Positions 1-64,000 of a stretch of DNA of 64,000 bases are shown here, piece after piece (positions within the stretch are counted from its first letter, which is position 1; each line of letters opens with the position of its first letter). The position numbers and the translations under genes were made by a program. Source of the stretch: Albidovulum litorale (GTDB taxonomy: Bacteria; Pseudomonadota; Alphaproteobacteria; Rhodobacterales; Rhodobacteraceae); assembly GCF_025751495.1 (NCBI RefSeq), contig NZ_JAOWKZ010000003.1:806001-870000 (forward strand), written 5' to 3'. The notes under the pieces are model-generated. The model was not told the DNA's origin and did no database searches. It saw nothing but the letters and a program-made list of their open reading frames with translations.

Positions 1-1
1 G

Positions 2-100
2 CTCGCGGGCTGGTTCGTCGGTCAGGTTCTGAAGGCGACCGGCGGCAAGGCAAACCCGGCAGCTGTCAACGAACTGGTGGCGAAAAAGCTCGGCCTCTAA
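2..100 (+). CDS. gatB: Aspartyl/glutamyl-tRNA amidotransferase subunit B, C-terminal fragment
   Basis: Only the last 32 codons lie in the window, ending in TAA. The residues [17 protein letters not shown] followed by a short helix match the conserved C-terminal YqeY-like tail of GatB, which contacts the tRNA elbow. GatB is the kinase/tRNA-binding subunit of the GatCAB complex that amidates misacylated Glu-tRNA(Gln) or Asp-tRNA(Asn) in the cytoplasm. The start lies upstream of the window, so the catalytic cradle cannot be inspected. Identification rests on this short tail, which is nevertheless distinctive. Confidence 0.85.
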
Positions 101-318
101 AGGTCGAAGCGGCATCGCCACCGGTTCACCACCGACATGTGAAATGCGCCAAAGCCTGACAGGCGATTTTCTGAAAACAATATGTTTTCAGCATCTTGCC
201 GATCATCTCTCAGATCAGAATGGCACCTTTCCGCCGGCGGCTTACTTCCATCATGCTTGCCCGATACCCCCGTTTCCGCTAAGGGCGGTTCCGGGAAGGC
301 AGGCGAACGAGGCTTTCG

Positions 319-702
319 ATGCAGCAATACGAATACAGGGTCATCCCCGCCCCCAACCGGGGCGAGAAGGCGCCGGGGGTCAAGACCGGACCGGACCGCT
401 TCGCCCATGCGCTCGCCTCTGTCATGAACGAGTTAGCCCGCGATGGATGGGAATATCTGCGCGCCGACACCTTGCCGTCCGAGGAACGGTCGGGCCTGAC
501 CAAGCGGACGACGGTCTATCACTCCGTCCTGGTGTTCCGCCGGGCGGTCCCACGCCTGACCGAGGAAGCGCCGCGCCGGGTTCTTACCGCCGCACAGCCG
601 CAGGGACGCGCGCCCGCGCTCACACTGGAACCGAGCGCGCGGAAAGACAGGCCTGCGGAACCGCAAACTCAGCCTGCAGGACCAGAACGCGAATCCCGCT
701 GA
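319..702 (+). CDS. DUF4177-type small protein, copy 1
   Basis: This encodes 127 aa. The N-terminal half (about residues 1-75) begins MQQYEYRVIPAP and contains ELARDGWEYLRADTLP and a terminal VLVFRR strand. This is the pattern of the small DUF4177 alpha/beta fold, in which a tyrosine-rich strand is followed by a helix with the N-x-x-G-x-x-GWE/Y signature. The C-terminal 50 residues are Pro/Arg-rich and look disordered. No signal peptide or membrane segment is seen. It follows gatB by 218 bp, and a paralogue lies 273 bp downstream. The start is chosen at the ATG preceded by a GAGG element. Function is unknown. Confidence 0.75.
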   Translation: MQQYEYRVIPAPNRGEKAPGVKTGPDRFAHALASVMNELARDGWEYLRADTLPSEERSGLTKRTTVYHSVLVFRRAVPRLTEEAPRRVLTAAQPQGRAPALTLEPSARKDRPAEPQTQPAGPERESR

Positions 703-753
703 ACTGGCCGCAATGATCACCGGCCCCTACGCGTCCGGAATCCGTCAGCAATG

Positions 754-775
754 AACAACGTGAGGAATCGTTGTT
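754..775 (+). terminator. Small stem-loop between the two DUF4177 paralogues
   Basis: The arms AACAACG and CGTTGTT form a 7-bp stem around an 8-nt loop, 50 bp after the first paralogue's stop. There is no clear U-tract, so this is at best a weak terminator. The rest of 776-975 is AT-rich, including a run of eight T followed by TATATAT, and probably holds the promoter of the second paralogue. Confidence 0.35.
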
Positions 776-975
776 TACAACCGCAAAACAACGCGAAATT
801 CAGCCGGCGCATCACGCAATCCGATTTTTTTTGAATATATATCAATTACTTATTCAGAACTCTGGAATCGCGCCGCCCCAAACGCGGCACCAATCCGACA
901 ACTTTTCGCCGCATTTCCTTTTCCACCGCTGCCGCGAGGGCCATAATGATCGGGTATCGGCGGTGAGAGCCAGAC

Positions 976-1335
976 ATGTATGAGTACAAATTCATTCCGA
1001 CCCCGCAGCAGGTCAAGCTCAATGGCAAGTTGAGGAATGACCGGGGTGGACTTGCGGGCACGCTTGACAGCGAGGCGACGTTCCTGTCTGCCTCTGGCTG
1101 GGAGTTCATGCGTTTTGACCGGGTGCCGGTTACCCGCCGCCGCATGCTGGTCCTCAAAGTCGCCGATGAAGAACAGGTCATGGTGTTCCGCCGTCCGGTG
1201 AACGACGTCCTGCCGGGCAACGTCCCGACCGCCCCTGCGACCCTGCCCGAAGCTCAAGCCCGCCCGCATCGCCTGTCGCGCGGTCGCAAACGCTATATCC
1301 CCGAACGACTGATGGTTCCCGGTCCGGACGCGTGA
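976..1335 (+). CDS. DUF4177-type small protein, copy 2
   Basis: This encodes 119 aa and is a clear paralogue of the protein at 319-702. The N-terminus MYEYKFIPTPQQ, the core LSASGWEFMRFDRVPV and the strand QVMVFRRPV align with copy 1 in the same order. The C-terminal tail is again basic and Pro-rich, but its sequence is unrelated. It is cytoplasmic by appearance and has no known catalytic motif. Its own AT-rich upstream region suggests separate transcription from copy 1. Function is unknown. Confidence 0.75.
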   Translation: MYEYKFIPTPQQVKLNGKLRNDRGGLAGTLDSEATFLSASGWEFMRFDRVPVTRRRMLVLKVADEEQVMVFRRPVNDVLPGNVPTAPATLPEAQARPHRLSRGRKRYIPERLMVPGPDA

Positions 1336-1518
1336 TTCCGCGCGAAACCCGGTCGTCCCGGCGGGCTGGAACCGGCAGTTTCCGGCCCTTTTGTATGTCC
1401 GGCCCGATGCGGATAGTCTCACAAACCGGTATTTTCGTGCTTCTCCCCCTTCTCTGCGCCGAGAAATAGCCTAAACTCTGGCCCCCGAGTCGAAAAAGCC
1501 AAAGTCCGAGGCCAGAGC

Positions 1519-2148
1519 ATGACCAGACCCGATCCTTTCGGTTTCGATATTTCCGCCGCCTCCGACAAGAAGAAGCGGTCAAAGGGGCGGCGTGGCATGT
1601 CAGGCGCGTTCGAGACCTCGACGCGCGCCTGTGATCACGCAGGCTGCGAAGAGGCGGGCCAGTACCGCGCCCCGAAATCGCCCGACCAGCTCGAAGATTA
1701 TTTCTGGTTCTGCAAGGAACATATCCGGGAATACAATCTGAAATGGAACTTCTTCCACGGCACCAGCGACGAGGAGTTTCAGAAGTTTCTCGACAAGGAC
1801 CGGGTCTGGGGACGCGAGACCAAGCCCTTCGCCAAGAAGGGCGACGAGGACCGCGCCTGGGCGCGGCTCGGCATCGAGGACCCGATGGAGATCCTCGGCG
1901 CCAATGCGACCCAGAATCCGGGCCGCGCCGTGGTTGGCCGCAAGCTGCCGCCCACGGAGCGTAAGGCGCTAGATATCCTTGAGGCCAAGGACAGCTGGAC
2001 CAAGATCGAGATCCGCAAGCAGTACAAGAGCCTCGTCAAGGACCTTCACCCCGACATGAACGGCGGCAACCGCGACGACGAGGAGCGCTTGCAGGAGGTC
2101 GTCTGGGCCTGGGACCAGATCAAGGACAGCCGCAACTTCCGCGATTGA
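1519..2148 (+). CDS. J-domain (DnaJ-class) co-chaperone
   Basis: This encodes 209 aa. The C-terminal 65 residues form a J-domain with the HPD motif at about residues 177-179 (LVKDLHPDMNGG), which stimulates DnaK ATPase. The N-terminal part carries a C-x4-C pair (CDHAGC) and aromatic-rich sequence found in alphaproteobacterial proteins of this type, but lacks the canonical DnaJ Gly/Phe region and zinc-finger repeats, so this is not DnaJ itself. In Rhodobacteraceae such a gene commonly sits near cobS. Here a four-gene block separates them. The start ATG follows a GAGGCC element. Confidence 0.85.
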   Translation: MTRPDPFGFDISAASDKKKRSKGRRGMSGAFETSTRACDHAGCEEAGQYRAPKSPDQLEDYFWFCKEHIREYNLKWNFFHGTSDEEFQKFLDKDRVWGRETKPFAKKGDEDRAWARLGIEDPMEILGANATQNPGRAVVGRKLPPTERKALDILEAKDSWTKIEIRKQYKSLVKDLHPDMNGGNRDDEERLQEVVWAWDQIKDSRNFRD

Positions 2149-2150
2149 CC

Positions 2151-2345
2151 TCAGCCCTCCTTGATAAGTTCACCAATAAACTTGCGATCCTCGTCGCTCC
2201 ATGCAGAAGGATCCTCACCGTGGGCAATCCGTGCATGGGTTTCCAAGAGCTGCCAAACCTCCGCCTCGGTCGCGGCGGTCACCTTGCCGGGGCAGTCCTC
2301 CATTCCTTCGTAATCCGCACAGGCATAACTGTAGGTCTTGGCCAT
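2151..2345 (-). CDS. DUF1059 domain small protein
   Basis: This encodes 64 aa beginning MAKTYSYACADYEGMEDCPG. The two cysteines and the later THARIAHGE segment are the hallmark of DUF1059, a short alpha/beta fold. The start was chosen at the ATG at 2345 because a strong AAGGAG sits just upstream, in preference to a longer in-frame extension that would overlap the GFA gene. Its stop lies 2 bp from the convergent J-domain gene. It probably shares a transcript with the GFA gene upstream on the same strand. Function is unknown. Confidence 0.8.
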   Translation of the reverse strand: MAKTYSYACADYEGMEDCPGKVTAATEAEVWQLLETHARIAHGEDPSAWSDEDRKFIGELIKEG

Positions 2346-2380
2346 GATAGGCTCCTTACTTACTCGGGTTCGAATGGGTA

Positions 2381-2779
2381 TCAGGGGAACTTCGAAAACG
2401 CTTTCAAAGCGTCGTCGAGCGCGACCCACGGCTGCTTGTGGTCAAGGTAAACATTCGAGGTCGGCGCCGCAGCAGCGGGGTCATCGAGCGTCGCAGTCAT
2501 TACCGCGATATCGGTCCACGCTTCGCCTCCATAGGTAAGGGAAGTACCGCACTTTCTGCAGAACCCGCGCTCCACTCCGGGCGAAGACCGGTAGATCGCA
2601 AGCTTGCCATTGGTGACGGAAAAGTTTTCCGGCGCGACCGCGGAATAGGTGGCGAACCCCGCCCCGACGGCGCGCTGGCACGACCGGCAATGGCAATGGG
2701 CGGAATACGTAAAAGCTCCGCTTAGCCGGTAGCGCACCGCTCCACACATACAGCCCCCGTCGTGTACCTCGATCGCCAT
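2381..2779 (-). CDS. GFA/CENP-V family zinc protein
   Basis: This encodes about 132 aa. Zinc-binding motifs appear in family order: CMCGAVRY near the N-terminus, HCHCRSCQRAVGAGF in the middle and FCRKCGTSL near residue 85. These define the GFA fold (glutathione-dependent formaldehyde-activating enzyme-like), although most family members have no proven formaldehyde activity. The ATG at 2779 follows GGGGGTGATC, close to a full anti-SD match. An in-frame GTG 24 bp upstream is an alternative start. A LysR gene is divergent, with about 97 bp between starts, and might regulate it. Confidence 0.85.
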   Translation of the reverse strand: MAIEVHDGGCMCGAVRYRLSGAFTYSAHCHCRSCQRAVGAGFATYSAVAPENFSVTNGKLAIYRSSPGVERGFCRKCGTSLTYGGEAWTDIAVMTATLDDPAAAAPTSNVYLDHKQPWVALDDALKAFSKFP

Positions 2780-2876
2780 GATCACCCCCAGTTCCCTCTT
2801 CACGCCCGTGAGTTTTCCAGACCAGCAGGAAGAAAGCGATTAAGTAATTTTCGATATCTGTTAGAATATCTGACAG

Positions 2877-3767
2877 ATGAAGTGGACCGACATACCCCCT
2901 TTGAACAGCTTGCGCGCCTTTCTCGCGCTGGCCGAGAACGACAGCTACGCCGCCGCCGGACGTGCGCTGAACGTCTCGCACGGGGCGGTGATGCAGCAGG
3001 TTCGCGCACTTGAGAACCGACTTGGCGTGGCGCTTGTCGAACGCAGCGGCCGGGGCGTGATCCTGACCCCACAGGGTCAAACACTGGCGCGGGATCTGGC
3101 GGACGGGTTCGCGATAATCGAGCTTGGCATCGGTCATCTTACGGGTGACGAGGGTCGACGCCCGGTAAAGGTGTCGATGTCTCCGGCATTCGCCATCAGC
3201 TGGATGATGCCCCGTCTCCCCGACTTCAAGCGCCGTCATCCGGACATTGCGCTCACGCTGATGCCGACTTCCGAAATTCTCGAACTCCACCCGGGAGGCG
3301 TCGAGATCGCAGTGCGATACACGGATCGCCAAAACCTTCCCGACCTCGCCGATATCGACGTGCTGCTCCTCGCCGACATGGTCGCGGTCTGCACGCCTGG
3401 CATAGTTGGAGAACTCGAAATCACCCGAGCCAGCCAGCTGGCCGACCTGCCCTGGCTCGAAGAGCTGGGCACTGACGAGGCCATGGATTGGTTTCTGCGT
3501 AAGGCGGGTGAAACTGCCAAACCACCCGTGGCATCGCAAATGCCGGGCAACCTGATCATGGAAGCCGTGCGGCGCGGAGATGGCGTCACATATACCGCAC
3601 GACCATTCGTCGAGGCTGAGATACGCGCTGGCACTCTCGTCGAGTTCTTCCCCGACCCACATTTCGGCGTCTATTTCCTGGAGACCGTTCCAGAACCGAA
3701 CCGCGCACCGGTCCGAACATTCCTGCGCTGGCTTCGTCGACAGGCTGGCCCGGTCAGGCCGGTTTGA
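2877..3767 (+). CDS. LysR family transcriptional regulator
   Basis: This encodes 296 aa. The N-terminal winged helix-turn-helix (about residues 8-67, SLRAFLALAENDSYAAAGRALNVS split over two helices, then QVRALENRLG) resembles the GcvA-type subgroup. It is followed by a periplasmic-binding-fold effector domain (residues 95-290). It is divergent from the GFA gene, and the short AT-rich gap likely carries the shared operator. Its 3' end overlaps that of convergent msrB by 14 bp. The effector cannot be predicted from sequence. Confidence 0.9.
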   Translation: MKWTDIPPLNSLRAFLALAENDSYAAAGRALNVSHGAVMQQVRALENRLGVALVERSGRGVILTPQGQTLARDLADGFAIIELGIGHLTGDEGRRPVKVSMSPAFAISWMMPRLPDFKRRHPDIALTLMPTSEILELHPGGVEIAVRYTDRQNLPDLADIDVLLLADMVAVCTPGIVGELEITRASQLADLPWLEELGTDEAMDWFLRKAGETAKPPVASQMPGNLIMEAVRRGDGVTYTARPFVEAEIRAGTLVEFFPDPHFGVYFLETVPEPNRAPVRTFLRWLRRQAGPVRPV

Positions 3768-4230
3768 ACACCATCGCCAGACCATTCATGCAATAGCGCT
3801 TTCCGGTCGGCTTCGCCCCGTCATTGAACACATGGCCCAGATGCCCGCCACAGCGACGGCAGTGAACCTCGGTCCGCTTGCCGAGGATGCCCCAGTCGGG
3901 CTTGGTGCCAACTGCATCCGGTAAAGGCTCCCAGAAACTCGGCCAGCCGGTGCCGCTGTCATACTTGGCCTTGGAGGAGTAAAGCGGCAGGTCACAGCCG
4001 GCGCAGTGATAGGTGCCCGCACGCTGTTCCTTGTCCAGAGGGCTCGAGAACGCGCGCTCGGTCCCCTCTTCCCGCAGGACCCAGTATTGCGCCTTGGTCA
4101 GGATCTTGCGCCATTCCGCGTCGGTCTTCGACACCTCGAAGCTTTCGGCTGCGGTCATCCGCTTCGCCCCCGCCATCACGGCGAGCGCCCCAAAGCTCAA
4201 AGCCAGCATGGCCCTGCGTGTCACCATCAT
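3754..4230 (-). CDS. msrB: Peptide-methionine (R)-S-oxide reductase with Tat-type signal
   Basis: This encodes 158 aa. Zinc ligands appear as CAGC (76-79) and CRRC (124-127), with the catalytic cysteine in RYCMNG at 147. MsrB reduces the R-epimer of methionine sulfoxide using thioredoxin-type donors. The N-terminus (VTRRAMLALSFGALAVMAGA) has a twin-arginine followed by a hydrophobic stretch, suggesting Tat export or membrane anchoring and hence periplasmic protein repair. Two adjacent ATGs (4230, 4227) follow a GGAG element. It converges on the LysR gene. Confidence 0.93.
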   Translation of the reverse strand: MMVTRRAMLALSFGALAVMAGAKRMTAAESFEVSKTDAEWRKILTKAQYWVLREEGTERAFSSPLDKEQRAGTYHCAGCDLPLYSSKAKYDSGTGWPSFWEPLPDAVGTKPDWGILGKRTEVHCRRCGGHLGHVFNDGAKPTGKRYCMNGLAMVFKPA

Positions 4231-4464
4231 TCCACTCCATCTCTCATCGCGGGCATGAACGACCTGACTATGCCCTGAACGAAGGCCGTACTGCGGTAAA
4301 AGATAGCCCCGACCGGATAGCAATCGCGTGATCACGTCCCCCGCTGGCCCTAAATAATGTCGGAAACTGGCCGCGCGACTTCGCCCCCTACCCTTGCACC
4401 CCCCGCCGTTATGCTCCATCAAAGCGCGGTGGCGCCCGGGGCCCGTCCGGGGCGCGTTTTGGAC

Positions 4465-5451
4465 ATGGGCAGGACGATGCTGGATACGACCGCGAAACCC
4501 ACCGAGGAAATCTCCGTCCGCGAGGTTTTCGGGATCGACACCGAGATGAAGGTCAAGGGCTTCGCCGACCGTTCCGACCGCGTGCCGGAGATCGACCCGA
4601 CCTACAAGTTCGACCCGGACACCACCTTGGCCATCCTCGCTGGCTTTGCCTATAACCGCCGGGTGATGATCCAGGGCTATCACGGCACCGGCAAATCGAC
4701 CCATATCGAACAGGTCGCCGCGCATCTGAACTGGCCCTGTGTGCGCGTCAACCTCGACAGCCATATCAGCCGGATCGACCTGATCGGCAAGGACGCGATC
4801 AAGCTGCGCGACGGCAAGCAGGTGACCGAGTTCCACGAGGGCATCCTGCCCTGGGCGCTTCGCAACCCGGTCGCCATCGTCTTTGACGAATACGATGCGG
4901 GGCGGGCCGACGTGATGTTCGTCATCCAGCGGGTGCTGGAGCATGACGGCAAGCTGACGCTGCTTGATCAGAACGAGATCATCACACCCAACCCGTCGTT
5001 CCGCCTTTTCGCCACCGCGAACACCGTGGGTCTGGGCGATACGACCGGCCTTTACCACGGTGTCCAGCAGATCAACCAGGCGCAGATGGACCGCTGGTCG
5101 CTTGTGGCCACGCTGAACTACCTCAGCCACGATGCCGAGGCAGCGATCGTTCTGGCTAAGAACCCGCATTACAACACCGAAAAGGGCCGCAAGCAGATCG
5201 GTCAGATGGTGACGGTCGCCGACATGACCCGCACCGCCTTCATGAACGGCGATCTTTCGACCGTCATGTCGCCCCGGACCGTGATCAACTGGGCCCAGAA
5301 CGCCGAGATCTTCCGCAATCTCGGCTATGCGTTCCGGCTGACCTTCCTCAACAAATGCGACGAGCTGGAGCGGCAGACGGTCGCCGAGTTCTACCAGCGC
5401 TGCTTTGACGAGGAACTGCCGGAGAGCGCTGCGAGCCAGAGCATCCGGTGA
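4465..5451 (+). CDS. cobS: Aerobic cobaltochelatase subunit CobS
   Basis: This is an AAA+ ATPase of the MoxR/CobS type. Walker [10 protein letters not shown] lies at about residues 71-79 and Walker [11 protein letters not shown] near 139. With CobT it drives CobN to insert Co2+ into hydrogenobyrinic acid a,c-diamide in aerobic B12 synthesis. The highly conserved N-terminus ([21 protein letters not shown] split by family variation) begins just after the chosen start. ATGs at 4465 and 4477 are both possible, and an ATG at 4357 would add 36 atypical residues. cobT follows after an 85-bp hairpin-bearing gap. cobN is not in the window. Confidence 0.95.
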
Positions 5452-5461
5452 TGAAACGCGC

Positions 5462-5510
5462 GCAAATTCCTTTGATAGGAATTTGCCAAAAGTCTTTGAA
5501 AGACTTTTGG
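5462..5510 (+). repeat. Paired perfect hairpins between cobS and cobT
   Basis: Two back-to-back palindromes share one base. The first has arms GCAAATTCCT and AGGAATTTGC with a 5-nt loop (5462-5486). The second has arms CCAAAAGTCTT and AAGACTTTTGG with a 3-nt loop (5486-5510). Both are AT-rich in a GC-rich context and have no T-tract, so a simple intrinsic terminator is unlikely. They may be a REP-like element or an mRNA processing/stability element setting the CobS:CobT ratio. Confidence 0.75.
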
Positions 5511-5536
5511 TCAGCGCAGACTGCTAGGTGCGGCAC

Positions 5537-7405
5537 ATGACCCAACGCTCCGACAACCCCGCCGATCCGTTCAAGAAGGCGCTCGCCGAGGCCACCAAGA
5601 CCATGGCCGACGATCCGGACCTGACGGTCTCCTACTCCGTCGATCCGCCGGGCATGGCGGGCGAGAATATGCGCCTGCCGCAGGTCTCGCGCCGGATGAC
5701 GCGGGATGAGGTGCTGATCGCGCGCGGCACGGCCGATGCCTTCGCGCTCCGCCACCGCTATCACAACCCCAAGACCGCCGCGAAATACCTGCCGCAGGGC
5801 CAGATGGCGCGCGACCTTTATGAGGCGATGGAAACCGCACGCTGCGAAGCCGTGGGCGCCCGCGACATGCCGGGCACCTTGGGCAATATCGACGCCAAGA
5901 TCGGGGCCGAGGCCGCCAAGCGCGGTTACGACCAGATCCGCGCCGCGCAGGACGCGCCGCTCACACAGGCCGCGGGGTACCTCGTCCGCCACCTTGCCAC
6001 GGGCCGCGACATGCCCGGCGGGGCGCAGAACGTGATGGAGCTCTGGCGGCCCTTCATCGAGGAACAGGCCGGCGGCACGCTCGACCATGTGGGCGACGTT
6101 CTGGCCGATCAGGCCGCCTTCGCCCGCCTTGCCCGGCAGGTGATCAAGGATCTCGGCTACGGCGACCAGCTGGGCGACGATCCGGATCTGGAGGACGAAG
6201 CAGAGGGCGACGAGGCGCAGGAGGAAGAGCAGGAGACGCCGGAAAGCGAAGAGGGCGACGATCAGTCCGAGGAATCGGAGGCAAGCCCCGAGCAGAGCCA
6301 GGAAGATCAGGACGACCAGTCCCAGGCCGAAGTCTCGATGGACGAGATGGCCGAGATGGAGGATGGCGACGAGGCCGAGATGCCCGAGGGCGAGGCACCG
6401 CTGGAGCCGCCGCCCCCTGCCCCCTATTCGGACGCCGACCCGAACTATGCCGTCTATACCACAGATTTCGATGAGGAAATCAAAGCCGAGGAGCTGGCCG
6501 AACCCGCCGAGCTGGAGCGCCTTCGCGCCTATCTCGATCAGCAACTCGAACCCTTGAAAGGCGCCGTGTCGCGGCTGGCCAACAAGCTTCAGCGCCGCCT
6601 GCAGGCACAGCAGAACCGGTCGTGGGAGTTCGATCTTGAGGAAGGTATACTCGATGCGGGCCGTCTGGCACGCGTCGTCGCCAACCCGACGACCCCCCTC
6701 AGCTTCAAGGTCGAGAAGGACACCGAGTTCCGCGACACCTGTGTGACGCTGCTTCTGGACAATTCCGGGTCCATGCGCGGCCGCCCGATCTCGATCGCCG
6801 CGATCTGCGCCGATGTTCTGGCCCGTACCCTCGAACGCTGTCAGGTCAAGGTGGAGATCCTCGGCTTCACCACCCGCGCCTGGAAGGGCGGTCAGGCACG
6901 TGAACGCTGGCTGGCGGCGGGGCGCGAACAGCAGCCCGGGCGGCTGAACGACCTGCGCCACATCATCTACAAGGGCGCCGATGCACCATGGCGCCGCGCC
7001 CGGCCCAATCTGGGGCTGATGATGAAGGAGGGGCTCCTGAAAGAGAACATCGACGGCGAGGCGTTGGAATGGGCGCATCGGCGGATGATCGGTCGGCCCG
7101 AACAGCGAAAGATCCTGATGGTGATTTCGGATGGCGCACCGGTCGACGACTCAACTCTGTCCGTCAACCCCGCGAATTATCTCGAAAAACATCTCCGCGA
7201 CGTAATCGCGATGGTGGAACGGCGCAAGGCGGTGGAACTGATCGCCATCGGCATCGGCCATGACGTGACACGCTATTACCAGCGCGCAGTCACGATCACC
7301 GATGTGGAGCAGCTGGCCGGTGCGATGACGGAACAGCTTGCCAGCCTGTTCGACAGCGATCCGCGGGCTCGCGCCCGGGTCATGGGGATGCGCAAGGCCG
7401 GGTGA
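5537..7405 (+). CDS. cobT: Aerobic cobaltochelatase subunit CobT
   Basis: This encodes about 622 aa. The N-terminal domain (residues 1-215) is followed by a very acidic Glu/Asp/Gln-rich linker (about 215-300) and a C-terminal von Willebrand A domain with MIDAS motif DNSGSMRG starting near residue 408. CobT forms the second ring of the CobST chaperone-like complex and couples ATP hydrolysis to CobN. The ATG at 5537 is preferred over a GTG nine bases upstream. An AGG lies 8 nt before it. The order and spacing with cobS support one transcript, subject to the intervening hairpins. Confidence 0.95.
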
Positions 7406-7480
7406 GCTGACACCTGTTTACGGTTTTTCCAACATGTGGCCCTAGGATTGGTGCGAATCAACCCTTTCCGAAGCCGACCC

Positions 7481-8074
7481 ATGGTGCATCCGGCCTATAT
7501 CCTCCTGCGATGGATTGAATCCTCACTGTGTTATCTGGTGCAGTTCGCAACCGGCTTCCTGCTTCTTGCGGTCAGCCTGCTGAAGACCGATGCTGCCTTG
7601 ATCGCCCTGCGGAACGGTCCGACAACTTTGGACGGCGCGATGGCGATCGCCGACTGGCTCGGTGCGGGTCTGGCGGGGGTGATCTTCATGACCTACCACC
7701 ACTTCGAAAAGCTGCTGGCCCGCCTCCGCTACGGCCCGGGTCGGCTCATCCTCGATATGCTGATGGTCGCGATCTTCGTCCGGGTCGCGCTTTTCACGTT
7801 CCACCTCGTCCTGAGCCCGGAATCGCCCCTGAACGGACGGATCGACCACCCGTTTTTCCTGGCGACCGCCTCCGGTTGGCTGGTGATGTTCTTCGTGGCG
7901 TTCCTGTTCCCCGGTCTGGCCCATCGCCGGCTGGATCCCCTGCCGACCCTGCGCGAGGCGTGGGATGACTATCTCAGGTCACGCGATCTCAGCTATGTGC
8001 GCATCGCCATTGTCGGCTTGCTTCTGATCGGCCCGGTCGTACTCGTCATTCCCTCGCTTCAGCTTCGGTCCTGA
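7481..8074 (+). CDS. Unrecognised integral membrane protein
   Basis: This encodes 197 aa with about four hydrophobic segments: near residues 12-32, 55-72 (GLAGVIFMTY), 88-108 and 125-145, plus a C-terminal segment (IAIVGLLLIGPVVLVIP). A basic loop HHFEKLLARLRYG separates the second and third segments. I see no catalytic motif and do not recognise the family. An upstream ATG at 7436 would add 15 residues. The gene follows cobT closely on the same strand, but nothing in the sequence ties it to cobalamin synthesis. Confidence 0.65.
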   Translation: MVHPAYILLRWIESSLCYLVQFATGFLLLAVSLLKTDAALIALRNGPTTLDGAMAIADWLGAGLAGVIFMTYHHFEKLLARLRYGPGRLILDMLMVAIFVRVALFTFHLVLSPESPLNGRIDHPFFLATASGWLVMFFVAFLFPGLAHRRLDPLPTLREAWDDYLRSRDLSYVRIAIVGLLLIGPVVLVIPSLQLRS

Positions 8075-8173
8075 ACGCGCGCCTCCGCGTCCAACCCCGC
8101 TTGCCCGTCACGGCGCTGTCTTGCTAGGAAAGAGCGTTCCGGCCCCGAGGGGCAGATCCGCGACGGGGTGTCC

Positions 8174-9982
8174 ATGTTCCAGAGTTTCGAAAACACTGCC
8201 CGCCCCGAACAGGGGCCACCGCGGCTTGCCTCGCTCCGCGGCGAAATCGCGCGGGCCGGGCTCGACGGGTTCATCGTGCCACGCGCCGACGCTCATCAGG
8301 GTGAATACGTCGCCCCTGCGGATGAACGGCTGGCCTGGCTGACCGGCTTCACCGGCTCTGCCGGGTTCTGCATCGTCCTGCCGAAAATCGCGGGTGTCTT
8401 CATCGACAGCCGCTACCGGACGCAGGTCAAGGCGCAGGTCGATCTTGCAAGCTACGCGCCCGTACCCTGGCCCGATATCAAACCCGGTAGCTGGCTGAAG
8501 GAGCAGCTGAAATCAGGCGGACGCATCGGTTTCGACCCCTGGCTGCACACAAAGAAGGAAATCGCCGAGCTGGAAGCGGCGCTTGAGGGCAGCGGCATCA
8601 CGCTATGCCCCGAACGGAACCTCGTCGATGCGATCTGGGCCGATCAGCCCCAGCCACCGAAGGGGCCGGTCGCTGTTCAGCCCCTCGATCTTGCGGGCGA
8701 AAGCGCCGAGGCGAAACGCATCCGCATTGGCGCTGAACTGGCCGCCGCCGGACAGGATGCGGTCGTACTGACCCTGCCAGACTCGATCTCGTGGCTCCTG
8801 AACATTCGGGGCTCGGATATCGAGCGCAATCCGGTCGTGCAGGCCTTCGCGATCCTGCATGCGACCGGGCGGCTGACGCTCTTCATCGCGCCCGAGAAAC
8901 TATCGGACGCGGTCCGGACGCATCTCGGCCCCGAAGTGACGCTACGCCCGCCATCGGCCTTCGCCGCTGCCCTTCGAACGCTGACCGGCCCGGTCCGCGT
9001 CGACCGGGCGACGGCACCACTGCAGGTTGCGCGCGAACTTGAGGACGCGAATATCGCCATCAGCTGGGCCGCCGATCCCTGTCTGCTCCCCAAGGCGAAA
9101 AAGAGCGCGGCCGAAATTGCCGGAATGGAGGAGGCGCATCTGACCGACGGCGCGGCGATGGTCGAGTTCCTCGCCTGGCTCGACGCGGAACTGCCGGGCG
9201 GCGGGCTGACCGAGATCGACGTGGTCCGGGCGCTGGAAGGATTCCGGCGGGCGACGAACCAGCTCAAGGAAATCAGCTTCGAGACGATCTGCGGCACCGG
9301 CCCGCATGGTGCAATCATGCATTACCGGGTGACGAAAGATACGAACCGGCCCTTGCGGCCGGGCGAGATCGTGGTCATCGATTCCGGGGGCCAGTACCTG
9401 AACGGCACGACCGATATCACCCGTACGGTCGCCGTCGGTCCCGTAGACACGGAAGCAAAGGCCGCCTTCACCCGTGTGCTGCAAGGCATGATCGCCATAT
9501 CCCGCCTGCGCTGGCCGAAAGGCATCGCTGGCCAGCATCTCGACGCCATCGCGCGCTACAACCTCTGGCTTGCGGGTCAGGATTTCGACCATGGCACCGG
9601 CCATGGCGTCGGCTGCTATCTTTCTGTCCATGAGGGGCCGCAGCGCCTGTCGCGCACGGGCGATGTCGTGCTGGAACCCGGCATGATCCTGTCGAACGAA
9701 CCCGGCTATTACCGCGAGGGGGCCTTCGGCATAAGGATCGAGAACCTGGTGCTTGTCGAAGATGCCCCCGCACTGCCCGGCGGCGACGATCACCGCGCGA
9801 TGCTGCGCTTCCGGACCCTGACCTTCGCCCCCATCGACAGGCGACTGATCGACGCAGAGGCCTTGACCGAGGGCGAACGGGCATGGCTCAATGCCTATCA
9901 CGCCGAGGTGGCGGAGCGGATCGGCCCGCGCGTCTCGGCGCCGGCGCGCGACTGGCTCGCCGAGGCGACAAAACAGGTCTGA
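8174..9982 (+). CDS. Aminopeptidase P family (M24B) metallopeptidase
   Basis: This encodes about 602 aa, matching the long three-domain form typical of eukaryote-like and alphaproteobacterial Xaa-Pro aminopeptidases. Two creatinase-like N-terminal domains (residues 15-300) precede the pita-bread catalytic domain. Metal ligands are visible: Asp in VVIDSGGQY, Asp in GTTDITRTV, His in GTGHGVGCYLSVHEGP, Glu in LSNEPGYY and Glu in GIRIENLVLV. It removes N-terminal residues preceding proline and is probably cytoplasmic. ATG 8174 was chosen; an in-frame GTG lies two codons upstream. Confidence 0.93.
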   Translation: MFQSFENTARPEQGPPRLASLRGEIARAGLDGFIVPRADAHQGEYVAPADERLAWLTGFTGSAGFCIVLPKIAGVFIDSRYRTQVKAQVDLASYAPVPWPDIKPGSWLKEQLKSGGRIGFDPWLHTKKEIAELEAALEGSGITLCPERNLVDAIWADQPQPPKGPVAVQPLDLAGESAEAKRIRIGAELAAAGQDAVVLTLPDSISWLLNIRGSDIERNPVVQAFAILHATGRLTLFIAPEKLSDAVRTHLGPEVTLRPPSAFAAALRTLTGPVRVDRATAPLQVARELEDANIAISWAADPCLLPKAKKSAAEIAGMEEAHLTDGAAMVEFLAWLDAELPGGGLTEIDVVRALEGFRRATNQLKEISFETICGTGPHGAIMHYRVTKDTNRPLRPGEIVVIDSGGQYLNGTTDITRTVAVGPVDTEAKAAFTRVLQGMIAISRLRWPKGIAGQHLDAIARYNLWLAGQDFDHGTGHGVGCYLSVHEGPQRLSRTGDVVLEPGMILSNEPGYYREGAFGIRIENLVLVEDAPALPGGDDHRAMLRFRTLTFAPIDRRLIDAEALTEGERAWLNAYHAEVAERIGPRVSAPARDWLAEATKQV

Positions 9983-10041
9983 CATATTCCTGAAAGACTG
10001 TTCGGCAAAGCTGCCCGCAAGGGCGAAATCAGAGGTGCGAG

Positions 10042-10383
10042 ATGGCAGACCATATCAGGATCAGGGAAGCGGGCGGCACATGGGTGGTCCGCGCGGGCGG
10101 TGCGGTAATCGGCGAAAGCAAGAGGGCGCTGGAACTTTCCGAAGGAAGCTATGACCCGGTGATCTACTTCCCCCGCGACGACATCGCGATGGCCTTTCTC
10201 GACCCAAGCACAAAGCAGACGGTCTGCCCACACAAGGGCACGGCGAGTTATTTCACCATCGCCGCCAAAAGCGGGCCCATCGCCGATGCCGCATGGAGCT
10301 ACGAGACCCCGAAAGAGGGAATGGAGGCAATCGCAGGCCACCTCGCCTTCTACCCCGACAAGGTCACGGTCGAGAGGCTGTAA
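10042..10383 (+). CDS. DUF427 domain-containing protein
   Basis: This encodes 113 aa. The sequence matches the compact beta-barrel DUF427 fold: [15 protein letters not shown] at the N-terminus, YFPRDDIAM in the middle, [12 protein letters not shown] near residue 57 and [12 protein letters not shown] near 82. Family members are widespread single-domain proteins of unknown activity. It lies 59 bp after the M24 peptidase on the same strand with a GAGGTG ribosome site, and could be co-transcribed with it. It converges on the ClC gene. Confidence 0.88.
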
Positions 10384-10396
10384 GAAGGCGCGACTG

Positions 10397-12091
10397 TCAG
10401 CTGTGTTCCTCGGCCGCAGTGTCGGCCAGCGCCTTGGCATAGGCGCGCAGCGCATCCGTCTGGAACACCGCGCCCAGCAGCTCCGGCTCATCCTCGCCCG
10501 GTGATTTCCGGATAATCGGGATGAAATCGGCCCCGGTTGCCTCAAATGTCCGCAAAGCCGTCTCAAGCGTCTGGTTCTCGCCCAGCATCGTGCCCTCGCC
10601 GATCATCTCGCGGCAAACGGCTTCGGGCGCGGCGCGGCGATGGTCCATCCCCCGCAGGATCGCCGACAGGCGGATCGTATCTGCAAGATAGGCCTGCGGT
10701 CCGGCCGCAAGATGCACACCCCGGCGTTCAAGCTGGGTCAGGAAGAACGACCGGTCGACCAGACGCGAGGCAAGCGCGGTCGACAGCGACACAGCGGTCA
10801 TCACGGCCAGCCCGGTTTCCCAGTCGCCCGTCAGTTCGAAAACAATCAGCGTGGTGGAGATCGGCGCGCCCAGAACCGCAGCCGCCACCGCACCCATTCC
10901 GGCCAATGCATAGATCGTCTCTGCCCCCGACACTTCCGGCAGTACACTTGTGGCGATCAGGCCAAAGGCGAGGCCCGTCAAGGCCCCGACGACGAGCGCG
11001 GGCGAAAACATGCCGCCCCCCATGCGCCCTCCCATCGTCACCGCGACGGCCACGACCTTGACCACAGCGTAAAGCACCGCTGCGCCCAGCCCGATCTGGC
11101 CTGTCAACGCGGCCGACGTCGTCTCGTACCCGACCCCGATGATATGCGGGAACGGGATCGCGATGGCGCCAAGCACGGCCCCCGCAAGCATCGGTCGCAG
11201 GTAGCGTGGAATACAAAGCGCCTTCTGCACGCTGTTGCCCACATCCTCGGCAAAGATCACCGACTTCATCAAGGCCACGGCGACAAGCCCCGAAACGAGG
11301 CCAAGCAGCAGGAAGGCCGGCAATTCAGCATAGAAGGCCAACCCGCCCTCACCGGGCAGCATGAACTCGGTCACGCCGCCGAATTCCAGCCGGTTGATGA
11401 CGGTGCCGGCAACCGAGGCGATGGCGATGGGGGCAAAGGCATGAACGGCAAAGTGGCGCAGGACCACCTCCAGCGCAAAAATCGCCCCCGCGATCGGGGC
11501 GTTGAAGCTGGCCGACACCGCAGCAGCCACGGCGCAGCCCAAAAGGTCCCGTCCGGTAATGCCGTTCGCATTGATCCGGTTCGACACCCAGGTGGAGATC
11601 ACGGCAGCCAGATGCACGACCGGGCCTTCCCGCCCCGAAGACCCGCCGGAACTCAGCGTGATCAGCGAGGCCGCCGCCGAAGCAAGTCCTGCGCGCCGCT
11701 CCACCCGCCCGGCGTTCAAGGCCGCGCCCTCGATCACATCGGCCACCGCCCGGACCCGCCCATCCGGCGTGAACCGGTCGAGGATCAGCCCCACAACCAG
11801 CCCGCCGAGGATCGGCACAGCCAGCACCCACCACCACGGCAACTCGCCGGCGACCGAGGCAAGGCGCAGATCATCGCTGCCGTAAAGAAAGGTCTGAAGC
11901 GCCGAGATCCCCTTGCGGAAGGCCAAGGCCGCCACACCCGCACCAATCCCGATCGCCAAAGCGATGAACCAGAACTGGATCTGGCTCGGCCCCCGCTTCC
12001 GCATCACGTCCAGCGCCCGCGCCAGTTCGGCACGAACCGCCAATGCCTGTCGGCGGGTCCAGTTCGGGGTCTCTTCCGTCACCCGGCACAT
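10397..12091 (-). CDS. ClC-type chloride channel/antiporter with CBS domain
   Basis: This encodes 564 aa. Roughly ten to twelve membrane helices span residues 37-450. Family signatures are GREGP at 153-157, whose Glu is the external gating residue, the PIAGAIFALEVV helix with Glu208 near the usual proton-pathway position, and GGGMFSPALVVGA. The C-terminal 100 residues resemble a CBS region with the second repeat less clear. The presence of both glutamates suggests a 2Cl-/H+ exchanger rather than a passive channel, which is an inference. It is divergent from the FAD oxidase gene with about 80 bp between starts. Confidence 0.93.
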   Translation of the reverse strand: MCRVTEETPNWTRRQALAVRAELARALDVMRKRGPSQIQFWFIALAIGIGAGVAALAFRKGISALQTFLYGSDDLRLASVAGELPWWWVLAVPILGGLVVGLILDRFTPDGRVRAVADVIEGAALNAGRVERRAGLASAAASLITLSSGGSSGREGPVVHLAAVISTWVSNRINANGITGRDLLGCAVAAAVSASFNAPIAGAIFALEVVLRHFAVHAFAPIAIASVAGTVINRLEFGGVTEFMLPGEGGLAFYAELPAFLLLGLVSGLVAVALMKSVIFAEDVGNSVQKALCIPRYLRPMLAGAVLGAIAIPFPHIIGVGYETTSAALTGQIGLGAAVLYAVVKVVAVAVTMGGRMGGGMFSPALVVGALTGLAFGLIATSVLPEVSGAETIYALAGMGAVAAAVLGAPISTTLIVFELTGDWETGLAVMTAVSLSTALASRLVDRSFFLTQLERRGVHLAAGPQAYLADTIRLSAILRGMDHRRAAPEAVCREMIGEGTMLGENQTLETALRTFEATGADFIPIIRKSPGEDEPELLGAVFQTDALRAYAKALADTAAEEHS

Positions 12092-12170
12092 TTCCGCGGG
12101 GCCGATTTCTCAGGGCTTCCCCGGGCCGCCCGCTTGGCCTAGGGTCGCCGCGCCCATCCCCGAGGTTTTC

Positions 12171-13547
12171 ATGCCCCACGACGCAGCGCTTGCCGAACTT
12201 GCAACCTTCTTAGGAGATCGCCTCGTGCGGTCCAAGGCCGAACGTGACCAGCATGGCCGGAACGAGGCATGGTTTCCCGACACACCCCCCGATGCCGTGG
12301 CTTACCCCGAGACAACCGAAGAGGTCGCCCGCATCGTCGCCACCTGTGCGCGCCACAACTGCCCGGTGACCGCCTGGGGCACCGGCACCTCGCTGGAAGG
12401 CCACGCACTGGCGATCCGTGGCGGCATCAGCCTCGACCTCATGCGCATGAACCGGGTGCTGCAGGTCCGGGCCGAAGATATGCAGGCCGTCGTCCAGCCG
12501 GGGCTGACGCGCGAGGCGCTGAACACCGAACTGCGCGCCACGGGGCTGATGTTCTCGGTCGATCCCGGCGCCGATGCCTCGCTTGGCGGCATGGCCGCGA
12601 CGCGCGCCTCGGGCACCACCGCCGTGCGCTACGGCACGATGCGCGACAACGTCATGGCGCTGGAGGTCGTGCTGGCCGACGGGCGGATCATCCGCACCGG
12701 CTCGGGCGCGCGCAAATCCTCGGCAGGTTACGACCTTACCGGCCTCTTCGTCGGTTCCGAGGGCACGCTCGGCATCATCACCGAACTGACGCTCAAGCTC
12801 CATGGCCAGCCCGAGGCGATCTCCGCCGCCGTCTGCGCCTTCGAGGATTTTGAGGCCGCGGTTCAGACTGTCATCACGACGATCCAGATGGGCATACCCA
12901 TGGCCCGGATCGAGTTCCTCGACGAAACCGCCGCCGCTGTCTTCAACGCCGCCAATGGCACCTCCCTGCCCGAAAAGCCCCATTTGATGGTGGAGTTCCA
13001 CGGGTCTGAGACCTCCGCCGCCGAGGATGCGAAACGGTTTGGCGAGGTCGTGGCCGAGATGGGCGGCGCGCATTTCGACTGGGCGACGACGACGGAGGAC
13101 CGGAATCGGCTCTGGAAGATGCGCCACGGGGCCTACCCCGCCTGCCTCGCCTTCCGCCCCGGCTCCCTCGGTCTTGTCACCGATATCTGCGTCCCGATCT
13201 CGCGGCTGGCCGAGGCCGTGCGCGAAACCCGGGCCGATATCGCGGCAAGCGGCCTGACGGGGCCGATTCTTGGCCATGTCGGCGACGGCAATTTCCATGC
13301 GGTCCTGCTGATCGAACGCGGCAATGAGGCAGAGCTGAAAACCGCCAAGGCGCTGGCACGGAAGATGGCGGAACGCGCGCTCAGCCTCGGCGGCACGATC
13401 ACCGGCGAACATGGAATTGGCTTCGGCAAGAAGGACCTGATGGCGATGGAACATGGTGAGGCATGGGAGGTGATGGCGCGGATCAAGCGGGCGCTCGATC
13501 CCGATGGCATCCTCAACCCCGGCAAGGTGGTGGAGGTGAACCAGTGA
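12171..13547 (+). CDS. FAD-linked oxidase (GlcD/D-lactate dehydrogenase type)
   Basis: This encodes 458 aa. A PCMH-type FAD-binding domain (residues 35-220) contains VTAWGTGTSLEGHAL and GADASLGGMAATRASGT. The C-terminal FAD-oxidase domain carries GHVGDGNFHAVLLI and ends ITGEHGIGFGKK...LDPDGILNPGKV, typical of D-lactate dehydrogenase (cytochrome) and glycolate oxidase GlcD. The likely reaction is oxidation of a 2-hydroxy acid to the 2-oxo acid, with electrons passed to the respiratory chain. The precise substrate is not determinable. No GlcE or GlcF is adjacent. The ATG at 12171 gives the family-standard N-terminus. Confidence 0.9.
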   Translation: MPHDAALAELATFLGDRLVRSKAERDQHGRNEAWFPDTPPDAVAYPETTEEVARIVATCARHNCPVTAWGTGTSLEGHALAIRGGISLDLMRMNRVLQVRAEDMQAVVQPGLTREALNTELRATGLMFSVDPGADASLGGMAATRASGTTAVRYGTMRDNVMALEVVLADGRIIRTGSGARKSSAGYDLTGLFVGSEGTLGIITELTLKLHGQPEAISAAVCAFEDFEAAVQTVITTIQMGIPMARIEFLDETAAAVFNAANGTSLPEKPHLMVEFHGSETSAAEDAKRFGEVVAEMGGAHFDWATTTEDRNRLWKMRHGAYPACLAFRPGSLGLVTDICVPISRLAEAVRETRADIAASGLTGPILGHVGDGNFHAVLLIERGNEAELKTAKALARKMAERALSLGGTITGEHGIGFGKKDLMAMEHGEAWEVMARIKRALDPDGILNPGKVVEVNQ

Positions 13548-13933
13548 CCCTGCCCGCCCCCGACGCCTTCCCCCGCGCATTCGCGAACGCATGGTCTGCC
13601 CGCGACGCGCGCGCCATGGCCGAGCTATTTGCCGAAGATGCCGATTTCCTGACGCTGACCGGCCACTGGGCCGAGGGGCGCAAGGCCATTGCCGAGACGC
13701 TGGCGGGCGAGATGGCAGGCGCCTTTTCGCGGGCGAAACTCGTGACCGGGCGGACCAAGCAGCGCACGCTCGCTCCGGGTGCCGCACAGGTGATGCAGCG
13801 CTATGTGCTGTCGGGCATCGTCAATGCCGACGGGTCCGATGCAGGCCGCGTCGGTGCGATCTTGTCGGCGGTGCTGGTGGAGGGGCCGCAGGGCTGGACT
13901 GTCGCCACGGCGCAGTTCACGGCGGAAGGGTAA
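13544..13933 (+). CDS. SnoaL-like / SgcJ-EcaC family small protein
   Basis: This encodes 129 aa from a GTG start that overlaps the upstream oxidase stop as GTGA, implying translational coupling. The sequence has the NTF2/SnoaL-like cone pattern FANAWSARDARAMAELFAEDADF followed by TGHWAEGRKAI and a final GWTVATAQF strand, as in the SgcJ/EcaC group. Such folds bind small molecules, and the catalytic role here is unknown. Coupling suggests it acts with the oxidase, perhaps on its product. Confidence 0.82.
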   Translation: MTLPAPDAFPRAFANAWSARDARAMAELFAEDADFLTLTGHWAEGRKAIAETLAGEMAGAFSRAKLVTGRTKQRTLAPGAAQVMQRYVLSGIVNADGSDAGRVGAILSAVLVEGPQGWTVATAQFTAEG

Positions 13934-13942
13934 TAGAAATAA

Positions 13943-14005
13943 GGGCAGCGCCCGACCCTGTGTGGGCGTGAAGCGCCCTCCCGGGGGGAGGGTCGGGCGC
14001 TGCCC
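13943..14005. repeat. Cloverleaf-like long inverted repeat / bidirectional terminator
   Basis: Perfect 17-bp arms (GGGCAGCGCCCGACCCT at 13943-13959 and its complement at 13989-14005) enclose two further hairpins. One has GGGCG/CGCCC arms (13964-13978), the other CCCTCCC/GGGAGGG arms (13976-13992); these two overlap by a few bases and compete with the outer stem's edge. It lies between the convergent SnoaL-like gene and glyS, so it can terminate both. It is far larger than needed for a terminator and resembles a REP-type element. Confidence 0.8.
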
Positions 14006-14026
14006 TGCGTTTCCGCCGGGCGGGGC

Positions 14027-16336
14027 CTAACCTTCCAGCTTCGTGAGGTCCGCGACGCTGAGGCAGATCGTGCGGATGCGGCTGAGCAGGTTCAGCCGGT
14101 TGCGCCGGACGATTTCATTGTCGGTATTGACCTGCACGGCCTCGAAAAACGCGTCGATGGGCGCGCGGAGGGAGGCCATCGCCGACATGGCCGCACCGAA
14201 ATCCTCATCCTTCATCGCGGGCGCGATAGCGGCCTCTGCCGTGTCGAGCGCGGCGAAGAGTGTGCGTTCAGAGGCATCCTCGGCGAATTTCGGATCGGCG
14301 CCGAAGCTGTATTCCACCCCGTCCTTTTCCTCGGCCTGGCTCAGGATATTGTTCGAGCGCTTGAAGCCCTGAATGAGGTTCCCGCCGTCATCGGTCTTGA
14401 GGAAGGCAGAGAGCGCCTCGGCGCGTTTGACCAGAAGCGTCAGGTCGTCATTGCCGGGCATGGCGAGGCAGGCGTCGATGACATCGTGCCGGATGCCCTC
14501 GTCGCGCAGATGGACCTTGAGCCGGTCGTGGAAGAAGGCGAGGAGGTCATCGCGAATAATCCAAACGCCTTGCGTGTCTACCTGCATACCGCGCCCGGCG
14601 TAGGCGGCTGCAATTTGCTCGGCCTGTTCCCTAGTTACTCGGGTTTGATCTTCCGCATCTTCCAGAGCTTCCCAGATCTGATTGATATGATAGACATCGC
14701 CTCCCTCTAAGGCTCTAAGCTCTGCGAGAGTCTGAGCGGCCTCGGAATAGTCATGCACAAACTGCTCTGTTAGGCTCTTAATGGACTTCCCGTATTGCTG
14801 TTCAATCTCAACGTCGCGTGACGCGTGAATAACCCTGCCCAAATCTAGTCGCAACTCGTTCCCCAACACCAACCGGATCACCCCGAGCGCCGCCCTTCTC
14901 AGCGCGAACGGATCCTTCGACCCGGTGGGCTTCTCGTCGATGGCCCAGAAACCGGTCAGCGTGTCGATCTTGTCGGCGAGGGCCACGGCGATCGAGACCG
15001 GATCGCTCGGCACGGCGTCGGACGGGCCGAGCGGCTGGTAGTGTTCCTTGCAGGCATTCGCCACCGCGTCAGGCAGCCCGGCGGCCTTGGCGTAATAGAC
15101 GCCCATCGTGCCTTGCAGTTCGGGGAATTCGCCGACCATCGCCGATTGCAGGTCGGCCTTGGCGACCCGCGCGGCTTCGGCAGCGAGGTCGGGCTTGGCG
15201 CCGACCAAAGGCGCGATCTCGCGCGCCAGCGCCTCGATCCGGTCGATGCGGTCGCGCTGAGACCCGAGCTTGTTGTGGAAGGTGACATTGGCCAACCCGT
15301 CGGCCATGCCTTCCAGACCCGTCTGAGCAACGGTCCGCAAGTCATTTTCCCAGAAGAACTTTGCGTCACTCAACCGCGCTGACAGAACCTTCTGGTTTCC
15401 CGCAAGGATCGTTGCCCCGTGGTCGGCGGGTTCATTGTTTGCGACCGTGACGAAGCCCTCAATCCGCCCCGTCTTCGCATTGCGGCAGGAGAAGAACTTC
15501 TGGTGCTCCTTCATCGAGGTCTGCAACACCTCAGGCGGCAGGCCAAGGAAATCTTCGCCGATCCTGCCCATCAGCACGACCGGCCATTCGACAAGCCCCG
15601 CGACCTCGGTCAGCAGGCCCTTATCCTCGACCACCTCCAACCCGGCGGCGAAGGCCGCGTTGGTGGCGTCGTGCCAGATATGCTCGGCCCGCTCGTCGGG
15701 GTCGAGCATCACCTTCGCGAGCTTCAGCTTCGCCGCGTAATCTTCAAAAGACGTTACAGAAAACGCCTCCGGCGCAAGGAAGCGATGGCCGCGCGTTGTG
15801 TTGCCTGATGCGATGCCGTCAATGTCAAGCGCCACGACCTCCGCCCCGCCCTCATCGCTCAGCAAACACAGGATCGAATGCAGCGGCCGCACCCAGCGCA
15901 AGCTTCCCGCGCCCCAGCGCATCGACTTCGGCCAGGGGAAATTGCGGATGGTGGCCTCAAGCACCCCGGCGGCGATCTCCGCCGCCTTGCGCCCCGGCTT
16001 TTCGATCACCGCGAAATAGGCCTGCCCCTTGCCTGCGTCGCGTATCTCCAGCTGGTCCATCGTCAGCCCGGTCGACCGCAGGAAGCCCTGCACCGCCTGC
16101 TCGGGCGCGGTGGTCGCGGGACCTTTGCGCTCCTCGCGCACGGCGCGGCTTTCCGCCGTCAACCCCTCCACCGCCAGCGTCAGGCGGCGCGGGGTGGAGA
16201 GCGCATGCGCCCCCGTATAGGTCAGCCCGGCCTCGACCAGCCCGTCGGTGATCAGTTTCTTCAGGTCCTCGCGGGCCTTGCCTTGCATCCGGGCGGGGAT
16301 TTCCTCGGAGAAGAGTTCGATGAGAAGGTCGGGCAT
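14027..16336 (-). CDS. glyS: Glycyl-tRNA synthetase beta subunit
   Basis: This encodes 769 aa with the family start MPDLLIELFSEEIPARMQ and the conserved KSMRWG, RGHRFLAP and HQKFFS blocks, plus the HD-like domain (HDRLKVHLRDEGIRHDVIDA) and anticodon-binding C-terminus. Together with GlyQ it forms the alpha2beta2 enzyme charging tRNA-Gly. It is about 80 residues longer than E. coli GlyS. The extra sequence lies around residues 493-596 and is coded by DNA of distinctly lower GC (see findings). The gene uses TAG as stop. The upstream DUF6446 gene abuts it as TAAATG. Confidence 0.96.
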   Translation of the reverse strand: MPDLLIELFSEEIPARMQGKAREDLKKLITDGLVEAGLTYTGAHALSTPRRLTLAVEGLTAESRAVREERKGPATTAPEQAVQGFLRSTGLTMDQLEIRDAGKGQAYFAVIEKPGRKAAEIAAGVLEATIRNFPWPKSMRWGAGSLRWVRPLHSILCLLSDEGGAEVVALDIDGIASGNTTRGHRFLAPEAFSVTSFEDYAAKLKLAKVMLDPDERAEHIWHDATNAAFAAGLEVVEDKGLLTEVAGLVEWPVVLMGRIGEDFLGLPPEVLQTSMKEHQKFFSCRNAKTGRIEGFVTVANNEPADHGATILAGNQKVLSARLSDAKFFWENDLRTVAQTGLEGMADGLANVTFHNKLGSQRDRIDRIEALAREIAPLVGAKPDLAAEAARVAKADLQSAMVGEFPELQGTMGVYYAKAAGLPDAVANACKEHYQPLGPSDAVPSDPVSIAVALADKIDTLTGFWAIDEKPTGSKDPFALRRAALGVIRLVLGNELRLDLGRVIHASRDVEIEQQYGKSIKSLTEQFVHDYSEAAQTLAELRALEGGDVYHINQIWEALEDAEDQTRVTREQAEQIAAAYAGRGMQVDTQGVWIIRDDLLAFFHDRLKVHLRDEGIRHDVIDACLAMPGNDDLTLLVKRAEALSAFLKTDDGGNLIQGFKRSNNILSQAEEKDGVEYSFGADPKFAEDASERTLFAALDTAEAAIAPAMKDEDFGAAMSAMASLRAPIDAFFEAVQVNTDNEIVRRNRLNLLSRIRTICLSVADLTKLEG

Positions 16337-16810
16337 TTACTTCTCCGCCGTTTCATTGAGTTCGTGCCAGGCAAAGGCCTGGCCATCGGCATAGACCGCG
16401 ACAACGCGGTCGACACCGGGATGGATGTTCTTTTCCGAGAGGAAGGCCAAAGCCGCGCCGGATTGCAGATCGGCACCGATGCGTTCCGCATCGAAGCAGG
16501 GGAACTGACGCGGGCCGATCAGTGGTTCGGCACCGGGATAGTCGGCATAGGTCTCGGTCATCAGCGCGAGCGACATCGGCACCTTGAAACAGGCGCGGAA
16601 GCGCAGGGGGGAGCTGTCGGAATCGATCCCCTCGAAACCGTCCGTCGGCACCGGCTCCACCGCGCCCGACAAGGCGGTCAGGCGGATTTCAGCGGCGGCG
16701 GAGGCGGGCTCCACCGGCGCGTAATACGCGTATTCCTGAACATAGTAGAGGCCGATGCCGGCCAGAAACGCCGTTACCACGATGAACCCCGCAACGATCT
16801 TTCCGTTCAC
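16337..16810 (-). CDS. DUF6446-like membrane-anchored protein between glyQ and glyS
   Basis: This encodes 157 aa from a GTG start that overlaps the glyQ stop (GTGA). A single N-terminal hydrophobic segment ([20 protein letters not shown]) is followed by a soluble domain with two cysteines ([15 protein letters not shown]), suggesting one membrane anchor with a periplasmic domain and a possible disulfide. I believe it belongs to the Rhodobacterales family DUF6446, which is regularly found in this position. It abuts glyS without a gap, so all three genes are translationally linked. Function is unknown. Confidence 0.75.
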
Positions 16811-17739
16811 GCCGCCCGGCCTTCCGAAGCGCCACCCGCTTCGGTCGTCACGAACGCATCGGCGCATTTCTTCGCAAGCGCGCGGACCCGGCCGATATAG
16901 GCCTGCCGCTCGGTGACCGAGATCACGCCCCGCGCGTCGAGAAGGTTGAAGAGGTGGCTGGCCTTGATGCATTGGTCATAGGCGGGATGCGCCATGACGA
17001 TGCGGCGACCTGCGCCGTCGGTCTCATCCGCGGCAAGGATGCGTTCGCATTCGGCCTCGGCATCCTCGAAATGCTTCAGAAGCACTCCGGTATCGGCCTG
17101 ATCGAAGTTCCAGCGCGAATATTCCTGTTCCGTCTGGCGGAAGATATCGCCGTATTTCAGGGGGATCGGCGCGTCGGGATCATTGAACGGCATATCCATC
17201 ACATGATCGACGCCCAGCACATACATCGCCAGACGCTCCAACCCGTAGGTCAGTTCGCCCGAGACCGGGTGGCAGTCATGCCCGCCGACCTGCTGGAAAT
17301 AGGTGAACTGGCTGACCTCCATCCCGTCGCACCAGACCTCCCACCCGAGACCCCATGCGCCAAGCGTCGGGCTTTCCCAGTCATCCTCGACAAAGCGGAT
17401 GTCATGGACGCTCGCATCCACGCCAATCGCGGCGAGCGAACCGAGATAAAGCGCCTGAAGATCGGGCGGCGAGGGTTTGATGATGACCTGATACTGGTAG
17501 TAGTGCTGCAGCCGGTTCGGGTTCTCACCATAGCGCCCGTCGGTCGGGCGGCGCGACGGCTGAACATAGGCCGCGGCCCAGGGACGCGAGCCGAGCGCGC
17601 GCAGGGTCGTCGCCGGATGGAAGGTGCCCGCGCCGACCTCCATGTCATAGGGTTGCAGCACGGCGCAGCCCTTCGAGGCCCAGTAGGTCTGAAGCCTCAG
17701 GATGATCTCCTGGAACGAACGGGGGGCTGTCGTGGTCAT
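16807..17739 (-). CDS. glyQ: Glycyl-tRNA synthetase alpha subunit
   Basis: This encodes 310 aa. The sequence has the class II catalytic core of Gly[19 protein letters not shown], the motif [38 protein letters not shown] and the TYFQQVGG segment. It catalyses glycine activation and transfer together with GlyS. The ATG at 17739 (MTTTAPRSF) is preferred to an upstream in-frame ATG at 17799 because an AGGA element precedes it and it gives the family-standard N-terminus. It is the first gene of the glyQ-DUF6446-glyS operon. Confidence 0.96.
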
Positions 17740-17895
17740 GTCTGGCCTGTCCTCGGGCGAAAGCGCGTTCTCAATAGGCAACAGGTGCGGGGCGGTCAAT
17801 CGGCGGCGAGGCGATTGTGACGTGACGCCGCCAGCGAGACTGCTAGGTTTGGGACCGGATTCGTTCCGATAAGAAACGACAAGGGGTTTTTAGGG

Positions 17896-19620
17896 ATGCG
17901 TTTTACGGGCCTGGTTGCCGGATTTCTGATGATGATTGCCGCCGTTGCGGCCGAGGCTCAGGAAACATGGGTACAGATTGAGGCGCAACCGTCCCTGCGC
18001 GAAGGCGAGGAACGCGCCCGCGCCTATTCAGGCGTCTTTCCCAACGTGAACGGTTTCGCGATGACGACCGGCTGGTATGCGGTCGTGCTGGGCCCCTTCA
18101 CGCCTGAGGAGGCTGAGCGTCAGCTCTTTCTGCTGAAAAGCGAACGGCTGATCCCGGCAGACAGCTACATCGCCACCGGTTCCCGCTTCGGCAGCCAGTT
18201 CTGGCCCGTTGGCGGCACCGCTGCCCTGCCGCAACCCGAAGCGCCCGCTGTCGACACCCTGACGGCGACCCAGCCCTCGGCCCTGCCGGACGAAACCCCG
18301 AACGAGGCGCGCCGGTCCGAGGCGCTGCTCTTGGCCGAGGAACGCCGCGCGCTGCAGGAAGCCCTGCAATGGGAAGGGTTCTATACCGGCGCCATCGACG
18401 GCGCCTTCGGTGCCGGCACCCGCCGGTCGATGGGCGCGTGGCAGGCCGCGAAAGGATACGAGGCGTCCGGCATCCTCACGACCGCCCAGCGCGCCGAGCT
18501 CATGGCTGCCTATCAGGTCGACCTCGCGGCGATCGGGCTAGAAACCGTGACCGAGGACGAGGCAGGGATCGAGATTGCCCTGCCCCTCGCGCTGATATCC
18601 TTCGACCGCTATCAGCCGCCCTTCGTCCATTACGGCGAAAAGGACGGGTCCGGGTTCCGCGCATTGCTGATTTCGCAAAAGGGCGATCAGGCGACGCTGT
18701 CCGGGCTCTATGACATCATGCAGACGCTTGAAATCGTTCCGGTCTCGGGCGACCGCCAGTTGAACGCGACATCGTTCGTGCTGACCGGCCAGAATGACCG
18801 CCTGCAATCCTACAGCCAGGCCGAACTTGCGGGCGGGACGATCAAGGGCTTTACGCTTGTATGGCCCGCTGCCGAAGCGGACCGGGCAGCCCGGGTGGTC
18901 GAGGCGATGAAGGCATCCTTCCGCTCTCTCGGCGATACCGCCCTGGATGAGGGGCTCGGCACGCCATTGGCCGAGGATCATGCGAAACTGATGTCCGGTC
19001 TGGAAATCCGCCGTCCGGCGCTGTCGCGGTCCGGGTTCTATCTCGACGGCACCGGGCTGGTCGCGACGACGGATGAGGTGATCGCCGAATGCCGCCGTCT
19101 GACGCTCGACGGCGGGATCGAGGCGGACACGGTTCTGCATGATGCTGCGACCGGCCTTGCCGTTCTCAAGCCCCGCACATCGCTTGCGCCACGGGCGCGG
19201 GCCACTCTCAGCTCTGGTCGGATCAATTCCGAAATCGCCGTTGCGGGCTTCTCCTATCAGGATGCGCTCGACACTGCGGTGATGAGTTTCGGCACGCTCG
19301 CCGATACGCGCGGGCTCGGCGGTGAGGAACAGTTGACCCGCCTCTCGGTCAGGACGCTTGACGGCGATGCAGGTGGCCCGGTTCTCGACGCGACGGGTGC
19401 CGTCGTGGGTATGCTTCTGCCGCGTGACAAGGATGGCAGCCGGGTATTGCCGGAGGATGTCGGCCTCGCGCTCGACGGAACCACGATCCGGGCGGCGCTC
19501 GCCGGGGCTGGGCTGGTCGCCGAACCGGTGGCTGAGACCGCAAGCACCGCAGCACTTGCCCCTGAGGACCTGACCATGCTCGGGCGCGACATGACCGTGC
19601 TTGTGTCCTGCTGGAACTGA
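17896..19620 (+). CDS. Secreted peptidoglycan-binding protein with degenerate trypsin-like domain
   Basis: This encodes 574 aa. A signal peptide (residues 1-22) precedes a SPOR-like segment (about 25-100), a peptidoglycan-binding type helical domain (about 135-205, LQWEGFYTGAIDGAFGAGTRRSM split across helices), a middle domain, and a C-terminal chymotrypsin-like fold (370-540). The position equivalent to GDSGGP reads GDAGGP (491-495, Ala492 replacing the nucleophile). No TAAHC equivalent is present near residue 392, and the DLAVL-type aspartate is replaced (TGLAVLK). It is therefore probably an inactive pseudoprotease acting as an envelope binding protein. Confidence 0.82.
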   Translation: MRFTGLVAGFLMMIAAVAAEAQETWVQIEAQPSLREGEERARAYSGVFPNVNGFAMTTGWYAVVLGPFTPEEAERQLFLLKSERLIPADSYIATGSRFGSQFWPVGGTAALPQPEAPAVDTLTATQPSALPDETPNEARRSEALLLAEERRALQEALQWEGFYTGAIDGAFGAGTRRSMGAWQAAKGYEASGILTTAQRAELMAAYQVDLAAIGLETVTEDEAGIEIALPLALISFDRYQPPFVHYGEKDGSGFRALLISQKGDQATLSGLYDIMQTLEIVPVSGDRQLNATSFVLTGQNDRLQSYSQAELAGGTIKGFTLVWPAAEADRAARVVEAMKASFRSLGDTALDEGLGTPLAEDHAKLMSGLEIRRPALSRSGFYLDGTGLVATTDEVIAECRRLTLDGGIEADTVLHDAATGLAVLKPRTSLAPRARATLSSGRINSEIAVAGFSYQDALDTAVMSFGTLADTRGLGGEEQLTRLSVRTLDGDAGGPVLDATGAVVGMLLPRDKDGSRVLPEDVGLALDGTTIRAALAGAGLVAEPVAETASTAALAPEDLTMLGRDMTVLVSCWN

Positions 19621-19629
19621 GCCGGGCCG

Positions 19630-21078
19630 TCAGGCCCGCCAGAACCGCGGCAGGAAAAGCACCAGAACGACCAGCAGTTCAAGACGGCCAAGCAGCATCG
19701 CCCCGGTCAGGATCCATTTCGCCAGATCATTGATCGCGGCGAAGTTCCCGGCCGGTCCGATGATCTCGCCCAGCCCCGGGCCGATATTGGCAATGGCGGT
19801 CGCAGCACCTGAAATCGACGTGGTGAAGTCGAGCCCTGTCAGCGCGAGCGACACGGCAATAAGGCCAAGGCTGACGACGAAAAGCCCAAGAAAACTCATA
19901 ACCGAGGACAGGACCTCATCCGTCACCGGCTGCCCGGCGTAACGCGGCGCAAAGACCCCGTTCGGCGAGTGGATACGGCGGATCTGGGCGCTGACCGCTG
20001 CAATCAAAAGCTGATAGCGGAAGATCTTGACCGAGCAACAGGTCGATCCGGCGCAGCCGCCGATAAGGCCGATGAAGAAAAAGAGAACGATCGAAAAAGG
20101 CCCCCAGAGCTGGTAGTCGGCACTGGCATAGCCTGTCCCGGTGATGATCGAGGTCACGTTGAAAACCGCCTCGCGCAGCGCGTGCAAAATGCTGTCCGCG
20201 CGCACGAAGACGCGATAGGCCCAGATCACCGCGATGAGCACGGCGAGCGTCCATAGAAAGCCCCGCACCTGCGCATCCTGCCAGAGCGGCCGGGCGCTGC
20301 CTGCCACAAGCTGGACGTAGCGCACGAACGGCAGCGCCGCGACGACCATGAAAAAGGATGACACATATTCCGGCGCGCCCTGAAAGAGCCCGAAGGATGC
20401 GTCCGAGGTTGAGAACCCTCCGGTGGCGATAGTTGTCATCGCATGGTTCACCGCCTCGAATCCGGTCATACCGACGGCAACATAGGCCAGTCCGCAGGCG
20501 ATCGTCAGCGCGACATAGATCGCCATGATCTGCGCCGCGATCTGGGCGGCACGCGGCAAGACCTTGCCGCCGGTGTCGAACCCTTCGGAGCGGAAGATCT
20601 GCATGCCGCCGACCCTGAGTTCGGGCAGAAAGACCATGGCAACGACGATGATCCCGACGCCCCCGAACCATTGCAGCATCGACCGCCAGAGCAGAAGCCC
20701 GGCCGGAAAATCATCCAGACCGATGAAGACCGTCGCCCCGGTTGTCGTCAGGCCGGACATTGCTTCGAAAACAGCGTCCACGACCCGCGCACCCGTCGCA
20801 CCGAAATAGAACGGCAACGCCCCGAAAAGCGGCAGCACCATCCAGACACCGGTCGCCAGAAGGAAGGTCTGCTGAAGCGACAGCCGCCGCTGCACCCCGT
20901 TGGCGCAGGCCAAGGCCATAAAGCCGCCGCCAAGCCCTGTGATCAACGCGCTTTGCCCGAAGGCCTGCCAGTGGCCATTGGCATAGGCAAGATCGACCGC
21001 CATGGGAATGATCATCGTCACCCCGAGCACGGCGGTCAGCAGGCCAATCACATATCCGACGGGGCGCAGATCCAACAT
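19630..21078 (-). CDS. trkH: TrkH-type potassium uptake subunit, copy 2 of tandem pair
   Basis: This encodes 482 aa with about ten to twelve membrane helices. The four pore-loop selectivity segments are visible: TTTGATVF, TIATGGFS, SIITGTGYA and CAGSTCCSVK. TrkH forms the K+-translocating pore and normally works with the peripheral NAD/ATP-binding TrkA, which is not in the window. The ATG at 21078 (MLDLRPVGYV) matches the start of its neighbour. It lies 61 bp downstream of the other copy on the same strand and is likely co-transcribed. Confidence 0.93.
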   Translation of the reverse strand: MLDLRPVGYVIGLLTAVLGVTMIIPMAVDLAYANGHWQAFGQSALITGLGGGFMALACANGVQRRLSLQQTFLLATGVWMVLPLFGALPFYFGATGARVVDAVFEAMSGLTTTGATVFIGLDDFPAGLLLWRSMLQWFGGVGIIVVAMVFLPELRVGGMQIFRSEGFDTGGKVLPRAAQIAAQIMAIYVALTIACGLAYVAVGMTGFEAVNHAMTTIATGGFSTSDASFGLFQGAPEYVSSFFMVVAALPFVRYVQLVAGSARPLWQDAQVRGFLWTLAVLIAVIWAYRVFVRADSILHALREAVFNVTSIITGTGYASADYQLWGPFSIVLFFFIGLIGGCAGSTCCSVKIFRYQLLIAAVSAQIRRIHSPNGVFAPRYAGQPVTDEVLSSVMSFLGLFVVSLGLIAVSLALTGLDFTTSISGAATAIANIGPGLGEIIGPAGNFAAINDLAKWILTGAMLLGRLELLVVLVLFLPRFWRA

Positions 21079-21139
21079 GCCAGAGCCATGGCGGGGCATC
21101 GCGAATCTGTCAAGCGTGACAGGATGGGGCGCGACAGGT

Positions 21140-22588
21140 TCAGGCCCGCCAGAAGCGCGGCAGTGCCACCACGAATATCGACAGAAGCGACAGACGCCCC
21201 ATGATCATCGCAAGGATCATCAGAAGTTTCGCAGGGTCGGGAAAGTCGATGAACGTGCCCGTCGGCGCCACCAGCGGGCCATAGCCATAGCCAATATTCC
21301 CGATGGAGGTCCATGAGGCGAAAATGGCGGATTCGATGTCGACGCCCGTATCGAGGATCAGAACCGCGACAACGCCGAAGGTCAGGATATAGGCGCCGAG
21401 ATAAAGCGTTATCGCGTCCAGCGTATCGCGGTCCACCGGACGGCGGTCATAACGCAGGGGTACGATCCGGCTGGAGGAATGGATGCGCCGGATCTCGGCC
21501 ATCAGCCCGTTCAGCAGCACCTGAACACGGAACACCGACAGGCCCGCCGCACTCGATCCCGAACAGGCACCGATAATGCCGATCCAGAGTGCGACCATGA
21601 TCGCATAGCCACCCCAGCTCGGGAAACTGCCGGTGCCGAACCCGGTGGACGACATGATCGACACGAGGTTGAACAGTGCCTCGCGAAAGGCCGGTTCCAC
21701 CGACTGATCGCTGGTCAGTACGCGCCAGAGCGTGACCGACAGAACCGCCGCGGCGATCCAGCCCAGATAGGCGCGCACCTGCGCGTCGCGAAAGAGCGGT
21801 CGCGCAGTCCCGCGAACAAGCTGGACGTAGCGGATGTAAGGCAGACTGCCGAGGATCATGAAGATAACCGTCGCATATTCAATCGGCGCGGAATAACCGG
21901 CGAACGAAGCGGCCCGCGGCGAGAACCCCCCGGTGGCGATCGTCGCGAAACCATGAGCCACAGCCTCGAAGACCGGCATCCCGAGCAGTGAGTAGCTTTC
22001 CATGCACAGGATGGTCAGACCGGCATAAACGAAAAAAAGGTCGCGGGCGATGTCGGTTGCGCGCGGCAGAACCTTGCCAAAGGTGTCAAAGCCTTCGGTG
22101 CGAAAGAATTGCATGCCGCCGACCCGCATCACCGGCAGGAAGATCATGGCGATGAAGGCTATCCCAAGCCCGCCGAGCCAGTTCAGCATCCCGCGCCAGA
22201 GGTTGACCCCGGCCGGAAGCAGGTCAACGTCAACGAAGACCGACGCACCCGTCGTCGTGATACCTGAGACTGCCTCGAAATATGCGTCGATGATGGCGAC
22301 GTCCGGCTTGCCGATGACGAAGGGCAATGCACTGAAAAACGGCACCAGCAGCCATATGCCGACCGTCAGCAGGAAGGCCTGGCGGATGGACAGGCTGCGC
22401 CCCGCCCGGTTCTGGCATGCCATGGCAGTCAGCCCGCCGAAGATGACGCTTAACAACGCCGCTTCACCGAAGGCATGGGCATTTCCGTTGGCCAGCCAGA
22501 GATCGGTCGCGAATGGTATGAGCATCGTCACGCCAAGCGCGGCAATGACAAGTCCCAGGACGTAACCGACGGGGCGCAGATCGACCAT
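21140..22588 (-). CDS. trkH: TrkH-type potassium uptake subunit, copy 1 of tandem pair
   Basis: This encodes 482 aa, the same length and architecture as the adjacent copy, with the same N-terminus (MVDLRPVGYVLGL). Pore-loop segments read TTTGASVF, TIATGGFS, SIMSSTGFG and CSGSSAAGLS. The third and fourth loops differ from the other copy, and the CC pair is absent, so the two pores may differ in affinity or gating (inference). Heterodimers are possible because TrkH is normally dimeric. Confidence 0.93.
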   Translation of the reverse strand: MVDLRPVGYVLGLVIAALGVTMLIPFATDLWLANGNAHAFGEAALLSVIFGGLTAMACQNRAGRSLSIRQAFLLTVGIWLLVPFFSALPFVIGKPDVAIIDAYFEAVSGITTTGASVFVDVDLLPAGVNLWRGMLNWLGGLGIAFIAMIFLPVMRVGGMQFFRTEGFDTFGKVLPRATDIARDLFFVYAGLTILCMESYSLLGMPVFEAVAHGFATIATGGFSPRAASFAGYSAPIEYATVIFMILGSLPYIRYVQLVRGTARPLFRDAQVRAYLGWIAAAVLSVTLWRVLTSDQSVEPAFREALFNLVSIMSSTGFGTGSFPSWGGYAIMVALWIGIIGACSGSSAAGLSVFRVQVLLNGLMAEIRRIHSSSRIVPLRYDRRPVDRDTLDAITLYLGAYILTFGVVAVLILDTGVDIESAIFASWTSIGNIGYGYGPLVAPTGTFIDFPDPAKLLMILAMIMGRLSLLSIFVVALPRFWRA

Positions 22589-22624
22589 GACGGGGCGAAG
22601 TCATGCGCCTCGTCCCGTGAAGTG

Positions 22625-23566
22625 TCAAGGGCGGCCGTGCTGCATTGCCGCGCGCTGGAACAGCACCGTTCCGGCCACAATGAGCATGACGGCAGGCCAG
22701 AAGGCGGGTGGCAAAGCCTCGCCCAGAACGACAACGGCAAGGACGGCGCCGACCATGGCGGCAACCCCGCCGATCTGGCTCATATAGACAGGTCCGGCCA
22801 GCGCCTGCAGGCGGAATTGCAGAACATATTGCGCCGCCACCACGGCCGATCCCGTCAGGATCAGAAGCAGGATGTCATGATCGGTCCAGAGCACCGAAAG
22901 CCGGCTACCTTCACTGACCATGGCCAGCGGCAGAACCAAAGCCGCGCCGATCAGGACCGACAGCGCCGCAAGCGTCAGCGGCGCTTCTCCAACGGGCCAG
23001 AACCGGGTGCGAAAGATGTTGCCCAATGCCAAAGCCGCCGGAATGGTCGCCGCGACACCCACCCAGAGCGCCCCGTCGCCGGGCCCGCCGGTCTCCGCCA
23101 GCTTGCCGGATGCCAGCACAACGCCGCCAACCAATGCCGCCGAGACGCCCAGTCCCTGCCCGCGTCTTGCGCCGTCCATCCGCAATCCCCGCGCGATGAC
23201 CCATGTGATCAGGACCGGAAATGCGAATGTCAGCGAGACGAAGCCAGCGCCGACATGGCCAACGGCAAGATATCCGGCGGCACTCGGCGCCATCATCAGC
23301 GCGCCTGCGCCGAAACTGTAGGGCATGAGCTGGCCAAGACCAGCCACACCCCGTCCGATCAGAACCGGCACGATCAGCATCGCTCCCGCCCCGACCCAGA
23401 CCGCGCCGAGATAGCCAAGCATAGGCGCCCCCGCTGCTGCGGCAAGTTTCGACAACGCGACCGCCGTCGCGATCAGTGAACCGACCGCGACCAGAAGAAG
23501 CGGCGCGGCAAGGGAAGACCCCATGACGCGGGGGGGCATCCCCGCGCGGGAAACGGCATCCGCCAT
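22625..23566 (-). CDS. EamA/DMT superfamily transporter
   Basis: This encodes 313 aa with about ten hydrophobic helices and an internal repeat typical of EamA-type exporters (two halves starting near residues 15 and 165). The first half contains a long Ala/Gly-rich stretch and the second ends PAFWPAVMLIVAGTVLFQRA. Family members export amino acids, amines or nucleosides; the substrate here is unknown. It is divergent from a MarR regulator, and the shared 62-bp gap contains an inverted and a direct repeat, suggesting MarR control. Confidence 0.85.
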   Translation of the reverse strand: MADAVSRAGMPPRVMGSSLAAPLLLVAVGSLIATAVALSKLAAAAGAPMLGYLGAVWVGAGAMLIVPVLIGRGVAGLGQLMPYSFGAGALMMAPSAAGYLAVGHVGAGFVSLTFAFPVLITWVIARGLRMDGARRGQGLGVSAALVGGVVLASGKLAETGGPGDGALWVGVAATIPAALALGNIFRTRFWPVGEAPLTLAALSVLIGAALVLPLAMVSEGSRLSVLWTDHDILLLILTGSAVVAAQYVLQFRLQALAGPVYMSQIGGVAAMVGAVLAVVVLGEALPPAFWPAVMLIVAGTVLFQRAAMQHGRP

Positions 23567-23587
23567 TTGATTTCACTCCAAACTGGA

Positions 23588-23628
23588 TTAGTATCTTGTC
23601 GGAGACTAACTTAGTGAAAAGTATCTTG
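23588..23628. promoter_or_regulatory. Candidate MarR operator region
   Basis: An imperfect inverted repeat TTAGT...ACTAA spans 23588-23609. The 9-mer AGTATCTTG occurs at 23590-23598 and again at 23620-23628, 30 bp apart (about three helical turns). The region lies directly between the divergent EamA and MarR genes, the usual site for MarR autorepression and control of an exporter. No experiment supports it. Confidence 0.45.
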
Positions 23629-24135
23629 ATGTCAAGACAAATGGATCGTGCGACCTTCGCCGTATCTCAATGGCGGCAGGAAATGCCTGACCTCGACCTC
23701 AGGGCGATGGAGGTTCTGGGCCGGTTGTCCGAACTTGCACTGGTGATCCGCCGCGATCATCTGGTGCCGGTTTTCGTCGAGTTTGGCCTTCAGGACGGCG
23801 AATTCGACGTTCTGGCTGCGCTCCGCCGGTCCGGTTCGCCCTACCGTATGACTCCTACCGAGCTTTATGGCGTCACGATGCTCTCGTCGGGTGGCATGAC
23901 CGCAAGGCTCGACCGGCTGGAGAAATCGGGGCTGATCGAACGCCTGCCAAATCCCGCCGACCGGCGCGGCACGCTCGTCCAGCTCTCTGAGAAGGGCCGC
24001 GACCTGATCGAGCGGGCGCTCTCCGCCCATTCGCAGAACGAAACCCGGATATTGTCCGCGTTGAGTGAAGACGAACAGGACCAGTTGGGCGCCCTGATGG
24101 CAAAACTGCTCTCCGGGCTTCCCTCCGGCACCTGA
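23629..24135 (+). CDS. MarR family transcriptional regulator
   Basis: This encodes 168 aa from the ATG at 23629. An upstream in-frame TTG at 23596 would run through the candidate operator and is less likely. The winged helix spans about residues 60-125: FGLQDGEFDVLAALRRSG, then TPTELYGVTMLSSGGMTARLDRLEKSGLI in two helices, and the wing NPADRRGTLVQLSEKG with the conserved D-R-R. MarR dimers usually repress a divergent transporter until a small ligand binds. Here the EamA exporter is the obvious target. Confidence 0.9.
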   Translation: MSRQMDRATFAVSQWRQEMPDLDLRAMEVLGRLSELALVIRRDHLVPVFVEFGLQDGEFDVLAALRRSGSPYRMTPTELYGVTMLSSGGMTARLDRLEKSGLIERLPNPADRRGTLVQLSEKGRDLIERALSAHSQNETRILSALSEDEQDQLGALMAKLLSGLPSGT

Positions 24136-24198
24136 CCTGCGGCATTCTTTGCCGCGTTCAATGCGCCCCACCCGCAGACCAAGGACCAGACTGACCCG

Positions 24199-24816
24199 AT
24201 GACACGGATATCAAAGGAAGCGCTTGTAAAGGAAATCGAAGCCCGCGCGCGCAGCCACGACCGCCTGCTGGTCGGCTTCGCAGGCGCACCCGGTTCGGGC
24301 AAGTCGACGATCGCCGAGGATCTGGCCGCGCGTCTCGGGCCCGGGGCAACGGTCCTGCCGATGGACGGGTTCCATCTCGACAATGATCGCCTGCGGCAAA
24401 TGGGGCTTCTGCATCGCAAAGGCGCGCCTGAAACCTTTGACGCAGACGGTTTCGTCGCTCTCGTCCGCAAACTGCGCCAGAAGGGCACCGTTGAATTTCC
24501 CACCTTCGACCGGGAAGCCGACAGCACCGTGCCCGGCGCAGGCCAGATCGGCGAAGACATCCGTATCGTCCTGATCGAAGGAAATTACCTCTTGCTGAAC
24601 ACACCACCATGGTCGGATCTGGCGGGGCTTCTCGACCTGCAAATCCGTCTGGATGTCAGCCGAGAGGAGCTTGAGGCCCGGTTGATCAGGCGATGGCTCG
24701 ATCACGGCCTGTCCCCGGATGCGGCGCGCGCGCGCACCCGTGACAACGACATGGTGAATGTCGATTATATCGCCCTGAATTCCCGGACGCCCGACTTTAT
24801 ATTGGCAAAGGAATAA
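24199..24816 (+). CDS. Uridine kinase-like P-loop nucleoside/sugar kinase
   Basis: This encodes 205 aa. Walker A is GAPGSGKST (29-37), followed by the LPMDGFHLDN segment (Asp as candidate base) and an IVLIEGNYLLL strand, a pattern shared by uridine kinase, phosphoribulokinase and pantothenate kinase relatives. The lid R-x2-R-R arrangement (LEARLIRRW) fits the same family. Members are annotated variously, including FrcK in fructose operons, so the substrate is not decided. It lies on the same strand 63 bp after MarR, but no transporter of its own is near. Confidence 0.8.
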   Translation: MTRISKEALVKEIEARARSHDRLLVGFAGAPGSGKSTIAEDLAARLGPGATVLPMDGFHLDNDRLRQMGLLHRKGAPETFDADGFVALVRKLRQKGTVEFPTFDREADSTVPGAGQIGEDIRIVLIEGNYLLLNTPPWSDLAGLLDLQIRLDVSREELEARLIRRWLDHGLSPDAARARTRDNDMVNVDYIALNSRTPDFILAKE

Positions 24817-24933
24817 CGGAACCGCGCAGGCCCCGGGCCCAGCCATGTCTCATAAGGGCTGGAATCCAATCCCAATTGTCGCTGGTCCCCTGCTATGCTA
24901 GCGCGGCATCGAACGCGAACGGGGGACGGAATC

Positions 24934-26193
24934 ATGAAAGTTGTCGTCATGGGCGCCGGGGTGATCGGCGTCACCACGGCCTATTACCTCGCCCGCCAAG
25001 GCGCCGAGGTCGTGGTTCTGGACCGCCAGCCGGGCCCGGGCATGGAGACGAGCTATGCCAATGCGGGAGAGCTTTCATATGGCATGACCTCGCCCTGGGC
25101 TGCGCCCGGAATCCCGATGAAGGCGCTGAAATGGCTCTTCATGAAGCGCCGCCCGCTTTTCATCTGGCCGTTGATCAGCCCGACGATGTGGAGTTGGGGC
25201 GCCAAGATGCTGGTGAACTGCAACGAGAGCGCCTATGCGCTCAACAAATCCCGCATGGTCCGCGTCTCGAACTATTCGCGCGACGTGATGCCCGACCTGA
25301 TCGCCGAGACCGGCATCGACTATGACGGCCGCGAACAGGGAACGCTGCAGCTCTTCCGCACCGAAAAGCAGATGAAGGCGTCGAAGGCCGATCAAGCGAT
25401 CCTCGCCGAGTTCGACAGCCCCTATGAGGTCCTCGACCGCGACGGCTGTATCGAAGTCGAACCCGCACTGGCCGAGGTCAAGGACAAGTTCGTGGGCGGG
25501 CTGCGCCTGACCGCCGACCGCACCGGCGATTGCCGGATATTCACCATGGCACTCGCCGAAAAGGCTGCGGCTCTTGGGGTCACCTTCCATTACGGCCAGA
25601 AGATCAGGCTGATCCAGACCCGCGGCGAAGAGGTGATCGGCGTCCTGACCGAAAGCCTCGGCCGGGTCGAGGGCGATCGCTATGTCTGCGCGCTGGGATC
25701 GTTCGGGCCAAAGCTGCTCAATCCCATCGACATCCGCCTGCCGGTCTATCCGGTCAAGGGATACTCAGTCACCCTGCCCGTCACCGACGACGCCTTCGCG
25801 CCGCAATCGACGATCATGGACGAAACCCACAAGGTCGCGATCACCCGGCTCGGCGACCGTATCCGGGTGGCGGGCACCGCCGAGATCGCCGGCTATTCCG
25901 ACCGGCTCGGGCCCCATGCGACCGATACGGTGCGCCACGTCATCGGCGATCTCTTCCCCAAGGGCGGCGATCTTTCGCAAGCCGAAGGCTGGACCGGTCT
26001 TCGCCCGATGACGCCCGACGGGACCCCAGTTCTCGGCCCCACCCGCTACCGCAACCTCTACCTTAACACAGGCCACGGTACGCTCGGCTGGACCATGGCG
26101 GCCGGTTCGGGCCGCGCGGTCGCCGATCTGGTCATGGGCAAGAAGCCCGAGATCGACTTCGACGGCCTCACCGCCGCGCGCTACGGGATCTGA
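24934..26193 (+). CDS. dadA: D-amino acid dehydrogenase (DadA-like)
   Basis: This encodes 419 aa. The N-terminal dinucleotide fold (VVVMGAGVIGVTTAYYLARQGAEV as Rossmann strand, glycines and helix) binds FAD. The block ETSYANAGELSYGMTSPWAAPG and the C-terminal GWTGLRPMTPDGTPVLG...NTGHGTLGWTMA are typical of DadA. It oxidises D-amino acids to 2-oxo acids, passing electrons to quinone. The ATG at 24934 follows a GGGGGACGG element. No alanine racemase is adjacent, so D-alanine specificity is an inference from family only. Confidence 0.88.
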   Translation: MKVVVMGAGVIGVTTAYYLARQGAEVVVLDRQPGPGMETSYANAGELSYGMTSPWAAPGIPMKALKWLFMKRRPLFIWPLISPTMWSWGAKMLVNCNESAYALNKSRMVRVSNYSRDVMPDLIAETGIDYDGREQGTLQLFRTEKQMKASKADQAILAEFDSPYEVLDRDGCIEVEPALAEVKDKFVGGLRLTADRTGDCRIFTMALAEKAAALGVTFHYGQKIRLIQTRGEEVIGVLTESLGRVEGDRYVCALGSFGPKLLNPIDIRLPVYPVKGYSVTLPVTDDAFAPQSTIMDETHKVAITRLGDRIRVAGTAEIAGYSDRLGPHATDTVRHVIGDLFPKGGDLSQAEGWTGLRPMTPDGTPVLGPTRYRNLYLNTGHGTLGWTMAAGSGRAVADLVMGKKPEIDFDGLTAARYGI

Positions 26194-26199
26194 GCGGGG

Positions 26200-27666
26200 T
26201 TATTTGCGGACGTATTTCCGGGTGACGTCATCCTCCACCCGGTAGTCCCATGCCGTTCCGTTTGCCGCCATCGCGGCGTTGACCACCGCCTTTTGCGGCA
26301 GCCGCGCCCAGACATCGGCCTCGATCGCGTCGAGGTCGAAGCGCCCGCCGGTGATCACGGCATTCAACTCGGCCTCGATCCCCGCCACGGCAGGATCGCC
26401 CGCGCGGTTCACCCACTCGCCGGGGTCCTCTTCTATGTTGAAAAGCTGCGGCGCCGAGCGATGGCAGTAGATGTATTTCCACGCGCCTTTCCGCACCAGA
26501 AAGCTCGGCCGCATGATGCCTTCGCCGTGATACTCGGCGATGACCGGAACCTCCTCCAGCGCCTGACCGCTGAGCGCGGGCAGCAGCGAGCGTCCCTCCA
26601 TCGGCCGCGCCAGCTCCTGCTCCGCGAGATCGGCCAATGTCGCAGGCAGGTCCATCAAGGAAACCGGCGTCGCCACATCGCGCCGCGTGCCGCCCGGCAT
26701 TGCCACGATCAGTGGAATACGTGCCGACCATTCGTAAAGGCTGCGCTTCTGGATCAGCCCCTTCTCGCCCAGCATCTCTCCATGATCCGACGTGAAGATG
26801 ACGATGGTGTCGTCGGTCAGACCCTGCTCGTCCAGCACATCCATCAACTCGCCGACCTTGTCATCGACATAGTGGGCAAGGGCGGCAAAGCCCCGCCGCA
26901 TGGCGATCAGATGTTCAGGGTCACGGATCGACTTCCGGTCAAGCCCGTACCAGCGGATGAAGGCCCGGTCGAAATCGGAGTATTTCTCATCCATATCGTC
27001 GGGATAGTGCGGCAGGGGCAGGTCGGCATCCTTGTACATCTCCCAGTGCTTGCGCGGCACGACATAGGGCGGATGCGGGTTCGTAAAGCTCACTGTCAGC
27101 ATCCACGGCCGGTGCTTCGGCGTATGGCGCAGATATTCCAGCGACCGGAACTGGGTTTCCTCGTCATATTGCAGCTCGGCCGTCCAGCCCGGCCCGATAT
27201 TCTCCGCCCGGTATTGCGGCGCGAAATCGAAGGCCATCGCCTTGGGATCGTCCTCGGGCAAAAGCGGATAGGACCAGAGGAAACCCGACGGATAGATGTC
27301 GGTGTTCAGGCGCCTTCCAAACCCATGCAACTGATCGGCGCCTATGAAATGCATCTTGCCCGACAGCACCGTGTCATAACCCGCATTGGTCAGGTAATGC
27401 GCAAAAGTGGGGATGAAGCTGGGGTAAGGGTCGCCGTTGTCATAACACCCCGTTGTCGAGGTCAGAAGCCCGGTCATCAGGCAGGATCGGGCAGGCACGC
27501 AGATCGGGCTTGGCGTATAGGCATTGGTGAAATTCACGGCACGGTCGGCAAGCGCCGAAATATGCCGGGTTTGGGCACCGGGATAGCCACAGGCCTCCAG
27601 CATGAAGGGCGTCATCTGATCGGCAATGATCAAGAGAATGTTCGGCAGGCTGGTTTTACCCGTCAT
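26200..27666 (-). CDS. betC: Choline-sulfatase
   Basis: This encodes 488 aa. The sulfatase signature CVPAR (56-60) provides the cysteine matured to formylglycine. Metal ligands begin at LLIIADQ and continue in IFTSDHGEML. The C-terminal segment ending WDYRVEDDVTRKYVRK is characteristic of BetC rather than generic arylsulfatases. It hydrolyses choline-O-sulfate to choline and sulfate, feeding glycine-betaine synthesis. No betI, betB or betA is next to it, so it stands alone here. It is convergent with the DadA-like gene, with a 6-bp gap. Confidence 0.92.
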   Translation of the reverse strand: MTGKTSLPNILLIIADQMTPFMLEACGYPGAQTRHISALADRAVNFTNAYTPSPICVPARSCLMTGLLTSTTGCYDNGDPYPSFIPTFAHYLTNAGYDTVLSGKMHFIGADQLHGFGRRLNTDIYPSGFLWSYPLLPEDDPKAMAFDFAPQYRAENIGPGWTAELQYDEETQFRSLEYLRHTPKHRPWMLTVSFTNPHPPYVVPRKHWEMYKDADLPLPHYPDDMDEKYSDFDRAFIRWYGLDRKSIRDPEHLIAMRRGFAALAHYVDDKVGELMDVLDEQGLTDDTIVIFTSDHGEMLGEKGLIQKRSLYEWSARIPLIVAMPGGTRRDVATPVSLMDLPATLADLAEQELARPMEGRSLLPALSGQALEEVPVIAEYHGEGIMRPSFLVRKGAWKYIYCHRSAPQLFNIEEDPGEWVNRAGDPAVAGIEAELNAVITGGRFDLDAIEADVWARLPQKAVVNAAMAANGTAWDYRVEDDVTRKYVRK

Positions 27667-27764
27667 CCTCGTCCCCTTGTAACGTCCGCCCCTATCAGGC
27701 CCTCAGGTCAACTTGCGAATGACTTCGACAACCCGCGCGCCCGTTTGCGACAGATCGTTGGCGT

Positions 27765-29237
27765 TCAGCTGCCGTAAACCGCCGCCCAGCGCTCGATCAG
27801 TTGCTGCTGCATCTGGCGCGACCGCCGCGCCCAGGCCTTGCCGCCTTCGGGCCGTTCCTTCTGACTGTCGGGCACCGCGTCGCGCCGGGCGATATCGCCG
27901 GTGAAGATCGCGAACGCCAGGTCGCTGCCGCCGGCCGAGACGTAACCGGCAAGCGCCGAGACGAAGTTCAGCGTGCCGGTCTTGGCCAGTACCTGCACAT
28001 GCGACAAAGGCTTGCCAGCCTTGTCCTTGTACCGGATTTCCTTCATCAGCCCGCCAAGCTGCCCGCCGGGGCCGAGTTTCACCAGAATCCGCACCATATC
28101 GGCCGCCGAGATGCGCGAGGCACCGGCAAGGCCAGAATGATCGGCAAAACGCGGCGTGGTGACCCCGGCGCGCGCCTTGGCCCAGTCCGACATGGCCCGG
28201 CCCGAGGCGACATGGCTGGTGACGCCGCTGCGGACCGAGGCCGCCATGCCCACCGCCTCGGCGGTCATGTTGGTCGAATACTTCATCATGCCGCGCAGGA
28301 TCGAGCGCAATTCCGAACTGCCGTGCTGCGCAATGACCGTTCCTGCGGGCAGGCTCCCGACCGCTTCCGGCGCAGGCAGGGGCGCGCCCTGCGCACGCGC
28401 CAGCGTCTGGAACACATCGCCCGCGTAAAGGTCAGGCCGACGGACCGGCAGCCAGCGGCTTCCGCCCTTGCCCAGCGCGCCCTTCGCGACGGTCCATTCC
28501 TCGACCTTGCCGCCATTCTCATAGGTATAGACCGGAAGGCTGCGGTCGGCGATCGTCACCCGTGCGGAGTAGACCTGCGGCGCAAAGCGCGTATCGCGGG
28601 CATCCATACCCACCTCATAGCCCGACCCCGCCCGCTTCCAGACGAAATTCACCCGGTTGAAATTGAGGTTTAGGCCAGAGACGGCCGGATTGTAGCCCAG
28701 CCATTCCGGCTGGCTGCGGTCGATCGCCTCCAGATACGGAAGCGCCCCGCCCCAGACGAGGAACCGCCCGGTGATCCCGGTCACGCCCGCCTTGCGCAGT
28801 TCCGCGGCCAGATCGCCAAGATCGTCGGTCGACAGGACCGGATCGCCGCCCCCCGCCAACACCAGATCGCCCTGCACCTTGCCGCCGGAAACCGGGCCGG
28901 TCGCGATCAACCGCGTGCCGAAGCGGTGCCCCGGCCCGAGATGATCCAGCGCGTATAGCGAAGTAATGATTTTCGCGGTTGAGGCAGGCGGCAGCGGCAG
29001 ATCGGCGTCCGAGGCTTCCAGCACCAGCCCGGTCCGCGCATCGGCCACGACAAAGCCGACGCGACCGCCAAGCCCCGCCGCCCGGATCAGATCCTCCGCC
29101 GGGGCGGCCGACACCGTGGCAACCCGCAAAGGCCGCGCCTTTGGCCGGGGCGAAACCATGGGCGCCTCGGCCAATGCCTGCCCCGCTAGCCCGCCCAGCA
29201 TGCCCGTCAGAATAAACCGCCGCGTCAGCCGCGTCAT
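27765..29237 (-). CDS. dacB: D-alanyl-D-alanine carboxypeptidase/endopeptidase (PBP4 type)
   Basis: This encodes 490 aa. Active-site motifs are STAK (about residues 86-89), STN in YSTNMTAEAV and KTG in LAKTGTLN. The N-terminus TRRFILTGMLGGLAGQALA carries a twin arginine and a hydrophobic core, so Tat-dependent export is likely. The large insertion between motifs one and two (domains II/III) is typical of S13 peptidases. It trims peptidoglycan peptides in the periplasm. ATG 29237 was chosen over a GTG two codons upstream. nadD follows 58 bp upstream on the same strand. Confidence 0.93.
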   Translation of the reverse strand: MTRLTRRFILTGMLGGLAGQALAEAPMVSPRPKARPLRVATVSAAPAEDLIRAAGLGGRVGFVVADARTGLVLEASDADLPLPPASTAKIITSLYALDHLGPGHRFGTRLIATGPVSGGKVQGDLVLAGGGDPVLSTDDLGDLAAELRKAGVTGITGRFLVWGGALPYLEAIDRSQPEWLGYNPAVSGLNLNFNRVNFVWKRAGSGYEVGMDARDTRFAPQVYSARVTIADRSLPVYTYENGGKVEEWTVAKGALGKGGSRWLPVRRPDLYAGDVFQTLARAQGAPLPAPEAVGSLPAGTVIAQHGSSELRSILRGMMKYSTNMTAEAVGMAASVRSGVTSHVASGRAMSDWAKARAGVTTPRFADHSGLAGASRISAADMVRILVKLGPGGQLGGLMKEIRYKDKAGKPLSHVQVLAKTGTLNFVSALAGYVSAGGSDLAFAIFTGDIARRDAVPDSQKERPEGGKAWARRSRQMQQQLIERWAAVYGS

Positions 29238-29295
29238 TGCCACCTGTCCTCCCGCGCGGAAATCTCGCCCATGGGCAGGCCGGAGGCAACCCCCA

Positions 29296-29895
29296 TCAGG
29301 CGCGCCAGTCGCCGCGTGCGCGGATTGCCGTGGACGAGATGTTCACCATCGGCACGTCAAGGAAAGCCCAGACCGGCGGTTGCATCCGGGGCAACAAAAG
29401 CGCCGCCTGCGACGGCAGCCGGAACCGCGCAAATTCTTCCGCGGCCCGCGCACCCCGCGCCTCAAGCCGCGCGCCGGGCCGGGCAAAGACCCCGACCGGC
29501 ACGTTATGCATGATCCATTCCCAGTCCTGCCAGAGATGGAACTGGGCCAGATTGTCCGCGCCCATCAGCCAGACGAACCGCACCCCGGGATAAAGTGCCA
29601 TCAGGCGCTGCAGGGTCTCAGCCGTATACCGCGTCCCCAGCCGCGCCTCGATATCCGAGATCACGACGCGCGGATGGCCCATGACCCGCCTACCCCTTGC
29701 GATCCGGTCGGCCATCGGCGCGGGCTGCCGCGCCTTGAGCGGATTGCCGGGCGAGACCAGCCACCACACCCGGTCCAGCCCGAACCGCTTCAACGCTTCC
29801 CGCGTGATATGGGCATGGCCCTCATGCGCCGGGTCGAACGACCCGCCGAGAAGACCAATACTCATGCCGGGATATGCGACGGGATAGCCTTGCAC
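29296..29895 (-). CDS. nadD: Nicotinate-nucleotide adenylyltransferase
   Basis: This encodes 199 aa. The nucleotidyltransferase motif [11 protein letters not shown] sits near residue 16, with a second conserved block [17 protein letters not shown] and the terminal [10 protein letters not shown] motif (variant of ISSTxIR). It makes deamido-NAD from nicotinate mononucleotide and ATP. A GTG at 29895 gives the usual roseobacter-type leader before the conserved core. The ATG at MSIGLLGG is an alternative. It likely forms an operon with dacB. Confidence 0.95.
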
Positions 29896-30064
29896 GTCCT
29901 GCTCCTTGCCTGTCCGCCCTTTGTTCCCGCCACCTCGCCCCCTGTCAACGCGGACGTGGTATCGAAACCGGCAATGGGGCCGGACGCCGGGGGCGGACCC
30001 CGATCACCACTCCACCGCCACGACCCTGCATAATCGCACAGCCAATCCTATTCGATAATATTTT

Positions 30065-30080
30065 TGTTCTTTTTCGAACA
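30065..30080. promoter_or_regulatory. Small inverted repeat upstream of doxX-like gene
   Basis: TGTTC and GAACA arms, separated by 6 nt of pyrimidine-rich sequence, lie in an unusually AT-rich patch (about 30045-30080) 89 bp before the DoxX start. The patch contains TAATAT just upstream, compatible with a promoter. This is a candidate operator only. Confidence 0.35.
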
Positions 30081-30168
30081 CGTCCTGTTTGACGATACCG
30101 AATTGCCCCAAAGCCCCGCCGGTCCCACTCTCCGCAGCAATGAAACGCAGCCCGCAACGGAGACTGAC

Positions 30169-30597
30169 ATGACAACCCAAACGCTTTCCGCCCTGCCCGG
30201 CACCACCGCCGACCGCATCGCCCTCGCCGCGCTCATCCTGCGCGTGACGAACGGGGTCTTCTTCATCATCCACGCGCTTCTCAAGATCGTGGTCTTCACG
30301 CCCGCCGGAACGGCAGGCTTCTTCGAAAGCATCGGCCTGCCGGGGCCCCTTGCTTATCTCGTGATCGCGGCCGAACTGTTCGGCGGCCTCGCTTTGATCG
30401 TGGGCTTCAAGACCCGCCTCGTCGCGCTCGCCCTCGTCCCCGTCCTGCTCGGCGCGATCTTCACCGCCCACTGGTCGGCGGGCTTCATCTTCTCGAACCA
30501 GGGCGGCGGCTGGGAATACCCGGCATTCTGGTCCGTGGCTCTCATCGTCCAGGCCCTGATCGGCAGCGGCGCCTACGCGCTCGACAACCGGGAATAA
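30169..30597 (+). CDS. DoxX family membrane protein
   Basis: This encodes 142 aa with four membrane segments. The first follows TTADRIALAALILRVTNGVFFIIHALLKI in two parts. Later segments are LVIAAELFGGLALIVG, VALALVPVLLGAIFTAHW and a C-terminal segment near FWSVALIVQALIGSGAYAL. The LRV-x3-FFxxHxxxK and AELFGG-x5-G pattern is diagnostic of DoxX/DoxD-like proteins, which are implicated in redox or thiol stress. The ATG at 30169 follows GGAG. A strong terminator ends the transcript, so it is probably monocistronic. Confidence 0.88.
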   Translation: MTTQTLSALPGTTADRIALAALILRVTNGVFFIIHALLKIVVFTPAGTAGFFESIGLPGPLAYLVIAAELFGGLALIVGFKTRLVALALVPVLLGAIFTAHWSAGFIFSNQGGGWEYPAFWSVALIVQALIGSGAYALDNRE

Positions 30598-30616
30598 GCC
30601 CCGCCGCAACAAACAA

Positions 30617-30642
30617 AGGCCGCCTTCGGGCGGCCTTTTTTT
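30617..30642 (+). terminator. Intrinsic terminator after doxX-like gene
   Basis: Arms AGGCCGCC and GGCGGCCT with a TTCG tetraloop are followed by a T tract reaching 30642. It starts 20 bp after the DoxX stop. This is a textbook rho-independent terminator. Confidence 0.92.
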
Positions 30643-30711
30643 CCGCCGCCAATTGCCCTTCCCGGCACTCTTGACTAGAGGAGAAGGCCACACCGGATCG
30701 CGGAGGGAAAA

Positions 30712-32367
30712 ATGGCATCCTACCAATACGTCTACCACATGGATGGCGTCTCCAAGACCTATCCCGGCGGCAAGAAATGCTTTGAGAATATCCGCCTGAA
30801 CTTCCTGCCCGGTGTCAAGATCGGCGTCGTCGGCGTCAACGGCGCGGGTAAATCGACCCTCCTGCGCATCATGGCCGGAATCGACAAGGATTTCAGCGGA
30901 GAGGCCTGGGCCGCCAAGGGCGCGACAGTCGGCTACCTGCCGCAGGAACCCCAGCTTGACGAAAGCCTCGACGTGCGCGGCAACGTCATGCTCGGCGTCG
31001 CCGCTAAGAAGGCCAAGCTCGACCGCTACAACGAACTGGCGATGAACTATTCCGACGAGACCGCCGACGAGATGGCGAAGCTTCAGGATGAGATCGACGC
31101 CGAGAACCTCTGGGACCTCGACAGCCAGATCGACGTCGCGATGGAGGCTTTGCGCTGCCCGCCGGATGAGGCCAAGGTCGACACGCTCTCGGGCGGCGAA
31201 AAGCGCCGCGTCGCGCTCTGCAAGCTGCTTCTCGAAGCGCCCGACATGCTGCTCTTGGACGAACCCACGAACCACCTCGACGCCGAAACCATCGCCTGGC
31301 TGCAAAAGCACCTGATCGAATATGGCGGCACCATCCTCTGCGTCACCCATGACCGCTACTTCCTCGACGACATCACCGGCTGGATCCTCGAACTCGACCG
31401 CGGCCGCGGCATTCCCTACGAGGGCAACTATTCAAGCTGGCTCGAACAGAAGGCCAAGCGGCTGGCGCAGGAGGCGCGCGAGGACAAGGCGCGCCAGAAG
31501 GTGCTGGAACGCGAACTCGAATGGATCCGCGCCGGGGCAAAGGCCCGACAGTCGAAGCAGAAGGCACGGATCGACCGCTATAACGAACTGGCCGACCAGT
31601 CCGAGCGCGACAAGCTGACCCGCGCCCAGATCATCATCCCGAACGGGCCCCGCCTCGGCGGCAAGGTGATCGAGGTCGAGGGGCTGAAGAAGCACATGGG
31701 CGACAAGCAACTGATCGAGGACCTGTCCTTCGCGCTGCCCCCCGGCGGCATCGTCGGCGTCATCGGCCCGAACGGCGCGGGCAAGACCACGCTCTTCCGC
31801 ATGCTGACCGGTCAGGAACAGCCCGATGCCGGGACGGTGACCTATGGCGACACGGTGAAGCTCGCCTATGTCGACCAGTCCCGCGACGCGCTCGATGCGA
31901 ACAAGACCGTGTGGGAGGAGATCTCCGGCGGCGCCGAGCAGATTGAGCTTGGCGACGTCCAGATGAACTCCCGCGCCTATTGCTCGGCCTTCAACTTCAA
32001 GGGCGGCGACCAGCAGAAGAAGGTGGGGCTCTTGTCGGGCGGTGAGCGCAACCGCGTGCACATGGCAAAACTCCTGCGCTCGGGCGGCAACGTCCTGCTG
32101 CTCGACGAACCGACGAACGACCTCGACGTCGAAACGCTTCAGGCGCTGGAGGCCGCGCTCGACGACTTCGCCGGCTGCGCCGTCATCATCTCCCACGACC
32201 GCTTCTTCCTCGACCGCCTCTGCACCCATATCCTCGCCTTCGAGGGCGAGGCCCATGTCGAATGGTTCGAAGGAAACTTCGAGGCCTATGAGGAAGACAA
32301 GATCAGAAGGCTGGGACCGGATTCGGTGGAACCGAAGCGGGTGAAGTACAAGAAGTTCACGAGGTGA
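30712..32367 (+). CDS. ettA: Energy-dependent translational throttle protein EttA
   Basis: This encodes 551 aa, an ABC-F protein with two ABC domains. The first Walker A is GVNGAGKST (about residue 43) with signature [11 protein letters not shown]. The second is GPNGAGKTT (about 355) with [11 protein letters not shown]. Walker B motifs are [11 protein letters not shown] and [11 protein letters not shown]. The charged P-site tRNA interaction linker (about 245-300) lies between them. EttA binds the ribosomal E site and gates the first elongation step by ADP/ATP ratio. Its stop overlaps an AbiU2-like gene (GTGA), which is unusual. Confidence 0.96.
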
Positions 32368-33050
32368 GCGACGAAGGCAAACTACGCGCTGAAGCGGTTG
32401 TTCGTGCGCTCCATCCCACGATGGAGATAATACGACATGGTAGAAACTTGGCTCACTCCCATGCGATTTTTCGAAAGATCGTAATGGACCATGAACTTAT
32501 GCAAAGACAAAAAGGTGATGAAGGGGCGCACAGTTTGAGAATGCTTCGACGACTAGTGACTAACTCAATTGTCCTCGACCTCGTTGCATTTTGGGAAACA
32601 GATGAACGGTCTCCAAGTCAGAGCTTGAGCCTTCCCGGCGCCCTGTACCGTTTGGAGCAAGAGCTGAGCGAGAGGCCAGATCTTTTTACATTTCCTTTGC
32701 CTGGTGGTGATCGCGGATTCTCTATTGCTACAAGACATCTCAGAAAGATCATCGCGTCGGCCAAAAGTAGCCCGCGATATAATCGGCTAAAAAACCATCG
32801 CGATAAATACATCGCTCACAAACTGACCAAGACGAGACGTGAAGCAACCGCAGAGCTACCGCTTCCAATCTACGAGGATGTAGATCGTTTGGCGCTATAC
32901 TCATTAGTGGCACTTCGCGAACTATCGAGATCGATCTACCCGATGGGTTCAAGTCCCGGCGAAGTCTACGAAAAGGCAACGCGATCGGTTACAGCCATGA
33001 TAAGAGCTTGGAACCCGCGCTTGGGAAAGCGCGTCCTTCCACCAACCTAG
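32364..33050 (+). CDS. HEPN/AbiU2-like protein, AT-rich, overlapping ettA
   Basis: This encodes 228 aa, all-helical by appearance, with no signal peptide. Residues 140-155 read [16 protein letters not shown], giving an R-x5-H motif (Arg146, His152) within the R-x4-6-H range of HEPN ribonucleases. The surrounding pattern fits the AbiU2 HEPN group associated with abortive infection. The GTG start overlaps the ettA stop by 4 bp. GC is clearly lower than its neighbours (37% over 32461-32520 by hand count), suggesting recent acquisition. Family assignment is by pattern only. Confidence 0.65.
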
Positions 33051-33201
33051 CGAGCCGTCGGGCACTGATCGGAACCTTTCCGGATCAAAAGAAAAAGCAA
33101 GCCGTAGGGTGGGTCGTTGCTAGCGCCCCGCGCGCGGACTGAACCATCACCGATCATCCATGCAGATGAACCGCGCCTCCCAACCACGTCCGCGCGAAAC
33201 T

Positions 33202-33215
33202 GTGGGTGAACCCAC
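33202..33215. repeat. Short palindrome in AT-rich islet
   Basis: GTGGGT and ACCCAC arms are separated by two bases. About 90 bp upstream, 33103-33116 reads CGTAGGGTGGGTCG, sharing the GGGTGGGT/GTGGGT core. The 231-bp gap 33051-33281 between the AbiU2-like gene and the convergent lipoprotein shows no convincing gene. Confidence 0.35.
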
Positions 33216-33281
33216 GATACACGCGGATCCACCTTCCCGCACACTAGGCGTTACGCTTCTTCATAGAGCCAATCTCGCCAA

Positions 33282-33608
33282 TCACTCTATGATGATGTAG
33301 CTTGGACGGCGCGCCTGCCCGCCTATAACAGCGCTATCATCACTCTTGGTTTTGTCGCAGGAGAACTGGTGTATCTCTTCAGTACTCAGCGCGTTCACTG
33401 CATTGCCACCCTTATAGTTAGCGAACTTCCCGTACTTCGCACAGTGCCGAGCGGCCTCGTCTAGGGCTTGAGCGGTAAGCGTTGGCACTTCATCGTACGC
33501 ATGGTAGCGCAACGCCACGGCGTTTTCTGACGCGAAGTGCAGCGTCGGCGTGGTCGGCGTACAGGCTGCCAGCAACGGGAGCAAGGCAAAAAACCAAAAG
33601 CGACCCAT
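33282..33608 (-). CDS. Small hypothetical lipoprotein
   Basis: This encodes 108 aa. The N-terminus MGRFWFFALLPLLAACTPTT is a classical lipoprotein signal with lipobox LAAC (Cys16), so the mature protein should be lipid-anchored in the periplasm. The remainder has two more cysteines (ARHCAKYGK, FSCDKT) and a conserved-looking YHAYDEVPTLTAQALDEAA helix. The ATG at 33608 was preferred to a start 13 codons upstream because it opens directly on the signal peptide after an AAAGGG element. Base composition is low in GC, like the AbiU2-like gene. Function is unknown. Confidence 0.72.
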   Translation of the reverse strand: MGRFWFFALLPLLAACTPTTPTLHFASENAVALRYHAYDEVPTLTAQALDEAARHCAKYGKFANYKGGNAVNALSTEEIHQFSCDKTKSDDSAVIGGQARRPSYIIIE

Positions 33609-33836
33609 GAAAAACCCTTTCTTTGCAATCATTTGAGCTGCAGCCAATTAGCAGCAATGCTTTAAGTTTGGCAATGTCATCGACCGAAAAAAACTGGCAA
33701 TAGTATGGGCGCATTTCGCACGCCCCCGCTCAAAACCACCCTTCGACGCATCCCCCACTATCCCGGCTCGACGGAAAAAGTGATCCGGTTGCGTGCTCGC
33801 TCCGTACCCCTTCTCACAAACTGACAGGAGGACATC

Positions 33837-34100
33837 ATGCTCAAACCCATTCTGACCGCCGCCGTCGTCGTTGCCTTCGGCACCGCCGCTTCCGCCAATA
33901 ACGGTATCGGCGAAACCGTCTCCGGCACGTTCAAGGGCGGCCCGAACTCGGCCCATGGACAGACCTACGGGTCAGTCAACAAGGCGGTCAACGAGGCGAT
34001 CCGCGAGAACGGTTCCTATACCTCGGTGCACAGCGGCAAGACCTATGACAAGCCCGGCGCGGGCAACCGTCTCGGCAACGGCGCGGGCAACCGCAACTGA
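33837..34100 (+). CDS. Small secreted Gly/Asn-rich protein
   Basis: This encodes 87 aa. Signal peptide MLKPILTAAVVVAFGTAASA is followed by a 67-residue polar mature chain with no cysteine. The end is repetitive (KPGAGNRLGNGAGNRN). A strong AGGAGG lies 5 nt before the ATG, so high expression is plausible. A perfect hairpin follows. I do not recognise the family, although short exported proteins of this kind are common in Rhodobacteraceae. Confidence 0.75.
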   Translation: MLKPILTAAVVVAFGTAASANNGIGETVSGTFKGGPNSAHGQTYGSVNKAVNEAIRENGSYTSVHSGKTYDKPGAGNRLGNGAGNRN

Positions 34101-34110
34101 ACCGAAACTT

Positions 34111-34138
34111 CTGTCGGGCGGCAACCACCGCCCGACAG
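34111..34138 (+). terminator. Stem-loop terminator after small secreted protein
   Basis: An 11-bp perfect stem (CTGTCGGGCGG / CCGCCCGACAG) with a 6-nt loop begins 10 bp after the stop. No T tract follows on the plus strand, but C and T predominate. It probably terminates or protects the short transcript. Confidence 0.65.
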
Positions 34139-34239
34139 CCCCCTTCCCCGCAGGTGATTGAGCGGAGGTAAACGGGCCGGACATCCTTGCCATACGTTTT
34201 GCCGACGCAGTGCCGACCCCTGGCCGATGCCCTGCCCGC

Positions 34240-34623
34240 CTATCCTTCCGGCACCACGCGCGGTCGCCCGGCATCGTCGATCGCCACGAAGGTAAAGACC
34301 GCCTCGGTCACCTTCTCGCGCTGTCCGTGCCGGTCGCGCAAGACCCATGCCTCGATCTCCAGGGCCATCGAGGTGCGCCCGATCCGGGCGATTTTCACAT
34401 AGATACAAAGGACATCGCCGACCTTCACCGGCCGGATGAACTTCATCGCATCGACCGCGACAGTGGCCACCCGCCCCTTCGCCCGTGCCCCGGCGACGAT
34501 CCCGGCGGCGATGTCCATCTGACTCAGCACCCAGCCGCCGAAGATATCGCCGTTCACATTGACATCGCGCGGCATCGCCAGCGTTCGGAGGGTCAGTTCC
34601 CCCTCGGGCGTATCATTCGACAT
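34240..34623 (-). CDS. Acyl-CoA thioesterase, hotdog fold (YciA-like)
   Basis: This encodes 127 aa. The sequence shows the YciA/BACH-type hotdog pattern: MPRDVNVNGDIFGGWVLSQMD (conserved Asn-Gly-Asp-Phe-Gly-Gly, here broken across the helix), FIRPVKVGDVL and a C-terminal VTEAVFTFVAID strand. It hydrolyses acyl-CoA to acid and CoA; chain-length preference is unknown. The ATG at 34623 follows AGGGGA. A longer in-frame extension lacks a ribosome site. Confidence 0.9.
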   Translation of the reverse strand: MSNDTPEGELTLRTLAMPRDVNVNGDIFGGWVLSQMDIAAGIVAGARAKGRVATVAVDAMKFIRPVKVGDVLCIYVKIARIGRTSMALEIEAWVLRDRHGQREKVTEAVFTFVAIDDAGRPRVVPEG

Positions 34624-34712
34624 TCGCGTTCCCCTGGGACCATGTACGGCGAGACTAGCGCAAGGCGCAGGCCCCGCAAGCACGGTGTGGTGGCTTCCGG
34701 GGGGCGTTTGGC

Positions 34713-34988
34713 CTAGTTGAAAATGGACTCGCCCTGCTGGTCGATGAGCGACTTGGCCTTGCGGAGCGTCATCTCCGCTGCGGCCTCGGCGGTGGCGACG
34801 GTATCGGCCCGCACCATCCGGTGGGTCCGGACCTCTCCGCCGATCTCTTTCTCGATCCGCGCTGCCACGCGGAAGCCCGCGCTTTCCTTGATCGGATCGA
34901 CGAAGATGTGAAAGCCGTTATGATCGACAGGCTCGGGCTTGGGCTCATCACCATTTGAGCCGGAAAAGAGGCGAGAAAGCCATGACAT
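34713..34988 (-). CDS. HlyU family protein
   Basis: This encodes 91 aa. The core EPVDHNGFHIFVDPIKESAGF and RVAARIEKEIGGEVRTHRMVRAD (in two parts) match the short alphaproteobacterial HlyU family (PF10115-like), which is unrelated in fold to the ArsR-like Vibrio HlyU. It was annotated historically as a regulator, but no DNA-binding motif is evident. It lies 16 bp downstream of rpoD on the same strand and ends in TAG. Its co-transcription with rpoD is likely. Confidence 0.82.
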   Translation of the reverse strand: MSWLSRLFSGSNGDEPKPEPVDHNGFHIFVDPIKESAGFRVAARIEKEIGGEVRTHRMVRADTVATAEAAAEMTLRKAKSLIDQQGESIFN

Positions 34989-35004
34989 GTGGTGCCTCCG
35001 CGTT

Positions 35005-36993
<1,989 letters not shown>

Positions 36994-37101
36994 CGGGGCT
37001 CCTTTGGTCTCGGGCGAATCGCCTGTACTGCGAATCGGTTCCGGTCTTGTAGCGAATCGCCGGGCCGAATCACAGGGGCCGGGACCCTGCGCGCGGGCGA
37101 T

Positions 37102-39036
37102 TCAGTGTTTCTTCTTTTCCCAGGCGGCGGTGTCGATCAGACGCTGCAATTCCGCCGACAGCGCCGCGCGGTCCTCGCCCATGTCGCTGTCGTCGTCGAG
37201 CTTCGACCGTCCCGCCCGATGCCGCGCCTCGGCGGCCTGCGACAGTCGCCATGTCAGGCCCTCGTCGGCCAGTCCGGTCAGGTCTTCCATCGCCTCGGCC
37301 ACCTCCGCCTCGGCCCCCCGCCGCGCTTCCAGCTTTGCCAGTTCCTCGGCCAGACACATCGCGGCCAGGTCTGCATTGTCGGCATTGCGCACCGGGGGGG
37401 CTGTCCGGACGTGGGCAAGGCCCATCAGCTTTTCAAGGTCGGGCCCTACGTTTGCCGCGATATTCCCGCGCAAATCGCCGGTCTCATGCGCCGCGACCAG
37501 CAGCGCGTGGCGCAGCCTTTCATGTCCTGCATCACGCATCTCGACCGTCTCCAGCTGGCTTTCGAAGCGTTGGATACAAGTCGGATGCGTGATAGCGATG
37601 GCAAGGATCATCGCCTCACGCAGAAAGTCCTCCACTTCCGCCCCTGACGCGGCGGCCAGAAGCGAGGCTTTCGTCGCCGGCAGCGGCTGCTGCGGCGCCG
37701 GTTTCCACTTGCCGCCGCGCATCGGCGCGGGGCCACGGGCCGCCGGGCGGTTGGAACCGAACAACTCCCAGCGCAGCCGCTTGATCTCTTCGCCGTAATG
37801 AGCGCGGATCGACGGATCCGCAATGCGTTTGATCGCCTCGCGCAGAGACTTGTCGAGCGTGGCCTTGCGTTCGGGGCTGTCGAAGACCTTGCCTTCGGTT
37901 TCGCGCTGCCAGAGCAGGTTCACCATCGGTTGCGCCGCATCGATCAGCTTGGCCATCGCCTCGCGGCCCCGAAGCTTGATCAGGTCGTCGGGGTCCATGC
38001 CCTCGGGCAGGATGACAAAGCGCAGGCTCTGCCCGGCCTCCAGCATCGGCAGCGCAAGGTCGATGAGCCGCGTCGCCGCCCTGATCCCCGCCGTATCGCC
38101 GTCGAGCATGATCAGGGGTTCTGGCGAAAGCCGCCAGAGAAGGCGCAACTGATCCTCGGTGATCGCGGTGCCCAGAGGCGCCACGGCCGCCTCGAATCCC
38201 GCGCCCACCAGCGCGATCACGTCCATATACCCTTCGGCGACGATCAGCGGCTGGCCCTTGCCCGCCGCCTCGCGCGCAGGCCCGTGGTTGTAAAGGCTGC
38301 GGCCCTTGTCGAAGAGCTCCGTCTCCGGCGAGTTCAGGTATTTAGCATTGTCATTCGGGTCCATCGCCCGCCCGCCGAAGGCGATGCAACGGCCGCGCGG
38401 ATCGCGGATCGGAAAGATGATGCGATTGCGGAAGACGTCATAGGGTGCCTTGCCCTTGGTCGAGGGTTTGGCGAGCCCCGCGCCAAGGATCAGGTCCTCG
38501 GCGATGCCCCGCGCACGGAGCGCATCCCAGAGCCCCTGCCAGCCTTCGGGCGCAAAGCCGATCTCGAACCGGTCCTGCGCGGCTTCACTGAGCTTGCGGC
38601 GGGCCAGATAATCCCGCGCCGCCGCCCCTGCGGCGGTCTTCAGTTGCAGCCGGTAATGCCGCAACGCCTCTTCCATCACCCCGGCCAGCTCTGTCCGCCT
38701 GTCCGCGCGCTCGGCAGCCTTCGGGTCGGCGGCGGGCATCTGCATGCCAGCCTCGCGCGCAAGGGTTTCGACCGCCTCCATGAAGGACATGTTTTCCGCG
38801 TCCTTCAGGAAGGAAATCGCGTCACCCTTCGCGTGGCAGCCGAAGCAGTAGTAATAGCCCTTGCGGTCATCGACATGGAAGGAGGCCGTCTTTTCCTGAT
38901 GGAACGGGCACGGCGCCCACAGGTCACCCTTTGCCTGATTTGACTTGCGGTTGTCCCAAGTGACCTTGCGCCCGACCACGTGGGAAAGCGTGGTGCGCGT
39001 ACGCAATTCGTCAAGGAAACCGGGCGGCAGACTCAT
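37102..39036 (-). CDS. dnaG: DNA primase
   Basis: This encodes 644 aa. The N-terminal CHC2 zinc finger has Cys43, His46, Cys64 and Cys67 (CPFH ... CFGC). The TOPRIM catalytic core shows IVAEGYMDVIAL and MLDGDTAG. The C-terminal helicase-binding domain ends WEKKKH. It synthesises RNA primers at the replication fork in partnership with DnaB. The ATG at 39036 (MSLPPGFLDEL) gives the family-standard N-terminus; a start seven codons upstream is less likely. Confidence 0.97.
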   Translation of the reverse strand: MSLPPGFLDELRTRTTLSHVVGRKVTWDNRKSNQAKGDLWAPCPFHQEKTASFHVDDRKGYYYCFGCHAKGDAISFLKDAENMSFMEAVETLAREAGMQMPAADPKAAERADRRTELAGVMEEALRHYRLQLKTAAGAAARDYLARRKLSEAAQDRFEIGFAPEGWQGLWDALRARGIAEDLILGAGLAKPSTKGKAPYDVFRNRIIFPIRDPRGRCIAFGGRAMDPNDNAKYLNSPETELFDKGRSLYNHGPAREAAGKGQPLIVAEGYMDVIALVGAGFEAAVAPLGTAITEDQLRLLWRLSPEPLIMLDGDTAGIRAATRLIDLALPMLEAGQSLRFVILPEGMDPDDLIKLRGREAMAKLIDAAQPMVNLLWQRETEGKVFDSPERKATLDKSLREAIKRIADPSIRAHYGEEIKRLRWELFGSNRPAARGPAPMRGGKWKPAPQQPLPATKASLLAAASGAEVEDFLREAMILAIAITHPTCIQRFESQLETVEMRDAGHERLRHALLVAAHETGDLRGNIAANVGPDLEKLMGLAHVRTAPPVRNADNADLAAMCLAEELAKLEARRGAEAEVAEAMEDLTGLADEGLTWRLSQAAEARHRAGRSKLDDDSDMGEDRAALSAELQRLIDTAAWEKKKH

Positions 39037-39120
39037 CTGGCGAATATCGGCCCTCACCCCGGCCTGAGCAAGGGGCTGTCCGCCCCCTCTTGCCGCTTTC
39101 GCGGCAATTCACCCCCGAGA

Positions 39121-39215
39121 GTGTATTTCGACAGAAAGTGTGGACCTGTTCGCTTTCTGTCGAAAATACTCCGGGGGAATCCCCGCGTTAACGCGGGGAT
39201 GGGGGCAGCGCCCCC
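39121..39215. repeat. Cluster of three palindromes between dnaG and soxG
   Basis: First, GTATTTCGACAGAAAG pairs with CTTTCTGTCGAAAATAC (39123-39169, one bulge), extended outward by CCCCCG/CGGGGG sequence. Second, a 22-bp perfect palindrome lies at 39179-39200 with arms ATCCCCGCGTT. Third, GGGGGC/GCCCCC arms with a 3-nt loop lie at 39201-39215. The set lies just past the soxG stop and about 85 bp upstream of the dnaG start. It may serve as the sox operon terminator, but its complexity suggests a REP/BIME-type element. Confidence 0.75.
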
Positions 39216-39228
39216 TTGCGGCGGTGGA

Positions 39229-39777
39229 TCAAAGCGCCGCGGCCCGGGCGGCGAGCGCCTTCATGGCATGGTGCAGTTCATGCACAGCTGAAGCGGTCAT
39301 GGAGCGGAAGACCATTATGTCGAACGTCTCGGCCCCCGCGCGATGCAGAACCATCATCATGTGGTTGAGTCCGGTCCGCGCGACGCTTCCCGTTGGGAAA
39401 GCAGCGGTTCGCAGATCGAGCGGCACCAGCCGTGCAAGAACGGCCTCGGCCCCTGCACCCTCGAGCCGTATCCGTGCCCATCCGTCACTCTGGTCACTCA
39501 ACGCCGCGACCCCGTCGAGCTCGGCAGGAGAGGCACTGATCAGGAAGGCCTGACCGCGACCGGTCCAGAGGATCTGTGCCTCATCCTTCGTGAATGACTG
39601 ACCGGGTTTCGGCCAACCGAGGCCCATGGTTTTCAGCGCGGCATCGGTGGCCTTTTCCTGTCCGGCAAAGGGGGCGACGGAGGTCACGCGGGCGGGCGCT
39701 GCTTCGCTAAGCGTTACGCCACCTTCAGAGAGGGGCAGCAGGCCGTCACAGGCGGATTTCGCAATCAGGCTAGGCAC
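39229..39777 (-). CDS. soxG: Sarcosine oxidase gamma subunit
   Basis: This encodes 182 aa. The chain resembles the GcvT/SoxG beta-barrel fold, with DGWARIRLEGAGAEAVLARLVPLDLR (in two parts), GSVARTGLNHMMMVLHRAG and FDIMVFRSMTASAVHEL as conserved blocks. SoxG is the smallest non-catalytic core subunit of heterotetrameric sarcosine oxidase, which converts sarcosine to glycine, formaldehyde or methylene-THF, and H2O2. It is last in the operon and overlaps soxA by 8 bp. Confidence 0.92.
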   Translation of the reverse strand: MPSLIAKSACDGLLPLSEGGVTLSEAAPARVTSVAPFAGQEKATDAALKTMGLGWPKPGQSFTKDEAQILWTGRGQAFLISASPAELDGVAALSDQSDGWARIRLEGAGAEAVLARLVPLDLRTAAFPTGSVARTGLNHMMMVLHRAGAETFDIMVFRSMTASAVHELHHAMKALAARAAAL

Positions 39778-42709
39778 GGGCGCGTCCTCCCTCAGGGTCG
39801 AAGAAGACAGGGTTCATCACTTCACAGACCACATCTGTCCCCCTCAGATGATCGACAAGGCGGATGCGTTCGCCATGCCGGGCGCGACCGTTCTTCAGGA
39901 AGGCGAGCCCGAGATATGTCTTCAGCACCGGCGAGTACCCGACCGAGGTGACGTAGCCCTGATCGTTCACCCGTACCGGATCGGCCCCTTCATTGAACAG
40001 GTGCGCGCCCGCGCCAATCTGGCGCGACATCGGAATGGGGCGCAGACCGACGAGTTGTTCGCGTTCCGGACCGGCAAGACCCGGGCGTTTACTTGCGCCC
40101 TTACCGATGCAATCCTTCTTGGCGCTGACCATCCCCTCCATCCCGATATCGAAGGCCGTGACTCGGCCATGGATTTCGGCATGGGTGATGAAGCCTTTCT
40201 CGATCCGAAGGACATTCAGCGCCTCCATCCCATAGGCCCCGCCGCCAAGGCTTTCGGCACGGGCCACGAGGTCGCGGTAAAGCGACTCGCCGTACCGTGC
40301 CGGAACAGCGATTTCATAACCCAACTCACCCGAGAACGAGATGCGGTAAAGCCGTGCATCGACATCCATCAGCCGGACATCGGCAACCCCAAGAAAGGGC
40401 GGCGTGGTCACGTCAATCGGGGTTTCAAGGACCGAGTTCAGAAGCTCACGCGCGAGCGGCCCCGCGACTGCAAACTGGGCCCATTGTTCGGTGACCGAGA
40501 TCATGCGGACATCCCAGCCGGGGCAATGCGCCTGCTGGACAAATTCCAGATGCCGCATCACCTGCCCTGCGGCCGCCGTCGTGGTGGTCATCAGGTAATG
40601 CCCCTCGGCCAGACAGGCCGTGGTGCCGTCATCCATGATCAACCCGTCCTCGCGCAGCATCAGCCCATAGCGCACGCGCCCCGGCTTCAGCGTCGAGAAG
40701 GTGTTGGTGTAGACGAGGTCGAGGAAACGGGCGGCATCCCTGCCCTGAATGTCGATCTTGCCGAGCGTCGAGACATCGCAGACACCGACCCGGTCGCGCA
40801 CCATCATGACCTCGCGGTCGCAACTCTCGCGCCATGTCTTCTCGCCCGGGCGTGGGAAGTAGGACGGCCGGTACCAGAGCCCCGCCTCGATCATCGGCGC
40901 GCCGCGTTCACGGGCGGCCTTGTCGGAGGTGGTGAAGCGCTGTGGGGCAAAGCCCGCGCCCTGCCCGCCCGCGCCCATCGCGGCGATAGAGACGGGCGTG
41001 TAGGGCGGGCGGAAGGTCGTAGTGCCGGTTTCAGATATGCCGCGCCCGGTTGCATCGGCAAGGATCGCCAAAGCCGCGACGTTGGAGTTCTTGCCCTGAT
41101 CGGGCGCCATGCCTTGCGTCGTGTAGCGCTTCATATGCTCGACTGAGCGGAAGTTTTCCTGTGCCGCCAGCCGCACGTCCTTTGTCGTCACGTCATTGGC
41201 GAAATCGAGCCAGGCGCGGTGCTTGGGTTCCGGCACTTCCCAATAGGCGCGCATCCTGACCGCGCCATCCTCGGCCTCGGGCATCTCAGCCTTCTTCGGT
41301 TTCCGGCCCAGAGCCTCCAGTGCCGCCTCGGCCGCCGCGATCCCTTGGGCAAGGCAGGCCCGTGTCGAAAACGCGCCGTTCGCAGAACCCGCCGCCTCAA
41401 GCCCCGGCACCATGCCGGGCTTCGGCACGAAGGCCGCGATATCCTCGCGCCAGACCGGGCGGCCGTTCATGTGGCATGTCAGATGCAACGCCGGATTCCA
41501 GCCGCCAGAGACGGCAAGGCAATCGCTGACGATCCGCGAAATCTGGCCCGACTTGTCGGCGATGACCACGTCCCGCAGCCCCTTGCGGCCGACCGTGTCG
41601 ATGACCCGATAGCCCGCATAAACGGGGAAGTCGCCCACGACCTCGACATCCTCGCGCACGTCGATCAGGCCCGCGATCCTGACACCGGCGGCGGAGAGGT
41701 CGCGTGCGGTTTTGTGGGCGTTATCGTTATTGGCGAAGATCGTTACGGCATGGCCGGGCGCCACGCCCCAGCGGTTCAGATAGGCCCTGACCGCGCCCGC
41801 CGTCATGATGCCGGGCCGGTCGTTGTTGGAGAACGCGATCTGGCGTTCATGCGCGCCGGATGCGAGCACCGCGCGTTTCGCAACGATCCGCCAGAAACAT
41901 TCGCGCGGCAGGTCCTTCGGCGGGTTGGCAATGTGCAGGCCAACTCGTTCCAGCGCGCCATAGGTGCCGTCATCATAGGCGCCGGTCACGGTGGTGCGTG
42001 TCATCAGCCGGACATTGGGCATGGCTTCCAGTTCGGCCACGATCCCGGCAGCCCAGTCTGCAGCGGGTTTGCCCGCGATTTCGAACGTCTCGGACAGGCA
42101 GCGGCCACCCATGCGGTGGTCTTCCTCGGCAAGGATCACTTCGGCCCCCGCACGAGCCGCCGTCAAAGCCGCCATGAGACCTGCGGGGCCGGAGCCGATG
42201 ATCAGCAGGTCGCAGTGGGCCCAGGCCTTTTCATAGCTCTCGTCGTTATGCTTGCCGGAAAGGGCACCGAGCCCCGCCGCGCGGCGGATCGCGGGTTCAT
42301 AGAGCTTTTCCCAGAAGGCCCGCGGCCACATGAAAGTCTTGTAGTAAAAGCCCGCGCTGAAGAAGGGCGCGAAGAGGTCGTTTACCGCCATAAGGTCGAG
42401 GTTGACCGAGGGCCATGCGTTCTGCCCCCGCGCCTCCAGCCCGGCATGGATTTCCTGCACGGTTGCACGGACGTTCGGCACCTGTGCGGCCCCCTTGCCC
42501 ACTGTCACCAGCGCGTTTGGCTCTTCCGACCCGGCCGACATCACGCCCCTCGGGCGGTGATACTTGAAGGACCGGCCAAAGACCTTCACGTCCGAGGCAA
42601 GAAGCGCCGAGGCAAGCGTATCGCCCTCGAACCCGGTATAGTCCTTGCCGTCGAAGCGGAACCCAACCGTATTGGCGCGGTCGATCAGCCCCTTGCCCGC
42701 GATCCTCAT
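39770..42709 (-). CDS. soxA: Sarcosine oxidase alpha subunit
   Basis: This encodes 979 aa, the usual length. The N-terminal 2Fe-2S-like ferredoxin-type fold (residues 15-95, RSFKYHRPRGVMSAGSEEPNAL in two parts) is followed by an NAD+-binding Rossmann domain (LLIIGSGPAGLMAALTAARAGAEV in two parts, near 170). A C-terminal tetrahydrofolate-binding GcvT-like domain (about 600-979) receives the one-carbon unit. Iron-sulfur cysteines are absent, as in other SoxA. It acts with SoxB, SoxD and SoxG in the cytoplasm. Its start overlaps the soxD stop (ATGA). Confidence 0.96.
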   Translation of the reverse strand: MRIAGKGLIDRANTVGFRFDGKDYTGFEGDTLASALLASDVKVFGRSFKYHRPRGVMSAGSEEPNALVTVGKGAAQVPNVRATVQEIHAGLEARGQNAWPSVNLDLMAVNDLFAPFFSAGFYYKTFMWPRAFWEKLYEPAIRRAAGLGALSGKHNDESYEKAWAHCDLLIIGSGPAGLMAALTAARAGAEVILAEEDHRMGGRCLSETFEIAGKPAADWAAGIVAELEAMPNVRLMTRTTVTGAYDDGTYGALERVGLHIANPPKDLPRECFWRIVAKRAVLASGAHERQIAFSNNDRPGIMTAGAVRAYLNRWGVAPGHAVTIFANNDNAHKTARDLSAAGVRIAGLIDVREDVEVVGDFPVYAGYRVIDTVGRKGLRDVVIADKSGQISRIVSDCLAVSGGWNPALHLTCHMNGRPVWREDIAAFVPKPGMVPGLEAAGSANGAFSTRACLAQGIAAAEAALEALGRKPKKAEMPEAEDGAVRMRAYWEVPEPKHRAWLDFANDVTTKDVRLAAQENFRSVEHMKRYTTQGMAPDQGKNSNVAALAILADATGRGISETGTTTFRPPYTPVSIAAMGAGGQGAGFAPQRFTTSDKAARERGAPMIEAGLWYRPSYFPRPGEKTWRESCDREVMMVRDRVGVCDVSTLGKIDIQGRDAARFLDLVYTNTFSTLKPGRVRYGLMLREDGLIMDDGTTACLAEGHYLMTTTTAAAGQVMRHLEFVQQAHCPGWDVRMISVTEQWAQFAVAGPLARELLNSVLETPIDVTTPPFLGVADVRLMDVDARLYRISFSGELGYEIAVPARYGESLYRDLVARAESLGGGAYGMEALNVLRIEKGFITHAEIHGRVTAFDIGMEGMVSAKKDCIGKGASKRPGLAGPEREQLVGLRPIPMSRQIGAGAHLFNEGADPVRVNDQGYVTSVGYSPVLKTYLGLAFLKNGRARHGERIRLVDHLRGTDVVCEVMNPVFFDPEGGRARA

Positions 42710-42993
42710 GTCTTCTTTCCCTTCTTCGCGGGGGCCTTGCGATCCGTCAGAAGACGGGTCGCGGATATCTCATGCGTGACGGTGTTGCGCGTCACCTCGA
42801 TCCAGGATGAACAGCCCATTTCGTGATACCAAAGATCGCGCGTCTCGCCTGCCGGGTTGTCGCGCAGATGCAGGTAGTCGTCCCAAGCCTCAATGGGGGC
42901 GCCGTCGGCGGGACGGTCGGCATATACCGCATCGCCGTAATAGGTGAATTCACGCCGGTCGCGGGTGCCGCAGAGGGGACAGTTGATACGCAT
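42706..42993 (-). CDS. soxD: Sarcosine oxidase delta subunit
   Basis: This encodes 95 aa. MRINCPLCGTRDRREFTYYGD supplies the zinc cysteines (Cys5, Cys8), and WYHEMGCSSWIEVTRNT (in two parts) completes the site. SoxD is a small zinc subunit wrapping the SoxA-SoxB complex. The ATG at 42993 overlaps the stop of the upstream unrecognised gene as TAATG, so its translation depends on that gene. Its stop overlaps soxA as ATGA. Confidence 0.95.
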   Translation of the reverse strand: MRINCPLCGTRDRREFTYYGDAVYADRPADGAPIEAWDDYLHLRDNPAGETRDLWYHEMGCSSWIEVTRNTVTHEISATRLLTDRKAPAKKGKKT

Positions 42994-43556
42994 TATCGGG
43001 CCTCGCACGCAGATTGCGGAAATTCGATCCGAGCAACTTCAATGGGATCGCCAGACCTGAGTCGCGATGGCTTAAGGCTGAGTGAGTAGAACAGTCTTCC
43101 TCCGGCCATGACAAATGCCTCCTCATCCTCACTTGCAGTAACGCAAAATACCTGACGCACGGCACGCTTTTGGCCCTGTTCGAAAGACGCGGTCAAACCC
43201 GGCCGGAATGCCACGAGTTCCGGCACCCTGAGTGATAAGTCGCTATCCAAGAAGTAGTTAACCTGCACGCTTGCAACGGGCGTGTTCGGCACAAACTCGG
43301 GCAAACCCCAGTATTCCCTGCTCCAGCCCGAACCGACGTCGGCGATGCTCTGATAGGTCGACATCCCGGGGGCGGGCAGAACTCCGTTTTCTTCGAGCCA
43401 TAAGTCCACAAGTTTGTCGAGCCGACACAGACGGGAGTCATCCAACACCGGTACCGCTGACACGCTTGCAGGATAACAAAGTCGACCGGCCCCAAAAGCC
43501 GTTTGCGGTGAAAATGCTTGCACAAGAAGTGCTATGATGAGCGCCAACCGTTTCAT
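42993..43556 (-). CDS. Unrecognised exported protein embedded in sarcosine oxidase operon
   Basis: This encodes 187 aa. A signal peptide (MKRLALIIALLVQAFSPQTAFGA) precedes a mature chain with four cysteines (27, 44, 138, 184), enough for two disulfides. I see no catalytic motif and recognise no family. It lies exactly between soxB and soxD: its ATG overlaps the soxB stop (TGATG) and its stop overlaps the soxD start (TAATG). The sarcosine oxidase subunits are cytoplasmic, so an exported passenger is odd. Its sequence is less GC-rich than its neighbours. Confidence 0.8.
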   Translation of the reverse strand: MKRLALIIALLVQAFSPQTAFGAGRLCYPASVSAVPVLDDSRLCRLDKLVDLWLEENGVLPAPGMSTYQSIADVGSGWSREYWGLPEFVPNTPVASVQVNYFLDSDLSLRVPELVAFRPGLTASFEQGQKRAVRQVFCVTASEDEEAFVMAGGRLFYSLSLKPSRLRSGDPIEVARIEFPQSACEAR

Positions 43557-44806
43557 CAGTGCAGGTTATGCTGCGACCCGGTGCCTTCTTCATCCAGAAG
43601 ATGGCCCGTGACGAAACGGTTCAAGCGGAAACGGCGGGCGAAGTCGTGGCTGTCGCCGGTGGCCATCAGATGCGCCATGCACCAGCCCGAGGCAGGCACG
43701 GCCTTGAACCCGCCGTAGTTCCAGCCGCAGTCGATATAAAGCCCGCCGACATCGGTCTTGTCGATGATGGGTGAACCGTCGGGCGTCATGTCCATGATCC
43801 CGCCCCACGACCGCAGCACCTTCGCCTTGCCGATCATCGGCATCAGCGTCATGCCCGCCTCCATCACATGCTCGACCATCGGCAGGTTGCCGCGCGCGGC
43901 GTAGGAGGAATAGAAATCAAGATCGCCGCCGAAGACGAGCCCGCCCTTGTCCGACTGCGAGATGTAGAAATGGCCCATGCCGAAGCTGACCACATGGTCG
44001 ATGACGGGTTTAAGCCCCTCGGTCACGAAAGCCTGAAGGATGTGGCTTTCAACCGGCAGCCGCATCCCCGCCATGGCCGCAACCTGCCCCGACCGACCCG
44101 CGACGATGATGCCGACCTTCTTGGCCTTGATCGCGCCGCGCGTCGTCTGCACGCCCGTCACGCGACCATCCACGATGTCGATCCCCGTCACCTCGCAGTT
44201 CTGGATCAGGTCGACGCCACGCTGATCCGCACCCCGCGCATAACCCCAGGCAACCGCATCGTGCCGCGCCGAGCCGCCGCGGCGGTGCAGAAGGCCGCCG
44301 TAGATCGGGAAACGGGTCTGTTCGAAATCGAGATAGGGCAGATGGCGACGCACGCCCTCGCGGTCCAAGAGTTCCGCATCGTCGCCCTGATTTATCATCG
44401 CGTTGCCGCGCCGGGCGAAGGCGTCGCGCTGGCCATCGCTATGGAAGAGGTTGATGAGGCCACGCTGCGAATGCATGACGTTGTAGTTGAGCTCAGCCTC
44501 CAGCCCCTCCCACAGCTTCAGGGAGTGGGAATAGAATTCCTGATTGCCCGGCAGGAAGTAGTTCGCTCGCACGATCGTGGTATTGCGCCCGACATTGCCG
44601 CCGCCGAGGTAGCCTTTCTCCAGCACAGCGATATTGGTGATGCCGTGGTTCTTCGCCAGGTAAAACGCGGTCGAGAGGCCATGCCCGCCGCCGCCGATGA
44701 TCACGACCTCATATTCCGGTTTGGGCTCGGGGTCGCGCCATGCAGGCGTCCAGCCCCTATTGCCGAAGAGCCCCTCGGTGATCACCCTCAACCCGGAATA
44801 TCGCAT
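43556..44806 (-). CDS. soxB: Sarcosine oxidase beta subunit
   Basis: This encodes 416 aa. The FAD-binding DAO fold starts at EVVIIGGGGHGLSTAFYLA (in two parts, glycines at 38-43), and the flavin-attachment region follows the SHILQAFVTEGLKP block. The C-terminal DCGWNYGGFKAVPASGW is typical of SoxB. It carries covalent FMN at the SoxA interface and noncovalent FAD, and oxidises sarcosine. The ATG at 44806 follows AGGGAGG. It is the first gene of the operon, with a 112-bp upstream gap before the tad terminator. Confidence 0.95.
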   Translation of the reverse strand: MRYSGLRVITEGLFGNRGWTPAWRDPEPKPEYEVVIIGGGGHGLSTAFYLAKNHGITNIAVLEKGYLGGGNVGRNTTIVRANYFLPGNQEFYSHSLKLWEGLEAELNYNVMHSQRGLINLFHSDGQRDAFARRGNAMINQGDDAELLDREGVRRHLPYLDFEQTRFPIYGGLLHRRGGSARHDAVAWGYARGADQRGVDLIQNCEVTGIDIVDGRVTGVQTTRGAIKAKKVGIIVAGRSGQVAAMAGMRLPVESHILQAFVTEGLKPVIDHVVSFGMGHFYISQSDKGGLVFGGDLDFYSSYAARGNLPMVEHVMEAGMTLMPMIGKAKVLRSWGGIMDMTPDGSPIIDKTDVGGLYIDCGWNYGGFKAVPASGWCMAHLMATGDSHDFARRFRLNRFVTGHLLDEEGTGSQHNLH

Positions 44807-44917
44807 GATCGTCCTCCCTGCCCGACCCACTGAACCGGTACGCCCACGAGATTTCAATGCCTATCGGCATTTTCCCCGCCGGATCGCGACATGAAGGGTC
44901 GCGGTCGGACCGCGGCA

Positions 44918-44955
44918 AGAAAAAACGGCCGGCGCGGAGCTGCACCAGCCGTTTT
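44918..44955 (-). terminator. Intrinsic terminator of the tadE-tadG transcript
   Basis: Read on the minus strand, AAAACGGCTGG and its near-complement CCGGCCGTTTT form an 11-bp stem (one mismatch), followed by TTTTTTCTT. It begins 41 bp after the TadG-like stop. Confidence 0.85.
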
Positions 44956-44995
44956 GAGTTTCGTCTTTCGACGAGGGAAGAACCGGCGACGCGGC

Positions 44996-46378
44996 CTATT
45001 TGGCCAGACGGAAATAAGCCGCTTCGTAGTTGTTGTTCATGCCTGCACCGCCACAGAAGCCATAGCCACCGTTGGATGTGACGTCCAATATGCCGCCGGC
45101 AACAAGTGACACACCTTCAAGCCCGTCCGCACTGGCGGTCAACGAGATATCTTTTGCTGCGATGATTTGGCTGCCGTAAATCGAAGCGTCGGATGCAAAG
45201 CTGACGCTGCCACGGGTCACGATCTGGACATCGCCTCCTTCGGCGCAGTCGTCATCCTTGCCGATCACGACGGCCGCAGGCGCACGGACGGCCGTGTCAT
45301 CCGCGTTGTCTACGAAAATCACTGCATCCTCGATGCGCGCGCCGGAATGGATCGTCAGGCGGCAGTCGGTGATCAGCACGGCATTTCTAAGATCCGTGCC
45401 GGGCTTGAGGTCGTAGGTCCACTTGTCCTGTTTACAGCGCACTTCGTGGATGCGGTTCTGCGTGAACGTCCCGCCTTCTGCGTCCATCTTGTAGTTCAGA
45501 TTGATGACCTGAAACTTCTTGATGTACGAACGGTAATACTCGTTCGGGTCGCCGTTCGGCATCGTCGGGGTCATGACCCCGAACGTGCTGTGCTTCGGGT
45601 CCATCAGGCCGGTGTAGATGTCGTTGATGCGGTTCAGGATGCGGATCTTGTAGGACCCGTCGCGCAGGGCCGCTTCCAGACCGGTATTCGTTGCAAAACC
45701 TGAATTCGGCAATTCGACATCGGATTTGTCCGGCATCGATACCACGGTGCCTGGGTCGAATTGGTTGTTGGAAGACGCCTTCACATAGTTTTGCGAATGG
45801 ATGCAGAAGCCCGCGCCATAATGGCTGCCGCTTTGAACCTCGACCCGGTCCTGGGCCACAAAACCTTCGCGGAAACACATCGGGTAATAGGTTTCAAAGA
45901 CGGTGCCCGAGGTCACGTCGAGTTCATCATACCCGACAAGGCCGAGCATATAGGTGCCGACACCGTTGCCACGGTTCTTGTGGCGCTTGGTCGCAACAAG
46001 CACGGCATTGCGCGATTTCGGATTTGCGGTAAAGACCTGCTTGTCGCGGTCCCAATCACCAAACTGGATATCATCAGCGGTCAGCACATTGCCGTACTTC
46101 CCGGCAGGCATGTTTGCCGCCGCCACCTGGAGCGCTTTGGTCTTCGCTTCGTCCGCAGTGTGATATTCACGCGTGTAGACGGCAGCGTGGGCCGCCGCGT
46201 CGCCGGCGACCTGAAGCTGGGTTTTGGTCGCAACGCCGCTGCCGAAATCGACAGCGAGGCCACCGATGACGAGCGTTGCCAGAAACATCTGCAGGCTCAG
46301 GGCGGTGATACCACCAGCTTCATCAGCTGCGAACGTCGTTGCCTTGTGGCTGAACTTGAGGGGCTTGCGGTGAAACAT
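44996..46378 (-). CDS. TadG-like pilus assembly / surface protein
   Basis: This encodes 460 aa. A basic N-terminus precedes one hydrophobic segment (GGITALSLQMFLATLVIGGLAVDFG in two parts) and a helix typical of TadE/TadG pseudopilin-like proteins (TKTQLQVAGDAAAHAAV). The long C-terminal part is exported, has several cysteines (MCFRE, GFCIHS, VRCKQD, ITDCRL, DDCAEG) and repetitive beta-like sequence. No complete von Willebrand domain is evident. It pairs with the TadE-like gene, but no tad ATPase or secretin is in the window. Confidence 0.8.
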   Translation of the reverse strand: MFHRKPLKFSHKATTFAADEAGGITALSLQMFLATLVIGGLAVDFGSGVATKTQLQVAGDAAAHAAVYTREYHTADEAKTKALQVAAANMPAGKYGNVLTADDIQFGDWDRDKQVFTANPKSRNAVLVATKRHKNRGNGVGTYMLGLVGYDELDVTSGTVFETYYPMCFREGFVAQDRVEVQSGSHYGAGFCIHSQNYVKASSNNQFDPGTVVSMPDKSDVELPNSGFATNTGLEAALRDGSYKIRILNRINDIYTGLMDPKHSTFGVMTPTMPNGDPNEYYRSYIKKFQVINLNYKMDAEGGTFTQNRIHEVRCKQDKWTYDLKPGTDLRNAVLITDCRLTIHSGARIEDAVIFVDNADDTAVRAPAAVVIGKDDDCAEGGDVQIVTRGSVSFASDASIYGSQIIAAKDISLTASADGLEGVSLVAGGILDVTSNGGYGFCGGAGMNNNYEAAYFRLAK

Positions 46379-46381
46379 TGC

Positions 46382-46792
46382 TCAGTTCTCCATCAGATGC
46401 TCGGCCTGAACCGTCATCCGTACGTTCTTGAACACGCCCGCCACGCCGAACAGGTCCAGATCCGTCATCGGAACGCTGGCGGTGGTCAGGATGAGGCCGG
46501 CACTGGTGACAGTGGTCGCTTTCGGATCTTTCGACATGGTACCAGCTCGGGCGATCACGAAGTCCTGCACGGCGGCAGTCGTCGTCAGCCGACCGATGGA
46601 CATGTTGCGATTAGCGTCCTGGACAATGCGCAACAGCTTAGACTGGCCATGAAAAATCATGGAAACGTCGACCAGAAGGCCGAACAGCATAATATAAAAC
46701 GGAAGCCATAATACGGCTTCGATCGTTGCCGCTCCGTCTTCCTCGCGCGAGATTTTCCGCAAAGACAGAGTACGATAAAAACGGCGTATCAT
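46382..46792 (-). CDS. TadE-like pilus assembly protein
   Basis: This encodes 136 aa. After a basic stretch comes EEDGAATIEAVLWLPFYIMLFGLLVDVSMIFHGQ (in two parts), the TadE signature: a glutamate-preceded hydrophobic segment like a prepilin. It probably inserts in the inner membrane and is processed by a prepilin peptidase. It lies 3 bp upstream of the TadG-like gene. The 253-bp upstream region carries candidate CtrA boxes. Confidence 0.85.
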   Translation of the reverse strand: MIRRFYRTLSLRKISREEDGAATIEAVLWLPFYIMLFGLLVDVSMIFHGQSKLLRIVQDANRNMSIGRLTTTAAVQDFVIARAGTMSKDPKATTVTSAGLILTTASVPMTDLDLFGVAGVFKNVRMTVQAEHLMEN

Positions 46793-46941
46793 TATTGCCC
46801 TTCCCCGGCGAATTAGTCCGTCTTACAGCGTTTTCGTTTTTGCCCCCACACAACGAAACACGCGTCAATTCTGGCAATAATTGGGCAACGGGGCTGGATT
46901 AAGCGAACAAAGCGTCGAAACTGGACGAATTGACCATTCCG

Positions 46942-46978
46942 TTAAACCTGCGTTCATCTTGGGCTAATCTACCGTTAA
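46942..46978. promoter_or_regulatory. Two candidate CtrA boxes upstream of tadE
   Basis: CTAA-N7-TTAA occurs at 46964-46978, and TTAA-N7-TTCA (one mismatch) at 46942-46956, centres 22 bp apart. Both match the alphaproteobacterial CtrA consensus TTAA-N7-TTAA. They lie about 150 bp upstream of the TadE-like start. No other gene begins nearby, since the neighbouring gene ends here. The candidate is based on pattern only. Confidence 0.45.
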
Positions 46979-47045
46979 CCTTGATCGAAATGTCCCTCAT
47001 TCGGGCGATTATTCAGATCGTTGATTCGGCCCGGCGAAGCCCCGG

Positions 47046-48662
47046 TCAGTGGAGCAGTCCGACAATAAGCCAGCCGCGGTAATGCACGATCCGCCCGAGA
47101 CCAAGAGGCGCATGCAGATCGACATCGAAATGAAAACGCCCGCCTTCCTCGCGCTCGACAGCGAACGACAACGGCAACAGCGCTTTGGGAATAGGCACAG
47201 GTCCAAGCCGGCCCGCTGTCACAGGAAATACAAGCGTTCCATTGTGAACCGCCAGGGCGAGCGTGAATTCGAACGGCCCAAAGCTCTCGGTCATTTCGTT
47301 GCGGCGAAGGCGCAGGCGGGACCGAAACTTCCGGTCGCCGAACGCGCGCAGCCAGACCTCACCATCGCGGTTCTTCAGTTTGGTGACGGTCACGGCCACA
47401 TCCTCACCCGCCGGGGGAAAACCGAAGATCGTGGCAATTATTCGGACAATCACCCCTGGGCCGCGAACAATTGTGGCACGCCCGGAGAGCCGCATACAGC
47501 CTGCCCAGTCGTGGCTTTGCTGCACCGCTTCCGGAAGTGACCGGAAGGTCTGTCCAAGGAAGGTGGGAAACAGGGGCGGCGTTTCATGCTCTTCGCGTTC
47601 CGTCGCAACAGCGAGATCGGCCATTGCCGCCTCGAACGCGGCAAGTGGCAGTTCGGCAAGGGCGGGTCGTGCTCCCGTCGGAATGTCACGCGCTCCGGCA
47701 AGGATCGCACGGGCAGCCACCGCCGGAACGAACGGCCCGTCTCCGGCTTCGGCGACGAGTCGCCATTCGGCGGCGACCGGCGCACCGTCGCGGCGTCCAC
47801 TGATCCGTACGATCATCCCTCCCCTGTCGGACCCGAACGGCGACAGGAGACGGGCCAACCCGTGCGCAACGCGCACCATCCAACGCGGCGGCGTGAACCC
47901 GAGCATCGAACGTAACCGCGACAGCACCGCCAGCCCCACATTCATCGGCCAGAGCTCCAGCCCCGCGCGGAAGCTGACAGAGCTTGCCTTAAAATAACCT
48001 GGAAACAACCTGTTATCTGGAACTTCTAACAAGTATCCGGCTCTGAACAGGCCGGGTGCCAGTCGGTACAGGCGCGCATCCGACCAGCCTCGCCGCATCT
48101 CCCACGCATCGCCCTGCCAGAACCGGAACGGAGCGCCCGTGCGGTCAAGGATCGCACCGATGACCGAGATCCCGCGCGGCGCGCGGTTGCCGGGCAGGAT
48201 CGCCATGTCGATTTCGTCGATGTGCTCCATACCCGCCGCCAGGGTCGCGACGACAGCAGAAGACAGGCCCGGAACGGACGAGACGCCCGAAAGCGCGAAA
48301 ACGCCCGCGGCCTTTGCCTCGGCATCAAGCGCCGCGATCCCGGCGCAGAAGTCGGGATCATCGGCCAAATCAAGATAGTAGATGCCTCGCGCGATGCAGG
48401 CGCGGACCAGCCGAAAGGGATCGTCGCCATAGGCGTGGAACGGGCCTGCGGCATCGACGACGGCTTCGGGCGTCACAGCCCAGAGCGGTGACAGATCGCC
48501 GTCACGGTCGAAGTGCAGCGCGCGGGCGTCCAGACGTGCCGCAACCTCTTTCGCGCGGCCGAGGGTGCGGGCTGCGACGAAGACCTCATGCCCGTCGCGC
48601 ACCAGAAGCGCTGCCAGCCGGCTGCCAAAAACGCCGGTGCCACCGAGGATCGCGACCCTCAT
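47046..48662 (-). CDS. Saccharopine dehydrogenase-like reductase with DUF4166 domain
   Basis: This encodes 538 aa. The N-terminal Rossmann domain (MRVAILGGTGVFGSRLAALL, glycines at 8, 9 and 11) with DAAGPFHAYGD resembles saccharopine-dehydrogenase-like NAD(P) enzymes (residues 1-330). The C-terminal 180 residues (from about 355, PPLFPTFLGQTFRSLPEAVQ onward) match DUF4166, a beta-rich domain of unknown role. It is not a lysine-pathway saccharopine dehydrogenase by architecture. Its ATG overlaps the stop of the DCC gene (ATGA), so they are expressed together. Confidence 0.82.
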   Translation of the reverse strand: MRVAILGGTGVFGSRLAALLVRDGHEVFVAARTLGRAKEVAARLDARALHFDRDGDLSPLWAVTPEAVVDAAGPFHAYGDDPFRLVRACIARGIYYLDLADDPDFCAGIAALDAEAKAAGVFALSGVSSVPGLSSAVVATLAAGMEHIDEIDMAILPGNRAPRGISVIGAILDRTGAPFRFWQGDAWEMRRGWSDARLYRLAPGLFRAGYLLEVPDNRLFPGYFKASSVSFRAGLELWPMNVGLAVLSRLRSMLGFTPPRWMVRVAHGLARLLSPFGSDRGGMIVRISGRRDGAPVAAEWRLVAEAGDGPFVPAVAARAILAGARDIPTGARPALAELPLAAFEAAMADLAVATEREEHETPPLFPTFLGQTFRSLPEAVQQSHDWAGCMRLSGRATIVRGPGVIVRIIATIFGFPPAGEDVAVTVTKLKNRDGEVWLRAFGDRKFRSRLRLRRNEMTESFGPFEFTLALAVHNGTLVFPVTAGRLGPVPIPKALLPLSFAVEREEGGRFHFDVDLHAPLGLGRIVHYRGWLIVGLLH

Positions 48663-49105
48663 CGCATCAGCCTTGCCCGCAGCGATGGTGGTGCCATTTC
48701 GCAAAGCTTCGACCGGCCAAAGAGCGTATAACGGTTGCGCGCAAGGCGGGCATACAGCCAGTCGCGAAGAGGCCGGGGAATGACCAGAAGCAGCCTCAGT
48801 AAATGCCCCCAGCCGCCGGACCGGGCGCCGACGCGCGCCATCGCGTCGAAATCGCGCCAGACCCGCCCCGCTTCGAGGAAGAGCCAGCTTTCCGGATCGT
48901 CCGGGTTCAGCCCGTAATGGCGCAGCATCGCCTGCCCGAGTGGGGTTTCGACCGGACAGATACGGATATCCCCTTTCCGGTCGAGCCGGTCGATCATACG
49001 GGCACCAAAGGTGCAAAGCGCGCAGTCGCCATCCATGAACGCCACCGGCGCCCCGTCATCAAAGTCGGGCACGGCGGGATCGTCACGATAGCTGTAGGGA
49101 GGCAT
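48659..49105 (-). CDS. DCC family thiol-disulfide oxidoreductase-like protein (DUF393)
   Basis: This encodes 148 aa. The motif DGDCALC (25-31) is the eponymous DCC signature, with thioredoxin-like topology implied. Later segments LGQAMLRHYGLNPDDPESW (in part) and WLYARLARNRYTLFG are family-typical. It is cytoplasmic or membrane-peripheral, and its redox partner is unknown. The ATG at 49105 was chosen over a longer extension that overlaps the acyl-CoA synthetase gene. It is translationally coupled to the DUF4166 reductase. Confidence 0.85.
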   Translation of the reverse strand: MPPYSYRDDPAVPDFDDGAPVAFMDGDCALCTFGARMIDRLDRKGDIRICPVETPLGQAMLRHYGLNPDDPESWLFLEAGRVWRDFDAMARVGARSGGWGHLLRLLLVIPRPLRDWLYARLARNRYTLFGRSKLCEMAPPSLRARLMR

Positions 49106-49163
49106 GAAGGCGGCTCCTTTACGGCACAGTCTGCCGCCCTCCCCCGGGGTCAGTCCATGCGAC

Positions 49164-51059
49164 CTATTCGACCCATTCCCAAGGCCGGGTGAACTCACCC
49201 AGCTTGTGTTTCAGCGCTTCCTCATCAACTTCACCGGTCTTTACCAGCCGCGCCACAAGACCGCGCTTCTTGTCCTCAGCCACGTCCCTTACGCGGACTG
49301 CAAATCCAGCCTCCGCCAGTGCCGCATCATAAACCCTCTGAATCGCACGCTTTCTCAGATCCGGCTTGAAGATCTTGCCGACGGCGGTCTTGGGCAATTC
49401 GCCAAGAACCTCGATATGCTTCGGGATCGCGGCCCGTTCGTGAATGTGGGACTTGGCGAATTCGATCAGCTCCTCGGGCGTGACCTGCCCGCCATCGACA
49501 AGCTCGACATAGGCACAGGGCAATTCGCCCGCGAAGGCGTCCGGCTGGCCGATCGCGCCGACAAACGCAACCGCGGGATGACCCATCAGCGCCTCTTCGA
49601 TCTCAGCCGGGTCAATATTGTGGCCACCCCGAATGATCAGATCCTTGGCCCGGCCGGTGATCCAGAGGTAACCGTCGCCGTCGATCCGGCCCAGATCGCC
49701 CGTGCGCAGATATCGCCCTTCGGCAAACAGGTCGCGGTTCTTGTCGACCTCGGTATAGGTCGAGCCTTCGAAGACGCCGGGATTTGAAATGCAGATCTCT
49801 CCCACCTCATCCGTACTGCATTCCTTGACGACGTCGCCCGCGCCATCGGTATGCAGGATGCGCACATGGGTATAGGGCAAGGGCACCCCTACAGAGCCGA
49901 CTTTCTTGTGCCCGTCGACAGGGTTGCAGGAGACGAGGCAGGTCGCTTCGGTCAGGCCGTAGCCCTCGGCGATCTGAACGCCGGTGGCCTTTTCAAAGCG
50001 GTTGTAGAGTTCCAGCGGCAGCGGCGCGGACCCAGAAATCGCGATCTTGAGCGAGGAGACATCAGCATTCACCGGCCTCTGCATCAGCGCAGCGATGGCG
50101 GTCGGGACCGAGATCAGGAATGTCACCTGCCAGCGCTCGATCAGCTTCCAGAAATTGTCGAAGACCCCGTCACCCCGATAGCCCGCCGGGGTCGGCATGA
50201 CGACATGGGCACCGGCCGCAATCACCGACATGAAAACCGGATAGGCGGCAAAGACATGAAAGAGGGGCAGCGGGCAAATCAGAACGTCCTTTTCGTCGAA
50301 AAGCAGCGTGCCGCCCAGCCAGCCGTTATAGATCATGCCGGAATATTTGTGCTGCGCGACCTTTGGCATACCGGTCGTGCCGCCGGTATGGAAATAGGCG
50401 GCCACCCTGTCGCCGGTGCTGTCCGAAAAGGTCAGCCGGTCGGCAGGCTGCTTTGCGCATTCGGCGTTGAAATCCAGTATCTTGGCCTTGTGTTCTACCG
50501 GATTTTTCGGCCTTACGAAGGGCACGATCCAGCTTTTCGGCGGAGTGAGGTAGCGGTTTAGATCGACCTCCAGCACCGTATGCACGCCGGGCGCCAGCTT
50601 CAGCGCGGCGGCGGCTTTTTGCGGCACATCGGTCTTGGGGAATGCCTTCAGCGTGACCAGCACCTTGGCCTTGGTCTCGCGCAGGATCGCGGCGATCTGC
50701 TCGGGCTCCAGAAGCGGGTTGATTGGATTGACGATACCCGCAACCCCGCCGCCAAGCAGTGTCGCCGCAGTTTCAAGGGAGTTTGGCAGGAGATAGGCGA
50801 CGACATCGTTTTCGCCGATGCCAAGCGACCGGAACAGGTTCGCCGCCTGCGTGACCTTTCCTAGCAGCCCGTTCCAGTCCCATGTTTCGGCTTTGGATTT
50901 CGGATCGGACAGGATTTGGAAACTAATCGCGTTACGGGTGCCGTGTGCATCACGGGTTCTGGTTAGGAATTGGTAAAGCGTGACCGGCAGGTCGCGCTGG
51001 TCATAGGGCATTTCCTGCTCAACGGCATCGCGGTCCGCAACGCCCGAAAACTTCGGCAT
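49164..51059 (-). CDS. Acyl-CoA synthetase (AMP-binding family)
   Basis: This encodes 631 aa. The adenylate-forming core shows the P-loop FHTGGTTGMPKVAQHK, motif A5 GYGLTEATCLVS, A7 YLRTGDLGRID and the C-terminal A10 lysine in LPKTAVGKIFKP. It activates a carboxylic acid as acyl-AMP, then transfers it to CoA. The length and N-terminus resemble medium/long-chain fatty-acid or long-form acyl-CoA synthetases. The substrate is unknown. The ATG at 51059 follows GGGGAG; upstream residues would be Arg-rich and are unlikely. Confidence 0.92.
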   Translation of the reverse strand: MPKFSGVADRDAVEQEMPYDQRDLPVTLYQFLTRTRDAHGTRNAISFQILSDPKSKAETWDWNGLLGKVTQAANLFRSLGIGENDVVAYLLPNSLETAATLLGGGVAGIVNPINPLLEPEQIAAILRETKAKVLVTLKAFPKTDVPQKAAAALKLAPGVHTVLEVDLNRYLTPPKSWIVPFVRPKNPVEHKAKILDFNAECAKQPADRLTFSDSTGDRVAAYFHTGGTTGMPKVAQHKYSGMIYNGWLGGTLLFDEKDVLICPLPLFHVFAAYPVFMSVIAAGAHVVMPTPAGYRGDGVFDNFWKLIERWQVTFLISVPTAIAALMQRPVNADVSSLKIAISGSAPLPLELYNRFEKATGVQIAEGYGLTEATCLVSCNPVDGHKKVGSVGVPLPYTHVRILHTDGAGDVVKECSTDEVGEICISNPGVFEGSTYTEVDKNRDLFAEGRYLRTGDLGRIDGDGYLWITGRAKDLIIRGGHNIDPAEIEEALMGHPAVAFVGAIGQPDAFAGELPCAYVELVDGGQVTPEELIEFAKSHIHERAAIPKHIEVLGELPKTAVGKIFKPDLRKRAIQRVYDAALAEAGFAVRVRDVAEDKKRGLVARLVKTGEVDEEALKHKLGEFTRPWEWVE

Positions 51060-51231
51060 CTGTCTCTCCCCTTTCCGGGTTTCCCGGATATTCCTTGACC
51101 GCAGGATGCGGGCAAAGGCGGCTTTGGGCAAGACTGTGATACCGGTTCCGACGCCGCGTCAGAACGGGTTGAAGCACCGAAAATGCAGGATACGGGCTGG
51201 ACCGTTGTGAGTATGCTGCTAGCGTCGGTGC

Positions 51232-51894
51232 ATGTGTGGCCGCTTCATCCTTAGCGACGCCTCTTGGGCAGAGTATCACGACGCGCTGCGGCTCATCCGC
51301 GGCGCAAGCGGTCATGTCAGTTACAACATCAAGCCGACTCAGACGGTCAGCCTTGCCCGCATCGTCGATGGCAGACTGACGGCGGACCAAGCGCGCTGGT
51401 GGTTCGTGCCCGCGTGGTTCGATGGAGAGATACGCAACTGGAAGGCCACCACCTTCAATGCCAGGATCGAAACGGCCGCAAGCAAACCGGTCTTCCGACG
51501 GGCTTGGAAAAGCGGCCGCTGCATCCTGCCCGCCTCGGGTTACTACGAATGGACCGGAGACAAATCCGCGCGGCGACCGTGGTTCATAGGGCTGACACAG
51601 AATGCGCCGGTCTTCTTTTTCGCCGGTCTCTGCGAGGCGCGGGCAGATAGCGCGCTGACCTGCACGATCCTGACGCGCGAGGCGGCGCCTGAACTCAGCC
51701 ATCTGCATCCGAGAATGCCCGTAGTGCTGACGGGCGAAGAACTGCTGCCATGGCTGTCGGGAGAAACCGGCGATGCGGCCGCGCGCGATCTGGGACGGGG
51801 TTGGGCCGGACGGTTCATCACCCGACCGGTGCGCCCCTTTGGACGTGACGATGACGGGCCGGAATTGATCGAACAGGACGGATTTGATCTCTGA
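51232..51894 (+). CDS. SRAP (HMCES/YedK) family abasic-site protein
   Basis: This encodes 220 aa. All catalytic residues are present: Cys2 exposed after Met removal (MCGRF), Asn76 in FNARIET, Glu106 in GYYEWTG and His159 in HLHPRMP. The protein crosslinks to abasic sites in single-stranded DNA through Cys2, protecting them during the SOS response. It is divergent from the acyl-CoA synthetase. I see no LexA box that I can defend. A long hairpin lies 38 bp downstream. Confidence 0.94.
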   Translation: MCGRFILSDASWAEYHDALRLIRGASGHVSYNIKPTQTVSLARIVDGRLTADQARWWFVPAWFDGEIRNWKATTFNARIETAASKPVFRRAWKSGRCILPASGYYEWTGDKSARRPWFIGLTQNAPVFFFAGLCEARADSALTCTILTREAAPELSHLHPRMPVVLTGEELLPWLSGETGDAAARDLGRGWAGRFITRPVRPFGRDDDGPELIEQDGFDL

Positions 51895-51932
51895 CCGGAA
51901 ATCGGCCAGTCGCCCCACACTTGATACATCCC

Positions 51933-51985
51933 GGTGGAAATGACCGATGGGATGGAACAAATCGCCTCCCACCGGTCATTCCACC
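51933..51985. repeat. Long imperfect inverted repeat after SRAP gene
   Basis: Arms of about 19-20 nt (51933-51952 and 51967-51985) pair with one bulge and one mismatch around a 14-nt loop; the core is GGTGGA...ATGACCG. There is no T tract. It may act as a terminator for the SRAP gene. The rest of 51986-52185 shows no convincing gene. Confidence 0.6.
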
Positions 51986-52185
51986 AGTTGCAGCCCAGAA
52001 CTCTCGGAACCAAAAACCACCAAACGTTCCGCAACCGGGATGTGAGTGGTGAGCGTTGCCGACACATCCGCCGACCCGAAATGACAATCGGGAACGCGCC
52101 GCCTCATACTCAAGAAAACTCGACACAGCCCCCACCAGACCCATTGTTCTTAGTCGTGACCGTGCTGCTATGGTTCAAAAAAAAT

Positions 52186-53424
52186 TTAACAACCGCCGCC
52201 ACGGACGAGTCCCCAGCCAAATTCGCTGTCGCGGCCGGGGCGGCCAAGGTCTTCGGCACGATCCGAAAGCCGGTTCAGAATTTCATCCTGTTTTAGAGGG
52301 TTCCGGGCCAATTCTCGGGCAATCAGACCACTCACCACGGCGGCGGCGTATGACGTGCCGGAGCGGTAAGTCGCCTCACCGGGGCCGGGAATGAGTATGT
52401 CGACTCCGGGAGCGGCCAAGTCGATCTCGCTTCCGATATTCGCCGAACGGTACCGGCGCTTGCGCGCATCAACGGCTGTTACCGAGATTACATTCGGGTC
52501 GGCTGCCGGAAACGCCACTTCGTCGCGCCCGTCATTTCCCGCCGCGGCGACAAGGATGGCGCCACGGGCGGCCGCGGCCTGCATTGCACGGGCCAGAACA
52601 CGGTTGCGCGGACCCGCAAGCGAAAGATTGATCAGTTCCACCCGTTCCGAGACGAGCCAGCCGAGTGCCGCGACCATGGTATCCAGGCGCATCTCGTCCT
52701 TGCTGCCGTTTCGCGCAAAGGCTTCGGCCATGTAAAGCCGGGCGCCCGGTGCAATACCCGGCAGTCCGCCCCTATGGCTGGCTGCGGCGATCACTTTGGC
52801 GAGGCTGGTTGCGTGGTCGCGATCGCCGGGCTCATCGTCCGCGTCGAGGACAGACCTGGCTACAACCGATACGTTGGAAGCGCGAAGACCGGCAAGATCC
52901 ACCGGCCCGTCGATCACCCCAATACGGACCGGGTGCTGCAAAGGACATGCCGCGGTTTCGGGTAATCCGATCATCGTCCGCACATAGCTTCGGCCAGTCC
53001 CGGCAGGCTGATAGATGGCATTTCGGTCGACCGTGACGCCGATCCCTTTGCGCTGAAGGCGCGCGCGTAGGATCGGAAGGGTCATCAGCGCGCCGATATC
53101 AGCCGCGCTTATCGCAAGGCCAAGGCCCGGAAGGTCTTGCTTTTGCAGGATCTGCCCGCCGAATCCGGCAATTTCTGCCTCTGCGCGTGCCACCTCGCGC
53201 GCGGCACCGAGAATTAGAACTTCCGGACTACCCAGCGGACGTGTTCTGCCTTTATCGTCTTTCTTAGTCCTTCCGGCCCTCGCGCGAGGCTTGGGGTCGG
53301 GTGGATCTTCAGGTTCTGCCTGAGCGAGAATTATGCGGCCGCCACCGTAGAACGGGTCCGCGATAGCCTGCCCCACCCCGGCAACCGCAACGAGAACCGC
53401 TGCGAACAGTACAGGCACCATCAT
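52186..53424 (-). CDS. S8 family serine protease (subtilase) of an ECF sigma operon
   Basis: This encodes 412 aa. A signal peptide (1-22) is followed by a basic Pro-rich linker, a propeptide-like segment (about 66-135) and the catalytic domain. The triad is visible as Asp172 (IGVIDGP), His204 (RDHATSLAK) and Ser358 (RSGTSYAA), with oxyanion Asn297 (AAGNDG). The histidine lacks the usual HGT context (HAT). It should be a periplasmic or secreted protease. Its ATG overlaps the anti-sigma stop (ATGA), placing it third in the operon. Confidence 0.9.
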   Translation of the reverse strand: MMVPVLFAAVLVAVAGVGQAIADPFYGGGRIILAQAEPEDPPDPKPRARAGRTKKDDKGRTRPLGSPEVLILGAAREVARAEAEIAGFGGQILQKQDLPGLGLAISAADIGALMTLPILRARLQRKGIGVTVDRNAIYQPAGTGRSYVRTMIGLPETAACPLQHPVRIGVIDGPVDLAGLRASNVSVVARSVLDADDEPGDRDHATSLAKVIAAASHRGGLPGIAPGARLYMAEAFARNGSKDEMRLDTMVAALGWLVSERVELINLSLAGPRNRVLARAMQAAAARGAILVAAAGNDGRDEVAFPAADPNVISVTAVDARKRRYRSANIGSEIDLAAPGVDILIPGPGEATYRSGTSYAAAVVSGLIARELARNPLKQDEILNRLSDRAEDLGRPGRDSEFGWGLVRGGGC

Positions 53425-53990
53425 TCGGCGGCACCCGCGCTTTCGACAAGCTCAGCAGCTTCTTCGAGTGCGGCGATGACATCCGCCGCTGACGTCACCT
53501 CAGGAACGAGGACACGGTATAGCCCGAGCGCCGATGGGCCATCGACAATCGTCAGATCATGGACCAGCAAAAGATCGGAAATCGCGCCCTGCGGCGCATC
53601 CGGCCGGAAAGCCACGAAAAGTTCCCCCTGCGCGGCGGCGATACCCGCCTGTTCATAGACCGGCACACGATCCGCATGAGAAAGATAGAGGGTCGCGCCT
53701 GCCACGACACTCACCGCCGCGACGGAAGCCGCGAGCAACCTGAAGGGGCGCCGCTTCGGCTCAACAGCCTGCATCAGCCGCGCCAGCCCCAAATCGCCCG
53801 GCGAGTAATTCATTTCCTCGGCTTTGATCGTAGCGCGGATATGCCGGAGGAGATCGACTTGCGCACGCAGGCCGACATCTGCGGCCAGAAGCGCCTCCAC
53901 CTCGGCCCGCTCCTCTGATGACAGGGTTTCGTTCACATAGAACGGCAATAACTCAGCCACCCGTCTTTCGCGGTCATTCCGATCAATCAT
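53421..53990 (-). CDS. Transmembrane anti-sigma factor with propeptide-like C-terminal domain
   Basis: This encodes 189 aa. The cytoplasmic N-terminus (1-60, RRVAELLPFYVNETLSSEE) looks like an anti-sigma helical domain but lacks the zinc HxxxCxxC motif. One membrane helix spans about 84-104. The periplasmic part (about 110-182) contains GELFVAFRPDAPQGAISDLL and IVDGPSALGLYRVLVPE, resembling the beta-alpha-beta fold of subtilase propeptides/I9 inhibitors. It overlaps sigma upstream (TAATG) and the subtilase downstream (ATGA). Confidence 0.8.
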   Translation of the reverse strand: MIDRNDRERRVAELLPFYVNETLSSEERAEVEALLAADVGLRAQVDLLRHIRATIKAEEMNYSPGDLGLARLMQAVEPKRRPFRLLAASVAAVSVVAGATLYLSHADRVPVYEQAGIAAAQGELFVAFRPDAPQGAISDLLLVHDLTIVDGPSALGLYRVLVPEVTSAADVIAALEEAAELVESAGAAE

Positions 53991-54544
53991 TACTTTTTTC
54001 CCAACGTCAGACGGGCCGAGAGGCACCGCATCAAAAGCTGCTTGGCGTGGAAGACGCGGCTTTTCACCGTTCCTTCAGGCACGCCCTTAACCAGAGCGAT
54101 GTCGCCATAGCTCATGTCCTCGTAGAACGTGAGTTCAACCGCCAGCCGGTGTTCGGGCTTCAACCCCTCAAGACAGCGGCGCACCGCTTCCGCGTTTTCG
54201 GCCGCGATCAACGCGGCTGCGGCATCGGGGCTGTCATCCACCTGATCAGGCAGCTCGTCCTGATAGCTCACCCGTCCTTCCCGTCTGAATACATCCATAA
54301 CCTTCCGGTATGCGATCGCGAAGACCCATGTCCGGACGCTCGATTTCCTTTGGAATGCGCCGGCACTGCGCCAGACTTCCAGAAACACTTCATGGACTAT
54401 GTCGGCAGACCGGAACGGATCGTTCAATTTTATCTGGACGAAGCGGAACAGCGGGCGTTCCAGCGCCCTGTATAGCTCTTCAAACGCGAGTCGATCCCTT
54501 CGTGCGATCGCCTCGACAAGGGTATCAAGCTTCTGGTCGACCAT
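53990..54544 (-). CDS. ECF-type RNA polymerase sigma factor
   Basis: This encodes 184 aa. Region 2 (FEELYRALERPLFRF, DIVHEVFLEVWRS, RTWVFAIAYRKVMD) and region 4 (LKPEHRLAVELTFYEDMSYGDIA in part, VPEGTVKSRVFHAKQLL) are complete. There is no region 3 or C-terminal extension. It is the first gene of the sigma/anti-sigma/subtilase operon, whose products are presumably released from repression by an envelope signal. The 96-bp upstream gap holds no recognisable ECF promoter, so autoregulation is unproven. Confidence 0.92.
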   Translation of the reverse strand: MVDQKLDTLVEAIARRDRLAFEELYRALERPLFRFVQIKLNDPFRSADIVHEVFLEVWRSAGAFQRKSSVRTWVFAIAYRKVMDVFRREGRVSYQDELPDQVDDSPDAAAALIAAENAEAVRRCLEGLKPEHRLAVELTFYEDMSYGDIALVKGVPEGTVKSRVFHAKQLLMRCLSARLTLGKK

Positions 54545-54640
54545 TCACATACCTGGCGCAGCCCTGATGAGTGGCACGGCCAGGACTGCATCGCGTCAGG
54601 TTAACACTGTTATCAGGGGGAAACGAGATGTCGCGTTACG

Positions 54641-56431
54641 TCACTCGGCCGCCAGGCCTTCGGTGAACTGAAGCCGCGCAAGCCGCGCATAAAGGCCACC
54701 TTCGGCGACCAAAGCATCGTGGGTGCCGGTGGCGACGATCCGGCCCTGGTCGAAGACGACGATCCGGTCGGCCTTCTTCACCGTTGCCAGCCGGTGGGCG
54801 ACAATAAGCGTCGTGCGGTCTTTCGACACCGCTTCGACCGCCTTCTGCACCGCCCGTTCGCTCTCCGCATCAAGGGCCGAGGTCGCCTCGTCGAGAAGCA
54901 GCACGGCCGCGTCGCGCAGAATCGCGCGGGCGATGGCGATCCGTTGTTTCTGCCCGCCCGACAGCATCACGCCGCGTTCGCCGACATAGGTGTCATAACC
55001 CTCTGGCAGAGCGGTCAGGAAATCATGCGCGGCGGCGGTGCGGGCGGCAGCTTCGACTTCTTCATTCGTCGCGTCGGGGCGGCCAAAGCGGATGTTCTCT
55101 CGTGCGGTGGCGGCAAAGATTACCGGGTCCTGCGGGACAAGAGCGAGCGCCTTGCGGAACTCGGACCGCGCCATGTCGCTCAGCGCGACGCCATCGAGCG
55201 TAATGCGGCCTTTGTAAGGATCGTAGAAGCGCAGAAGAAGCTGGATGACCGTGGTCTTGCCTGCGCCGGAAGGACCGACGAGCGCCACCGTCTCACCCGG
55301 CTTCACATGAAGGTTCATCTCCTCCAGCGCCGATTGCTCGGGCCGGGCCGGATAGTGGAAGGTCACACTGTCGAAGACAATCTCCCCCCGTGACGGGCGG
55401 GGCAGCGCCACTGGCGCCGCGGGCTCGGTCACGCTGTCGGTGACGTTCAGAAGCTCCACCAGCCGCTCGGTCGCCCCCGCCGCGCGCTGCAACTCGCCCC
55501 AGATTTCCGACAGGGCGGCGACTGACCCCGCCGCCATGATCGCATAGATGACGAACTGCACCAGTTCGCCCGGGCTCATCGCGCCCGCCCGCACATCGCG
55601 CGCGCCAATCCAGAGGACGCCGACGACCCCGGCGAAAACGAGGAAGATCACCGCCACCGTCATCGCCGCACGGGTACGGATACGGGCCTTGGCCGATATG
55701 AACGCCTCTTCGGTCACACGTGCGAATTCGGCCCGGCTTTCACGCTCATGGGTGAAGGCCTGCACGGTCTGGACGGCACCCAGGGCTTCCGATGCTGAAC
55801 CGGAGGACGCCGCGATCCAGTCCTGATTTTCGCGGGAAAGTCGGCGCAGGCGGCGGCCTTGCGTGATGATCGGCACCAGCACCAGCGGCACGATCAGCAG
55901 AACCAGCCCCGTCAGCTTGGCCGATGTGAACAGCATCAGCACGATGCCCCCAAGCAGGATCAACAGATTACGAAGCGCGACCGAAACCGAGGAGCCGATC
56001 ACTGATAGGATCAGCGTCGTGTCCGTCGTGATGCGGCTGACGACCTCGCCCGTCATGATCTTTTCGTAGAAAGCCGGGCTCATCCCGATGACCCGGTCGA
56101 AGACCGCCTTGCGGATATCCGCGACCACGCGTTCGCCCAGCCGCGTGACGAGGTAGTACCTTGCACCGGTTCCAAGCGCGAGCAGACCGGCAATGACCAT
56201 GGCGCCCGCGAAATAGCTGTCGAGCAGTTCTGCACCCTCGCCGAACCCGTCGATCACGCGGCGCACGGCGACCGGCAGGAGAAGCGAGATCGAAGCAGTC
56301 AGCACCAGCGCAACACCCGCCCCGGCTACAAGGCCGCCATAGGGCCGAAGAAATGGCAACAGCCCCTTCAGCGCACCGACACGTTTCGATGACACGCGAT
56401 CCTCTCCCTGACTATCCGTTCGCCGTGCCAT
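54641..56431 (-). CDS. ABC exporter, fused permease-ATPase
   Basis: This encodes 596 aa. Six membrane helices (about residues 25-310) precede one nucleotide-binding domain with Walker A GPSGAGKTT, signature MLSGGQKQRIAIARA, Walker B AVLLLDEATSALD and the H-loop VAHRLATV. The half-transporter should homodimerise, as in MsbA/LmrA-type lipid or drug exporters. The substrate is unknown. The ATG at 56431 follows GGAGGGG; an extension to 56521 would add Arg/Pro-rich sequence. Confidence 0.93.
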   Translation of the reverse strand: MARRTDSQGEDRVSSKRVGALKGLLPFLRPYGGLVAGAGVALVLTASISLLLPVAVRRVIDGFGEGAELLDSYFAGAMVIAGLLALGTGARYYLVTRLGERVVADIRKAVFDRVIGMSPAFYEKIMTGEVVSRITTDTTLILSVIGSSVSVALRNLLILLGGIVLMLFTSAKLTGLVLLIVPLVLVPIITQGRRLRRLSRENQDWIAASSGSASEALGAVQTVQAFTHERESRAEFARVTEEAFISAKARIRTRAAMTVAVIFLVFAGVVGVLWIGARDVRAGAMSPGELVQFVIYAIMAAGSVAALSEIWGELQRAAGATERLVELLNVTDSVTEPAAPVALPRPSRGEIVFDSVTFHYPARPEQSALEEMNLHVKPGETVALVGPSGAGKTTVIQLLLRFYDPYKGRITLDGVALSDMARSEFRKALALVPQDPVIFAATARENIRFGRPDATNEEVEAAARTAAAHDFLTALPEGYDTYVGERGVMLSGGQKQRIAIARAILRDAAVLLLDEATSALDAESERAVQKAVEAVSKDRTTLIVAHRLATVKKADRIVVFDQGRIVATGTHDALVAEGGLYARLARLQFTEGLAAE

Positions 56432-56544
56432 ATCCCCTCCGCTCCGACCCCACGGGTTTATGCGCCTGCGCGGCGCGGGGCAAGCGGCGGGGCGTCGCAG
56501 GGAGAGGGCCACCCCAGTCACGCAAGGAACGTGCGACTTTTCCT

Positions 56545-56558
56545 ATATTGCGCAATAT
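56545..56558. promoter_or_regulatory. Perfect palindrome upstream of uspA-symporter operon
   Basis: ATATTGCGCAATAT is a perfect 14-bp palindrome in an AT-rich stretch (about 56540-56620) between the divergent ABC exporter and the universal stress gene. A second AT-rich AAATATT block lies 18 bp further on. It is a candidate operator, possibly of the Lrp/AsnC type given the downstream amino-acid symporter, but the regulator is not identifiable. Confidence 0.4.
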
Positions 56559-56692
56559 TCTACTGCATTATGAGAAATATTAGGCATATCTTACGAAGAA
56601 AATTGCGTCATCCTGAAAATTAGGGAGGCAATCCCATGACTATCGGGTGACACTAATCCACCCGACACAACCGGGAAACAACGAGGGAGAAG

Positions 56693-57130
56693 ATGATGGC
56701 AAACATATTCGTTGCCGCCTATGACGGCAGTCCAGCCGGCAGGCGGGCCGTCGACCATGCCGTGGCACAGGCCAAACTGGCCGGCGCTTCGGTCGTCGTG
56801 GCCCATGTGCTGGAATGGTCACCGTATTCGTTCCTGACACCGGAAGAAATTGCCGAACGCCACAAGCGGCGGGCGGAAGAACTGAAACGCGCGGAAACGG
56901 CCGTAATGGCCCCGTTAACCGCTGAACTGTCCAAATCGGGCGTCAGCATCTCGACCGAAATCAAATACGGCCATGTCGCCGAGACGCTCTGCGACATCGC
57001 GAAGGATCATGGCGCCAGCCAGATCTTCATCGGTCGCACCGGTCATTCGACCATCGTGGAGCGGCTTTTCGGATCGGTCGCGGGTTCACTCGCCCAGATC
57101 GCACCGGTGCCCTGCACCATCGTGCCGTAA
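56693..57130 (+). CDS. Universal stress protein (UspA family)
   Basis: This encodes 145 aa. It has the alpha/beta UspA fold, from VAAYDGSPAGRRAVDHAV to the nucleotide motif GRTGHSTIVERLFGSVAGSL (G-x2-G-x9-G-S variant), which suggests an ATP-binding member. It is cytoplasmic. It lies 18 bp upstream of an alanine/glycine symporter gene on the same strand, so both are likely one operon. USP proteins often modulate a co-encoded transporter. Two ATGs occur (56693, 56696) after GGGAG. Confidence 0.93.
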   Translation: MMANIFVAAYDGSPAGRRAVDHAVAQAKLAGASVVVAHVLEWSPYSFLTPEEIAERHKRRAEELKRAETAVMAPLTAELSKSGVSISTEIKYGHVAETLCDIAKDHGASQIFIGRTGHSTIVERLFGSVAGSLAQIAPVPCTIVP

Positions 57131-57148
57131 CAGAACGGGGACAATCAT

Positions 57149-58696
57149 ATGAACAAGAGAATGGAAACGCGCGCCCTTGTCGGCGCTGCCGCGGCATCGC
57201 TACTGGCGGGCGCGGCGCAGGCGCAGACACTCGATGAAACTATCAACGCGACCTTTGCCAGCGCGACAGGCTGGTTCGTCAACTTCATCTTCTCCCCCTT
57301 CCCGGGGACGTCCTTCCCATGGATCGTGGCCTGGCTTGTCGTCGCGGCCTCGGTTTTCACGCTTTACTTCGGCTTCATCCAGTTCCGGGTGATCAAGCAT
57401 TCGATCCAGCTTGTGAAGGGCGACTATTCCGACCCGAATGACGCGGGCGAAGTCAGCCACTTCCAGGCCCTGGCAACCGCGCTTTCGGGCACAGTCGGCC
57501 TCGGCAACATCGCTGGTGTGGCGGTCGCCATCGGCATCGGTGGACCAGGGGCGACGTTCTGGATGATCCTTGCGGGTCTTCTGGGGATGGCATCCAAGTT
57601 CACCGAATGTACGCTTGGTGTGAAGTACCGCAACGAATACCCGGACGGCACTGTCTCGGGCGGTCCGATGTATTACATTACCAAGGGATTTGCCGAACGC
57701 GGCGTTCCGGGGGGCAAGTTCCTCGCCGCGCTCTTTGCGATCTTCTGTATCCTCGGTGCCTTCGGCGGCGGCAACATGTTCCAGGCCAACCAGGCGCATC
57801 AGCAGCTCTCCGGCGTGCTGGGCGACTATCCGGGCTGGATCACCGGCGTGATCTTCGCCATCGTCGTCTTTATCGTAATCGTCGGCGGCATCAAGTCGAT
57901 CGCGCAGGTCACCGAAAAGATCGTGCCCTTCATGGCGATCCTCTACTGCGGCACCGCGCTGATCATCATCCTGATGAATATTGGCAATATCGGCTGGGCC
58001 TTTGGCCAGATCTTCGCCGGTGCGTTCACCGGTCTCGGTATCGCAGGCGGTGCGGTTGGTGCGCTGATCCAGGGCTTCAAGCGGGCGGCCTTCTCGAACG
58101 AGGCGGGCGTCGGCTCAGCCGCTATTGCGCACTCGGCCGTGCGGACCAAGGAACCGATCACGGAAGGCTTCGTGTCGCTGCTTGAACCGTTTATCGACAC
58201 CGTCGTGATCTGCACCATGACTGCATTGGTGATCATCTTCACCGAGCAACTGGTGACCGATCCCGCAACCGGGCTTTACGTGATGGACGAGGCCGCCGGC
58301 CGCATCGCGACCGTCGGCAACACTTCCGGCGTCAGCCTGACCTCGGCAGCGTTCGGGTCCGCCTTCTCTTGGTTCCCGTATATCCTCGTCGTGGCGGTCG
58401 TGCTCTTCGCCTTCTCGACGATGATCTCGTGGTCCTACTACGGGCTGAAGGCCTGGACCTACCTCTTCGGCGAAGGCAAGACGCAGGAACTGATCTTCAA
58501 GCTTCTGTTCTGCTTCTTCGTCATCGTCGGCGCTGCGGCAAGCCTTGGTCCGGTCATCGACTTCTCGGATGCCGCGATCTTCGCCATGGCGGTCGTGAAC
58601 ATCATCGGGCTCTATGTCCTGATGCCGATCGTGAAGCGCGAGGTCGAGAGCTATCTGAGCCGTCTGAAGTCGGGCGAGATCAAAAAATTCGTCTGA
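57149..58696 (+). CDS. Sodium:alanine/glycine symporter (AGCS family)
   Basis: This encodes 515 aa with about ten to eleven membrane helices. The N-terminus ([20 protein letters not shown], ending AQAQ) looks like a cleavable signal peptide, which is common in proteobacterial AGCS members. Signatures include [25 protein letters not shown] (in two parts) and [19 protein letters not shown], defining Na+-coupled alanine/glycine uptake. UspA is upstream and an intrinsic terminator follows, so the two form a transcription unit. Confidence 0.93.
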
Positions 58697-58720
58697 TCTT
58701 AACGACCTGAATCCAGCAAA

Positions 58721-58747
58721 GCCGGGCGGCCTCCGCCCGGCTTTTTT
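58721..58747 (+). terminator. Intrinsic terminator after the symporter
   Basis: A 9-bp stem GCCGGGCGG/CCGCCCGGC with a 3-nt loop is followed by six T. It starts 24 bp after the stop codon. Confidence 0.92.
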
Positions 58748-58841
58748 GCCTGCAACTATTTGAAGATACGCATGACAACCCCGGGGGCGGGTGTGTTTGA
58801 CATGAGTTGTGTTCCGGTCATTCGGACCTGAAGGAGAGAAA

Positions 58842-59951
58842 TTGACGACCAAAGCCCCCCGAAGGTGCCGCGTTTGCGCTCTGGCCATCACTCAGGGTAT
58901 CGCCGCGCTCATTGGCCCGGCAGCGCTCGCCCAAGAAGCCTGCACGACCTATACCGTCAAGGACGGCGACACTCTGGGTGCCATAGCCCAAACTGCCTAT
59001 GGCAGCTTCGACTATCAGAACATCTTCAACGCCATCCGCGACGCCCTCGGCGCCAATCCGAATTCGGTGGAGCCGGGAACGCTCCTGAAACTGCCCTGTA
59101 GGGACGGACGCATCAGCACGGATGTGGAATTCGGCGCTGTGATCGCCGAGCAGGAGGCCATCGCCATCGATAAGGCCAACAACAGCGAATACCACCCGCC
59201 GATCCGGCTTGTGACGGCGAATGACTGGGCGCCCTTCACCGACGAGGGGATAAAGGGCAACGGCATGCTCGTGAGGCTTACCACGTCGGCGCTGAACCGG
59301 GGCGGCAATGACCGCGCCTATACCATCGACTTCATCGACGACTGGAACGCTCATCTCGACACGCTGCTGCCGTCGGGGTCCTTTGCTGTCTCCATCGCCT
59401 GGGATTTCCCGATCTGTCAGATCGTCGACTCGATGTCAGACTTCGCAAAGACCCGTTGCCGCGAATTCAACCCGACTGTGCCGATTTACGAGATGGTCTA
59501 CGGCTACTACACGCTGCCCGACAGTGCATAGGCCAAAGTGAGTCGGTTGGAGGACCTTGCCGGTGCCCGCATCTGCCGCATGGATGCGTGGCCGACCTGG
59601 GACCTGGAAGAGGCAGGTCTGACCGAGCCACTGATCACGCTCATCCGGCCTCCCTTGCCTAAAGATTACATGGAGGCCGTGCTGAACGGCGAGGCCGATA
59701 TCACTGGGATGGAGACTGAATCCGCCGTCGGCGCAATCCGGGAACTGGAGGCCGGGACGAAGCTCGTTCAGAACCCCGAACTCAGCCACATCATGTCTCT
59801 GCACTTCACCTCGCACAAGCCAAACCCACAAAGCCCGCTGGTTACCGCCATTTTGAACAAAGGCATTACTGAGATGCGGCGGTCAGGCGAATGGTATGAC
59901 ATCGTCTCCTCGGCCCTTGCCGAATTCAACGGATTGGCGCCAAAAGGGTAG
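58842..59951 (+). pseudogene. LysM-domain solute-binding protein interrupted by an in-frame amber codon
   Basis: One reading frame of 370 codons is broken by a single TAG at 59529-59531. The first part (229 codons) has a signal peptide ending near AAALIGPAALAQ, a LysM domain (YTVKDGDTLGAIAQTAYG, residues about 35-85) and the start of a type-3 solute-binding domain. The second part continues it in the same frame (VSRLEDLAGARICRMDAW to the end) and stops at TAG 59951. The start is taken as TTG at 58842, with GGAG before it. The sequence is otherwise intact, so the mutation looks recent; readthrough is the alternative. Confidence 0.8.
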
Positions 59952-60102
59952 TCACGCCACCGCCATTTCCCGTGGGTAACCTGTGGCGCGGCAGCCCGTT
60001 CCTCCGCGCCACAGACACATAAGATGCTCAGCCATTGGCCCCGCGGTATCATCCGGCTAGATTGAAAGCATACAGCCTTCGCTGGTGACCGGGAGTAATT
60101 GA

Positions 60103-61098
60103 ATGGCATCCGAGATCGTGACGACCGCCGCTGATCTGATCAAACGGCTAAAACGGGCAAGCGGCGGCGAAACGATCCTTGTACAGGGTCAATTTGGCGA
60201 TGTGACCCTGTCGGGACTTCGCAAGGAGAGCGGTGTTACGGTCGCTGCCGCTTCGCCGGGCGCCGCGCATTTCGAGCGCATCTGGATCGAGGGATGCGAA
60301 AACCTTACTTTAGCTGGCCTGTCCTGCTGGCCGCTTTCACCGGTGAAACACAGCCGCCGCCGCAAACACCTGATCGAGGCCGACAGGCAATCCGCCAACA
60401 TCGAGGTGACGGGTTCGGTCTTTCGCGGCAGGGCTGACAGCGACAACCACACGAACTGGACGATCGACGACTGGAATGAAGCTAAGATCAGCGCGGTCTT
60501 TCTGGCCGGACCGCGCTGTGTGATCCGCAACAACGTGGCAATCGGCGTGTTTTTCGGTTTCTTCGTCGCCGGTGACCGTTCCGAGATTTTCCAGAACACA
60601 GTGTTCGGTTTTTCCGGTGACGGGCTTCGGATCACCGGCAACAATTGCGTGGCCATTGGCAACCGCGTCACCGATGGCGTCAGGATCGACGGCAATCATC
60701 CCGATGGCTTTCAGGCCTTCAGGAACAGAGGGCTCCTGAGCGGGCTCGTCATCAAGGACAATATCGTCATGGAATGGAGCATAAGGCCCGATAATCCCCT
60801 GCGGGTCAAACTACAGGGCATCTCTTTGCATGACGGTCCATACGAGAACATCGTGATCCGCGACAATTCAGTCGCGGTGTCGAGCCCGAACGGAATCCGC
60901 ATTCACGGAGCACGGAATATCGAGGTCACCGGCAACCGGATCCGGCACCCGGACGGGCCTCACGGCAAGTTCCCGCAGCTTCGGATCCTCAATTGCGGCG
61001 GCACGATGATAGTCGAGGACAATCAGGCAGAAAAATTCGGTATTCCCAAGGGGATCGGACGTCGCAATCGGAAGCCGGATTATAGAACGCCGTTCTGA
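60103..61098 (+). CDS. Right-handed beta-helix repeat protein
   Basis: This encodes 331 aa. Repeating short strands with asparagine ladders (NIEVTGSVFRG, CVIRNNVAIGV, IFQNTVFGFSGDGLRITGNN in part, IVIRDNSVAVSSPNGIRIHG in part, NIEVTGNRIRHPDG) indicate a parallel beta-helix, as in pectate-lyase-like and NosD/CASH proteins. No signal peptide is visible, so its cellular location is unclear. No catalytic triad could be assigned. It stands alone between the interrupted LysM gene and a tRNA. Confidence 0.85.
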   Translation: MASEIVTTAADLIKRLKRASGGETILVQGQFGDVTLSGLRKESGVTVAAASPGAAHFERIWIEGCENLTLAGLSCWPLSPVKHSRRRKHLIEADRQSANIEVTGSVFRGRADSDNHTNWTIDDWNEAKISAVFLAGPRCVIRNNVAIGVFFGFFVAGDRSEIFQNTVFGFSGDGLRITGNNCVAIGNRVTDGVRIDGNHPDGFQAFRNRGLLSGLVIKDNIVMEWSIRPDNPLRVKLQGISLHDGPYENIVIRDNSVAVSSPNGIRIHGARNIEVTGNRIRHPDGPHGKFPQLRILNCGGTMIVEDNQAEKFGIPKGIGRRNRKPDYRTPF

Positions 61099-61125
61099 AG
61101 CGACGCAGATCTCTTAGCATTGGAA

Positions 61126-61199
61126 TGGAGCGGGCGGCGGGAATCGAACCCGCGTCTCCTGCTTGGAAGGCAGGGGTCTTACCATTACACAACGCCCGC
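61126..61199 (-). tRNA. tRNA-Gly(UCC)
   Basis: Read on the minus strand, the acceptor stem GCGGGCG/CGCCCGC closes the molecule. The D-arm contains TAATGGTAAGA, the anticodon stem CCTGC/GCAGG encloses loop CTTCCAA giving anticodon UCC (GGA codons), and the T-loop is GGTTCGATTCC. CCA appears to be encoded (TCCA at 61126-61129). No tandem tRNA is present. The mature body is 74 nt including CCA. Confidence 0.95.
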
Positions 61200-61272
61200 T
61201 CGGCGCGCTATGAGGTAAGCGATGTAATCTGCGGGGTCAAGTAGGCCTCGAGGGGATCCGCGGGAGGAGACA

Positions 61273-61968
61273 ATGGACAAACCACGCGCTGTCATCATCG
61301 GAGCCGGAGACGGGCTGTCCGCGTCCCTTGCCCGGGACCTGTCCCGCGATCACGCGCTGACCCTCGCGGCCCGCAGCCGCGAAAAGATGAAGGTCGTAGC
61401 CGATGAGACCGGCGCCGAAACCGTACTACTCGACGCGACCAACTAGGCGGCGGTGAAGGCCCTGTTCGACGCCCTGCCCCAGCCGCCACGGGTCGTCATC
61501 TACAATCCCTCGATGCGCGCGCGCGGCCCGATTGCCGAGCTTGCGGTCGAAGATGTGCGACGCGCGATCGAGGTCACCGCGGTCGGCGCGTTCCTGACCG
61601 GCAAACACGCCGCGCGGCGCATGCTCGAGGCTGAGCCCGTAGCGGGCTACCGCGGCACCATATTGTTCACCGGGGCTTCCGCGGGCGTGAAGGGCTATCC
61701 GCAATCGGCACCCTTCGCGATGGGGAAGTTCGCCCAGCGCGGTTTGGCCGAAAGCATGGCCCGCGAGTTGCACCCGAAGGGCATTCACGTCGCATGGATC
61801 AACATCGACGGAATGATCCTGAACCCGGGACGGAGCGAGGCCGACGACCGGCCGGGATCGATGCTGCGGCCGGACGCCATCGCCCGCACCTATCGCCACC
61901 TGATCGAACAGGACCGCAGCGCCTGGTCCAACGAGGTCAGTGTACGACCGTGGGTGGAGACGTTCTGA
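61273..61968 (+). pseudogene. SDR-family oxidoreductase interrupted by an in-frame amber codon
   Basis: A frame of 232 codons starts at ATG 61273 after GGAGGAG and is broken at TAG 61444-61446, 57 codons in. Before it are the N-terminal dinucleotide motif VIIGAGDGLSASLA and a DATN turn. After it the same frame continues AAVKALFDALPQPPRVVIYN, SAGVKG and SAPFAMGKFAQRGL (a Y-to-F variant of YxxxK known in this SDR subgroup). The stop is TGA at 61966-61968. No other damage is seen, so the lesion looks recent. Confidence 0.8.
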
Positions 61969-62095
61969 CTTCTTACTTCTGGATAGCCGGAGTTGCTGCC
62001 ATTCGAAAGGTCGCGCTGCGCTTCATTGCAGCCTTTACACTCCGGACGTTCGGCCCAAATGTAGCGTCAGCCAATTATGCGAGCTTGAAAATACG

Positions 62096-62550
62096 TTAAT
62101 CTGCCGTTGGTAAGGCCCACCCAAACCGTCTCGGCTCGATCGCATGTATGAGCAACGCTACGCGAACCGCCGTAGCCAAAGTAACGGCTGAAGGCGTATC
62201 ACCATGGGCACAATGGTGTTTATACGTGTGGGTATGCGTTTGCCGCTTTCTGCGATGATGGCACCTTGCCGCATCATCTCGACCACCCGGCGGGCCGCTT
62301 CTTTGTGATCATGGATAACCGCACCAGGCTAGCTACGATCGACAAGCGTTGCTTCGTCATTGTAGGCCCGGTCGACGAAGATTTCATGGATGTTCACTGC
62401 CCCGGCTTCCTCGGCGGCTGCTTCCTGGGGCAAGCCCGCCAGCACCAAAATAGGGGTGCCAGGCGCGGCGGCTAGCGCGGTGTCGTTGCCCATGCGCCGG
62501 GGACCGGACCCCTCCCCCATATCTGCGTAAAGGTCGACGCTTTGTATCAT
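62096..62550 (-). pseudogene. pxpA: Remnant of 5-oxoprolinase subunit A (LamB/YcsF)
   Basis: Read on the minus strand, the N-terminus VDLYADMGEGSGPRRMGND matches the start of PxpA. An in-frame deletion of roughly 110-120 codons then joins it to PILVLAGLPQEAAAEEAG and EIFVDRAYNDEATLVDRS. At 62329-62331 a TAG replaces the usual lysine codon. The frame continues as PGAVIHDHKEAARRVVEMMR and GKRIPTR, then a single-base deletion shifts to HGDTPSAVTLATAVRVA, ending at TAA 62096. With deletion, stop and frameshift it is dead. It overlaps the pxpC stop (ATGA). Confidence 0.85.
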
Positions 62551-63572
62551 TGGTCGTGCCTTTCAAGATCGTCGCCAGCGGTGACCCCGCCGATCAACTG
62601 GTAGGATAGAAGATCGGGGATCTCTTCCGGCAACCGCACCAGACGTCGAATGCGCGCCGACGGCCTTTGCCAGTCCTTCCGGGCTGCCGCTTCGATGGCC
62701 ATACCCTTGTCGATGTCGACAAACTCGTAACGCAGCGTGTCGCCGGGTCGTGCCTGTGCGACCCGAGGCAGGTCGGCATGCAGGACAGTGCCGATGCGGG
62801 GATATCCGCCCGTCGTCTGGCACTCGGCCATTAGGATAAAAGGCGTGCCGTCACCGGTGATCTGGATATCGCCCGGGACGACGACCTCGGACAGTACGGA
62901 AAGCCCGACCTCGCTTTTAAACGGTGCGCCCGAGGGTAGAAACCGCACCCCCATCCGGTTGCCGCGTGTGTCGCGGCGGAAGGTCTCTGCCGCAAAGCGC
63001 GCCAGCTCGTTATCGGCAAAGAGCGGTGTCTGTGGTCCGCAGAGGACACGCACGGTGCCCCCCTCAAAGCGCGGTTCGGCGTCGATCCCGAACCCGATAA
63101 CCCCGGGATCGGGATCATCGGCGACCGGCAAGGTGTCACCCGCCGCGACAGCCGAGCCGATGCCACCGGCGAGATGGGCCGACCGGGAGCCGAGACGAAC
63201 GGGCGTATCAAAGCCGCCGCCCACATGCAGGTAGCCGTAGAAGCCAAGAACGGCCGGCCCGATCGACAGCTGTGCGCCCTTGGGCAAAAGGTGGCTTGCC
63301 GACCATGCAACAGCCTTGCCGTCGATCTCAGCACGCATCGGCGCCCCGGTAAGTGCGATCCGCATGTCGGCAGACGCTTCGAAAACGCCGCCGAAACCGG
63401 CCATTTCGACCGCTGCCAAGCCTGGCGACTGGCGCAGAAGGGCCGCGCCCTCGTACAACGCCAGCCGGTCCATCGCGCCGCCGCGCGACAGGCCGGATCC
63501 AAGCAGGCCCGCGCGCCCCAGATCCTGCACCGTCACACCCGGGCCGATACTGCGAACCATGAGCGCCCTCAT
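62547..63572 (-). CDS. pxpC: 5-oxoprolinase subunit C (biotin-dependent carboxyltransferase-like)
   Basis: This encodes 341 aa. The GLGxxxQDxGR-like N-terminus (GPGVTVQDLGRAGLLGSGLS), the LTGAPM strand and C-terminal QTTGGYPRIGTVLHAD place it in the PxpC/KipA family. With PxpA and PxpB it opens 5-oxoproline using ATP. Its ATG overlaps the pxpB stop (ATGA), and its stop overlaps the broken pxpA start. Coding appears intact even though its partner PxpA is a remnant. Confidence 0.9.
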   Translation of the reverse strand: MRALMVRSIGPGVTVQDLGRAGLLGSGLSRGGAMDRLALYEGAALLRQSPGLAAVEMAGFGGVFEASADMRIALTGAPMRAEIDGKAVAWSASHLLPKGAQLSIGPAVLGFYGYLHVGGGFDTPVRLGSRSAHLAGGIGSAVAAGDTLPVADDPDPGVIGFGIDAEPRFEGGTVRVLCGPQTPLFADNELARFAAETFRRDTRGNRMGVRFLPSGAPFKSEVGLSVLSEVVVPGDIQITGDGTPFILMAECQTTGGYPRIGTVLHADLPRVAQARPGDTLRYEFVDIDKGMAIEAAARKDWQRPSARIRRLVRLPEEIPDLLSYQLIGGVTAGDDLERHDQ

Positions 63573-64000
63573 GGCAAGGACTCCGACCGCGCGCCACCGT
63601 CCGGACCGGAGGCCTCAATGGCGGAATAGTCATTGGCCGTCACGGGTTCAAAGAGCACCTCGTCGCCGGGGCGGAGCGGGAACGGGTCCTGCGCGTCAGG
63701 CCGGAAGGCGCGGAACGCGGTCTCGCCGATATGACGCCAGCCGGTCGGGGTGGAGACCGAAAACAGCACAAGCTGCCGGATCGCGACACACAAAGCGCCG
63801 ACCGGGACACGCTCGGTCAGTTGCGTCTGGCGCGGTATGTCCCATTCAGGGGACAGTTCACCGAGATAGGGCTGGCCCGGCGCGAAGCCGATCGTCTGCA
63901 CCCGAAGACGCGTAGTTGCGATGGACAGTATCGCCTTGTCGGGCGCAAGACCCGCCTCCGCTGCGGCCTCGGCCAGTTGCGGCGCGCGGTCGGTGCCGAA
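63569..64000 (-). CDS. pxpB: 5-oxoprolinase subunit B, C-terminal part
   Basis: 144 codons are visible, running to the window edge; the N-terminus lies outside. The segments TIGFAPGQPYLGEL and AFRPDAQDPFPLRPGDEVLFEPV match the PxpB/KipI C-terminus, and EAGLAPDKAILSIATTRLRVQ (in part) is the preceding region. PxpB pairs with PxpC. An internal ATG at 63901 is not the true start, because the family pattern continues upstream of it in frame. Confidence 0.88.
   Translation of the reverse strand, partial: FGTDRAPQLAEAAAEAGLAPDKAILSIATTRLRVQTIGFAPGQPYLGELSPEWDIPRQTQLTERVPVGALCVAIRQLVLFSVSTPTGWRHIGETAFRAFRPDAQDPFPLRPGDEVLFEPVTANDYSAIEASGPDGGARSESLP

Follow-up and report, generated by a model that had tools for sequence, protein, structure and literature searches.

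What does an anti-sigma factor sense when its gene lies between those of an ECF sigma factor and an S8 protease and overlaps both? To our knowledge, signal sensing by ECF anti-sigma factors is understood for few groups. The question is raised by the minus strand of the window, by which we mean the whole 64,000-nucleotide stretch of Albidovulum litorale DNA analysed here, where positions 52186-54544 hold genes for an ECF sigma factor, a one-helix anti-sigma factor and an S8 protease (subtilase). An earlier note on this DNA had claimed three overlapping genes of these kinds, and we found them with their overlaps as described, the sigma stop codon and the anti-sigma ATG having one base in common (TAATG) and the subtilase ATG overlapping the anti-sigma stop codon by four bases (ATGA). 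The span of 53421-54544 given for the unit holds for the sigma and anti-sigma genes; the subtilase gene falls just outside it. The sigma factor (53990-54544, minus strand, 184 aa) matched PF08281 at E 7e-14, PF04542 at E 2.8e-11 and TIGR02937, all above cut-off. For the anti-sigma gene, a start at the ATG (53421-53990, minus strand, 189 aa) is more likely than one at a GTG (53421-54026, 201 aa). The subtilase gene (52186-53424, minus strand) encodes 412 aa. Across the 4.05-Mb assembly, sigma region 4.2 was matched 14 times, 12 of them above cut-off, and PF00082 had a single S8 match, the window subtilase. With only one such match in the assembly, and with a long helix at residues 84-105 of the anti-sigma factor set between two domains, the sigma/anti-sigma/subtilase arrangement exceeds chance.

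The middle gene product, read as an anti-sigma factor, has an ECF sigma gene adjoining its own, and a sigma gene was likewise found at 68 of the 69 loci, discussed below, that have both its C-terminal domain (CTD) and a subtilase. Profile searches with the protein itself gave sub-threshold matches only, including in Pfam zf-HC2 at the N terminus (17.6 bits against a cut-off of 22.2) and PF22148 at the C terminus, together with two NCBIfam anti-sigma models at E 7e-7 and 1e-5, both under cut-off. An AlphaFold2 (AF2) model generated from an alignment of 33 relatives places helices at residues 2-19, 25-37, 39-59 and 64-76 in an N-terminal domain, which is followed by the long helix at 84-105 and then by a compact CTD. 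From the model, we read helix 84-105 as the membrane helix, which would make the following residues periplasmic. Residues 106-120 (53631-53675, minus strand) form a linker predicted with low confidence, the block means being 65 and 56 and residues 111-113 scoring under 50. Within it, A115 is near-invariant, being kept in at least 90% of the 33 anti-sigma sequences, and the linker is a candidate cleavage region.

The CTD (residues 121-189 plus the stop codon; 53421-53630, minus strand) was modelled with block pLDDT values of 93-98 and is made up of strand 122-128, helix 134-143, strands 147-150 and 157-162, helix 168-177 and strand 182-187. This beta-alpha-beta-beta-alpha-beta order over about 70 residues is the predicted topology of an S8 propeptide, per both AF2 and Foldseek. 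The earlier note had seen the strand-helix-strand pattern of S8 propeptides and I9 inhibitors here, citing the stretches FVAFRPDAP and IVDGPSALGLYRVLVP, both of which occur in the protein, and had proposed a structure prediction with a fold search as the check; carried out, these gave a predicted fold of the propeptide type. In the Foldseek search of the CTD against the PDB, 13 of the 26 best rows are subtilase propeptides, pro-forms, prodomain complexes, POIA1 or the Aeromonas external chaperone. By TM normalised to the target, the Tk-subtilisin propeptide (2z58_B, 0.73) comes nearest among these 13, and others include the subtilisin propeptides 1scj_B and 3cnq_P, EpiP, the I9 inhibitor POIA1 (1itp) and Aeromonas ORF2 (3wqb_B). 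The fold alone is not decisive, because the top row is eEF1B-alpha, another ferredoxin-like fold, and because no PDB row reached E 0.001 or better; a search of a viral structure library yielded nothing decisive. On the combined evidence we consider it highly probable that the CTD has an S8-propeptide-like fold. Ferredoxin-like folds are common and versatile, and together with the first-ranked match not being a propeptide this leaves room for a reading in which the CTD senses a different periplasmic ligand and the subtilase is a nearby member of the regulon, to which we return with the genomic evidence.

Further evidence on the domain comes from the sequences of the CTDs. When 33 of them were scanned against Pfam at E<=1, 14 matched PF22148 (Fervidolysin_NPro-like; best E 8.3e-5), the sole family with more than one CTD, the seven other families being matched by one CTD each. 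The window CTD scored E 0.0046 and 17.8 bits, below the curated cut-off of 21, and was not recovered by a PF22148 search of its own genome. The cut-off was passed by a relative's CTD, in genome G330 (locus L138/L099), which scores 22.3 bits as a protein. A PF22148 search of 120 genomes from the phylum gave nine matches above cut-off in eight genomes: seven lie just before a subtilase catalytic domain (six by subtilase-profile match, the one at L135 by eye), one is the G330 CTD, which belongs to an anti-sigma factor of the window's kind, and one is a protein on its own that looks secreted and is encoded behind an S8 gene (L136). One of the seven, in genome G715, is the cis propeptide of a subtilase from a sigma/anti-sigma/subtilase system, so that PF22148 is reached by trans and cis domains alike, at different loci. 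In G715, the anti-sigma factor had no Pfam match at E<=0.1.

Profile-profile comparison with hhalign gave the CTD profile a probability of 84% against nine S8-linked propeptide-type stretches, and the cis propeptides of the partner subtilases 90% against the same nine, a small, hand-picked set in which two members are themselves cis propeptides from the sigma/anti-sigma/subtilase system. Compared directly, the CTD profile and the partner cis propeptides did not match (probability 1.7%), which leaves unsupported an origin of the CTD as a copy of its own partner's propeptide. Neither the anti-sigma factor nor the CTD profile picked up a propeptide in sequence searches of the PDB; we do not count this against the relationship, because the genuine propeptide of the L133 subtilase finds none either. 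In its position, the CTD departs from a propeptide on the same chain, being encoded in a separate gene and not directly before an S8 catalytic domain.

The partner protein keeps its catalytic residues. It matches PF00082 with 100.8 bits, above cut-off, and carries the Asp/His/Ser triad, which places it in peptidase family S8; all 39 aligned subtilases, including four from an arrangement that lacks the CTD, have Asp172, His204 and Ser358 in common. Its N terminus looks like a signal peptide by eye. The AF2 model contains a prodomain at about residues 67-139 with CTD-like topology and block means of 93-98 between residues 71 and 130; the catalytic domain that comes next is also modelled with high confidence. 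In Foldseek the subtilase matches pro-subtilisin E in its unprocessed form best (3whi, E 5e-24, 371 columns), the POIA1 complex 1v5i also being matched. Both results bear out the propeptide-like region that the earlier note had claimed for the subtilase. Since the subtilase thus has its own propeptide, the CTD of the anti-sigma factor is a second, additional copy in trans.

This second copy could be thought of as a trans folding chaperone for the subtilase, with the sigma link merely co-regulating chaperone and client. The overlap of the anti-sigma and subtilase genes and the Foldseek match to ORF2 (3wqb_B) are in keeping with such a role, and the window resembles the Aeromonas sobria serine protease (ASP)/ORF2 system, in the parts of PMC5638518 cited here, in that a propeptide-like protein acting in trans is encoded beside a subtilase. 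Unlike ORF2, a separate chaperone in the same source, the window domain is fused to an anti-sigma factor. Furthermore, the Aeromonas protease is termed propeptide-deficient (by a title in the reference list of PMC5638518), whereas the window subtilase has a prodomain of its own in the AF2 model, and the anti-sigma gene runs opposite in strand to the subtilase gene in 11 of the 69 loci. We therefore regard a chaperone role as hardly probable.

To learn how closely the three genes are associated, a survey that the earlier note had also proposed for Rhodobacterales, a CTD profile was searched against three draws of genomes: 295 from the family, where 36 matched at E<=1e-3, 385 from the class, where 21 matched at E<=0.01, and 398 from the phylum, where 33 matched at E<=1e-3. 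Some genomes occur in more than one draw, and a place met repeatedly was entered a single time. A threshold of E<=1e-4 leaves 79 distinct CTD matches, 36 from the family (window included), a further 16 from the class and a further 27 from the phylum. Weaker matches were dropped, namely two unrelated long proteins in the family, five matches in the class (four without a sigma or subtilase match and one in a 96-aa frame) and three in the phylum (two with a subtilase and one without). A subtilase lies nearby in 74 of the 79 (36/36 in the family, 15/16 in the class, 23/27 in the phylum), in several gene orders; because the CTD matches are related to each other, these 74 cannot be taken as independent cases. 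For G719, G821, G733, G992, G810 and G848, about 1.5 kb of flank was covered, and a partial subtilase was found there. PF00082 is matched in at least 168 of the 295 family genomes. The subtilase-linked CTD matches are spread over 12 family labels within the window's class and five beyond it, plus Xenophilus (L032).

The survey thus finds sigma factor, anti-sigma factor and subtilase together in many genomes. Homologues without a subtilase neighbour, which the earlier note had named as evidence against the proposal, do occur, but rarely (5/79). One of the five (L094, in G625) is a second copy that also has no sigma match, and G1005 has no sigma match either. A sulfate permease is near the CTD gene in both G956 (weak sigma match) and G871 (sigma match), and in G889 a Peptidase_C14 caspase gene (136 bits) lies directly downstream. 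Four anti-sigma relatives that match outside the CTD (L033, L034, L066 and L068) had no subtilase in the DNA examined, L033 telling little because its contig ends inside the anti-sigma frame.

The linkage also persists where the gene order has changed. At the 69 loci with CTD and subtilase (window excluded), the anti-sigma gene shares the strand of the sigma gene in 56 and lies on the opposite strand in 12, the remaining locus having no sigma match, and at L183 and L191 the subtilase is upstream of the sigma gene. That the three genes are kept together through inversions argues for a functional link over a frozen operon. By a heuristic lipobox pattern, which is rough and makes some visible false calls, 11 of the 12 subtilases at loci with an inverted anti-sigma gene carry a lipobox, compared with 11 of 56 at the others; the subtilases of the inverted loci would accordingly stay in the envelope.

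Approached from the protease side, 20 loci were hand-picked among the PF00082 matches listed, for subtilases of similar size and match. Three of these are CTD matches, and at 11 the subtilase lies beside an ECF/anti-sigma pair without a CTD match, the anti-sigma factor having a different periplasmic part; of the rest, L120 is cut by a contig end and five have more distant subtilases and no sigma match. In a midpoint-rooted tree the 12 subtilases from loci L115-L126 group as a single clade with support 0.87, placed inside the CTD-linked ones, which suggests an exchange of the sensor. Distances between CTDs and those between subtilases are correlated (r 0.72; partial 0.29 given sigma; reached in 0 of 500 permutations), and we set this co-evolution aside as weak support, the permutation ignoring shared ancestry.

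These data bear on whether the CTD might answer to some other periplasmic ligand. The five CTD matches without a nearby subtilase and the subtilases paired with another anti-sigma factor fit that reading; the specificity for PF22148 and the 74/79 linkage through rearranged orders exceed what a mere regulon link needs, and we judge it distinctly unlikely. A functional partnership between the CTD and the subtilase, by contrast, we consider likely.

The earlier note had suggested that the subtilase may bind or cleave the anti-sigma factor, or that the anti-sigma domain may inhibit the protease. If the two proteins are partners, the next question is whether the CTD would block the protease. Subtilisin's own propeptide has about 13 residues from strand 4 onwards, which it needs to reach the active site. 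The window CTD stops about two residues after its last strand in the AF2 model, and in a profile alignment of 70 proteins the stretch that begins with strand 4 and runs to the chain end has at most 11 residues in 48, 12 in one and at least 13 in 21, some of these 21 being poorly aligned. Judging by sequence length, the 21 of 70 with at least 13 residues may be long enough to reach the active site. A tethered inhibitor, capping the subtilase at the membrane while the anti-sigma factor senses whether the inhibitory site is occupied or degraded, would be in line with these longer tails and with the fold that the CTD shares with POIA1 and the subtilisin propeptides. It also has a precedent in Aeromonas, where ORF2 inhibits ASP and has its C-terminal residues at the catalytic site (in the parts of PMC5638518 cited here). 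The window chain, however, ends right after its last strand, which argues against a classic active-site inhibitor, and 48 of the 70 proteins have 11 residues or fewer in the stretch that begins with strand 4. The window CTD resembles I9 inhibitors such as POIA1 (1itp) in being an S8-propeptide fold that stands alone, and differs from POIA1 in ending early; POIA1 is an inhibitor without a membrane or sigma link. We think tethered inhibition rather unlikely. With its short end, the CTD of the window's clade probably docks without plugging the active site.

We therefore favour a reading, to which we give a probability of roughly one half, in which the anti-sigma factor serves as a docking site for the subtilase, whose state governs the release of the sigma factor, probably via cleavage of the linker. 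The anti-sigma factor would act as a membrane anchor with two adaptors: its N-terminal domain would hold the ECF sigma factor in the cytoplasm, and its propeptide-like CTD in the periplasm would dock onto the mature, co-encoded subtilase. The input would be the state of the subtilase in the envelope, that is, whether it is free and active or instead missing, covered by its own propeptide or occupied with substrate. With no tail to plug it, the active protease would be placed beside the flexible linker, and a cut there would amount to site-1 proteolysis, to be followed by intramembrane proteolysis, loss of the anti-sigma factor, freeing of the sigma factor and re-expression of the circuit as feedback. 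More tentatively, and at somewhat lower odds, we suggest propeptide mimicry: the CTD, a trans relative of the maturation domain, would gauge mature, uncapped subtilase, making the protease, in place of a small molecule or misfolded porin, the direct ligand of the ECF pathway.

RseA/DegS-type and other ECF anti-sigma factors are controlled by proteolysis. The window resembles the RseA/DegS type in having a membrane-anchored anti-sigma factor with a periplasmic part, an adjacent ECF gene and a plausibly periplasmic serine protease. It is unlike that type in that the candidate protease is an S8 subtilase of the same unit and the periplasmic domain is propeptide-like; DegS is the site-1 protease there (per the part of PMC8103513 cited). 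RsgI9 of Clostridium thermocellum is likewise an anti-sigma factor with a protease-related extracytoplasmic sequence; its domain is protease-homologous and self-cleaving in the cited part of PMC12203970, whereas the window has a gene of its own for the protease, and the propeptide-like part belongs to the anti-sigma factor. In ECF54 contexts, which include subtilase, carboxypeptidase and CHAT proteins, a subtilase is also conserved near the ECF sigma factor, and unlike the window these contexts are described, in the cited part of PMC8999054, as having no anti-sigma factor; the sigma factor itself is proposed there to undergo proteolysis. Among the matches listed from open-licence PubMed Central (titles and starts of abstracts), a propeptide-like anti-sigma domain is not described; a large ECF classification may list the neighbourhood.

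If the favoured reading is true, the subtilase-propeptide fold has been reused as a signalling domain, and a function would be at hand for a three-gene unit seen under 12 family labels in the class and five outside it. Under propeptide mimicry, the caspase-family gene replacing the subtilase at one locus would mean that the sensor can be re-paired with another protease class. Because the sensor domain can be understood in biochemical terms and its likely partner comes from the same unit, the sensing is directly testable with two purified proteins.

Finally, the promoters speak partly for the favoured reading and partly against it. We do not claim the ECF-like motif TGAACC-N16-CGAC for the window or its clade, since the upstream region of the window holds no good copy (the best has three mismatches) and 25 upstream regions around the window's clade share no motif clearly above shuffles. 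Elsewhere, allowing at most one mismatch, the motif lies upstream of 21 of 70 sigma genes (0.6 expected; the L174 copy is just inside the assumed start), of 3 of 11 subtilase genes (0.06 expected) and of all 12 anti-sigma genes that are transcribed separately (0.08 expected by base shuffling), counts that are descriptive, the motif having been derived from these same sequences.

At L170, a locus in genome G889, the subtilase position behind the anti-sigma factor with the C-terminal propeptide-like domain (CTD) is held by a Peptidase_C14 (caspase-family) gene (4165-4971, minus strand), which adjoins the anti-sigma gene (4968-5606, minus strand), overlaps it by no more than 4 bases and encodes a product with a signal-like N terminus. 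At L172 (G956) and L173 (G871), weak CTD proteins occur in pairs adjoining a sulfate permease gene, and no subtilase match was found at either locus; the domain has possibly been put to a different use there.

A stand-alone, secreted-looking protein at locus L136 (1111-1704, plus strand) carries at its end a domain matching the fervidolysin prodomain family PF22148 (22.4 bits), and its gene is directly preceded by that of an S8 protease with a P-domain. This protein looks like another trans propeptide. A second arrangement was seen at loci L115-L119 and L121-L126, where an ECF/anti-sigma pair lies on the opposite strand to an adjoining related subtilase, and the periplasmic part of this anti-sigma factor differs and contains cysteine.

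Upstream of sigma, members of one family of large proteins (612-729 aa among those seen) occur at nine loci (L037, L042, L044, L048, L092, L093, L096, L097 and L098); the one member scanned had no Pfam match. Another protein, which looks exported, is common to five loci, and scanning one example gave an Ig match below threshold. Both may be substrates or regulon members. At L048 (G184), the anti-sigma gene appears as two open frames (4983-5330 and 5397-5708, plus strand), reflecting either a genomic frameshift or an assembly error.

In the window, the sigma, anti-sigma and subtilase genes are flanked by a gene for SRAP (SOS response associated peptidase; 51232-51894, plus strand) and by an ABC transporter (54641-56521, minus strand).
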